Assembly (NCBI GenBank): GCA_027317185.1
Contig: DAHVFB010000021.1
Span: 1 to 39,201, forward strand
From: Deltaproteobacteria bacterium
Lineage (GTDB): Bacteria; Desulfobacterota; Binatia; Binatales; Binataceae
Direction of reading: 5' to 3'
Length of the DNA: 39,201 nucleotides
Shown here: positions 1 to 39,201 of the stretch, in pieces
Position numbering within the stretch: the stretch's first letter is position 1
Layout of the letters: each line of letters opens with the position of its first letter
Notes under the pieces: model-generated
The model's database searches: none
What the model saw: only the letters and a program-made list of their open reading frames with translations
What the model was told of the DNA's origin: nothing
Program-made: the position numbers and the translations under genes

Positions 1-929
1 CTATCCTTGAGGGGCGCTTTCCCAACCTCCATCTGATTATCCGGCCCACCGCCGTTCAGGGCGAGGGTGCCGCGGCTGCGATCGCGATGGCCATCGCCGA
101 TCTCAATCGCGACGGGCGGGCCGAGGTGATAATTGCCGGCCGCGGCGGCGGTTCGCTGGAGGATCTGTGGGCTTTTAACGAGGAAGCGGTTGCGCGCGCG
201 ATTTATACCTCCAAAGTTCCGGTGATCTCGGCGGTCGGTCACGAAATCGATTTCACTATCGCCGATTTCACCGCCGACTTGCGTGCGCCAACCCCCACCG
301 CCGCGGCCCAGATGGTGATCCCAATCAAGGCGGAACTGAAGCTGCATTTAAGTGAAATCAGCAACGCGCTCGACGGCGCAATGAAGTCGGTTATCGTTGC
401 GGAGCAGCGTAATCTGCGTCACTTCCATGTGCGGCTCAAAGATCCTCGTGGGATATTGCGTCAGGCCGGATCGCGGGTTGACGAAGCCGCCGCCGCGCTC
501 GAGGACACCATCAAGCGCAGTTTTGGCTCTGCGCGCGATCGAGTAGGCGGCCTCGGCGGGCGCTTACGCGGCCCGGGCGCGATGATTCGCGAATATCGCC
601 GCACCAGCGCGCGATTGACGCTCGATCTCGCCCGCGGTACCGGGATACGATCCCGGCGCGTTCGCGAAGGAGTCGAGAAACTATCGGCAGCGCTGGCTGA
701 TTGCGGCCGCGGCATACTCGAACAGGAGCGCAGGCGTTTGGCGACACTGGCTACCCGGCTGGACGTGCTCTCCCCGCTGCGATGCCTCGAACGCGGCTAT
801 GCCGTGGTGGTGAATCGCCGCAATGGTCAGGGCGTGAGCGACGCCGGCGCAGTCGAGATTGGCGACGAACTCGATATCCGGCTCAAGCGCGGACGGCTGC
901 GCGCCCGTGCTACGTTCAAGGAGGCCTGA
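1..929 (+). CDS. xseA: Exodeoxyribonuclease VII large subunit, C-terminal part (5' end outside window)
   Basis: This is the catalytic and C-terminal portion of the large subunit of exonuclease VII, which degrades single-stranded DNA in both directions in the cytoplasm. The reading frame is open from base 3, so the gene begins upstream and its N-terminal OB-fold is not visible; about 308 residues are present. The conserved stretch AGRGGGSLEDLWAFNEE, then VISAVGHEIDFTIADF and RAPTPTAAA, is the family's nuclease core. A long charged helical region follows, and then the conserved ending around LERGYAVV. Its stop lies 2 bases before the xseB start, with the xseB ribosome binding site inside the xseA 3' end, so the two subunits are translationally linked. 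Confidence 0.96.
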   Translation, partial: ILEGRFPNLHLIIRPTAVQGEGAAAAIAMAIADLNRDGRAEVIIAGRGGGSLEDLWAFNEEAVARAIYTSKVPVISAVGHEIDFTIADFTADLRAPTPTAAAQMVIPIKAELKLHLSEISNALDGAMKSVIVAEQRNLRHFHVRLKDPRGILRQAGSRVDEAAAALEDTIKRSFGSARDRVGGLGGRLRGPGAMIREYRRTSARLTLDLARGTGIRSRRVREGVEKLSAALADCGRGILEQERRRLATLATRLDVLSPLRCLERGYAVVVNRRNGQGVSDAGAVEIGDELDIRLKRGRLRARATFKEA

Positions 930-931
930 AG

Positions 932-1240
932 ATGGCGCCGGCAAAAGCCAAAAAGTTTGAAGAGGAGATGAACGATCTGGAACAGATCGTAAGCCGAATC
1001 GATTCCGGCGAACTCTCGCTCGAAGACTCGATCGAAGCCTTCGAGCGCGGCGTGGCGCTGGTTCGTTCGCTGAATCAAAAACTCGACGACATCGAGCGCA
1101 AGGTCGAGGTGCTGGTCAAGAGCGCTCAGGGCGACCTCAAGAGCGTGCCCTATGAGTCCCCCGCCGGAGAGTCAACTAATCAATCCGGCGAGGACTCGAG
1201 CATCAGCCATACCGATAAAGACGACGATATCCCGTTCTGA
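932..1240 (+). CDS. xseB: Exodeoxyribonuclease VII small subunit with SSB-like acidic tail
   Basis: This is the small helical subunit that binds XseA. The 102-residue protein has the family core FEEEMNDLEQIVSRIDSGEL with the following LEDSIEAFERGV helix at about residues 9-45. The ATG at 932 is chosen because AAGGAGG lies at 918-924, 7 bases upstream. A longer in-frame reading from 701 would run through xseA and is not credible. The core is followed by a polar, probably disordered linker of about 35 residues that ends in DKDDDIPF. The last six residues are identical to the C-terminal tip of E. coli SSB (DDDIPF), which many genome-maintenance proteins bind. Whether the tail works the same way here is inference. 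Confidence 0.95.
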   Translation: MAPAKAKKFEEEMNDLEQIVSRIDSGELSLEDSIEAFERGVALVRSLNQKLDDIERKVEVLVKSAQGDLKSVPYESPAGESTNQSGEDSSISHTDKDDDIPF

Positions 1241-1276
1241 TCGGCCGCGCCTCGAAGCCGGCGCCCTCGGGCTGCT

Positions 1277-1690
1277 TCAGTGCACGTCGACCTGGCTCCC
1301 GTCTGAATTCTGCTTGACGTAGCCCTGCGGGCCGTTGGTGGTCACCGCCAGGTAAGACAGCCTTCCGCGTCCGGTGTTGCGAATGCCATGGAGAACAGTC
1401 CGTGGAACGATCAGGCAATCGCCGGTCTTCACAGCGGCCTGACCACCGTCGCCGCGCAACAATTGCCCCTCGCCTTCCAGAATCATCATGGTATGAGCGT
1501 TCGTCGGATGAACGTGGATCGCGTTCTCCTGCCCCGGCTCCAGATTCCACACCACCAGGGTCTGATCCTCGTCTTCATATACGATCGTCACCGCCGCCTC
1601 TTCTTTTGCGAATTGGCGAAAGCGCGCAAGATCGTGAACCCCCTGTCCGATCGTCGCAGGCGTCATCTTTTTCGTGAAATCCGCTGGCAT
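1277..1690 (-). CDS. Cupin-domain protein
   Basis: A single-domain cupin of 137 residues. The first cupin motif is visible as the HVHPTNAHTMMILEGEGQ stretch (three His around residues 58-65) and the second as GDCLIVPRTVLHGIRN, giving a set of His residues suitable for a divalent metal. The start at 1690 is supported by GGAGGAG just upstream on the minus strand; a longer open frame reaching 1882 has no comparable site. Single-domain cupins include oxygenases, isomerases and sugar-binding proteins, so the substrate cannot be told. It is convergent with xseB and divergent from the dioxygenase-like gene downstream. Confidence 0.85.
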   Translation of the reverse strand: MPADFTKKMTPATIGQGVHDLARFRQFAKEEAAVTIVYEDEDQTLVVWNLEPGQENAIHVHPTNAHTMMILEGEGQLLRGDGGQAAVKTGDCLIVPRTVLHGIRNTGRGRLSYLAVTTNGPQGYVKQNSDGSQVDVH

Positions 1691-2068
1691 AAGTAACTCC
1701 TCCCTGAAGTGATTCAGTCGAACATAGCCGTGGGCCCATTTAGAACAGCTTTTCCACCAACTGCCACGGGTTCCGGGCGGTGATCGACCCACACTAAAGC
1801 ATAAAGCGCAGCCACCGCGGTAATGGCCGAGGCATCGAAACCGGGCTGCAACCGCCCAAATTACTCGCAATACGCGGCCCATGTGTCCGAACTGCTCGAT
1901 TAATGGTGCTCAAGCGATGGACTTTATCTCCAACTTTGCTAACTCTGTGCGCAATGCCAGCGATGGGACGATCGGGGGATGCGGCCTCGAACGGACGGCG
2001 ATTGGGGTTCCGAGATCAGCTTTAACCGAGGCGGCGAACCAGGGCGCTGTGCAAGGAGCGAAAAAGCA
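1691..2068. other. Intergenic region between divergent cupin and dioxygenase-like genes
   Basis: These 378 bases separate two divergent genes and should hold promoters for both. The ribosome binding sites at each edge are clear: GGAGGAG for the cupin and AAGGAG at 2053-2058 for the gene at 2069. I found no strong -35/-10 pair, no RNA gene and no convincing small gene. An open frame at 1881-2096 lacks recognisable features. Confidence 0.5.
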
Positions 2069-3130
2069 ATGGCTGAGATTCTGGGACTCACGTTAACGGA
2101 CTTTCCTTTCATCCGCATGAAACCGCGCTACATGCCATGGGTTTTGCAGGCAAACCTGGCTGCGGGATGGAAAACCCGGCCGCATCTGTGCGATTCGCGG
2201 AACTGGCCGGAGCCGATGCGCCAAGCCTGGGGGAGCGATCAGGATCAGGGTTTCACGGCTGGGAAAATCGCCCAGCAACATCAGATCGAGCAGTTCAAAC
2301 TGCTCAAGCGCGAACTGGATCAGTTCCAGCCCGATCTGATTGTCCTCCTGTATCGTGACAGCGCGGAAACCTTCGCTGGCCCCGAGCGGCCTAAATTCTG
2401 GATTTCCGCCCACGAGCAGGTGCGCGCGCAGCTTTACTGCCTATGGGGATTTTTTCGCGGAAACTATTTCGAGGACGATCCGGACCGCTTCGACCTCCTC
2501 ACTGGCCATCGGCCAGCCGCGATGCATCTGGCCGGCGACTTGAAGCAGGCCGGCCTTGAGTGCCGCGTGGTCGACGAGCCGATTCACGCCAATGGACTGG
2601 GACACAATGCACTCGCGAGCGCCGTTCATCTCGACTGGGATCAGCGCAAGTTCGCCACCCCGATCGTTCCGATCGGGATTGATCCCTTTCGCTTCGGCAG
2701 GGAGCGCAACAACGAAGGTCTCTCGCCGTGGGACAAAAACAATCCGAATCCGCCACTGACGCCGGCGGAAGCTTTTCAACTTGGCCGCCAGATCGCCAAA
2801 AGCTTCCGGCGCAGCCGCTGGCGCGTGGCGCTCGCGGCCGGGGTTGACTGGTCGCATGCCAACGACAGCGCCTGGGACAACGAACGCACACATCCCGCGG
2901 TAGAAGCGGATCGGGTGAGATTCGATCAATGGCGCAACGGCCACTTTGATTCATGGGGCGAAAGCTGGAGCTTCGAAGAGATGGAGCAACACGCCCAATG
3001 GGAATTGCTGGTCACGATCGTGCTCGCGGGCGCGATGACGGAAATCAAAGCACCGGTGAAGTACGCTGATTTCTGTCCGACCTGGGTGTGCAATGATAAC
3101 TTTGTAACCACAATCTTCGAGGCTCGTTAG
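2069..3130 (+). CDS. LigB-superfamily (class III extradiol dioxygenase) homologue with altered metal site
   Basis: A 353-residue protein that resembles the catalytic-subunit fold of class III extradiol ring-cleavage dioxygenases (LigB/DODA type). Support comes from the N-terminus MAEILGLTLTDFPFIR, the FQPDLIVLLYRDS strand, GHNALASAV in the middle, and the C-terminal WELLVTIVLAGAM helix. In active LigB proteins iron is held by a His near residue 12, a second His after the PD strand, and a Glu in the late helix. Here the first two positions read Asp11 and Ser98, while the Glu (about residue 312) is kept. The protein may therefore be non-catalytic or use different chemistry. The ATG at 2069 has AAGGAG 10 bases upstream. 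It lies 4 bases before an SDR gene and near a Rieske oxygenase, so a shared catabolic pathway is likely. The family assignment is by eye. Confidence 0.6.
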   Translation: MAEILGLTLTDFPFIRMKPRYMPWVLQANLAAGWKTRPHLCDSRNWPEPMRQAWGSDQDQGFTAGKIAQQHQIEQFKLLKRELDQFQPDLIVLLYRDSAETFAGPERPKFWISAHEQVRAQLYCLWGFFRGNYFEDDPDRFDLLTGHRPAAMHLAGDLKQAGLECRVVDEPIHANGLGHNALASAVHLDWDQRKFATPIVPIGIDPFRFGRERNNEGLSPWDKNNPNPPLTPAEAFQLGRQIAKSFRRSRWRVALAAGVDWSHANDSAWDNERTHPAVEADRVRFDQWRNGHFDSWGESWSFEEMEQHAQWELLVTIVLAGAMTEIKAPVKYADFCPTWVCNDNFVTTIFEAR

Positions 3131-3134
3131 AAGT

Positions 3135-4085
3135 ATGGCCGCAACAGAAAACGGTTACGCCCGGCTCGACGGTAAGGTCGCGATCGTGTTCGGCGTCAGC
3201 CCCAACATTGGCGGCACCTGCGCTCATTTTCTCGCCCGTCAGGGAGCGCGACTGGCACTTTGCGACGTGCGGCGCGAGGCCGCCGAGGAAGCGGCAGAGT
3301 TTTTCCGCGGCCGCGGCTTCGAGGCGATCGTCCTAGTGGGAGATTCCTCGGATGAAGCCACCGCCGCCGGACTGGTGGCGCAGGCGGTAAAGCATTACGG
3401 TAAGATTGATATCATGCTCAACCTGGTCGGCAATCAGTATCGGGACGAGGTGCTGGATTTCAACCTGCACGACTGGGAGCGGCAGCTAAAGGGCTATCTC
3501 ACCGGCGGGATGCTCACCACCAAGCATGTCGCCCGCTCGATGCAGGAGCATGGCGTCGAAGGCTCGATTATCCACATTATTTCCGACGCCGGACATCAGG
3601 GTGAACCTGGCAACGCGGGCTACAGCGCCGCCAAGGGCGGACTTTTGAACTATGCCCGCGCCGCTGCGATGGAACTGGCGCGCTATCGAATCCGAGTTAA
3701 CACCGTAAGCCCGACCTTCGTCGATCATCTGCTGTGGACCTATCCCCTCGAATGGCTGAACCCGCGGATTCATGGACCTTCCAATTTATCGGCCGACGAT
3801 TTCATCCAGGGGATACCGCTGGGACGCTTCTGCACCGCGACCGATATCGCCAACGCGGTGGTATTCCTCGCCTCCGATGCGTCCGCGTTCCTGACCGGGG
3901 TCGATATCCCGCTCGACGGCGGAGCGCGCACCAAGTACTGGCCGTGGTCGCCCGGCAAATGGAGCGGAGTGAACACCGATCAATATGTAGCTCAGATGAA
4001 GGTGCGCAAGTACGGCGTGCCGGTGGATGAGTTGAAGAAAGAATTGAAAGATGACGGTTCGACCGGGGGCAAGCGAACCAATTAG
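3135..4085 (+). CDS. Short-chain dehydrogenase/reductase (SDR)
   Basis: A classical SDR of 316 residues, an NAD(P)-dependent oxidoreductase with a Rossmann fold. The cofactor loop is the variant GVSPNIGG at about residues 20-27 instead of TGxxxGIG. The structural motif is NLVGN (96-100), and the catalytic residues are Ser150, Tyr163 and Lys167 (YSAAKGG). The late segment VDIPLDGG is the usual family end, but here it is followed by an extra tail of about 50 residues (KYWPWSPGKWSGVNTDQY onward) that is longer than in typical members. It begins 4 bases after the LigB-like gene and precedes a Rieske oxygenase. A role as a diol or alcohol dehydrogenase in the same pathway is inference; the substrate is unknown. 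Confidence 0.85.
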   Translation: MAATENGYARLDGKVAIVFGVSPNIGGTCAHFLARQGARLALCDVRREAAEEAAEFFRGRGFEAIVLVGDSSDEATAAGLVAQAVKHYGKIDIMLNLVGNQYRDEVLDFNLHDWERQLKGYLTGGMLTTKHVARSMQEHGVEGSIIHIISDAGHQGEPGNAGYSAAKGGLLNYARAAAMELARYRIRVNTVSPTFVDHLLWTYPLEWLNPRIHGPSNLSADDFIQGIPLGRFCTATDIANAVVFLASDASAFLTGVDIPLDGGARTKYWPWSPGKWSGVNTDQYVAQMKVRKYGVPVDELKKELKDDGSTGGKRTN

Positions 4086-4108
4086 GGAGGCTTTGCACAA
4101 GGCCCATC

Positions 4109-4174
4109 CTGTCATTCTGAGCGCAGCGAAGAATCCCGGTTTTCCACTGCGCCGACTTTAGTTCAGAATGACGA
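4109..4174. repeat. REP-like element with perfect inverted ends
   Basis: GTCATTCTGA at 4111-4120 and TCAGAATGAC at 4163-4172 form a perfect 10-base inverted repeat in the gap between the SDR and Rieske genes. Just inside the left arm lies CTGAGCGCAGCGAAGAAT (4117-4134). The same 18 bases occur in reverse at 21482-21499, upstream of the serine hydrolase. This looks like a dispersed intergenic palindromic repeat rather than a terminator, since no T run follows. Confidence 0.65.
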
Positions 4175-4252
4175 CCTGACTGGTGCCGAGCTTTCCTGGG
4201 GCGTGAGGCGCCCGGCTCGATTTGGAATCTGTGGCGAACAGGAGAAATCGTC

Positions 4253-5455
4253 GTGAGCGCAATCGAGAACACCCCCAGCGAAGCTCCTCGCAGTTACGAT
4301 GACGCCGCGCCCGTGATGGGCTTTCGTGAATACTGGTATCCGGCCTGCCTATCGCGCGAAATCAGCGATCGGCCGCATGCGATGACGATCATGGATGAAC
4401 CGATCGTCTTCATGCGGCGCAAAGGCACGGTCTATGCCTTGGCCGATGAATGCCCCCATCGCGGCACACGGCTGTCGCTCGGGAGTTGCCAATTCCCCGG
4501 TAGCAATACGATCACCTGCGTCTATCATGGTTGGACCTACGACGTCACCAACGGCAGATGCGTCGCGGCGGTCACCGATGGCCCGAACAGCAACGTCGTG
4601 AATAAAGTATCGGTGCGCACCTATCCGGTTACCGATTGTCAGGGGATCGTCTGGATCTGGATGGGTAAGCAGGCGGCGGTGGCGCCGGAAGTGGACATTC
4701 CGGAATATCTGCGGCAGGCAACAGTCATCAAAGTGGTGCGGCGCCATGCTTACGGCAACTGGCGCTGGCATGTCGAAAATCCGGGGCTCGGTCATGCCCT
4801 GATGCTCCATCGCAGTTCCATGTACATGCGGGTGCGCAATTATCCTGGTATCGCAACGGGAATCGAAGCAAAGCTCGAGGACGGCGACTGCGGCCCATGG
4901 CTTTGCGAATATTGCAGCGCGGTGCAAATGTCAGCCGAATACCCGGGCCTCGGAACCTGGCCGCCGCCGGGATCGGCCTGGAGCCTGGTGCGCGAAAATA
5001 TGTCGCCAATGTTTGGGATTGCAGCCAAGGTTTCGTTGCGGCTACCCGGAATCACCCGCGTTACGCATTTTCCAATCAATGGCGCGTTGTACTACGAATG
5101 GTTTGTCCACACCGACGCTGAACACTACATCTACTTTCAAATCGCCTGCGGATATCCGAAAACCGCGATGGAGCGGGCTTCCTTTAATTTGCGTTATAAT
5201 TTGTGGGGACGTCCTGCAGGCATGGTTCGTTTCAACAGCCAGGACCTCACGATGGTGGCTAATTCCCAGGATTTCGCGAAACGCCGTGGCGGATGGAATG
5301 CGCCCACGCGGCTGTACGGGCCCGACCGCATGCAGATCGCATGGCGCGACTACGCGCTGCGTTACGCCCGCGATTTCGCAAACCGGCCAGGCGCAATTCA
5401 GACCGCGCGCGATCCGGAGAAAATCGACGATCGGGTGCAGGCCGCCGGTTCTTAG
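4253..5455 (+). CDS. Rieske non-heme iron oxygenase, alpha-subunit type
   Basis: A 400-residue oxygenase-like protein with an N-terminal Rieske [2Fe-2S] domain: Cys67-Pro-His69 (CPHRG) and Cys89-x2-His92 (CVYHGW), the full ligand set. The catalytic domain starts around residue 160. NWRWHVENPGLGHALMLH supplies the His181-x4-His186 pair for mononuclear iron. The Asp that normally sits three residues before the first His, and links the Rieske cluster of one subunit to the iron of the next, is not at its usual place (Gly178), and the segment seems one residue short. Such enzymes hydroxylate or demethylate aromatics and other ring compounds and need a reductase, which is not nearby. The GTG at 4253 follows GGAG at 4241-4244. 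The C-terminus abuts the hydrolase remnant. Confidence 0.85.
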   Translation: MSAIENTPSEAPRSYDDAAPVMGFREYWYPACLSREISDRPHAMTIMDEPIVFMRRKGTVYALADECPHRGTRLSLGSCQFPGSNTITCVYHGWTYDVTNGRCVAAVTDGPNSNVVNKVSVRTYPVTDCQGIVWIWMGKQAAVAPEVDIPEYLRQATVIKVVRRHAYGNWRWHVENPGLGHALMLHRSSMYMRVRNYPGIATGIEAKLEDGDCGPWLCEYCSAVQMSAEYPGLGTWPPPGSAWSLVRENMSPMFGIAAKVSLRLPGITRVTHFPINGALYYEWFVHTDAEHYIYFQIACGYPKTAMERASFNLRYNLWGRPAGMVRFNSQDLTMVANSQDFAKRRGGWNAPTRLYGPDRMQIAWRDYALRYARDFANRPGAIQTARDPEKIDDRVQAAGS

Positions 5456-5459
5456 CGGC

Positions 5460-5564
5460 ACGGCAAAGAACGCCCGGCTGGTTGAAGTGCCCGGCGTGGG
5501 GCATCTGCCTTCGCTGGTCGAACCTGAAGCACTAGCCGCTTTGCGCCTATTTTTCGATCTATAG
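5460..5564 (+). pseudogene. Remnant of an alpha/beta hydrolase (C-terminal fragment only)
   Basis: Directly after the Rieske stop, in another frame, the DNA encodes NARLVEVPGVGHLPSLVEPE and then ALAALRLFFDL with its own stop (TAG, 5562-5564). This matches the last 31 residues of the intact hydrolase at 38325-39179 at 25 of 31 positions, including the catalytic His of GVGH. No hydrolase nucleophile region precedes it and there is no start site, so it is the tail of a lost gene. A deletion that joined it to the Rieske gene would explain the arrangement. Confidence 0.8.
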
Positions 5565-5647
5565 GACTACGGTTAACCTCTGTCATTACAACGGCGAGCC
5601 TATAATTAAACCGGCCCCGGCGCTGTGTAACTCGAAGTCTCGCAACC

Positions 5648-6052
5648 CTACAAGCCGAGTATCGCCGCGCCCGCACGAGCTATTTGCGCGTCCTGCGGCG
5701 ATTGAACACCCGAAACTCCGATCGCGCCGACGCACTCGGTCTGATTCATCAGCGGAATTCCGCCTTCGATCGGCGTCACCCCGGGCAGAGACAGCACGCC
5801 AAATCGTCCGCCTTTAAGCATCTCTTCGAAATTCAGCGTGGGGCGTTTGAAGAGCGCAGCGGTGCGAGCCTTTTCAGTCGCAACAGTGGCGGTCGGTTTC
5901 GCCGCACCGTCCATCCGCTCCAGATAGATCAGATGGCCGCCGTCATCGACGATCGCGATCGTAACGTTCCACTCGTTCTTACGTGCTTCCACGAGCGCCG
6001 CCGCCGCCATCCGTTTCGCGTCGTCGATCGTCAGAGCCTGTTTGGTAATCAT
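5648..6052 (-). CDS. GlcG/HbpS-family (DUF336) protein
   Basis: A 134-residue single-domain protein of the GlcG/HbpS family. Visible family signatures are the N-terminal LTIDDAKRMAAAALVEARK helix, VTIAIVDDGGHLIYLERMDGA, the region EKARTAALFKRPT, and the Gly-rich GIPLMNQTECVGAIGVSG strand pair. Members bind haem or small organic ligands or are found next to oxidases and diol dehydratases; their biochemical role is often unknown. The start at 6052 has GGAGG about 10 bases upstream on the minus strand. Its neighbours are the Rieske/hydrolase remnant and nadB (divergent). Function here is unassigned. Confidence 0.85.
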   Translation of the reverse strand: MITKQALTIDDAKRMAAAALVEARKNEWNVTIAIVDDGGHLIYLERMDGAAKPTATVATEKARTAALFKRPTLNFEEMLKGGRFGVLSLPGVTPIEGGIPLMNQTECVGAIGVSGVQSPQDAQIARAGAAILGL

Positions 6053-6360
6053 CGCTTATAATCCTCCGAATTCGATTCATTCCGGAAACTTGCCACGGCG
6101 CGAAGCTTAAACGCCGGCCCATTGGAGCGCGGCGCCGCCGCTGAAAACTTTGTATTCGAGACCTACGCCAAAGTCACCCCGCCGAGCGATCGCGTGGACG
6201 ATCGCCGCACCCGCAGGCGGCGCGAGAGAAAGTCGAGCCCGCCACGCGGCCCAGCGCCCTTCGATCATGAAGCTGCATCCATGAAGCTGCGTTAAGCCAT
6301 GCTGTATAATATTATCGATAGTTACCTTTGACCGTTTTGAGCATCATTGAGAAAAAGCGG
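6053..6360. other. Divergent intergenic region upstream of nadB
   Basis: This gap carries the GlcG-family ribosome binding site at its left edge and the presumed nadB promoter at its right. Between them lies an open stretch in one frame (6122-6295, TTG to TAA) with Arg-rich, non-conserved content. I do not regard it as a gene; it could be a decayed coding fragment. Confidence 0.4.
6266..6310 (+). promoter_or_regulatory. Possible nadB promoter with tandem 11-base direct repeat
   Basis: TATAAT at 6305-6310 is a perfect -10 hexamer. CATGAAGCTGC occurs at 6266-6276 and again at 6280-6290, a 14-base period. The expected -35 position (about 6282-6287) falls inside the second copy, and no good -35 hexamer is present there. 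This would suit a promoter controlled by a protein bound to the repeats. It is inferred from position only. Confidence 0.35.
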
Positions 6361-7965
6361 ATGGCTAACGACAGTTCAGACCTGCACAGCGATTTTCTGG
6401 TGATCGGCGGCGGTATCGCCGGACTGATGTTCGCGCTCAAAGCATCCGCGGCCGGAAGCGTCACGGTGCTGACCAAAGCGGAGAGCGCCGAGGCGAACAC
6501 CAACTACGCGCAAGGCGGCATCGCGAGCGTCTGGAGCGTCGATGATTCCTTTGACTCGCACGTGAACGACACCTTGATTGCCGGAGCTGGACTATGCGAT
6601 CGAACGGCGGTCGAAACGATCGTTCGTGACGGTCCCGCGGTGGTGCGCGACCTGATCGAGTTGGGCACCGAGTTTACGCGCGTCAGCGAACATGGCGAAC
6701 AGGAATACGATCTCGGCCAGGAGGGCGGCCACAGTCATCGGCGGGTGCTGCATGCGCACGATTTCACCGGGCGCGAAATCATGCGCGCGCTGGGCGGCGA
6801 GGCGGCGCGGCGGTCGAACATCCGAGTGATCGAGAACCACGTCGCGGTCAACCTGCTTATCCAACCGGACCCGCGTGGCGGCCGCGGTACTTGTTGGGGC
6901 GCGTACGCGCTGAACAAGGCGGCGGCCAAAGTCAGTAGATTCACCGCCGGAGCCACCATGCTCGCGACCGGTGGGGCGGGAAAGGTTTATCTCTACACCA
7001 CCAATCCCGATATCGCTTCGGGCGACGGCTTGGCGATGGCGTACCGAGCCGGAGCGCCGGTCGCCAACCTCGAATTTTTTCAATTCCATCCCACCTGCCT
7101 CTATCATCCTGCCGCCAAGTCTTTTCTTATTTCGGAGGCTTTGCGTGGCGAGGGTGCGATCCTGACCATCCCAGATGGAACTCCGTTCATGAAGCGCTAT
7201 CATCCCGACGGCGAGCTTGCCCCGCGCGATATAGTGGCGCGCGCGATCGATGCCGAAATGAAGCGCCTGGGTCTCGATTGCGTGTACCTCGATATCAGCC
7301 ATCGCGATTCTGATTTCGTTCGCCGCCGTTTTCCCAACATTTACGAGCGCTGTCTGAGCTTCGGCCTGGATCTCACGAAACAACCGATTCCGGTAGTGCC
7401 GGCGGCGCATTATATGTGCGGCGGAGTGGTGACCGATCTGAGGGGCCGCACCTCGATCAAGCGCCTTTACGCGGCCGGAGAAGTGGCCATGACGGGGCTT
7501 CACGGCGCCAACCGCCTTGCCTCGAACTCGCTGCTGGAAGCCGCGGTAATGGGCCGCCGGGCTGCCGCCGACGCTGTGTCCGCGATCGAGAATCGCACGC
7601 CGCCGCCGGAATTTCGCGACTGGGACGCGGGTTCGGCGGTCAGAAGCGAGGAGCGCGTGCTGATTTCACAGGCATGGGATGAAATTCGCCGTCTGATGTG
7701 GAACTACGTCGGGATCATCCGCAGCGATCTACGCCTGCAACGGGCGGCCCGCAGAATCAACCTTCTGAAGGAAGAGATTGACAGTTACTACTGGGCGCAT
7801 TTTATCGATTCGGATCTTATCGAGCTGCGCAACTTGATTACGGTGGCCGAGCTGATCGTGCGCTGCGCGTCGATGCGCAAGGAATCCCGGGGCCTGCATT
7901 ACACACTCGACTACCCGGATCGCGATGATGTTCAAACGCCGCGTGACACGCTGATCGAAGGTTGA
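6361..7965 (+). CDS. nadB: L-aspartate oxidase
   Basis: FAD enzyme that oxidises L-aspartate to iminoaspartate, the first step of quinolinate and NAD synthesis, in the cytoplasm. From the ATG at 6361 it is 534 residues, the normal length. FAD-binding DFLVIGGGIAGL is at residues 11-22, followed by the family signature NTNYAQGGIA (46-55), HDFTGREI, the substrate-site FFQFHPTCLY, and GLHGANRLASNSLLEA near the cofactor. A TTG in the same frame at 6328 would add 11 residues (MTVLSIIEKKR), but the family usually begins close to the FAD loop, so ATG is preferred. nadA follows 81 bases later on the same strand; nadC is not in the window. Confidence 0.96.
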   Translation: MANDSSDLHSDFLVIGGGIAGLMFALKASAAGSVTVLTKAESAEANTNYAQGGIASVWSVDDSFDSHVNDTLIAGAGLCDRTAVETIVRDGPAVVRDLIELGTEFTRVSEHGEQEYDLGQEGGHSHRRVLHAHDFTGREIMRALGGEAARRSNIRVIENHVAVNLLIQPDPRGGRGTCWGAYALNKAAAKVSRFTAGATMLATGGAGKVYLYTTNPDIASGDGLAMAYRAGAPVANLEFFQFHPTCLYHPAAKSFLISEALRGEGAILTIPDGTPFMKRYHPDGELAPRDIVARAIDAEMKRLGLDCVYLDISHRDSDFVRRRFPNIYERCLSFGLDLTKQPIPVVPAAHYMCGGVVTDLRGRTSIKRLYAAGEVAMTGLHGANRLASNSLLEAAVMGRRAAADAVSAIENRTPPPEFRDWDAGSAVRSEERVLISQAWDEIRRLMWNYVGIIRSDLRLQRAARRINLLKEEIDSYYWAHFIDSDLIELRNLITVAELIVRCASMRKESRGLHYTLDYPDRDDVQTPRDTLIEG

Positions 7966-7987
7966 GTTTCGGGCTATACCCGCAAAG

Positions 7988-8004
7988 TGATTAAATCGTA
8001 ATCA
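7988..8004. promoter_or_regulatory. Inverted repeat between nadB and nadA, candidate operator
   Basis: TGATTA (7988-7993) and TAATCA (7999-8004) form a perfect dyad with a 5-base AATCG spacer in an otherwise short intercistronic gap. There is no T run, so it is not a terminator. It could bind a dimeric regulator acting on nadA, but no factor can be named. Confidence 0.3.
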
Positions 8005-8046
8005 AGGAAGCAGTGTTCTGAACCTGTCGAAGTAAGAGGTGGCCAT

Positions 8047-9054
8047 TTGGAAACCGAATCGCCGGTTAACGGCGCCGAACTGTACGATAAGCTGAACGTC
8101 CTCGAAAGAGACGAATACGATGCCGCCACATGCGATCGACTGGCGGCGACAATCGGGGAGATCCGGCGCCTCAAGCGCGAGCGCCGCGCGGTAATCCTGG
8201 TGCATAATTACCAGCGGCCCGAGATTTTTGAAGTCGCGGATTTTATCGGGGACTCGCTCGAACTTTCCCGCAAGGCGCAGCAGGTAAGCGACGCCGACAT
8301 TATCGTTTTCTGCGGCGTGCATTTCATGGCGGAGACCGCCAAAGCCTTGAATCCGCAACGCACCGTGCTGTTGCCTGATCTGCGCGCCGGATGCTCGCTG
8401 GCCGACAGCGTTACTGCGGAAGCGCTGGCCGAGCGCAAGGACGAACTGCTCAAGCTCTATCCCGATCTGCAAGTGGTCTCGTATGTGAACTGCACCGCGG
8501 AGGTCAAGGCGCTGTCGGACGTCTGTTGCACGTCGGCGAACGCGGTGCAGGTGGTCGAGGCGCTCGACTCGGAGCATGTGCTGTTCGTGCCGGATCAAAA
8601 TCTCGCGAACTACGTGCAGAGCCAGACCGCCAAACAGATCATCTCGTGGGACGGCAATTGCTACGTGCATCATCAGATAACCGCCGCCGAAGTCGAGAAA
8701 GTTAAACACGGGGTGCCGGGGATCAAGGTGCTGGCGCATCCCGAATGCCGCGCCGATGTGCTCGCGTTGGCCGATGCGGTGCTGTCGACCAGCGCGATGG
8801 TTGCATACGCGCAAAAGAGCGCCGCCGATAAATTTTTGGTGGTGACGGAGTGCGGGCTGTCGGATCGTCTGCTAATGGAGATTCCGAACAAGCATTTTTA
8901 CAAGGCCTGCAAGCTCTGCCACTACATGAAGATGATTACGCTCGATGGAGTCCTCGATTCGCTGCGGCACCTGCGTTATGAAATCGAGCTTACGGAAGAA
9001 ACTGCGGCAGGCGCCCGCCGCGCACTCGAGAAGATGTTGTCAATCGCGGTCTAG
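8047..9054 (+). CDS. nadA: Quinolinate synthase
   Basis: [4Fe-4S] enzyme that condenses iminoaspartate with dihydroxyacetone phosphate to quinolinate. It is 335 residues long. Cluster ligands are recognisable as Cys116 (RAGCSLAD), Cys205 (GNCYVHH) and Cys291 (CKLCHYMK). Substrate-binding motifs are VHNYQRPEI, YVNCTAEVKA, HPECRADV and STSAM. The start is taken as the TTG at 8047 because AGAGGTGG sits at 8034-8041 and the N-terminal homology begins soon after; no ATG fits. It follows nadB and probably shares its transcript, although a dyad lies between them. Its stop codon is part of the left end of a MITE-like element. Confidence 0.96.
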   Translation: METESPVNGAELYDKLNVLERDEYDAATCDRLAATIGEIRRLKRERRAVILVHNYQRPEIFEVADFIGDSLELSRKAQQVSDADIIVFCGVHFMAETAKALNPQRTVLLPDLRAGCSLADSVTAEALAERKDELLKLYPDLQVVSYVNCTAEVKALSDVCCTSANAVQVVEALDSEHVLFVPDQNLANYVQSQTAKQIISWDGNCYVHHQITAAEVEKVKHGVPGIKVLAHPECRADVLALADAVLSTSAMVAYAQKSAADKFLVVTECGLSDRLLMEIPNKHFYKACKLCHYMKMITLDGVLDSLRHLRYEIELTEETAAGARRALEKMLSIAV

Positions 9055-9207
9055 CAGGGTGTCGAGAAAGGCAGGTCACTGAGATTTTCGTCAAATATTG
9101 CGCTCAACCTCCTGCTTGAAAACCGGCTCTTTCCTCCATCTTCTCTCCCTGCGGGAGAGATAAGAGTGAGGGGCAGGCCGTGAAAATCCTTTTTTCGACA
9201 GCCTGCT
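9053..9207. mobile_element. MITE-like non-coding element with terminal inverted repeats
   Basis: The left end (9053-9071) and right end (9188-9207, read in reverse as AGCAGGCTGTCGAAAAAAGG) match at all but two bases plus a one-base gap. The 155-base element has no coding capacity. Inside lies a perfect hairpin, TCTCTCCC-tgc-GGGAGAGA at 9142-9160. The left end overlaps the last two bases of the nadA stop codon. No target-site duplication could be made out. Termini of this look are seen on miniature transposable elements, but I cannot assign an IS family. Confidence 0.6.
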
Positions 9208-9344
9208 GGAATTGTCAGCGTAACCGAACCGGTTCCTCGTTTTCGCACCCACCCCTACATATCCATTCCGATGGGGCGATATTGCTATTGTCCGCCAGGC
9301 AAATTCGTTATTGTACGGATGCCGATTTCCAGGAGGCGGTGGTG

Positions 9345-9470
9345 ATGAGCGAAACAGGTGTGGAGCTGGATATCCCTTGCGGCGCCGGTTTCGGCCTTAA
9401 GGAACAATTGCCCGCTACTCCGTCCAAAAGCAAAGACAAGGGGTACCATGTCCGCGAGACGTGGCGGTGA
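9345..9470 (+). CDS. Small ORF overlapping the start of the glycan gene block
   Basis: A 41-residue open frame beginning MSETGVELDIPCGAGFGLKE and ending VRETWR. It has a strong ribosome binding site (AGGAGG at 9331-9336, 8 bases from the ATG). It overlaps the next gene's start (9448) by 23 bases in another frame, an arrangement suited to translational coupling. No domain is recognised and it may be a leader peptide or spurious. Confidence 0.35.
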   Translation: MSETGVELDIPCGAGFGLKEQLPATPSKSKDKGYHVRETWR

Positions 9471-10947
9471 CCCCGAAGCTCGCCCCAGCCTTGCCCCGAA
9501 CCGGCAAGACGACAATTCATCCGGCAGCGTAACGAGTTCGGGCGGCGTTGTTTACCGTCAGCGGAGAATTACCTACTGGGATAACTACGTCCGCAAAACC
9601 TCCAGCCGCTACTACCATCGACGACTGGGTGAGATCTACCGGTCAATTGTTCCGCCCGGCCAACGAGTGCTGGAATTGGGTTGCGGAGGAGGAGATTTGT
9701 TGGCGGCAGTGGAGCCTTCTTTCGGGGTTGGCGTCGACTTTTCATCGAGGATGATAAGCGATGCCGCGCGCCGCCATCCGGCTCTGCATTTTATCGTGGG
9801 CGATGTCCACGAAATATGCCTGCGCAAACAATTCGACTACATCGTTCTTTCCGATCTAGTGAACGAGCTCTGGGACGTGCAGACTGTGATTGAACGAATT
9901 ATCCCGGTCTGCTCGCCCGACACACGCATTATAATCAATACCTACAGCCGTATGTGGGAACTGCCACTGGCTATAGTCCGTTGGCTGCGTCTGGCTAATC
10001 CGGTGCTGAGCCAGAACTGGCTCACCCGCGAGGATCTCGAGAACATGTTGTCCCTCGCCGGCTTCGAAACGATTAGAGCGTGGCCGGAACTGCTGTGCCC
10101 TTTGCCCATTCCCCCGGTCAACTCAATCTTCAATCGGTGTCTCGTAAAGATTCCGCCTATATCGCTCGGCGCACTCGCGAATTTTCTCATTGCGCGACCT
10201 GATCCGGGTGAGGCCCGCTGGGAGGCTGAGCCGCTTGTAAGCGTGATAGTCCCAGCGCGCAATGAAGCTGGAAATGTCGAAGACGTTTTTAGAAGAGTGC
10301 CCGAGATGGGCGCCGGAACCGAAATCGTTTTCGTCGAGGGCCATTCGCGCGATGACACGTTTGCTGCAATCGAAAGGGCACGCCTTAAATTTCCGCAGCG
10401 TAGATGCCAACTCTTCCGGCAAACCGGATTAGGCAAAGGTGACGCAGTGCGTCTGGGCTTCGAGCGGGCCAGTGGAGAGGTATTGATGATACTGGACGCG
10501 GACCTTACCGTCGCGCCAGAGGATCTGCCGCGTTTTTATCAGGCGCTACGGTCACGCAGGGGAGAATTTATCAATGGCGTGCGGCTGGTCTATCCGATGG
10601 AGAATCAGGCCATGCGCTTCCTGAACCTGATCGGAAACAAGTTCTTCAGTCTCGCTTTTTCCTGGCTTCTGGGACAGAAGGTCAAAGACACGCTTTGCGG
10701 CACCAAGGTCCTGAGCCGCCGGCATTACCTGCAAATTGCGCGCAATCGCTCTTACTTCGGCGATTTCGATCCCTTCGGAGACTTTGATCTCCTCTTCGGA
10801 GCCGCCAGATTGAATTTGAGGATCGTCGACATGCCGATCCGTTACCGTGAACGAAAGTACGGCCAGACCAATATCTCCAGGTGGAGGCACGGCTGGCTGC
10901 TGCTGCGAATGGTGGCTTATGGAACTGCACGAATGAAGCTCATATGA
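9448..10947 (+). CDS. Fusion protein: SAM methyltransferase plus family-2 glycosyltransferase
   Basis: A 499-residue two-domain protein. Residues about 40-250 form a class I SAM methyltransferase: motif I VLELGCGGGDLL at 74-85, the acidic GVGVDFSS at 93-100, and a motif-IV-like DYIVLSDLVNELWD at 130-143. Residues about 262-495 form a GT2 domain, with VSVIVPARNEAGN at 264-276, the sugar-nucleotide/metal motif LDADLT at 349-354, and TLCGTKVLSRRHY. The GT2 half resembles polyprenyl-phosphate sugar transferases of the dolichol-phosphate mannose synthase type, without the C-terminal membrane segments. It probably makes a lipid-linked sugar donor, which the GT-C-like gene after it would suit. The ATG at 9448 follows AAGGGG. 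Confidence 0.85.
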   Translation: MSARRGGDPEARPSLAPNRQDDNSSGSVTSSGGVVYRQRRITYWDNYVRKTSSRYYHRRLGEIYRSIVPPGQRVLELGCGGGDLLAAVEPSFGVGVDFSSRMISDAARRHPALHFIVGDVHEICLRKQFDYIVLSDLVNELWDVQTVIERIIPVCSPDTRIIINTYSRMWELPLAIVRWLRLANPVLSQNWLTREDLENMLSLAGFETIRAWPELLCPLPIPPVNSIFNRCLVKIPPISLGALANFLIARPDPGEARWEAEPLVSVIVPARNEAGNVEDVFRRVPEMGAGTEIVFVEGHSRDDTFAAIERARLKFPQRRCQLFRQTGLGKGDAVRLGFERASGEVLMILDADLTVAPEDLPRFYQALRSRRGEFINGVRLVYPMENQAMRFLNLIGNKFFSLAFSWLLGQKVKDTLCGTKVLSRRHYLQIARNRSYFGDFDPFGDFDLLFGAARLNLRIVDMPIRYRERKYGQTNISRWRHGWLLLRMVAYGTARMKLI

Positions 10948-11022
10948 CCCTGCGCGCCGGACTACCGCGGGCCATAAAGGCAACCCGGCGGAAACCAGCC
11001 GATTTGCAATACGGAGCGGAAG

Positions 11023-12888
11023 GTGCTGAAGGCGTTGGTTGAAGAACGCGAAGCCCGCGTGCGGGTGGACTTGCGGTCGACCGAAGACTGCGGTTTTTCG
11101 TCAGGTTTCGATTGGGCCGCACGTTCGCTCCTGATCGCCATCGGCGTTTTTCTAGCTTGGTACACCTGGGGGCATTGGGGAAGCGTTACGATAGACTGCG
11201 GCCGTGAATTGTACGTGCCTGCCGCGATTCTGAAGGGCAAGCTCCTGTATCGCGATCTTTGGTATCCCTACGGACCTTTCACGCCCTACCTGCAAGCACT
11301 GCTCTTCGAGATCTTCGGAACCTATCTTAATGTGCTCTATGTTCTCGGGCTCGCTACCACACTCGTAAACCTGTTGTTGCTATTCGCGCTGGCCCGCCGT
11401 TTCGTCCCCACCATGGCGGCAGTTGTCGTGGGCTGCGTGTTTCTGATTCAGGGCTTCGCGCCGTCGATATTCAACTATATTTTCCCGTATAGCTACGCGG
11501 CAGTGATCGGTTCCTGCCTTGCGAACGCCTGTATTTATTTTGTCGTACGCCATCTCTTCAGAGACAGGGGACGAAACCTGCTTTTCGCGGGTCTTATGGC
11601 TGGCTTCGCACTGCTCTGTAAGCAGGAATTTGGAGTCACATGTTATGCCCTGATCGCCCTGACGATCCTGCTGGATGGGTTCGATCGACGATCTGCGTGG
11701 GTGGGCTTTCTGGGTGGGCTGGAATTACTCCCCGGGCTGGTTCTGAACCTTGCCGTATACGGATGGTTCTTTTGGCGGCTCTCGCCAGCCTTCATCCTGT
11801 TCGAAAACTTCGAAGCAACACCTCATTCATATTTTATGCAAAGATTTGGCGCGAAGTGGGTAGCCCAGGTTGGACTTCGCTTCGTGCCCCAGGAACTCCT
11901 ATTGACAGCGATTGGGGCTATCGGATCGTTGGCAATCTGGTATTCGGCCGCCGCTCTTCTGCGAGACAGCCTCCGCCGTTGGTGGATACTTCCCGCCGCA
12001 TCAGGCGCCGGGTGTTTAATGCTTCTTTCCATAGATGGATCGCCGGCTATCGCCAAGATCATATCATTGCACACCAGGCCGCTGAGTAACGGGCTGTTTC
12101 TCATCGTGATCTTTCCGCTAGGTATGTTCTGGCTCAGCATGGCGCTGCTCATATGGACCATCGCCCAGATGCTGCGTAACGGGCCTTCAAGGCACCAGCT
12201 TGCCCTCACAGCGTTCGCATTCTACGCCATTATCCTCGGCGTGCGGATCATGGTTCGGGTGGTGCCGGACGGGTATGCGATCTTTTACAATATGCCCTTG
12301 TTTTTGGTGTTCATTTACTGGCTGTGCGTGGTTGTGGACTGGCCGCTACGCAGACTGGAGGCTCGACCGCGCAATTCGATAATGGCGGCACTTCTATCGC
12401 TGGAGGTGATGGTGTTTGCGGCGGTAAGACTGCCGCAACCGGAGAAATTACCCGCGCGGCTGGTCACTAATATGGGCGCGATCTATACCCAACCGGCGGA
12501 AGCCTCAATCTTTCCGCAAGCCATCGCTTTTATTCGCCGACAAAAGACTTTGGGTAAACGTGTAGCTATTCTGCCGGAAGTGGCCAGCCTGTATGCGTTT
12601 TCTGGCGCCACCTCGCCGACGCGATGGTACGAGATAACCCCGGGGCAACTAGGCCCCGAGCAGCAGCAGAAGTTGATTGCAGAGATGGAAGTGAAGCAAC
12701 CCGATTTCGTTCTGCTTTCTAATCGAAGCACCTACGAATATGAAGTTCCTTACTTTGGAATTGATTATGAAAAGGCGTTCTATCGATGGATGGAGTCCAG
12801 GTATGCGGTGGTGGGCGAATTCGGCCATTTTGAGCGCCGTCCCGGCGCTCCGTTCGCGATGCTGATTTACCAGCGCCGTCGGCGCTAA
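11023..12888 (+). CDS. Multi-pass membrane glycosyltransferase-like protein (GT-C fold)
   Basis: A 621-residue inner-membrane protein with about 10-12 hydrophobic segments and a soluble C-terminal part of about 150 residues. After the first membrane segment (about residues 30-48), the loop TIDCGRELYVPAAILKGKLLYRDLWYP-type sequence carries the acidic residue and Arg-Glu typical of the first periplasmic loop of GT39/GT83-like enzymes, which use lipid-phosphate sugars as donors. The start is GTG at 11023, with GGAG upstream. It follows the methyltransferase-GT2 fusion by 75 bases, and the two could act as donor synthase and periplasmic transferase. The acceptor is unknown. Confidence 0.75.
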   Translation: MLKALVEEREARVRVDLRSTEDCGFSSGFDWAARSLLIAIGVFLAWYTWGHWGSVTIDCGRELYVPAAILKGKLLYRDLWYPYGPFTPYLQALLFEIFGTYLNVLYVLGLATTLVNLLLLFALARRFVPTMAAVVVGCVFLIQGFAPSIFNYIFPYSYAAVIGSCLANACIYFVVRHLFRDRGRNLLFAGLMAGFALLCKQEFGVTCYALIALTILLDGFDRRSAWVGFLGGLELLPGLVLNLAVYGWFFWRLSPAFILFENFEATPHSYFMQRFGAKWVAQVGLRFVPQELLLTAIGAIGSLAIWYSAAALLRDSLRRWWILPAASGAGCLMLLSIDGSPAIAKIISLHTRPLSNGLFLIVIFPLGMFWLSMALLIWTIAQMLRNGPSRHQLALTAFAFYAIILGVRIMVRVVPDGYAIFYNMPLFLVFIYWLCVVVDWPLRRLEARPRNSIMAALLSLEVMVFAAVRLPQPEKLPARLVTNMGAIYTQPAEASIFPQAIAFIRRQKTLGKRVAILPEVASLYAFSGATSPTRWYEITPGQLGPEQQQKLIAEMEVKQPDFVLLSNRSTYEYEVPYFGIDYEKAFYRWMESRYAVVGEFGHFERRPGAPFAMLIYQRRRR

Positions 12889-12955
12889 GAACATTGAGGC
12901 GAAGCCGAACCGGCGGCGCCGGACCGCGGCGAATTTGCAGCGTGAGGTAACCGAA

Positions 12956-14750
<1,795 letters not shown>

Positions 14751-14834
14751 TCGTCAGGTCGGCGGCCGCTTACCGCTCCATGAGGAACCGCCGCGCATCG
14801 GTTTTGATCGGGCCCCAAGCGTTGCCGGCGCCCT

Positions 14835-15857
14835 TCAGATCCTTGTCAGGCTTTTGCGGAGCGCGGCGGCGTTGTCAAAGATCGTGCTCGGCAGGTTAAG
14901 CGTGCCCGCGACATTCGAATATGGGTACAGGCGGGCGTTGATGTGCGCATGCAGCGGCAGACCCTCCCCCTGATGAATTTCATAATCGAGCGGTAGCGGT
15001 CCCAGTACGTGCAGTAATCGCCACAGCAGACGTGCGAAAGATCGCATCTCGGCGGGCGGCAGCTCGATAAGCATTCCGCGTTGCGCCGGCAGCATCACCT
15101 CGTAGCTGCGCGGGAACGCCCCGATCGGAGTCTGAAAGCTAACCGCTTCGCCGTCGCGTTCGAGGACCAATCCCAACCGCTCGATCAGCGCCAGCAGATC
15201 ATCCCAAACGCCCGGATGCTCGCGCTGTGCGCGCAACTCCGCGTCCATCGCGGGCAATACCATCGGCGCACCGATGATCTGTTGATGCAGGTGCGGTTGC
15301 GAGGCGCCCGACTCGCGGCCCTGATTCTTCCGAACCACGACGGAGCGCACAGCCGGATTCTCGAATGCGAGCCGGATAACGCGTGCGTCAGTTTCGATCA
15401 GTTGGAGGAAATGCCGCTCCCCCAGCGCCGCGGTATACATCAGGTCGCTCGCAGTGTGCGGTGAGTCGATGAAATGGCGCGGGTCCTCAATCACGATGTA
15501 GGATTCATTGCGTCCTCCGGTAAGCTCGCTCGGGATGCGCGGGAAAAGATTGTTTACCACCCGGATCATCCAGGGGTCGCTCCGCTCCGTTTCGGTTTCG
15601 TTCAACCTCGAGTATGGATCGATACGAAACAGCTCGCGGGTGGTCATGCTCTCGTTGCCGGGGCAGAACGGGCAACTGCGGGTCGCATGAGCGATCACCT
15701 CGGGACTCAGCGGATGGCCCCGCTCCGGAATGTGCCGATCGCCCAACGTGAACGCGAAGCTCTTTGCGCGCACATCGACAACGTAAGAAATCACGCCCGT
15801 ATGGGGATTCCTAATCCATACCAGTGCGCCGTCGCGAATTTCATACTCAAGTGCCAT
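14835..15857 (-). CDS. galT: Galactose-1-phosphate uridylyltransferase-like protein
   Basis: A 340-residue member of the GalT branch of the HIT superfamily, which transfers UMP between UDP-glucose and galactose-1-phosphate. The zinc pair is Cys62-x2-Cys65 (SCPFCPG). The active-site motif is QPHLHQQ at 187-193, which gives the H-x-H-x-Q pattern with His191 as likely nucleophile. A later zinc/His region includes LPLHAHINARLYPYSN. The ATG at 15857 is chosen; an in-frame TTG at 15878 adds 7 residues, and neither has a clear ribosome binding site. It converges with the GDP-fucose synthase gene. Some family members are ADP-glucose or ATP-dependent nucleotidyltransferases, so the sugar is not certain. 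Confidence 0.8.
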   Translation of the reverse strand: MALEYEIRDGALVWIRNPHTGVISYVVDVRAKSFAFTLGDRHIPERGHPLSPEVIAHATRSCPFCPGNESMTTRELFRIDPYSRLNETETERSDPWMIRVVNNLFPRIPSELTGGRNESYIVIEDPRHFIDSPHTASDLMYTAALGERHFLQLIETDARVIRLAFENPAVRSVVVRKNQGRESGASQPHLHQQIIGAPMVLPAMDAELRAQREHPGVWDDLLALIERLGLVLERDGEAVSFQTPIGAFPRSYEVMLPAQRGMLIELPPAEMRSFARLLWRLLHVLGPLPLDYEIHQGEGLPLHAHINARLYPYSNVAGTLNLPSTIFDNAAALRKSLTRI

Positions 15858-15931
15858 CAGTCGATCATGGTTTAACAACGGCGCTCAATTTTTTTCAACA
15901 TCGCTGTCATCGTGGCCGATTCCGCGTAATC

Positions 15932-15961
15932 TTGACAGCGCGTGGCCGTGTCGGTTATCAA
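15932..15961 (+). promoter_or_regulatory. Sigma-70-like promoter of the aminotransferase-serA leader
   Basis: A perfect -35 hexamer TTGACA at 15932-15937 is followed after 18 bases by TATCAA (15956-15961), a weak but acceptable -10. Transcription would start near 15967, about 110 bases before the aminotransferase start codon and just ahead of a small hairpin and an intrinsic terminator. Confidence 0.5.
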
Positions 15962-15971
15962 ATTTCAAGGG

Positions 15972-16063
15972 GAGCTTCATCGAGGCTCTATAAAGTTGGG
16001 GTCTGGCGCATCCTGAATCAGGAGTGCCAGGCTTTTTTTTGGAATTCATCCTGGTTTTACCAG
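15972..16063 (+). promoter_or_regulatory. Structured leader upstream of the serine operon
   Basis: Three stem-loops can be drawn between the promoter and the start codon. GAGCTTC (15972-15978) pairs with GAGGCTC (15982-15988) across a three-base loop, with one G-T pair. The terminator hairpin lies at 16003-16030. CTGG (16051-16054) pairs with CCAG (16060-16063) just before the GTG start. The aminotransferase has no good ribosome binding site, so control at both termination and translation is possible. An antiterminator fold was not identified with confidence. Confidence 0.45.
16003..16040 (+). terminator. Intrinsic terminator in the leader of the aminotransferase-serA operon
   Basis: CTGGC-gca-TCCTGA at 16003-16016 pairs with TCAGGA-gt-GCCAG at 16018-16030 in a long, nearly perfect hairpin with a one-base formal loop. 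Two bases later comes a run of eight T (16033-16040). This is a textbook intrinsic terminator on the plus strand. It stands only 35 bases before the aminotransferase start codon, and no gene ends upstream on this strand. Confidence 0.8.
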
Positions 16064-16075
16064 TAGTTATAAGCT

Positions 16076-17230
16076 GTGCCACCAATTAAAAAATATTTGT
16101 TCACTCCCGGTCCCGCGCCGGTGCCGCCCGAGGTATTGCTCGAGATGGCGCGGCCGATCATTCATCATCGCACTCCGGAATTCAGCGCAATCCTCGATCA
16201 GGCGCGCGAACGCATGCAGCCCCTGATGGGTACCTCGCAAGAGGTGATCCTGCTGGCTTCGAGCGGCAGCGGCGCGATGGAAGCCGCGGTCACCAACCTG
16301 CTTAAACCCGGCGATCAGGCGGTGTTCGTCGATGGCGGCAAGTTCGGCGAGCGCTGGGGCCGGTTGCTCTCGGCGTATGGCATGACCGGCCATCGGATCA
16401 AGGTGGAATGGGGACAGGCGGTGCGTCCCGAACAGGTCGAGGAAGCGCTTACGGCGCATCCTGAGTCCCGCGCGGTATTCATGCAGACGAGCGAGACTTC
16501 CACCTGCGCGATCCATCCGGTGGCCCGGATTGGCGGGCTTACCCGGCGGCGCGACGTGATGCTGGTGGTCGATGGTATCACCTCGGTCGGGGTGTTCGAC
16601 CAGAAAATGGACGAATGGGGCGTCGATGCGCTCCTGACCGGCAGCCAGAAGGCGCTGATGCTGCCGCCGGGGCTCGCGATGATTGCGCTATCGGACCGCG
16701 CTCTCGCACGGGCCAAAGAGGTCAACACGCCGAAATTCTATTTCGATCTCCTGCGCGAACTCCGGCTCCAGCGCGACGAACATACCACCGCCTGGACCCC
16801 GGCGGTTTCGCTGATTGCCGGGTTGAACAAATCGCTCGAAATGATTCTCGCCGAAGGACTGCCGGCCGTCTTCGCGCGGCATCAATTGATGGCTGAAGCG
16901 GTACGGGCGGCGGCGCCGGCGCTCGGCCTCAAACTCATCGCGCCTGAAAATCCCGCTCCCGGCGTAACCGGCCTGCTCACGCCTTCCGCGATCGATAGCG
17001 GTAAGGTGGTTCGCCATATGCGCGACGTGCTCGGGGTCTCCGTTCAGGGCGGGCAGGATCACATGAAGGGCAAGCTGGTCCGCATCGGACATATGGGTTA
17101 TGTCAGCCCGTTTGACATGCTGATCGCGATCGGCGCGCTCGAAATTGCGCTGCAGCAGGCTGGGCATCATAATTTCGAGCCGGGCGCGGGCGTAGCGGCG
17201 GTGCAAAAACGGATCGAACGGGGCGTATGA
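16076..17230 (+). CDS. Class V PLP aminotransferase, probable phosphoserine aminotransferase role
   Basis: A 384-residue PLP enzyme of the alanine/serine-glyoxylate aminotransferase type. The N-terminus KYLFTPGPAPVPPEVL, the SSGSGAMEAA phosphate cup at about 62-71, Asp166 in VVDGITS, and the PLP lysine Lys192 in TGSQKALMLPPG are all visible. It sits 4 bases before serA. In organisms without a canonical SerC, an enzyme of this type beside serA is taken to convert 3-phosphohydroxypyruvate to phosphoserine; that role is inferred from context here. The GTG at 16076 is chosen because conserved sequence begins at once, although the ribosome binding site is poor. Expression is probably governed by the leader just upstream. 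Confidence 0.88.
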   Translation: MPPIKKYLFTPGPAPVPPEVLLEMARPIIHHRTPEFSAILDQARERMQPLMGTSQEVILLASSGSGAMEAAVTNLLKPGDQAVFVDGGKFGERWGRLLSAYGMTGHRIKVEWGQAVRPEQVEEALTAHPESRAVFMQTSETSTCAIHPVARIGGLTRRRDVMLVVDGITSVGVFDQKMDEWGVDALLTGSQKALMLPPGLAMIALSDRALARAKEVNTPKFYFDLLRELRLQRDEHTTAWTPAVSLIAGLNKSLEMILAEGLPAVFARHQLMAEAVRAAAPALGLKLIAPENPAPGVTGLLTPSAIDSGKVVRHMRDVLGVSVQGGQDHMKGKLVRIGHMGYVSPFDMLIAIGALEIALQQAGHHNFEPGAGVAAVQKRIERGV

Positions 17231-17234
17231 GCCA

Positions 17235-18830
17235 ATGGCGGCGAAGTTTCGTATCTTGTTGAGCGATTCGCTCTCGGATCAGGGAATCGAAGTCCTGCGG
17301 CAGTACCCACAGATCAGTTTCGACCACAAAACCGGGCTCAAGCCCGCCGAGTTGACTGCTATCATCGCGGCCTACGACGGACTCATAATCCGCAGCGGAA
17401 CCAGGGTTACCCGCGAAGTGATCGAGGCGGCGGATTCACTCAAGGTGATCGGGCGCGCCGGCGTGGGGGTCGACAATGTCGATCTCGACGCCGCGACCCG
17501 GCGCGGGATCGTGGTGATGAACAGTCCGGTCGGCAACAGCGTGACCACGGCCGAGCATGCGATTTCGATGCTGATGGCGCTGACGCGGCACATTCCCGCC
17601 GCGAATGCGTCGATCCGGGCCGGCAAATGGGAGCGCGGCAAATTCACCGGGACCGAGGTCAGCAACAAGACGCTGGGCGTGATTGGACTGGGGAATATTG
17701 GACGAATCGTCGCCGATCGCGCGATCGGCCTGAAAATGAAGGTGATCGGTTTTGATCCGATCCTGACCGCGGAGGCTGCCGCGCGCGTCGGAGTCGAGTT
17801 GGTCGCGCTCGACGAACTGTTCAAGCGCGCCGACTTCATCAGCGTCCATACGCCATTGACCGACGACACGCGCGGAATCGTGGGCCACGCCGCTTTTGCA
17901 CTGATGAAGAAAGGCGTGCGGATAATAAATTGCGCCCGCGGCGGAATCGTCGATGAGCAGGCGCTGCATGAGGCCCTGATGTCGGGCAAGGTGGCCGGCG
18001 CGGCGCTCGATGTCTTCGTCGAGGAACCTCCCGCGCCGGACAATCCGCTGCTGAAGCTCGACAGCGTAATCGCCACCCCGCATCTGGGCGCTGCCACGGA
18101 CGAAGCGCAGGTGCAGGTGGCGATCGATATCGCGCATCAAATCGTCAATTTTTTGCTGGAAGGGACTATCCAGCATGCGGTCAATATCCCCGCGCTCTCG
18201 ACGCCCGAACTGGAAAAACTCGAACCGCATCTTCGGCTCGGCGAAAAACTGGGCGTGTTCCTGAGCCAGGTGATCGATGAAGCGCCGACAAAGGTGACCG
18301 TCGGGCTCGGTGGCGAGGCGGCTGGACTTAAGGCCGAGACCATCACCGCCTCGGTGCTCAAGGGCCTGCTGGCGGGCTTCATGGATCAGCCGTTGAATTT
18401 TGTGAACGCCCCGTACATCGCGCGCGAACGAGGAATCAAAGTGACGGAAACCCGCTCGCGCGAGACCACTGACTTCGTCAACACGCTCACGGTTACGGTC
18501 GAGACTTCGGCCGGCATCCATGAGGTGAGCGGCACGGTTTTCGGCAATCGCACCTTACGTTTGGTTCGCATCGACGGTTATCGGGTCGAGGCGGTGCCCG
18601 AGGGCTACTACCTGATGCTGCATAATCGCGATGTGCCGGGCGTGGTCGGCGCGATCGGCACGATGCTGGGGAAGTCCAACATCAATATCGCAGGGCTTGA
18701 ACTCGGACGCGATCGGATCGGCGGACTGGCGCTGAGCCTGGTCGAAGTGGATGAACCGGTGCCGAACGAAATGCTCGAACGGCTCAAGACTATCCCGGCG
18801 ATAACTACCGCCGCATTTATCAAATTCTGA
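17235..18830 (+). CDS. serA: D-3-phosphoglycerate dehydrogenase (long form with ACT domain)
   Basis: Catalyses the first step of serine synthesis, oxidising 3-phosphoglycerate with NAD. At 531 residues it is the long form. The N-terminal catalytic domain contains GRAGVGVDNVDLDAATRRG. The NAD loop is GVIGLGNIG at about 147-155. Catalytic Arg, Glu and His lie in NCARGGIVDE, FVEEPPAPDNPL and TPHLGAATDEAQ. The intervening ASB-type domain follows from about 320 and a C-terminal ACT domain runs from about 455 (YYLMLHNRDVPGVVGAIG), where serine feedback usually acts. It follows the aminotransferase directly, forming a serine operon, with purA 73 bases downstream. Confidence 0.97.
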   Translation: MAAKFRILLSDSLSDQGIEVLRQYPQISFDHKTGLKPAELTAIIAAYDGLIIRSGTRVTREVIEAADSLKVIGRAGVGVDNVDLDAATRRGIVVMNSPVGNSVTTAEHAISMLMALTRHIPAANASIRAGKWERGKFTGTEVSNKTLGVIGLGNIGRIVADRAIGLKMKVIGFDPILTAEAAARVGVELVALDELFKRADFISVHTPLTDDTRGIVGHAAFALMKKGVRIINCARGGIVDEQALHEALMSGKVAGAALDVFVEEPPAPDNPLLKLDSVIATPHLGAATDEAQVQVAIDIAHQIVNFLLEGTIQHAVNIPALSTPELEKLEPHLRLGEKLGVFLSQVIDEAPTKVTVGLGGEAAGLKAETITASVLKGLLAGFMDQPLNFVNAPYIARERGIKVTETRSRETTDFVNTLTVTVETSAGIHEVSGTVFGNRTLRLVRIDGYRVEAVPEGYYLMLHNRDVPGVVGAIGTMLGKSNINIAGLELGRDRIGGLALSLVEVDEPVPNEMLERLKTIPAITTAAFIKF

Positions 18831-18903
18831 ACGGAATCCTGGGGGAGCTTCCTTGGCGTGCGGTCGTCTTTCCACCAACGCCCATGAAGAAAACTGAAAT
18901 AAT

Positions 18904-20199
18904 ATGCAAACAGTGGCGGTGATCGGCACGCAGTGGGGCGACGAGGGAAAAGGGAAAATTGTCGATTTGCTGGCCGCGGATGCGGCCGTGGTGGTCCGCT
19001 TTCAGGGCGGCAACAATGCGGCGCATACGCTGGTGGTCGGCGGTGAAAAATTCATCCTGCGAATGGTCCCGGCCGGCGCGCTGCATCCGGGCAAGACCTG
19101 CGTGATCGGCAACGGGATGGTGGTCGATCCGTTTGCGCTGGTCGAAGAGATCGATCGGCTGAAGAAACATTCGCAACTGAGCGATCCCGCCCTGCTGAAG
19201 ATCAGCTACGATGCGCACCTGGTGATGCCCTATCATCAGGCTATCGATCGCGCGCGCGAAGAGCGGCTCGGCAAACGCAAGGTCGGCACTACCGGCTTCG
19301 GAATCGGTCCGGCTTACGAGGACAAGATGGCGCGGTCGGGACTGCGTTTCGCCGATCTGGCAAGTCCGGCGGCCTTCAAAAGCCGGCTCGAGTACAATCT
19401 GAAGGAAAAGAATCTCTATCTTAAAAATGTGCTCAAGGCCAAGCCGGTCGACGGCCGCCGCCTGCTTGCACAGATTGCTCCGATGCGGCGGCGGCTGATG
19501 CCTTATCTGGCCGATACCGCCGCGCTGGTCGCGGGTGTAGCCGCGGAAGGCAGAAAGATTCTGTTCGAGGGCGCGCACGGCACCATGCTCGACATCGATC
19601 ACGGCACCTATCCTTACGTGACCTCGTCAAGCTGCCTCGCCAGCGCGGTTTTTTCGGGCGGCGGCCTGCCGCCGGGGCGCCTCGACGCGGTGCTTGGAAT
19701 CAGCAAGGCCTATACTACCCGCGTGGGCGGCGGTCCGTTTCCCAGCGAGATCAAGGGCGCTCTGAGCGATCGTTTGCGCGAAGAGGGCAACGAGTTCGGC
19801 AGCGCGACCGGGCGTCCGCGGCGGGTCGGATGGTTCGACGCAGTATCGGCGCGCTATGCCGCGCGGCTCAACGGGATGTGGGGACTGGCGCTGACCAAAC
19901 TCGACGTGCTGACGGGCGTGAATCCGCTGCGTATCTGTTACGCCTATCAAATTGGATCGAAGCGCTACGACGAAATGCCGCCAAGCTGCCTCGCACTCGA
20001 TAAGGTTCGGCCGCTTTACGAAGAACTGCCGGGCTGGGATGAAAACCTGGGCGAGGCGCGATCGCTGGCGGAGTTGCCGGAGAACGCGCGCCGCTATCTC
20101 GATCGAATCGCGCAGCTAAGCGGGGTGAAACTGGCGATGGTCGGAGTGGGCGCGGCCCGCGAGGCGATCATCATTCTCGAGAATCCATTCCTGAACTGA
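18904..20199 (+). CDS. purA: Adenylosuccinate synthetase
   Basis: Joins IMP and aspartate with GTP to adenylosuccinate, the committed step to AMP. The 431-residue length is normal. Motifs seen: the P-loop GTQWGDEGKGK at about 8-18, QGGNNAAHTLV (commonly GGHNAGHT), GIGPAYEDKMAR, GTMLDIDHGTYPYVTSSS, TTRVGGGPFPSE, GRPRRVGWFDA and the guanine-binding LTKLDVLTG. The catalytic His of the AHT segment is kept. The Arg in the E. coli GTTGRG loop is Phe here (TGFGIGP). It probably shares the serA transcript, although the 73-base gap could hold its own promoter. The ATG at 18904 has only a weak GAAGAAA site. Confidence 0.96.
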   Translation: MQTVAVIGTQWGDEGKGKIVDLLAADAAVVVRFQGGNNAAHTLVVGGEKFILRMVPAGALHPGKTCVIGNGMVVDPFALVEEIDRLKKHSQLSDPALLKISYDAHLVMPYHQAIDRAREERLGKRKVGTTGFGIGPAYEDKMARSGLRFADLASPAAFKSRLEYNLKEKNLYLKNVLKAKPVDGRRLLAQIAPMRRRLMPYLADTAALVAGVAAEGRKILFEGAHGTMLDIDHGTYPYVTSSSCLASAVFSGGGLPPGRLDAVLGISKAYTTRVGGGPFPSEIKGALSDRLREEGNEFGSATGRPRRVGWFDAVSARYAARLNGMWGLALTKLDVLTGVNPLRICYAYQIGSKRYDEMPPSCLALDKVRPLYEELPGWDENLGEARSLAELPENARRYLDRIAQLSGVKLAMVGVGAAREAIIILENPFLN

Positions 20200-20264
20200 C
20201 ACGCACCATGCTACGGAATCGCCCACCAACTTATTAAGTCGAAGTGCGCGAGCTGACTCCGGCG

Positions 20265-21458
20265 TTAAAGGGCGCAGGCCGCAGCGAGCGTGGACAGCGC
20301 GATCCCGCGCTGAATCTGACGGATGAAGTTTCGATCCATGCCGTTGGTGGAATAGGCGAACGAAATCCCCGAGTCGGGATCGGCCCATCCGATCTGCCCG
20401 CCGGCGCCACCGTGGCCGAAGGCCAACGGCGAACCGCCATTGCCAAAACCCCGGTACGCGCCGAGGCCATCGTCGCCCGCGACAATCACGCCCAGCGCCC
20501 GATTCACTTTCACGCCGATCATCGGATCGCTCAGATCGCCGGATCGCACCCGCAGCGCATCAATCAGCGTATCGCGCCGCCAGATTCCCAGCTCACGGGA
20601 ACCGTCGAGATGGCCCAGCACGGACTGGTAGAAGAGTGCGAGATCGCCGGTCGTCATCAGCCCTCCTCCGCCGGGAATTCCCACCTCGCGCACCGCCGGA
20701 TCGTTGATACCCAACAAAGCCTGCTCGGTGACCGCAGGTTGCGTACCCGCCGGCAGACCCATCAATTGGAGCTGTTCGTCGGTCATCGAATCGCCGACGA
20801 AAACCAGGTCAGCAACCCTTCGACTTTTTGCTTTATCCAACCCGACGCTCAGACCATCAAGAGCGAGCGGCGAGGCTATCCGGTTACGAATAAAGCTGCG
20901 AAAATCTTCGCCGCCTCGGCGCTCGATTATCTCTGCTATAGCCCAGAAAGTGGCGGTGGGATGATAGACAAAACGGCTGCCGGGAAGCCATTCCAGCCGC
21001 CACGACGCGAACCGCGCCTGGCGCTTGATCCGATCAAGCCACTCCAAAGGCGGCATCGATGCATTCGGAAAACCGGCGGTATGGAGAAACAGATGCTCGA
21101 CGATGACCGCATCCTTGCCGTTGGCCCCAAAGCCTTCGATGATATCGGCCACGCGCTCGCCAGGATCGAGCTTGCCTTCACCGATCAGAATCCATGCGGC
21201 GGCCGAAACGACCGCTTTCGTACATGAGAAAACGGGAAAGAGCGTCTCGTTATCGACCGGCTGCGCGATGCCTGCCTGGACCGCGATCCCATAGGATCGC
21301 ATCGCGCCGATCTTTCCATGGCGCGCGATCGCAATTTGCGCGGCGGGTAGCAGCCCTGCCTGGACCTCCTCATTCGCACGATCGAGCAAGGCGGTAACTT
21401 TTTCCGGATCGAGGCCGGCTTCGCGTGGATCCGCGGCAAAAGATATTTCAGTGGGCAT
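20265..21458 (-). CDS. Serine hydrolase of the beta-lactamase/EstB family
   Basis: A 397-residue penicillin-binding-protein-fold hydrolase. The nucleophile motif is Ser78-Cys-Thr-Lys81 (FSCTKAV), the second motif is Tyr165-His-Pro (VYHPTATF), and the third is HGGAGG at about 349-354. Members cleave esters, amides or beta-lactams; those of this size without a signal peptide are usually cytoplasmic esterases, and none is visible here. The start at 21458 (MPTEISFAADPREAG) is preferred: the open frame runs on to 21539, but that extension translates a dispersed repeat (LSERSEEF), a common artefact. It is convergent with purA. The substrate is unknown. Confidence 0.85.
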   Translation of the reverse strand: MPTEISFAADPREAGLDPEKVTALLDRANEEVQAGLLPAAQIAIARHGKIGAMRSYGIAVQAGIAQPVDNETLFPVFSCTKAVVSAAAWILIGEGKLDPGERVADIIEGFGANGKDAVIVEHLFLHTAGFPNASMPPLEWLDRIKRQARFASWRLEWLPGSRFVYHPTATFWAIAEIIERRGGEDFRSFIRNRIASPLALDGLSVGLDKAKSRRVADLVFVGDSMTDEQLQLMGLPAGTQPAVTEQALLGINDPAVREVGIPGGGGLMTTGDLALFYQSVLGHLDGSRELGIWRRDTLIDALRVRSGDLSDPMIGVKVNRALGVIVAGDDGLGAYRGFGNGGSPLAFGHGGAGGQIGWADPDSGISFAYSTNGMDRNFIRQIQRGIALSTLAAACAL

Positions 21459-21478
21459 GATTAGCCAATTTGAAAAAC

Positions 21479-21507
21479 GGAATTCTTCGCTGCGCTCAGA
21501 GAGACAT
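21479..21507 (-). repeat. Second copy of the dispersed REP-like repeat
   Basis: ATTCTTCGCTGCGCTCAG at 21482-21499 is the exact reverse complement of 4117-4134, and flanking similarity continues for a few bases on each side. It lies just upstream of the serine hydrolase start, between two minus-strand genes. Only one arm is clear here; the matching inverted arm of the first copy is not evident. Confidence 0.6.
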
Positions 21508-21560
21508 ACAAGATTAATAATATTTGAGGTCTCGGCCATGCCAGCTCGCGCTGACAGGAC

Positions 21561-22469
21561 TCATCGGGCGGCGTTCGGAGCCTGTGCGGAAATCCATCCG
21601 GCGCGACCTTCAAGCGTCGTGCGGATCACTTCGCCGCGCGGAAGTTCGTCACGCTTGAGACCCGCCGCAAAATCCGCCAGCCGCACGAAGCGCGCGCCCC
21701 GTTCGCTAGCCGCGCGCACCAGCGCCACAAAACAATCCAATTGTTGCATGCCTTCGGTTTCGGCGTGAACAGTATGCACGTTGAGAGACTCGGGACTCAT
21801 CCGATCCATATAGAAGCGCACGATCGAAGCGGTATCATCGAGACCCGGACGGTTGAGTACTTCGTCCAGCGTCGGCAGGGTGGTGGGAATTTCGGGAGTA
21901 TCGAACGTGGCTCCCTCGATACAGCATCGATAAGGCGCGGTTCCGCGCGTATCGCTGCGATAAAGCAATCCCATACGGTCGAGCAACTTCATCGCAATCG
22001 CATTCGTGCGCCAGCCGGGTGCCGCAAAACCTCGCGGCGATTCCCGGAAAATTGCCCGGTAAGCCTCGAAAGCCTCCTCGAGTTCGGAACGGATTTCGGC
22101 TTCATCGAGATCGTCGATTCGGTCCTGCCAGCGCACGTGATCGTAACCATGGACTCCGACTTCGAAGCCCGCATCGGCCAGCGATCTTACGATTCCCGGC
22201 AGTGCTAATGCGATCGGGCGAGACGGCAGGAGCGTACCCGAAAGGATAGTCCGCAAGCCGTACATCGAAACCGCCCGCGTCCGCATCATTTTCCCCGCAA
22301 AGCCGCGATTTTTGAAAACCCGCATCAGCGCGCGCCCGGAATTATCGGGGCCCATCGCGATATAAAAGCTGGCGGTGACGCCGGCCGACGCGAGCGCCCG
22401 CGCCATCCGCGGCACCCCTTCTTCAAGCCCGCGATGAGTATCGACGTCGATCTTGAGCGCTATCTCCAT
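21561..22469 (-). CDS. arnD: 4-deoxy-4-formamido-L-arabinose-phosphoundecaprenol deformylase
   Basis: A polysaccharide-deacetylase-fold enzyme of 302 residues that removes the formyl group from undecaprenyl-phosphate-L-Ara4FN. The beginning LKIDVDTHRGLEEGVPRM, then MGPDNSGRALMR, GVHGYDHVRWQDR with the metal His107 and His111, AAPGWRTNAIAMK, YRSDTRGTAPYRC, TLPTLDEV and VHTVHAETEG all match ArnD along its length. It is the last of four minus-strand arn genes and begins 25 bases after the decarboxylase stop. No strong ribosome binding site precedes the ATG at 22469, so translation may depend on coupling. Confidence 0.93.
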   Translation of the reverse strand: MEIALKIDVDTHRGLEEGVPRMARALASAGVTASFYIAMGPDNSGRALMRVFKNRGFAGKMMRTRAVSMYGLRTILSGTLLPSRPIALALPGIVRSLADAGFEVGVHGYDHVRWQDRIDDLDEAEIRSELEEAFEAYRAIFRESPRGFAAPGWRTNAIAMKLLDRMGLLYRSDTRGTAPYRCCIEGATFDTPEIPTTLPTLDEVLNRPGLDDTASIVRFYMDRMSPESLNVHTVHAETEGMQQLDCFVALVRAASERGARFVRLADFAAGLKRDELPRGEVIRTTLEGRAGWISAQAPNAAR

Positions 22470-22494
22470 TGGGCCGGCGTCGCGGAGTCAGTAT

Positions 22495-23460
22495 CTAGGC
22501 TCCCGCCTGCTCGCGGAACCAATCCATCGCGAGCTTGGTGCCCTCGCGCAGGCCAATTTTAGGCGTGACGCCCAGCACCGTCCGCATTTTGGTGTTGTCT
22601 GGCACCCGGCGCGGAATGTCCTCATAACTCGAACCGTAGATTTCTTCCTGTCCGACCAGCTTGATTTTCGATTTAGTGGGCCCGAACAGCTCGATCATCA
22701 GGTTGGCGAACTCGAGTACGGTGGTTTCCCGATCGGTACCGATGTTGAACGCCTGACCGTCGGCCGCAGGGTTGATTCCAGCCGCGACAGTAGCCTCGAT
22801 CGCGTCAGTGACATAGGTAAAGCAACGAGTCTGAGAGCCATCGCCCACCACCGTCAGATCCACACCCCGCAACAGTTGACCGATGAAGATTGTAAACAGG
22901 CGGCCAACATCGACCCGGTCCAGCCGCGGTCCATAAACATTGAAAAACCGCACCACCGTAACTGGCAGACCCATTTTGTGATAAGCGAAGCAGAAGTGCT
23001 CGCCGACCGCTTTCGAGGTCGAATAACACCAGCGATCGATCGTGGTGGCGCCCAATACCCGATCGTCATCTTCGCGCCACGGCACCTTGGGATTGCGTCC
23101 ATATACTTCGGAAGTGGAGCTGAACACCACCCGTTTGCCGTGTTTGTAGGCCGCCTTGAGCACGTTTTGCGTGCCATTCACGTTGACGTTGAGGGTCTCG
23201 TAGGGATCGCCGACGTAATGCTCGACGCCCACCACCGCCGCCAGGTGATAGATCAGATCGATCTTGGCGACCAGACTGTCGAGCAGTTCTAGGTTGAAGA
23301 TCGAATCATGCACGTAATGAAAGCGCGAATGATTCAAAAGATGGCGCACTTTCGCAATCGAACCGGTGTCGAGCACGAACACCTCGTCGCCGCGCGCCAT
23401 GAAAGCATCGGACAGATGAGAACCTAAAAAGCCAGCCCCGCCGGTAATCAAAACCCGCAT
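22495..23460 (-). CDS. UDP-glucuronate oxidative decarboxylase, ArnA C-terminal-type, separate gene
   Basis: An extended SDR of 321 residues corresponding to the dehydrogenase half of E. coli ArnA, which converts UDP-glucuronate to UDP-4-keto-pentose. The NAD loop is [11 protein letters not shown] at 5-15. SSTSEVYG at 114-121 carries the Thr/Ser and Glu used in decarboxylation. Tyr146 and Lys150 lie in YSTSK. NVYGPRLD and the late SSYEDIPRR (Arg284/285) match the ArnA region around its essential Arg. UDP-xylose synthases are close relatives, but the neighbours (formyltransferase, arnC, arnD) favour L-Ara4N. The ribosome binding site GAGGTG overlaps the stop of the preceding formyltransferase gene. 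Confidence 0.85.
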   Translation of the reverse strand: MRVLITGGAGFLGSHLSDAFMARGDEVFVLDTGSIAKVRHLLNHSRFHYVHDSIFNLELLDSLVAKIDLIYHLAAVVGVEHYVGDPYETLNVNVNGTQNVLKAAYKHGKRVVFSSTSEVYGRNPKVPWREDDDRVLGATTIDRWCYSTSKAVGEHFCFAYHKMGLPVTVVRFFNVYGPRLDRVDVGRLFTIFIGQLLRGVDLTVVGDGSQTRCFTYVTDAIEATVAAGINPAADGQAFNIGTDRETTVLEFANLMIELFGPTKSKIKLVGQEEIYGSSYEDIPRRVPDNTKMRTVLGVTPKIGLREGTKLAMDWFREQAGA

Positions 23461-23469
23461 GAAACACCT

Positions 23470-24432
23470 CTATTCAAATTTCGGCAGCTCCGCATGGGCG
23501 CGGATCAGTTCAGCCGCAGGCTGTTCAATTGCGCCCTCGAACTGGGCGCGCTGCACCCTCACACTGCCCTCGCCCGCCGCGATCTCAAGCGTCCCGCCAC
23601 CTGCCGAGATCACCTGTCCCGGCACCGCTTGCGCCGCCCCCTCATGGGCAATCGCAGCCTGCCAGATTACCACTTTGCGCCGATCGACAAAGCAGAACGC
23701 GCCGGGGTACGGATGGGTAACCGCACGCACCAGATTGACGATCCGGCGCGCCGGCCATCGCCAGTCGATTCTGCCGTCCTCGGGTCTGCGCCTCCCATAG
23801 TAGCTGCCGGCCGCAAGGTCCTGGGCTTGGCGCGGGGCGCATCCGGCCAGCAGCAACGGATGGTACTCGCGGATCAGTTCGACACCCAGCGGCACCAGCT
23901 TACGGTAGAGCGTCAGTGCGGTGTCTTCGTCCTCGATCGCCACCGCGCGCTGCGCAACGATATCGCCGGCGTCGGCGCGCGCGACCATATGATGAAGAGT
24001 GACGCCGGCCTCGCGCTCGCCGTTGACCAGCATCCAGTTGACCGGCGCGCGACCGCGATATTTCGGCAACAGCGAGCCATGCAGATTGTATGCACCCAGC
24101 CGCGCCAACCGTAGAACCCCGTCGGGAATCAGGTTGCGATAATAAAAGGAATAAAGCAGCGCGGGATTGCGATCGGCTATCCAATCGATCCAATCGCCAT
24201 CGAGTTTTTCCGGCGTATGCACCTCAATCCGATGGCGCTGCGCGAGATCGAGACACGAATCCCACCAGATCTCTTCGCGGGGGCTGTCCCGATGCGTGAA
24301 CAGCGCGGTAATCGGCGCACCGATCGCGATCAGCGCCGCCATGCAATCGTGGCCCATCTGATGGTAGGCGAACAGGACGCAATTATTGTCGATCGCGCGC
24401 TGTGAGCCGCGCGAGAGCTCGGAAGCAGTCAC
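23470..24432 (-). CDS. UDP-L-Ara4N formyltransferase, ArnA N-terminal-type, separate gene
   Basis: A 320-residue enzyme equal to the N-terminal half of E. coli ArnA. It formylates UDP-L-Ara4N with 10-formyl-tetrahydrofolate. The match is seen throughout: VLFAYHQMG, ALFTHRDSP, YSFYYRNLIP, NLHGSLLPKYRGRAPVNW with Asn116 and His118, HHMVARADAGDIVAQ with Asp154, YGRRRPEDGRIDW, and the C-terminal subdomain from about 205. The start is GTG at 24432, whose bases overlap the arnC stop (GTGA), so it is translationally coupled to arnC. Residues 1-17 before VLFAYH have no counterpart in E. coli. The separate decarboxylase gene follows 9 bases later. Confidence 0.92.
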   Translation of the reverse strand: MTASELSRGSQRAIDNNCVLFAYHQMGHDCMAALIAIGAPITALFTHRDSPREEIWWDSCLDLAQRHRIEVHTPEKLDGDWIDWIADRNPALLYSFYYRNLIPDGVLRLARLGAYNLHGSLLPKYRGRAPVNWMLVNGEREAGVTLHHMVARADAGDIVAQRAVAIEDEDTALTLYRKLVPLGVELIREYHPLLLAGCAPRQAQDLAAGSYYGRRRPEDGRIDWRWPARRIVNLVRAVTHPYPGAFCFVDRRKVVIWQAAIAHEGAAQAVPGQVISAGGGTLEIAAGEGSVRVQRAQFEGAIEQPAAELIRAHAELPKFE

Positions 24433-25433
24433 GGCCGGGACTGTGGTTCGCGGGAGTCGAAATCGTGAACGTGCACGGCGCGCACGATATAGTTCGGCCG
24501 CCGCCGGACTTCAAGGTAGATGCGGCCGACGTATTCGCCCACCAGTCCGATCGCAAGGAACATCACGCCGATCAGCGCGAAAAGCACCGCGAACAGCAGC
24601 CAGAGCGCGCCTTCCTGCTGGGGACCGTAAATTAAACGATGCCCGACGATCAGCAGCACCAGGGCGGCATCGAGGATGAATATCCCAATCCCGGCGATGC
24701 TCAGCATCTGTATCGGCAGCAGCGAGAAGCCGGTTATCAGGTTGAGGCTGAGTTTGGCCAGACCGAGCAGATTGTAACGCGAGTCGCCGCTGGCGCGCTG
24801 TTCATGGCCGACCGGAATTTCAGCCACCCGCTTGGCGAATGAATTAGCCAGCGCCGGTACGAAGGCCGCCTTTTCGTCGCACTCGACCACCGTGTCCACG
24901 ATATGGCGGCGATAAGCGCGCAACATACATCCGTAATCATGCATCGGCACGCCGACGATCAGCGAGGTCAGATGATTGTGCATCCGCGAAGCGACCTTGC
25001 GGAACGTCTGGTCGTGGCGATCCTCGCGCCATCCGCCAACCACGTCGTTGCCGGCATCGATCGCATCGAGCAGGCGCGGGATTTCCTCCGGTGGATTTTG
25101 CAGGTCGGCATCCAGCGTCACCACCACCTCGCCTTCAGAATTACGAAACGCAGCCAGAATCGCAGCGTGTTGCCCGAAGTTGCGCGCCAGCTCGACAACC
25201 CGTACGCGCGGCTCGTTGCGCGCCAGTTCGCGCAGCAGGTCCAGCGAATTGTCCGCCGAGCCATCGTCAACGAACACCACCTCATAGGTGCGGCCGCAGC
25301 CATCGAGCACCGGCTTCAAACGCCGCCATAGCGCATCCAGATTTGCCGATTCATTGTAAACCGGAATCACCACTGAGACGGCCGGTGGCGCGCTACTGAT
25401 CCGAATCGGGGATATTTTGCCTGGCACGCTCAA
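24429..25433 (-). CDS. arnC: Undecaprenyl-phosphate 4-deoxy-4-formamido-L-arabinose transferase
   Basis: A GT2 membrane-anchored transferase that loads L-Ara4FN onto undecaprenyl phosphate at the cytoplasmic face. It is 334 residues. Visible are VSVVIPVYNESANLD at 19-33, VFVDDGSADNS, LDADLQNPPEEIP, HDYGCMLRAYRRHIVD (nearly the same wording as ArnC), and two C-terminal membrane segments at about 230-250 and 268-292. The start is uncertain: TTG at 25433 opens the frame and a GTG lies two codons later; neither has a good ribosome binding site. It is the first gene of the four-gene minus-strand arn operon and is divergent from the arnT-like gene. Confidence 0.92.
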   Translation of the reverse strand: MSVPGKISPIRISSAPPAVSVVIPVYNESANLDALWRRLKPVLDGCGRTYEVVFVDDGSADNSLDLLRELARNEPRVRVVELARNFGQHAAILAAFRNSEGEVVVTLDADLQNPPEEIPRLLDAIDAGNDVVGGWREDRHDQTFRKVASRMHNHLTSLIVGVPMHDYGCMLRAYRRHIVDTVVECDEKAAFVPALANSFAKRVAEIPVGHEQRASGDSRYNLLGLAKLSLNLITGFSLLPIQMLSIAGIGIFILDAALVLLIVGHRLIYGPQQEGALWLLFAVLFALIGVMFLAIGLVGEYVGRIYLEVRRRPNYIVRAVHVHDFDSREPQSRP

Positions 25434-25539
25434 AGTTTTAACCGCGGGGATCTGCCGCTGGGACGAGATCGATGCATTGTGACAAACGCCGATCCTGAAT
25501 TAAAGGCTGCGTCCGCGCCTGCGGGGTACTTTCGGATCC

Positions 25540-27339
25540 TTGCGCCAGAGTCTATTTTGCTTGCGATTGTCAGCTCTTGCGTCATCGCTTGCCCGCGGGT
25601 CCGGAGCGCAGCCCCGTTCGGCACGAATCATTCGGATCGTGCTGTGCGCGATCGCGGCGGCGATCCTGTATCTTCCAACTCTCGGCGGCCCTGCGTTGCT
25701 CGAACCGGACGAGGGACGCTATGCGGAAATCGCGCGCGAGATGGTGGTGAGCGGGGATGACGTCACGCCGCGCGACGACTGGGTCCGCTACTTCGAAAAG
25801 CCGCCGCTGGTGTACTGGGCGACGGCCGGATCGATCAGCGCATTCGGCAGCAATGAGTTCTCGGTGCGGCTGCCCGCGGCGATTTTCAGTATTGGACAGG
25901 TCGCCCTGGTCGCCGCGTTGGGCGAGGCGATGTTCGGTGCGAGCGTCGGGTTACTGGCGGCGCTGGCGCTGGCCTTGAGTTCACTGTTTTTCGGGTTCGC
26001 CGGTTTTGCGACGCTCGATCCGGCGCTGGCTTTTTTTCTTACCGCTGCAATGGCGGCCTTTTACCGCGCCGTCCAATCACGCGAAGCAAGCGTTAGTTCC
26101 CGCAGGTGGCTGAGGCTGTCAGCCGCGATGCTCGCGCTCGGCACGCTCGCAAAAGGACCGGTGGCAGTGGTGCTTGGCGGCGCAATCGCGATCGGCTTCA
26201 TGATGATCGAGCGGCGCTGGCGCGAAATTGCACGCTTCCCATGGCTTTCGGGGAGCATCATCTACAGCGCCGTCGTGATTCCATGGTTTGCAATCGCCGA
26301 ATCGCGCAATCCCGGATTTCTGCGGTTCTTCATTCTGCACGAACACGTGCAGCGATATTTGCAAAGCACCGAGCATGGATGGGGACCGTACTTTCTGGTG
26401 ATAGTCGCGATCGCAGGAACCTGGCCCTGGTTTTTCTTCGCGATATCAGGTGCGTTTAATCTCTTGAAGAACGAGCCGATGGAGCCCGAGGACCGGCGCT
26501 CGGCACTCATCTTTCTGATGCTCTGGTTCGCGGTCGTGTTGATCTTTTTTTCAATTCCACGATCCAAACTTGGATCGTACATGCTGCCCGGCCTCCCGCC
26601 GATCGCGATGCTTGCGGGTCTCGGCATAGCGGGGTTCATCGCAACGCCTTTTGCAGGATGGAAGCTGCGATCCTTCGCCCTGATCAATTTGATAATCGCG
26701 ATCGCGCTTGCCACCACGATCGCATTGTTCGCACGGCGGATTGGGGCGGCACTGGTGATCGATGGCGAGATCGCGGCGGCGGCGATCGCATCTGTTGGAA
26801 TTTTTTCGGCGCTGGCAACATCGCGAAATCGGCCGCGTTTGGCGATCGCGGTAATTGCGGTCGGCGTGTTGATTGCCTCTGGGGCGGGATTGAAAGCGCG
26901 CCGCGATGCGGCGTCCTTTTACAGTTACCGCCGGCTGGCGCAGGTGATCACACCCTATCTTGCCAGCGGTTGCGTATTGGCATCTTACAACCACTTCGTG
27001 CAATCGCTGCCCTTTTATACCGGATCGCGCGAAGCGATCGTGGGTTATCGCGGCGAGTTGGCGCCCTTCAGCGATAGCATCGATGCACGCGCCAGCTTTA
27101 TTCCAAATCTCGCCGCCCTGAAAAAACTCTGGCAGTCTCCTTTATGCGTGGTCCTGATCGCCAACTTCCAGGATCTGCCAACGCTGCATCGGCTAACGCC
27201 CACCTCGGTCCTGGGATGCGAAGGTAAGAAGCTGGCGCTATACAATCGGGCGGTAATGGTGAAGCCGGTAAAATTCGAGTGCCGCAATCATGCTCGGGCG
27301 GTGGCCGGCGGCGCAGAGGCTGAAACGGAGTTGCGATGA
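25540..27339 (+). CDS. arnT: ArnT-like lipid A aminoarabinose transferase (GT83)
   Basis: An inner-membrane GT-C enzyme that moves L-Ara4N from undecaprenyl phosphate to lipid A on the periplasmic side. It is 599 residues with about 12 hydrophobic segments. The first periplasmic loop LLEPDEGRYAEIAREMV and then WVRYFEKPPLVYW are the hallmark of ArnT-type enzymes, including the catalytic Asp and the EKPP motif. A further loop FFILHEHVQRYL also fits. The start is uncertain: the open frame begins with TTG at 25540, and other TTG/GTG codons lie downstream before the first membrane segment. It leads an operon whose next three genes all overlap start-to-stop. GT83 enzymes with other acceptors exist, but the neighbouring arn genes support this role. 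Confidence 0.85.
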   Translation: MRQSLFCLRLSALASSLARGSGAQPRSARIIRIVLCAIAAAILYLPTLGGPALLEPDEGRYAEIAREMVVSGDDVTPRDDWVRYFEKPPLVYWATAGSISAFGSNEFSVRLPAAIFSIGQVALVAALGEAMFGASVGLLAALALALSSLFFGFAGFATLDPALAFFLTAAMAAFYRAVQSREASVSSRRWLRLSAAMLALGTLAKGPVAVVLGGAIAIGFMMIERRWREIARFPWLSGSIIYSAVVIPWFAIAESRNPGFLRFFILHEHVQRYLQSTEHGWGPYFLVIVAIAGTWPWFFFAISGAFNLLKNEPMEPEDRRSALIFLMLWFAVVLIFFSIPRSKLGSYMLPGLPPIAMLAGLGIAGFIATPFAGWKLRSFALINLIIAIALATTIALFARRIGAALVIDGEIAAAAIASVGIFSALATSRNRPRLAIAVIAVGVLIASGAGLKARRDAASFYSYRRLAQVITPYLASGCVLASYNHFVQSLPFYTGSREAIVGYRGELAPFSDSIDARASFIPNLAALKKLWQSPLCVVLIANFQDLPTLHRLTPTSVLGCEGKKLALYNRAVMVKPVKFECRNHARAVAGGAEAETELR

Positions 27340-27842
27340 CGAGGCGGATTGGCTTGTTACGGATATATTTGATGAAGCGGCAGGTGGTGCCGATCGGCGC
27401 TGCATTAGCATTGGCGATAATTGGTTGCGCTCCGATGCATGCAAATCTCGCGCGGTCGGCGCTTCAGGAGCAGCGGCTCAACGAGGCGGTAAACGAGGTG
27501 CAATTGGCGCTGGCGCAACATCCGGCCGATCCCGGTCTCGAGCACCTGGCGGCTGCGATTTACACGAATCGCGGAGCCAGGTTCTACACCCAGGGCAATA
27601 TGACCCGCGCCGCCACCGATCTCCATACCGCCTTGAATTTCGATCCCGGCTACTCAGCCGCCTACAACTACCTGGGACTGGTCGCTTTTTCCCAACAAAA
27701 CTGGAAGGATGCGATCGTATATGGGGAACGGGCGGCTTCGCTCGAGAACTGCCCACCAGCCTCATGGGTCGGGGTGGCACGCGTAAAAATGCGGGCGTCA
27801 GCCGGTGATCGTGCACCGGATAACGCGGCGGTGAATCGATGA
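27336..27842 (+). CDS. TPR-containing probable lipoprotein
   Basis: A 168-residue protein with a lipoprotein signal: basic start, hydrophobic stretch GAALALAIIG and Cys31 in the lipobox LAIIGC. About three tetratricopeptide-like helical pairs follow (LNEAVNEVQLALAQHP, MTRAATDLHTALNFDP, WKDAIVYGERAASL). The ATG at 27336 overlaps the arnT stop (ATGA) and has GGAG upstream; an internal ATG at 27372 would put the lipobox Cys at residue 19, a more usual signal length. TPR lipoproteins act as assembly or scaffold factors in the envelope. Its partner is unknown; the overlap with arnT and the RodZ-like gene suggests a shared envelope role. Confidence 0.75.
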   Translation: MTRRIGLLRIYLMKRQVVPIGAALALAIIGCAPMHANLARSALQEQRLNEAVNEVQLALAQHPADPGLEHLAAAIYTNRGARFYTQGNMTRAATDLHTALNFDPGYSAAYNYLGLVAFSQQNWKDAIVYGERAASLENCPPASWVGVARVKMRASAGDRAPDNAAVNR

Positions 27843-28498
27843 GCGAGACTGATCGTAATTCTTCCGAGGCGACAGCCAACGATGACTCGAAGCCTGACGC
27901 TATCGTCGAAAACGGTGCGGTCGGCGCCTCTGCGAACCATGCCGCGCAGCAGAGTCTCGGCGCCTTTCTAACCACCGTTCGCGAGAAACGCGGGGTTTCA
28001 CGCGAGCAGGTGGTCAGCCAAACCCGGATTCCCGGCAATTACATCGCCATGATCGAAAGCGACAATTATAGTGCGATCTCGGATCAACTGTATGTCGTGC
28101 CGTTCATCAGACGTTACGCGACCTTTCTCGAACTGGACCCCGAAGAGACCGCAATGCGATTCGTGCGCGAGGTGCAGCGCGCTGAAAGCGCAATTGTGAA
28201 AATTTCCGGACCGGTCATCAATTCGCGCAGGAGCCGTTCAAAGAGCCGCATCGGGCTATGGATTTTTGTTCTTGCGCTGTTCGTGATCGCGATACTGATT
28301 GCCGGGCTTTATGCCCGCAGCCGCCGCACTGCATCGAAGAACGTTCCGACCGCGGTCCCGACCGCCGCGCAAGCTCCGTTAGTGACGCCGGGCCGGGAAA
28401 CAGTGGGTTCGCCGATGGTGGTTGCACCGCGATCGGAGCCGCATGCGGCGCCACCGATGGTCAGGAATGTGCCCGCGCGGCGGCAGCCAATGCGATGA
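27839..28498 (+). CDS. RodZ-like protein: cytoplasmic HTH, one membrane segment, short tail
   Basis: A 219-residue protein with an HTH_25 domain at about 38-108 ([20 protein letters not shown], then [17 protein letters not shown] and [18 protein letters not shown]), a basic patch (SRRSRSKSR), one membrane helix at about 139-158, and a short Pro/Ala/Thr-rich periplasmic tail. E. coli RodZ has the same order but a longer periplasmic part ending in a DUF4115 domain, which is missing here. RodZ links MreB to the cell-wall machinery through its HTH. Whether this shortened form does so is unknown. It starts inside the TPR gene's stop codon (ATGA) and its own stop overlaps the next start. Confidence 0.8.
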
Positions 28499-28935
28499 CA
28501 TCGGCTCACATCACACCATCCGCTTCGCGAATAACACCCCCCTTCACGCTCGAAACGGCACGGGCCAAAGTCAAGGCGGCGGAGAACGCGTGGAATAGTT
28601 GCGATCCGGAGATCGTCGCGCAGGCTTATACAGAAGATTCTGAATGGCGGAATCGAACGGAGTTTTTCAAGGGCCGCGAGGCTATCAAGGCATTCCTGAG
28701 GCGGAAGTGGGAGAAGGAACTGGGCTACCGCCTGATGAAGGAGCTCTGGTGCTTCGCTGAAAACCGAATCTCCGTGCGCTTCGAGTACGAGTGGCACGAC
28801 ACCAGCGGGCAATGGTACCGCACTCACGGGAACGAGCATTGGGAGTTTGATGCCGAGGGACTGATGCGGCGCCGTGACATGAGCGCAAACGACTATCCCA
28901 TTGGGGAGTCGGAACGCCGCTATCGTCAGCGATGA
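28495..28935 (+). CDS. NTF2-fold protein, DUF1348/SnoaL-like
   Basis: A 146-residue small globular protein. The opening helix [20 protein letters not shown], then [40 protein letters not shown] and the late [20 protein letters not shown] are typical of the DUF1348 branch of the NTF2-like fold, which has a hydrophobic pocket but mostly no known reaction. The ATG at 28495 overlaps the previous stop (ATGA). It closes the arnT-led operon. Such proteins can be isomerases or ligand carriers; nothing in the sequence decides. Confidence 0.85.
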
Positions 28936-29018
28936 AGTTTAGCTGACACGAACTTTCAGATGATCCTGGAAAGCTGGATTTGGTATTCCTGGATACGACA
29001 GTCCCCGCGGCGGACGGA

Positions 29019-29717
29019 TCAGTGCAGGATATGGTTCGCGATCTCCTCGGCGATTAACTCCTTGGCATCACGAACGTTCTCGCCTGGATTTAACAGCGCA
29101 GCCACGGTCAGCGATCCGTCACGACCACTTGAGGTAACACGAGCGACGATCGCGGTCGGATACTGCTTGCCCGGATCGTTACGCCCCAGGGCGACGCCGC
29201 CGCCCATTGTACCCATCATAGTCATCCCGCTCATTGCGTTCTCGGTCGCCTGATACTGCCGCATTTGCTGCATCATTGGATCTTCCGGCTCCAACGCCTG
29301 CAATCGCGCAGCCGCTTCATAGGGATCGCTCGGCTGGTCACCGGTGTCACCTAAGGGCATCGGGGGTGCGCCCAAAGCCTCAAGCAGATCGGATGCGATC
29401 GGATCGCCGGGTGCGACAGCCTGCGCCGAGATACCGGGAGTCATCACGTGCTGATGCATGGTTACCGTGATGGTTATCGGCGGAGTCGAACCGGCATGGC
29501 TGCGGGCGGATCCGAAGTCCTGAGTCAGCACTTCCTGCATCACTGCATCGGTGCAAATCGGAATCACCTGTGTCGTCGCCGGAATCGACAGCCGCCCCAG
29601 GGTTTTTAGCTGAACTGCATGCGCGATCGAGCAGCTAAACGCCGGGATTGCCAGCGCAACCGCCATCGCGCCGACGGTCCGGAATGAATTCTTCGGCTGA
29701 CTGGAGACGATTCTCAC
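29019..29717 (-). CDS. Secreted or periplasmic protein of unknown function, Met-rich
   Basis: A 232-residue protein with a clear signal peptide (residues 1-34, hydrophobic core VGAMAVALAIPAFSCSIAHA). I do not recognise the family. The mature part has TITVTMHQHVMTPG at about 82-95, an acidic/Pro-rich middle, a Met-rich stretch (8 Met in 26 residues at about 146-171), and a C-terminal block TAIVARVTSSGRDGSLTVAA ending in a helix. The GTG start at 29717 overlaps the purE stop (GTGA), so it is translated with purE, an odd partner for a secreted protein. The Met and His content could bind copper, but that is speculation. Confidence 0.65.
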   Translation of the reverse strand: MRIVSSQPKNSFRTVGAMAVALAIPAFSCSIAHAVQLKTLGRLSIPATTQVIPICTDAVMQEVLTQDFGSARSHAGSTPPITITVTMHQHVMTPGISAQAVAPGDPIASDLLEALGAPPMPLGDTGDQPSDPYEAAARLQALEPEDPMMQQMRQYQATENAMSGMTMMGTMGGGVALGRNDPGKQYPTAIVARVTSSGRDGSLTVAALLNPGENVRDAKELIAEEIANHILH

Positions 29718-30202
29718 GGTAGTTTCTGTTGTAACAGTTCACGCGCCCTCGAGGCGCGCCATTGAGCAAGTTGCTCCCCGAGATCGGCACGTTGCAGAGC
29801 CAGAATCTCAATCGCGAACAAGGCGGCATTGGCCGCTCCGGCCTTACCGATAGCCATGGTTGCCACCGGGACTCCGCGCGGCATCTGTACTGTCGCCAGC
29901 AACGAGTCCATCCCACCGAGCGCCGCGGTCTGGATTGGCACGGCCACGATTGGCAGCAGGGTCTTGGATGCGAGCACACCCGCCAGATGAGCCGCGCCTC
30001 CGGCCCCGGCAATCAGCACCTTAATCCCTCGCGTAGCCGCGTCGCGCGCATAAGCATGAGTCTCGTCGGGGGTGCGATGGGCCGACAGCACGCGCGCCTC
30101 ATGCGGAATTTGAAATTCAGTCAAGATCTCCGCCGCCGCGCTCATCTGCTCCCAATCGCTCTTGCTCCCCATCACGATACCAATCACAGGGACATCCGCC
30201 AT
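29714..30202 (-). CDS. purE: N5-carboxyaminoimidazole ribonucleotide mutase
   Basis: A 162-residue class I PurE that moves the carboxyl group of N5-CAIR to give CAIR in purine synthesis. The motifs GIVMGSKSDW, VLSAHRTPDETHAYA (with the catalytic His), IAGAGGAAHLAGVLAS and PRGVPVATMAIGKAGAANAA are all present. The ATG at 30202 and a TTG at 30208 are both possible, since GGAGG lies 11 or 5 bases upstream. The usual partner purK does not follow; instead an unrelated secreted protein is coupled to its stop codon. It is divergent from murF. Confidence 0.95.
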   Translation of the reverse strand: MADVPVIGIVMGSKSDWEQMSAAAEILTEFQIPHEARVLSAHRTPDETHAYARDAATRGIKVLIAGAGGAAHLAGVLASKTLLPIVAVPIQTAALGGMDSLLATVQMPRGVPVATMAIGKAGAANAALFAIEILALQRADLGEQLAQWRASRARELLQQKLP

Positions 30203-30309
30203 GACCAATCGATCCTCCAGCTTCAGGTTACAACCCGATGAGGCTGTTATGCCAACGTGCGCTTGTCAACCATGCTTCGAACAGGCCTAATCAAGCGGCA
30301 GGAGTAGTG

Positions 30310-31749
30310 ATGGCAACCCCGATCCCCTCGAACACATGCAGCTTTTCTCTTCGTGAGGTTACGGCGGCAACCGGTGGAACCCTGACCCGTCAAATCGAGA
30401 CGGACGTCACTGGCGTTACCACCGACTCACGAGCGATCGGGGCGGGAACGCTTTTTGTCGCATTGCGCGGCAGCCGCTTCAACGGCCACGATTACCTACC
30501 AGCGGCCGCCGCTCACGGAGCAGCCGCCGCAATCGTGGAGCGAGGACAAAGCCATGTTTCGCTTCCGTGTATCGAGGTCGATGATACTTTGCGCGCGCTG
30601 GGTGCTTTGGCGCGTCATCATCTGGAACGAATCCGCGCCAGAACCGGCTTGAGGGTGATCGCGGTCGGCGGCGCCAACGGCAAAACCTCGACCAAGGAAC
30701 TGAGCGCGGCGCTGGCCACGGCGCTTTTTGGTCCGACCCTTAAAACTGCCGGAAATCTCAACAACCTTATCGGCGTGCCAATGACGATTTTCACACTCGC
30801 GGAGAATTATCGCGCCGCCGTAATCGAATGTGGAACCAATCAGCGCGGCGAAGTGGCGCAATTGACCGGTATCCTGCGGCCCGACGTGGCGCTGGTTCTC
30901 AATGTTGATATCGAGCATAGCGAAGGACTTGGAACCATCGACGAGATTGCGGATGAAGAAGCCTCGCTGTTCGATTGCGCGGCGGCGGCGGTTGCCTGCT
31001 TTGAAGAGACCAAGGTGACCGCGCGCATCCCGGCCGGCCTGCGCACCATCACCTTCGGCCGCTCGGAGTCCGCCGATGTACGCTTCGACCGCACCGTGAC
31101 GGCCACGCCGGAGCGATCCGCCATTGAATTGCATCTCGCTCCGGCGATGGTTGATGCAGGCGTAGAACCACGACTCCGTGTTCGCCTCAACCTGCTCGGC
31201 CCTGCCGCGGCGAGCAACGCCGCCGCCGCGATGGCGGCGGTTGGCGCGGCTATCGCGCGGCCGCTGTCGCGCGCGGAGCTCGAACGGATGGTGAGTGCAT
31301 TGGAGGCGGTGCCGCCGGTGCCGGGACGCCTAAATGCGCGCATCATCGGGGCTATTGTCGTGATCGATGATACCTACAATGCTAATCCGCGCTCGGTACG
31401 GGTCGCGCTGGAGACCGCATCGGAGATTGCTCACGCCAGGAAATCCCGCCTGATAATCGCACTGGGCGATATGCTCGAATTGGGAGCCGTCAGCGGTCAG
31501 ATGCATCGCGAGGCGATCCGCGATGTGGCCGCCGCCAGTCCGGCGGAATTCATCGCGGTCGGACCCTTGGTCGGCGCGGCGTGGCGGGCAGAGGCCGGGC
31601 ACTCCTCGATATCTTCCGTGCATAGCTTCGCGAACAGCCTCGACGCCGCTCAACAAATTACCGAAATAGTCCGGCCCGGCGACGTGCTGCTGGTTAAGGG
31701 CTCGCGCGGAATCGCGATGGAGCGGCTGATCGCGGCGCTGGAGAGCTAA
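30310..31749 (+). CDS. murF: UDP-N-acetylmuramoyl-tripeptide--D-alanyl-D-alanine ligase
   Basis: Adds D-Ala-D-Ala to UDP-MurNAc-tripeptide, the last cytoplasmic step of the peptidoglycan precursor. It is 479 residues. The N-terminal domain carries GVTTDSRAIGAGTLFVAL. The ATP loop is AVGGANGKTSTKE at about 118-130. Then come GNLNNLIGVPMTI (the family usually has GNLNNxIG), IECGTNQRGE, NVDIEHSEGLG, DDTYNANPRS and ALGDMLELG. The start at 30310 has AGGAG at 30300-30304; the frame is open from 30238 but without support. It stands alone, away from any murE/mraY/murD cluster, so it may be the only copy displaced or an extra one. Confidence 0.94.
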   Translation: MATPIPSNTCSFSLREVTAATGGTLTRQIETDVTGVTTDSRAIGAGTLFVALRGSRFNGHDYLPAAAAHGAAAAIVERGQSHVSLPCIEVDDTLRALGALARHHLERIRARTGLRVIAVGGANGKTSTKELSAALATALFGPTLKTAGNLNNLIGVPMTIFTLAENYRAAVIECGTNQRGEVAQLTGILRPDVALVLNVDIEHSEGLGTIDEIADEEASLFDCAAAAVACFEETKVTARIPAGLRTITFGRSESADVRFDRTVTATPERSAIELHLAPAMVDAGVEPRLRVRLNLLGPAAASNAAAAMAAVGAAIARPLSRAELERMVSALEAVPPVPGRLNARIIGAIVVIDDTYNANPRSVRVALETASEIAHARKSRLIIALGDMLELGAVSGQMHREAIRDVAAASPAEFIAVGPLVGAAWRAEAGHSSISSVHSFANSLDAAQQITEIVRPGDVLLVKGSRGIAMERLIAALES

Positions 31750-31834
31750 AGCTTCAGCAAAAACATTCCACCCCATGCGGCACGATTTTTCCGAAAAGCG
31801 GTTGATTATCGAGACGCCAGGAGGCGGCTCGGGC

Positions 31835-32422
31835 GTGAAGCTCACGCGTGAGTTCTACGCGCGTCCGGTGCTGATCGTGGCGGGCGAATGCATTGGTAAG
31901 ATTCTGGTGCATCGCACCCCGCAGGGCGAGACCGCCGGCCGTATCGTCGAAGCCGAAGCCTATCGCGGACCGTCGGATCTGGCCGCGCACAGTTCGCGTG
32001 GGCTTACCCGCCGCACCGCCGCGATGTTCGGTCCAGCGGGCTATGCGTATGTCTATCAGCTCTATGGAATCAGTTGGGCGATTAATCTGGTGGCCGCGGC
32101 GGAAGGTGAACCTCACGCGGTTTTAATCAGGGCGCTGGAACCGTTACGCGGAATCGAGCTGATGGCAGCCCGCCGGGGAAAGCCGATCGGCGCGCGCGAG
32201 CTCACGAACGGGCCCGGCAAGCTGACTCATGCGCTTGCAATTACCGGAGCGGATTATGGCCGCGACCTGTGCGGCGACAATCTATTCCTTGAGGATGGAA
32301 CCGTCGGCCGGATCGGCCGTTCGGCCCGGATTAATATCGGCGATGCGGGAGCGTGGACCACGAAACCATGGCGCTTTTATGAACGCAGAAACCGCCACGT
32401 CTCGGTGCGCCCAAGAGATTAA
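31835..32422 (+). CDS. 3-methyladenine DNA glycosylase (AAG/MPG type)
   Basis: A 195-residue base-excision repair enzyme that removes alkylated purines. The family features are LTREFYARPVLIVA, GKILVHRTPQGETAGRIVEAEAY-type sequence with the catalytic Glu, AHSSRGLTRRTAAMFG, AYVYQLYGISWAINLV and the NGPGKLTHALAI segment. The frame is open from an ATG at 31775, but the GTG at 31835 is preferred: AGGAGG lies 10 bases upstream (31819-31824) and the known family start matches VKLTREFYARP. Murein gene murF ends 85 bases upstream. Confidence 0.92.
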   Translation: MKLTREFYARPVLIVAGECIGKILVHRTPQGETAGRIVEAEAYRGPSDLAAHSSRGLTRRTAAMFGPAGYAYVYQLYGISWAINLVAAAEGEPHAVLIRALEPLRGIELMAARRGKPIGARELTNGPGKLTHALAITGADYGRDLCGDNLFLEDGTVGRIGRSARINIGDAGAWTTKPWRFYERRNRHVSVRPRD

Positions 32423-32445
32423 AACAACTAAACTCCGCGTAAACC

Positions 32446-32913
32446 TCAGGCGTCCACGTCCTGCGTCGAGAGCACCGCGCCGCAATCTGATGCGACCGCT
32501 CCGGCGTGCTCGACCAGCAGCGCGTAAACCGCCATCCCGGCTAACATCCCGACTACGAACACCGGCGCCGCGAGATGGCCTGACAACACCGAGGTGACTG
32601 CGGGACCGGGACAGAAACCGCCCAGTCCCCAGCCAATGCCGAACAGAACGGCGCCTGCCAGCAACCGTCGGTCGACTGCGCGTGCCTGAGGAATCGCGAA
32701 TTCGGGCGCGAGTACCGGCGCTGTGCGTTTCGAAATGAATTGGTAGGCGATCGCACTCACCGCCACCGCCCCGCCCATCACAAATGCCAGGCTGGCATCC
32801 CATTTTCCCGCGAAGTCGAGAAATCCTATTACTTTGGCGGGCTGCGTCATCCCGCCGATTATCAGTCCAGCTCCGAAAATCAACCCGGCGATCGAGGCAA
32901 ACAGCTTTTGCAT
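32446..32913 (-). CDS. YeeE/YedE-family half-transporter (second gene of pair)
   Basis: A 155-residue membrane protein with about four hydrophobic segments. The segments GLIFGAGLIIGGMTQPAKVIGFLDF and GIGWGLGGFCPGPAVTSV identify the C-terminal-half type of YeeE/YedE proteins; Cys101 sits in the conserved GGFCPGP. Fused homologues import thiosulfate or related sulfur compounds through conserved Cys residues. The start ATG overlaps the stop of its partner by one base (TAATG), so the pair is translated together. It ends in a short acidic tail. Confidence 0.9.
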   Translation of the reverse strand: MQKLFASIAGLIFGAGLIIGGMTQPAKVIGFLDFAGKWDASLAFVMGGAVAVSAIAYQFISKRTAPVLAPEFAIPQARAVDRRLLAGAVLFGIGWGLGGFCPGPAVTSVLSGHLAAPVFVVGMLAGMAVYALLVEHAGAVASDCGAVLSTQDVDA

Positions 32914-33344
32914 TAGAAGCTTCCCCCCAACAGATGGTTGACCACATACACGGTGATGACACCGGCGAGAGTGAAGGCCATGGTGGCGGCCAGTGAGGGG
33001 ATCGACCCACGGCTCAAACCGCACACGCCGTGACCGCTGGTGCATCCGCCGCCGAGCCGCGTCCCGAAACCGACCAATACTCCGGCAAGCAGGAACATTG
33101 GCAGCGATCGCGGAATCGCGATTGCGAACGCGCCGGGCGAGACGATACGGCCGATCAATCCGGCGACAATCAGGCCACCGACAAAGTACAGCCGCCATCC
33201 CCAATCCATGCTCGCAGGTTTTAGCATCCCCCCAACGATTCCGCTGATACCGGCGATGCGCCCGTTCATCAGCAGCAGGATCGAGGCGCTAATCCCGATC
33301 AGCACCCCGCCGGCCAACGAGGCCAAGGGCGTGAAGTTATGCAT
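32913..33344 (-). CDS. YeeE/YedE-family half-transporter (first gene of pair)
   Basis: A 143-residue membrane protein with about four hydrophobic segments. It starts LASLAGGVLIGISASILLLMNGRIAGISG and carries the signature GTRLGGGCTSGHGVCGLSRGS with Cys101 and Cys108. It matches the N-terminal half of fused YeeE/YedE proteins. AAGG lies about 8 bases before the ATG at 33344. Together with the next gene it should form a complete sulfur-compound channel. No rhodanese, TusA or persulfide dioxygenase gene, the usual companions, is adjacent. A palindrome about 44 bases upstream may be its operator. Confidence 0.9.
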   Translation of the reverse strand: MHNFTPLASLAGGVLIGISASILLLMNGRIAGISGIVGGMLKPASMDWGWRLYFVGGLIVAGLIGRIVSPGAFAIAIPRSLPMFLLAGVLVGFGTRLGGGCTSGHGVCGLSRGSIPSLAATMAFTLAGVITVYVVNHLLGGSF

Positions 33345-33384
33345 AATAGACCTTCCAAATCCGCATTAGCAGACCATCCGAATC

Positions 33385-33400
33385 TATATTAGCTAATCTA
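33385..33400. promoter_or_regulatory. Palindromic operator candidate upstream of the YeeE/YedE pair
   Basis: ATTAGCTAAT at 33388-33397 is a perfect 10-base palindrome. On the minus strand it overlaps a possible -10 (TAATAT) that lies 15 bases after a TTGCCC -35-like hexamer. An AT-rich dyad over the promoter suits a repressor of the ArsR type, often used for sulfide or metal sensing, but no regulator gene is nearby. Confidence 0.4.
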
Positions 33401-33588
33401 CAAAAAGGGCAATAGGCAGACTTCTTCTACCGCTCGAGCCGCTAAACACCCGCTTTTCCAATTAGTGTAGGCGATTAACGCTAGCGGATGGGAGCGGCAA
33501 AAACAGACCGCCGATTCTCGTTTGGCATCGCCCAAAATGCCGCGCTATGTTGAAGTTCGCGCTGGACCGCGATGGAAGGAGAATTGTG

Positions 33589-34134
33589 ATGGCTACACCC
33601 TCGGTCGCCCGGCTCGGGCACGTTGGTCTGCATGTGCATGACCTCGAAAAGGAAAAAGCCTTTTTCCGCGATATCGTGGGCCTGCAAGTGACGGACGAGG
33701 CTCCGGAAATCGGGATCGTGTTTATGAGCGCGCAACCCGACGAAGAACATCACGAACTTCTGCTATGCGCGGGACGCAATGTCGATGAGAATGCGCGAGT
33801 GGTACAGCAGGTATCCTTCCGCTGCAACAGTCTTGATGATGTGTACGGCTACTACCATCGCTTCAGAGAGCATGGGGTCAGGTTCGATCGGATGGTCTCG
33901 CACGGAAACGCCGTAAGTATTTACTTCTACGATCCTGAGGGAAACCGCTGTGAGGTTTACTGGAACACCGGCTTCAAGGCCAAGCAACCGTTCGGCCAAA
34001 AAATCGATCTGGCGACCGCGAAGGACGAACTGATGGCCGAGGTCGAGGAATACGCCGTCAAATACGGTGAGACGGGGTATGTCAATCGCGAAGCCGTCAA
34101 ACAACACAACCTCGGCGTCGACTCCCGGAAGTAA
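33589..34134 (+). CDS. VOC-superfamily protein (glyoxalase/extradiol dioxygenase fold)
   Basis: A 181-residue protein of the vicinal oxygen chelate fold. Potential metal ligands are His11 (LGHVGLHVHD), His54 or His55 (EEHHELLL) and Glu122 (DPEGNRCEVYWNT), matching the pattern of type I extradiol dioxygenases and related enzymes. The ATG at 33589 is chosen because AAGGAG lies 8 bases upstream; an earlier ATG at 33547 lacks one. A single short protein of this kind can be a ring-cleavage dioxygenase, an epimerase or a glyoxalase. Here it stands alone between a transporter pair and a phosphatase-family gene, so the substrate cannot be inferred. Confidence 0.82.
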   Translation: MATPSVARLGHVGLHVHDLEKEKAFFRDIVGLQVTDEAPEIGIVFMSAQPDEEHHELLLCAGRNVDENARVVQQVSFRCNSLDDVYGYYHRFREHGVRFDRMVSHGNAVSIYFYDPEGNRCEVYWNTGFKAKQPFGQKIDLATAKDELMAEVEEYAVKYGETGYVNREAVKQHNLGVDSRK

Positions 34135-34172
34135 CTATCCGCGGCTTGGGAGTCGCGGCTCGGGAGTATTGA

Positions 34173-36017
34173 TCAGCGTGCTTTCGGCTGGACGCAATTG
34201 GATCGGTCCGCCGTGGCTGCGGTTTTGCCGCACGATTCCCTTCCTGTCGTAACCATGCGCGGTTCAAGCAACGACTCGATCAGTGACGTCACATCGAGCG
34301 CGGACGGCTGATCGCCAACGATCTTGTCGACCATCCCTTTGATTTCGCCGCCGGAGGCGTTTGTTTTGGCCACGATAAGCGGGATATGAGAATCCTGCAG
34401 TGTCAGGCTGCCGTGCCAGGCGTAATAGGTTGCGGTAGAAAAGTAGTAGCGGTCTTCGAGCGGCAACGAGAGGCCGGCTTTTGCAAGCACCACGATATCC
34501 CCGGCGCGATCGCCATACGGACCTTCGCCGAGCCATCTCATTCGCCGATCCACCTGGATGAAATTGGACCGCGGATGAGCCGATAAATAATCGGGTACCG
34601 GAACCAGGCGCTCACCGTCGAAGATCTCGAATGGGGGCGCGTTTGCGGTTGTTTGCCCTGAGTATTTGCGTGAAAAGATCAGATCGATGGTATTTTTGAG
34701 GACCGGCAACGGGTCGCCCGCGCGGGTTGATCCGTCCAAGGCCCTGAGGACGGGCAAAATGTCCTCCTTGAAGCGCGGCGGCTTGCGCCAATCGCAGCGC
34801 GTCCCCGGTTTGCGGCAGGTGGATCGATCCGCAAGATAAAGATAAGCGCTAAAGCCCTCATCCGCGATCACCGCTTGGTAATCCTGCTTATCAGCGGGAA
34901 GCTTTACTCCCGGCTCGCGCACACGAAAGCCAGTGGTGCTCAAAAGCCGGGATAGCGCCCCGCTGCCGCCCGCGTCGAGGTCGTGATGGCGATCGTTGAG
35001 CACCGGAGTATGCCCATGGTCGGCGGTGAAAAGAACGTACGTGTCATCAAGCAGGCCATCTTTCGCATAGGCGGACAGAACCGCGCCGACATTCCGATCG
35101 ACATTATTTTCGAGGTACTCGGTTTGAGAGCGCAGCGGATATGGCGATCCATGCGCATAGATGTCCGGGCCCGGAAGGTAGACCACCAGTAAACTGGGGG
35201 TACCGTGCTGGCGGATAACGTCGAGCACTTCGGCGGTCGAACCATCGTCGACCGGCGCGGCAAGCGATTGGCGCAGGGTCTCGCCGGTAAACTTGCCGGT
35301 GATAACGTCGCCGACTACGCGGACAAGGGCTTCGCTTCCCAGCGTCGAGTATATGGTAGCGCCATGATAGACGTACAAAAGCGATACGTCCGATGAACCC
35401 TCGATACGCTGATATACCGTTGGAACGCGTAATATTTTGCCCAGCAGGTCGTGGTCGACAGCCGCGCTGAAATCGCTGGAATCGCGGGTCGAAAGCGGAA
35501 TTGGGGCATAAAAGCGGGTTTGATCCCGCACAAAGAACTCGTCCCCTGCAACCCCGGTCTGTGCCGGAGGACGTCCCGTCACGATCGAGGCCCAGCCCGC
35601 GGTGCTGCATGAGGGCATGATGGTTGTTACATCCGGTACCGAATAGCCGTGCTCGAACACACCGGCGCCCTGAGTTTTGCCAAGTAGCGTTTCCAGATGG
35701 GGCGCCTTCCCGGAATGGATGGCGTCCCTGACCTGACCGTAACCCACGCCATCGACCGCGAATAAAATTACACGCGGTGCGTGCCTGGGCACGGTTACAT
35801 CGGTGCGCAGTGTATGTTGACCCTCGCCGTTCTCAACTTGCCGAAGCAGAGAGCAGGCGGGCTGCCCGCATACCATTGCAATCAGCAGCAGTACCGCCGC
35901 GATACGGCTGATCGCGCGTAAGCACACGCCAGAAGCCTTCGGCAATGGACCTGCACCAGTCAAAAGAGGCTTGCATTCAGGCGGATCTGAGTAGAATTGT
36001 TTTTCCAGGCCGTTCAT
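34173..36017 (-). CDS. Alkaline-phosphatase-superfamily phosphodiesterase, exported
   Basis: A 614-residue protein of the type I phosphodiesterase/nucleotide pyrophosphatase family. After a basic N-terminal stretch come a hydrophobic segment at about 36-50 and a possible lipobox ending at Cys55 (GQPAC). The catalytic core shows a metal Asp in FAVDGVGYG (about 89), the nucleophile region CSTAGWASIVTG with Thr139, a second metal group in PGPDIYAHG, TADHGHTP, and a late His in WHGSLT. The signal start is unusually far from the N-terminus; an internal start cannot be excluded. Members release phosphate or phosphoalcohols from nucleotides, lipids or glycans. It is divergent from the GST gene. Confidence 0.83.
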   Translation of the reverse strand: MNGLEKQFYSDPPECKPLLTGAGPLPKASGVCLRAISRIAAVLLLIAMVCGQPACSLLRQVENGEGQHTLRTDVTVPRHAPRVILFAVDGVGYGQVRDAIHSGKAPHLETLLGKTQGAGVFEHGYSVPDVTTIMPSCSTAGWASIVTGRPPAQTGVAGDEFFVRDQTRFYAPIPLSTRDSSDFSAAVDHDLLGKILRVPTVYQRIEGSSDVSLLYVYHGATIYSTLGSEALVRVVGDVITGKFTGETLRQSLAAPVDDGSTAEVLDVIRQHGTPSLLVVYLPGPDIYAHGSPYPLRSQTEYLENNVDRNVGAVLSAYAKDGLLDDTYVLFTADHGHTPVLNDRHHDLDAGGSGALSRLLSTTGFRVREPGVKLPADKQDYQAVIADEGFSAYLYLADRSTCRKPGTRCDWRKPPRFKEDILPVLRALDGSTRAGDPLPVLKNTIDLIFSRKYSGQTTANAPPFEIFDGERLVPVPDYLSAHPRSNFIQVDRRMRWLGEGPYGDRAGDIVVLAKAGLSLPLEDRYYFSTATYYAWHGSLTLQDSHIPLIVAKTNASGGEIKGMVDKIVGDQPSALDVTSLIESLLEPRMVTTGRESCGKTAATADRSNCVQPKAR

Positions 36018-36076
36018 CAAATCAGTAGCTTATACAGGTAAACTCGTGGTTTAGTCGATCAAGTGGAGTAACAATC

Positions 36077-36685
36077 GTGAAAATATACGATGCGGCAACC
36101 GCACCGAATCCTCGCCGCGTGCGAGTCTTCATGGCCGAGAAAGGGATCCAGGTTCCCTACGAACCGCTGGATATCGTCAACGCAGTGAACCGCGGCCCCG
36201 AATTCCGGAAGAAAAATCCGATGGCGGCGGTGCCGGTCCTCGAACTCGACGACGGAACCTGCATCGCCGAGAGCGTCGCGATCTGCCGGTATTTTGAAGA
36301 GACCAATCCGCAACCGCCACTGTTCGGGACGGACGCCAGAAATCGCGCAGTGGTGGAGATGTGGAACCGCCGTATGGAATTCGCCCTGTTGTCTCCGATC
36401 ACTGACGCTTTTCGACAGCATCACGATTTTTTCAAGGGCCGCATTCGGCAAGTGCCCGCCTACGCCGAGGCCCAACGTCTGAACGCCGAGGATAGTCTGC
36501 AATGGCTCGAGAGCGAGCTGGCCAACCGGCATTTCATCGCGGGTGAACGTTTCACCATCGCCGACATCACGGCCATGGTGGCGATCGATTTCGGGCGGGT
36601 GTCGAAAATCGCGATCAAACCTGATCAGAAAAATCTGGCGCGCTGGCATGCCGAAGTTTCTTCGCGTCCCAGCGCAAAAGCATAA
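36077..36685 (+). CDS. Glutathione S-transferase-like protein
   Basis: A 202-residue protein with an N-terminal thioredoxin-like domain (MKIYDAATAPNPRRVRVFMA), the cis-Pro region NPMAAVPVLELDDG and the glutathione-contact motif ESVAI at about 63-67, followed by an all-helical C-terminal domain with FTIADITAMVAIDF. These are standard GST features; the activating Ser/Tyr/Cys of the N-terminal loop is not clear (Ala/Pro there). The GTG start at 36077 has GGAG 9 bases upstream. It precedes an FAD oxidoreductase by 14 bases and probably shares its transcript. Confidence 0.88.
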   Translation: MKIYDAATAPNPRRVRVFMAEKGIQVPYEPLDIVNAVNRGPEFRKKNPMAAVPVLELDDGTCIAESVAICRYFEETNPQPPLFGTDARNRAVVEMWNRRMEFALLSPITDAFRQHHDFFKGRIRQVPAYAEAQRLNAEDSLQWLESELANRHFIAGERFTIADITAMVAIDFGRVSKIAIKPDQKNLARWHAEVSSRPSAKA

Positions 36686-36699
36686 GCGCGAGGCTTCGA

Positions 36700-38328
36700 G
36701 TGGGGGACTACGATGCGATTGTAATCGGCGGCGGCCACAACGGCATGGCCGCGGCGCTCTATCTCGCCAGGGCCGGCTGGAAAGTGATCGTGCTCGAGCG
36801 CAATGCCCGCACTGGCGGTGCGATCGCCAGCGCCGAGGTTACCCTGCCCGGCTTCGTTCACGATCTGTACTCGACCAATTGCAACTTGTTCGTCGGTTCT
36901 CCGGTTTACAAGGATTTCGGGCGCGACCTTGAACGGCATGGGTTGAGCTTCGCCCATTCGGATAAGCCTTATTGCGCCGCCTTTCCCGACGGCAAATGCA
37001 TCCGTGTTTACCAGGACGCGGAAAAAACTCTCGACCTGTTGCGTCAGCATAGTACAGCGGATGCGGAAGGTTTTACCCTTCTCAACAGCCATTTCCAGGC
37101 CTTCGTCAGATCGCTGGTGCAGCTCTATGGCATGCCGATGCCATCGGTACAGGTGCCGTGGACCATCCTGCGTGCGATACGGTCTGAAGGGCTGCGCGAG
37201 ATCATCAGGCTGCTGCGCCTGATGATCTCTTCCACTCGCAGGCTGGGCGAGGAATATTTTACTACGCCCGAAGCGCGGGCGCTGGTCGCGGCCTGGGGCA
37301 TGCACCTCGATTTCGGACCCGACGTGGCCGGCGGCGCAATCTTTCCCGTGCTTGAAACCTTCACCGACATACAGGCCGGCATGAGCATCGTGAAAGGCGG
37401 CGCTTCGAACCTGATGCTGGCAATGGAACGGCTGCTGCTGGAATTCGGTGGCGAGGTGCGGACCAACGCCGAAGTGACCCGGATAGTTACCCGCGGGGGC
37501 GAGGCGATCGGCGTACAGCTCGCCGACGGCGAGACCATCTCGGCCGGCCGCTGCGTCATCGCGAATCTAAGCTCCGCGCCGCTGTTCGGAAAGCTGCTCG
37601 CCGATTACCCGTTCACGGCTCAGTTCCGGCGCGATATCGGCCGCTACAGCTACGGCCCCGGCACCATGATGGTTCACCTCGCGCTCAGTGGCAGGCCGGC
37701 CTGGCGGGCGGGCGGCGATACCGATCAGTTCGCCTACGTGCATATCGCTCCGTACGTCGAGGATCTCGCGTTAACGTACACCCATTCGCTCAATGGAATT
37801 CTGCCGGCCAGTCCATTGCTGATCGTCGGCCAGACCTCTGTGGTCGATCCGACCCGCACGGCGGGTAAGGGCGAGATTCTCTGGATCCAGGTGCGGACGC
37901 TGCCATCGGAAATCCGCGGCGACGCGCTCAATAGCATCAAGGCGCGAACCTGGGACGCGGCCAAGGAAGCCTACGCCGATCGAGTGATCGATAAGCTCGA
38001 ACACTATGCGCCGGGTCTGCGCGGCCTGATCGCCGCGCGGGCGGTCGAGTCGCCCGCCGATCTCGAACGCGCCAATCCCAATCTGGTCGGCGGCGACAGT
38101 CTCGCCGGCAGCCATCATCTGACGCAGAATTTTTTGTTTCGCCCGGCGCTGGGATGGTCGCGCTACCGTACGCCGATTACGCGATTGTACATGTGCGGCG
38201 CGGGCACCTACCCAGGTGCGGGCAACAACGCGCTGTCGGGATACCTTTGCGCGCAGCAGATTTTGAACTCGCAAAAATCGCGTATCGCGGCGTTCAGACG
38301 CGCATTCCCAGGCTCAAAAGCCGCCTAA
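36700..38328 (+). CDS. Phytoene-desaturase-like FAD oxidoreductase (PYROXD2 type)
   Basis: A 542-residue flavoprotein. The N-terminal FAD loop is IVIGGGHNGMAAALYLARAG at about 7-26, followed by VIVLERNARTGGAI. The middle segment GGASNLMLAMERLLLEFGGEV and the C-terminal LYMCGAGTYPGAGNNALSGY, which closes over the flavin, are typical of the CrtI-related group that includes PYROXD2. No carotenoid genes are nearby, so carotenoid desaturation is not supported and another oxidation is likely. The start is GTG at 36700. Its stop overlaps the stop of the convergent hydrolase by three bases. Confidence 0.88.
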   Translation: MGDYDAIVIGGGHNGMAAALYLARAGWKVIVLERNARTGGAIASAEVTLPGFVHDLYSTNCNLFVGSPVYKDFGRDLERHGLSFAHSDKPYCAAFPDGKCIRVYQDAEKTLDLLRQHSTADAEGFTLLNSHFQAFVRSLVQLYGMPMPSVQVPWTILRAIRSEGLREIIRLLRLMISSTRRLGEEYFTTPEARALVAAWGMHLDFGPDVAGGAIFPVLETFTDIQAGMSIVKGGASNLMLAMERLLLEFGGEVRTNAEVTRIVTRGGEAIGVQLADGETISAGRCVIANLSSAPLFGKLLADYPFTAQFRRDIGRYSYGPGTMMVHLALSGRPAWRAGGDTDQFAYVHIAPYVEDLALTYTHSLNGILPASPLLIVGQTSVVDPTRTAGKGEILWIQVRTLPSEIRGDALNSIKARTWDAAKEAYADRVIDKLEHYAPGLRGLIAARAVESPADLERANPNLVGGDSLAGSHHLTQNFLFRPALGWSRYRTPITRLYMCGAGTYPGAGNNALSGYLCAQQILNSQKSRIAAFRRAFPGSKAA

Positions 38329-39179
38329 CAGTCGAAGAATTCGCGCAACGCCTGCAGCGCTTCCGGTTCGACCAGCGACGGCGCATGGCCCACGCCCGCA
38401 ACCTCGACCAACTTTGCGTTAGGCGTCACCTGACACATCCGCTGCGCGATCTCGGGTGATAGCACGCTGGTCTCGCTGCCACGCAGAATCAAAATGGGCG
38501 CAGTGATTTTTTGGTACTCGGCCCAGAATCCGGCCCGCGCGACCGTCGGCAGTCCCGGCGGCGGCTGGCGAATCGCCGGGTCCATCTTCCAGGTCAGACC
38601 TCCGCCGGCCGCCGGCTTCACCAGCCATTTCAACATCTCCGCGAGCGCCTCATCGGTCCCTGGTCCGAACTGCACCTCGCGGTAATGCGCGATCGCATCG
38701 CCGAGGCTCGCGAACTCGCCGGGCGCGCTGGCGACCCATCGATTGATCTGATTCGAGGCGGCGGGGCTGAGCGCCGGCCCAATATCATTGAGCACCAGCC
38801 GCTCGATACGCTCGGGATGGGTGCCGCCGTACAGAATCGAAATTCTGCCGCCCATCGAGGTGCCGATAAGACTGACGCGATCGATCCCAAGCTGATCCAG
38901 CATCGACTCCAAATCGCTGGCATAGATCGGCGCATTGTATTGATCCGGCGGTCCCCATTGGCTGTCGCCGCGGCCGCGCACGTCCAGCGCGATCACGCGA
39001 TATTTGGCGGCCAGATACGGTGCGAGCGGATCGAAGTCATGCGCGCTGCGGGTCAGGCCGTGGATGCATACCACGACCGGACTCGTGCGCACGCCGAATT
39101 CCAGATAATGAAGTTTCAGATGGTTAACGGTGATGAATTTGTCGATGCCTTTCACTGCCTTCACCTCCGGCTTTTTCAT
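38325..39179 (-). CDS. Alpha/beta hydrolase
   Basis: A 284-residue alpha/beta-fold hydrolase. The oxyanion-hole motif is VVVCIHGLTRSAHDFD at about 35-50, the nucleophile elbow is GTSMGG with Ser108, and the catalytic His is His265 in GVGHAPSLVEPEAL. The acid, usually Asp in an S-D-x-L-S pattern after strand 7, reads SETSVLSPE, so Ser replaces Asp and the Glu two residues before may act instead. Relatives are esterases, lipases or C-C hydrolases. The last 31 residues match the remnant at 5460-5564 at 25 positions, so the two arose by duplication or share a recent ancestor. No strong ribosome binding site precedes the ATG at 39179. Confidence 0.9.
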   Translation of the reverse strand: MKKPEVKAVKGIDKFITVNHLKLHYLEFGVRTSPVVVCIHGLTRSAHDFDPLAPYLAAKYRVIALDVRGRGDSQWGPPDQYNAPIYASDLESMLDQLGIDRVSLIGTSMGGRISILYGGTHPERIERLVLNDIGPALSPAASNQINRWVASAPGEFASLGDAIAHYREVQFGPGTDEALAEMLKWLVKPAAGGGLTWKMDPAIRQPPPGLPTVARAGFWAEYQKITAPILILRGSETSVLSPEIAQRMCQVTPNAKLVEVAGVGHAPSLVEPEALQALREFFDC

Positions 39180-39201
39180 CAGGCGTCGATCGCCCTACCC
39201 G

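Follow-up and report, generated by a model that had tools for sequence, protein, structure and literature searches.

Why does an intrinsic terminator stand directly before a serine synthesis operon in a bacterium of the soil-dwelling family Candidatus Binataceae (hereafter Binataceae)? The DNA that raises this question, a stretch of 39,201 nucleotides here called the window, belongs to a 4.1-Mb draft genome. Its forward strand carries a gene for a class-V aminotransferase of the AGXT/BhcA-like type (16076–17230), whose orthologues are 68–83% identical across the family, followed by serA (3-phosphoglycerate dehydrogenase, 17235–18830; TIGR01327, 673 bits), which is the next gene in all 30 loci checked. 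The purA gene (adenylosuccinate synthase, 18904–20199; NF002223, 563 bits) lies on the same strand and probably shares the operon. Upstream, on the reverse strand, is a gene (14835–15878) with weak similarity to DUF4921 that looks like a galactose-1-phosphate uridylyltransferase gene. Most relatives, too, have a divergent frame of about 1050 bases as their upstream neighbour; an initial annotation had noted no gene ending ahead of the terminator. Assignment of the terminator to an upstream gene was rejected because this neighbour is divergent in most loci.

A predicted promoter and terminator precede the aminotransferase gene

The initial annotation placed a TTGACA box at 15932 and a near-perfect terminator at 16003–16040, and both are present. 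The -35 box TTGACA (15932–15937, forward strand), read directly from the sequence, is separated by a 17-nucleotide spacer from a -10-like box, TTATCA (15955–15960), and transcription is expected to start near 15967–15970. Relatives keep TTGAC and carry TTATCC. In all 26 aligned leaders TTGAC lies 94–106 nucleotides 5′ of the T-run, with the -10-like box at the usual spacing.

The terminator is a G+C-rich stem-loop (15999–16032) that directly abuts a U-tract of exactly eight T residues (16033–16040), and it is positioned between the first gene and the promoter, the latter predicted from sequence. Folding gives -24.4 kcal/mol with a z value of -5.2, and no shuffled sequence reached this stability. 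The end of the T-run is 35 nucleotides from the GTG start of the aminotransferase gene at 16076. A simple consensus scan picked up neither the promoter nor the terminator stem, which is bulged. No clear ribosome binding site is visible before the GTG (16041–16075), and several relatives seem alike in this respect.

Two smaller hairpins had also been proposed. The one originally placed at 15972–15988 folds in this genome as an 8-bp hairpin, P1, at 15971–15989 (GGAGCUUC-AUC-GAGGCUCU, loop AUC; -10.3 kcal/mol, z -3.2), but it is only weakly kept in relatives (mean z -0.7), where its sequence and register differ between genera. The other, a start-site hairpin at 16051–16063, did not survive scrutiny: it is weak (-4.8 kcal/mol, z -1.6, with 11 of 200 shuffles equally good) and lies outside the conserved unit, in the region 3′ of the T-run, where the aligned relatives are without sequence conservation.

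A covarying terminator stem recurs across Binataceae

We tracked the aminotransferase through 57 genomes and read the upstream DNA for 34 family members, 26 of which have the promoter–terminator arrangement. Their leaders follow a common plan: TTGAC(T/A), a -10 box TTATCC, a variable stretch of 35–45 nucleotides, and then GGGGTCTGGCG-N-TCCGC...GCGG-N-CACCAGGC-TTTTTTTT-G. In nearly all relatives the eight T residues are followed by a T-free sequence that opens with G. A covariance check on the stems, proposed in the initial annotation, finds the terminator stem conserved and covarying in relatives. Specifically, five pairs have changed on both sides, the compensatory changes are located in the upper half of the stem, the covariation score exceeds those of all 500 shuffles, and 93.5% of stem cells are paired compared with 28–52% in slid registers.

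A covariance model of the leader (R1) matches 31 of the 41 Binataceae genomes, once in each and always before the aminotransferase gene; the match in the window spans 15962–16043 (E 9e-12). The sole match elsewhere in the class (G114) is an ordinary terminator after groEL and was rejected as a chance match rather than a family member outside Binataceae, and 395 genomes of the phylum gave no match beyond the family. The occurrence of one unit per genome before one gene, together with the lack of any credible match outside the family, argues that the motif is not a chance hairpin.

Terminator T-runs are usually variable in length. Here the run is exactly eight in 31 of 31 members, a constancy that is partly an effect of selection, as the aligned set was initially chosen by its T8; the model search, which made no strict demand for T8, added five members, all with T8.

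The motif is absent from 10 of the 41 family genomes and is thus dispensable in some lineages. Among these ten, one contig ends inside the gene (G010) and one locus was left out (G058). In genus g3 (L022 and L023), the DNA upstream of the aminotransferase gene holds hairpins or GGGGTCTG remnants; lacking a proper T-run, these look like decayed forms of the Binataceae leader element.

The 5′ arm of the terminator is conserved beyond base pairing

If the arm were kept for pairing alone, both sides of the stem should change alike. Counted on the tree, however, the 5′ arm GGTCTGGCG shows 6 inferred changes in nine columns and the 3′ arm shows 20 in nine columns, for which the one-sided binomial probability of about 0.005 serves as a guide value only, as the columns are not independent. 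For comparison, four-fold codon sites of the neighbouring gene show 7.2 changes per column, far above the rate of the 5′ arm. The conserved segment here, GGGGTCTGGCG, lies at 15998–16008 of the forward strand, mostly within the 5′ arm.

One C of the 5′ arm mostly stands opposite a non-pairing A, yet 24 of 26 sequences retain it (in this genome it is paired). An outer U is likewise mostly unchanged while its partner varies, and the outer pairs are broken in some genera. UGGC is nearly invariant, the exceptions being L017 and L020 with UGGA or UGGU. In a comparison with groEL terminators of the same genomes, whose arms were chosen by eye, pairwise identity of the 5′ arms is 0.94 for the leader versus 0.70 for groEL, and that of the 3′ arms is 0.74 versus 0.72. 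The stricter conservation of GGUCUGGCG relative to its 3′ partner, along with a C kept opposite A, suggests that the 5′ arm probably has a second partner besides its 3′ arm.

Searches for a sensor within the leader

No Rfam family matches the window at the gathering cut-off or at E values up to 10, RF01750 included. The serC RNA motif of Alphaproteobacteria precedes an aminotransferase-serA pair of serine synthesis (PMC7266159), as does the Binataceae leader. The latter, unlike the serC motif, has a clear terminator, and its first gene is of the AGXT class-V type rather than serC. A difference from this motif had been claimed from the outset and is borne out by the lack of any match to its model (RF00517) in the window.

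A serine-specific T-box, T box-Ser, has been described ahead of serC and serA (PMC9481103), and T-box leaders and the Binataceae leader both place a terminator before an amino-acid operon. No T-box (RF00230) was found in 33 Binatia genomes, however, and the leader falls far short of accommodating Stem I and the specifier loop; this identity was rejected. A leader-peptide attenuator was rejected as well, given that the reading frame is not maintained through the stem (modulo 3, the distance between CTGG and the T-run end is split 20, 6 and 5 among 31 sequences) and the aligned leaders share neither a start codon nor a run of serine codons.

The initial annotation had also raised riboswitch-like control. 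In the strict sense of an aptamer within the leader, this suggestion has so far gained no support. Truncated leaders fold with -16.9 kcal/mol versus -16.8 kcal/mol for shuffled sequences, and the 5′ arm is paired at 0.556 versus 0.560; thus, structure in the upstream half does not rise above shuffles, although an aptamer that is short, or tertiary in nature, could go undetected in such a test. Many truncated leaders fold into an antiterminator between leader and 5′ arm, but shuffled ones do so equally, and this candidate was discarded. When arms were swapped between genera, native combinations paired no better, and the aligned leaders yielded no alternative covarying structure able to prevent termination. 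A mini-hairpin inside the 5′ arm, GGGUC-UGGC-GNYCC, was rejected because its covariation equals that of shuffles and it is stable in one genus only.

ZTP riboswitches occupy the same place in related families

Elsewhere in the class Binatia, eight families carry a ZMP/ZTP riboswitch (pfl motif, RF01750) before the same aminotransferase gene, and in seven of these a terminator overlaps the 3′ strand of the riboswitch. Such overlap of a terminator with the 3′ part has precedent among pfl RNAs (PMC2864571). The riboswitch loci (L056–L059, L062, L066, L068–L070 and L125–L150) mostly have such overlapping terminators; those of family f9 (L059 and L149) lack a T-run and may control translation. RF01750 is carried somewhere in the genome by 63 of 145 sampled class genomes and is absent from all 35 Binataceae genomes searched.

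The ZTP riboswitch and the Binataceae leader are alike in gene, place, the order of promoter and intrinsic terminator, and a YCUGG...CCAGG-U6-8 stem. They differ in that the Binataceae leader lacks an RF01750 aptamer and has a pre-terminator stretch about half as long. The leader does not reach the RF01750 gathering cut-off, its terminator does not overlap a 3′ CGCCUGGG strand, and its 5′ arm GUCUGGCG shares only YCUGG with this ZTP-type strand.

Bare leader terminators of the form GCCTGG...CC(A/G)GGC-T6-7, again before the same gene and with no RF01750 match, are found in family f5 (L181–L196) and at L036. The f5 loci resemble the Binataceae leader in having a promoter, a short leader and a terminator, but differ in stem sequence and loop, are separate in the aminotransferase tree and include decayed members: the U-tract is poor in L181–L183 and none is visible in L187. 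The f5 5′ arm opens with GCCUGG, the letters of the riboswitch 3′ core. In the aminotransferase tree, Binataceae form one clade among riboswitch-bearing families, with weak support for the deep branches. Descent of the Binataceae terminator from a ZTP expression platform is plausible, and loss of the aptamer with retention of the terminator, probably twice, would be the simplest account. The likeness to a ZTP platform consists of short GC-rich stems, and convergence could account for it.

A model for control of the operon, and its alternatives

The covarying stem, the fixed distance to the promoter, the mostly divergent neighbour and the presence of ZTP riboswitches at this place in other families together make attenuation-type control of the aminotransferase-serA operon, as proposed in the initial annotation, well supported by comparative sequence evidence. 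On balance we favour, with moderate confidence, a transcription attenuator that occupies the former place of a ZTP riboswitch and whose read-through is set by a trans-acting factor. If this model is correct, RNA polymerase would initiate at the TTGACA/TTATCA promoter, yield an RNA of about 70 nucleotides and halt at the terminator, which is presumably active in the cell, unless termination were prevented; read-through into the aminotransferase-serA(-purA) operon would follow. In Binataceae the ZTP aptamer would be gone or replaced and the terminator retained, and read-through would now most likely be set by a protein or another RNA that captures the emerging 5′ arm GGUCUGGCG. Regulated read-through and a trans-acting factor are both expected under this model: with no leader structure, arm hairpin, frame, T-box or Rfam family found, a trans-acting protein or RNA is the most likely reading left.

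The conserved 5′ arm also bears on whether the terminator regulates at all. As a remnant of the lost ZTP aptamer, it might simply lower expression to a fixed level and sense nothing, in line with the failure to find an aptamer or antiterminator, the bare terminators retained in family f5 and the loss or decay of terminators in some lineages. Such a constitutive brake is unlikely, as it would require only a stable stem, and conservation of the 5′ arm goes further than pairing demands, with its C opposite A and, in some genera, its broken outer pairs. We regard as improbable a new small riboswitch in which the 35–45 nucleotides before the terminator and the 5′ arm bind a ligand in place of the ZTP aptamer. 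The partly conserved 5′ GGACG and GCAUU/ACAUC stretches, the strictly conserved GGGGUCUGGCG and the metabolic setting of the operon (serine, one-carbon and purine) would suit a ligand sensor; the folds no more stable than shuffles, the 5′ arm paired no more often, the arm swaps that do not weaken pairing and the variable 5′ hairpin argue against one.

Less probable still is a trans-acting small regulatory RNA, with the operon served by the same promoter through read-through. A single-copy RNA of about 70 nucleotides at a fixed position, with two hairpins and a U8 end, has the appearance of one, but its conserved sequence sits in the terminator stem rather than in a single-stranded seed, and the 29–58 nucleotides between T-run and start in most loci leave little space for a separate promoter. 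The terminated product of about 70 nucleotides would exist in any case. Ribosome-mediated attenuation is barely credible: an 80-aa open frame ending at 16066 does cross the leader in this genome, but the inconstant reading frame and the lack of a shared start codon or serine-codon run speak against a leader peptide.

A more specific proposal, which we consider a long shot, is a minimal aptamer-less sensor in which GGGUCUGGCG of the terminator 5′ arm is bound by a protein or RNA, for example by the GCCA of uncharged tRNA-Ser on UGGC. GCCA is the end expected for tRNA-Ser, and its complementarity to the UGGC of the 5′ arm is a lead only; such a match would recall the T-box. A tRNA-sensing platform outside the T-box family exists in the Xanthomonas SAM-I leader, which responds to uncharged tRNA (PMC7270179) but, unlike the Binataceae leader, acts on translation and retains its aptamer. 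If the 5′ arm did bind uncharged tRNA-Ser, serine shortage would turn the operon on, and T-box-like logic would have shrunk to a terminator arm where a ZTP riboswitch was lost.

Implications

The association of ZTP riboswitches with the aminotransferase-serA operon of Binatia is absent from the literature compared. In Binataceae the serine operon has a real, family-wide leader, predicted to act as an attenuator, whose terminator appears to have survived where the known sensor did not. On one operon, the class thus offers a natural series that runs from a ZTP riboswitch with a terminator in most families, through a bare, strictly conserved terminator in two families, to decay in some genera. 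This series lets one ask about the fate of an expression platform whose aptamer has disappeared, and about other ways in which it can be operated.
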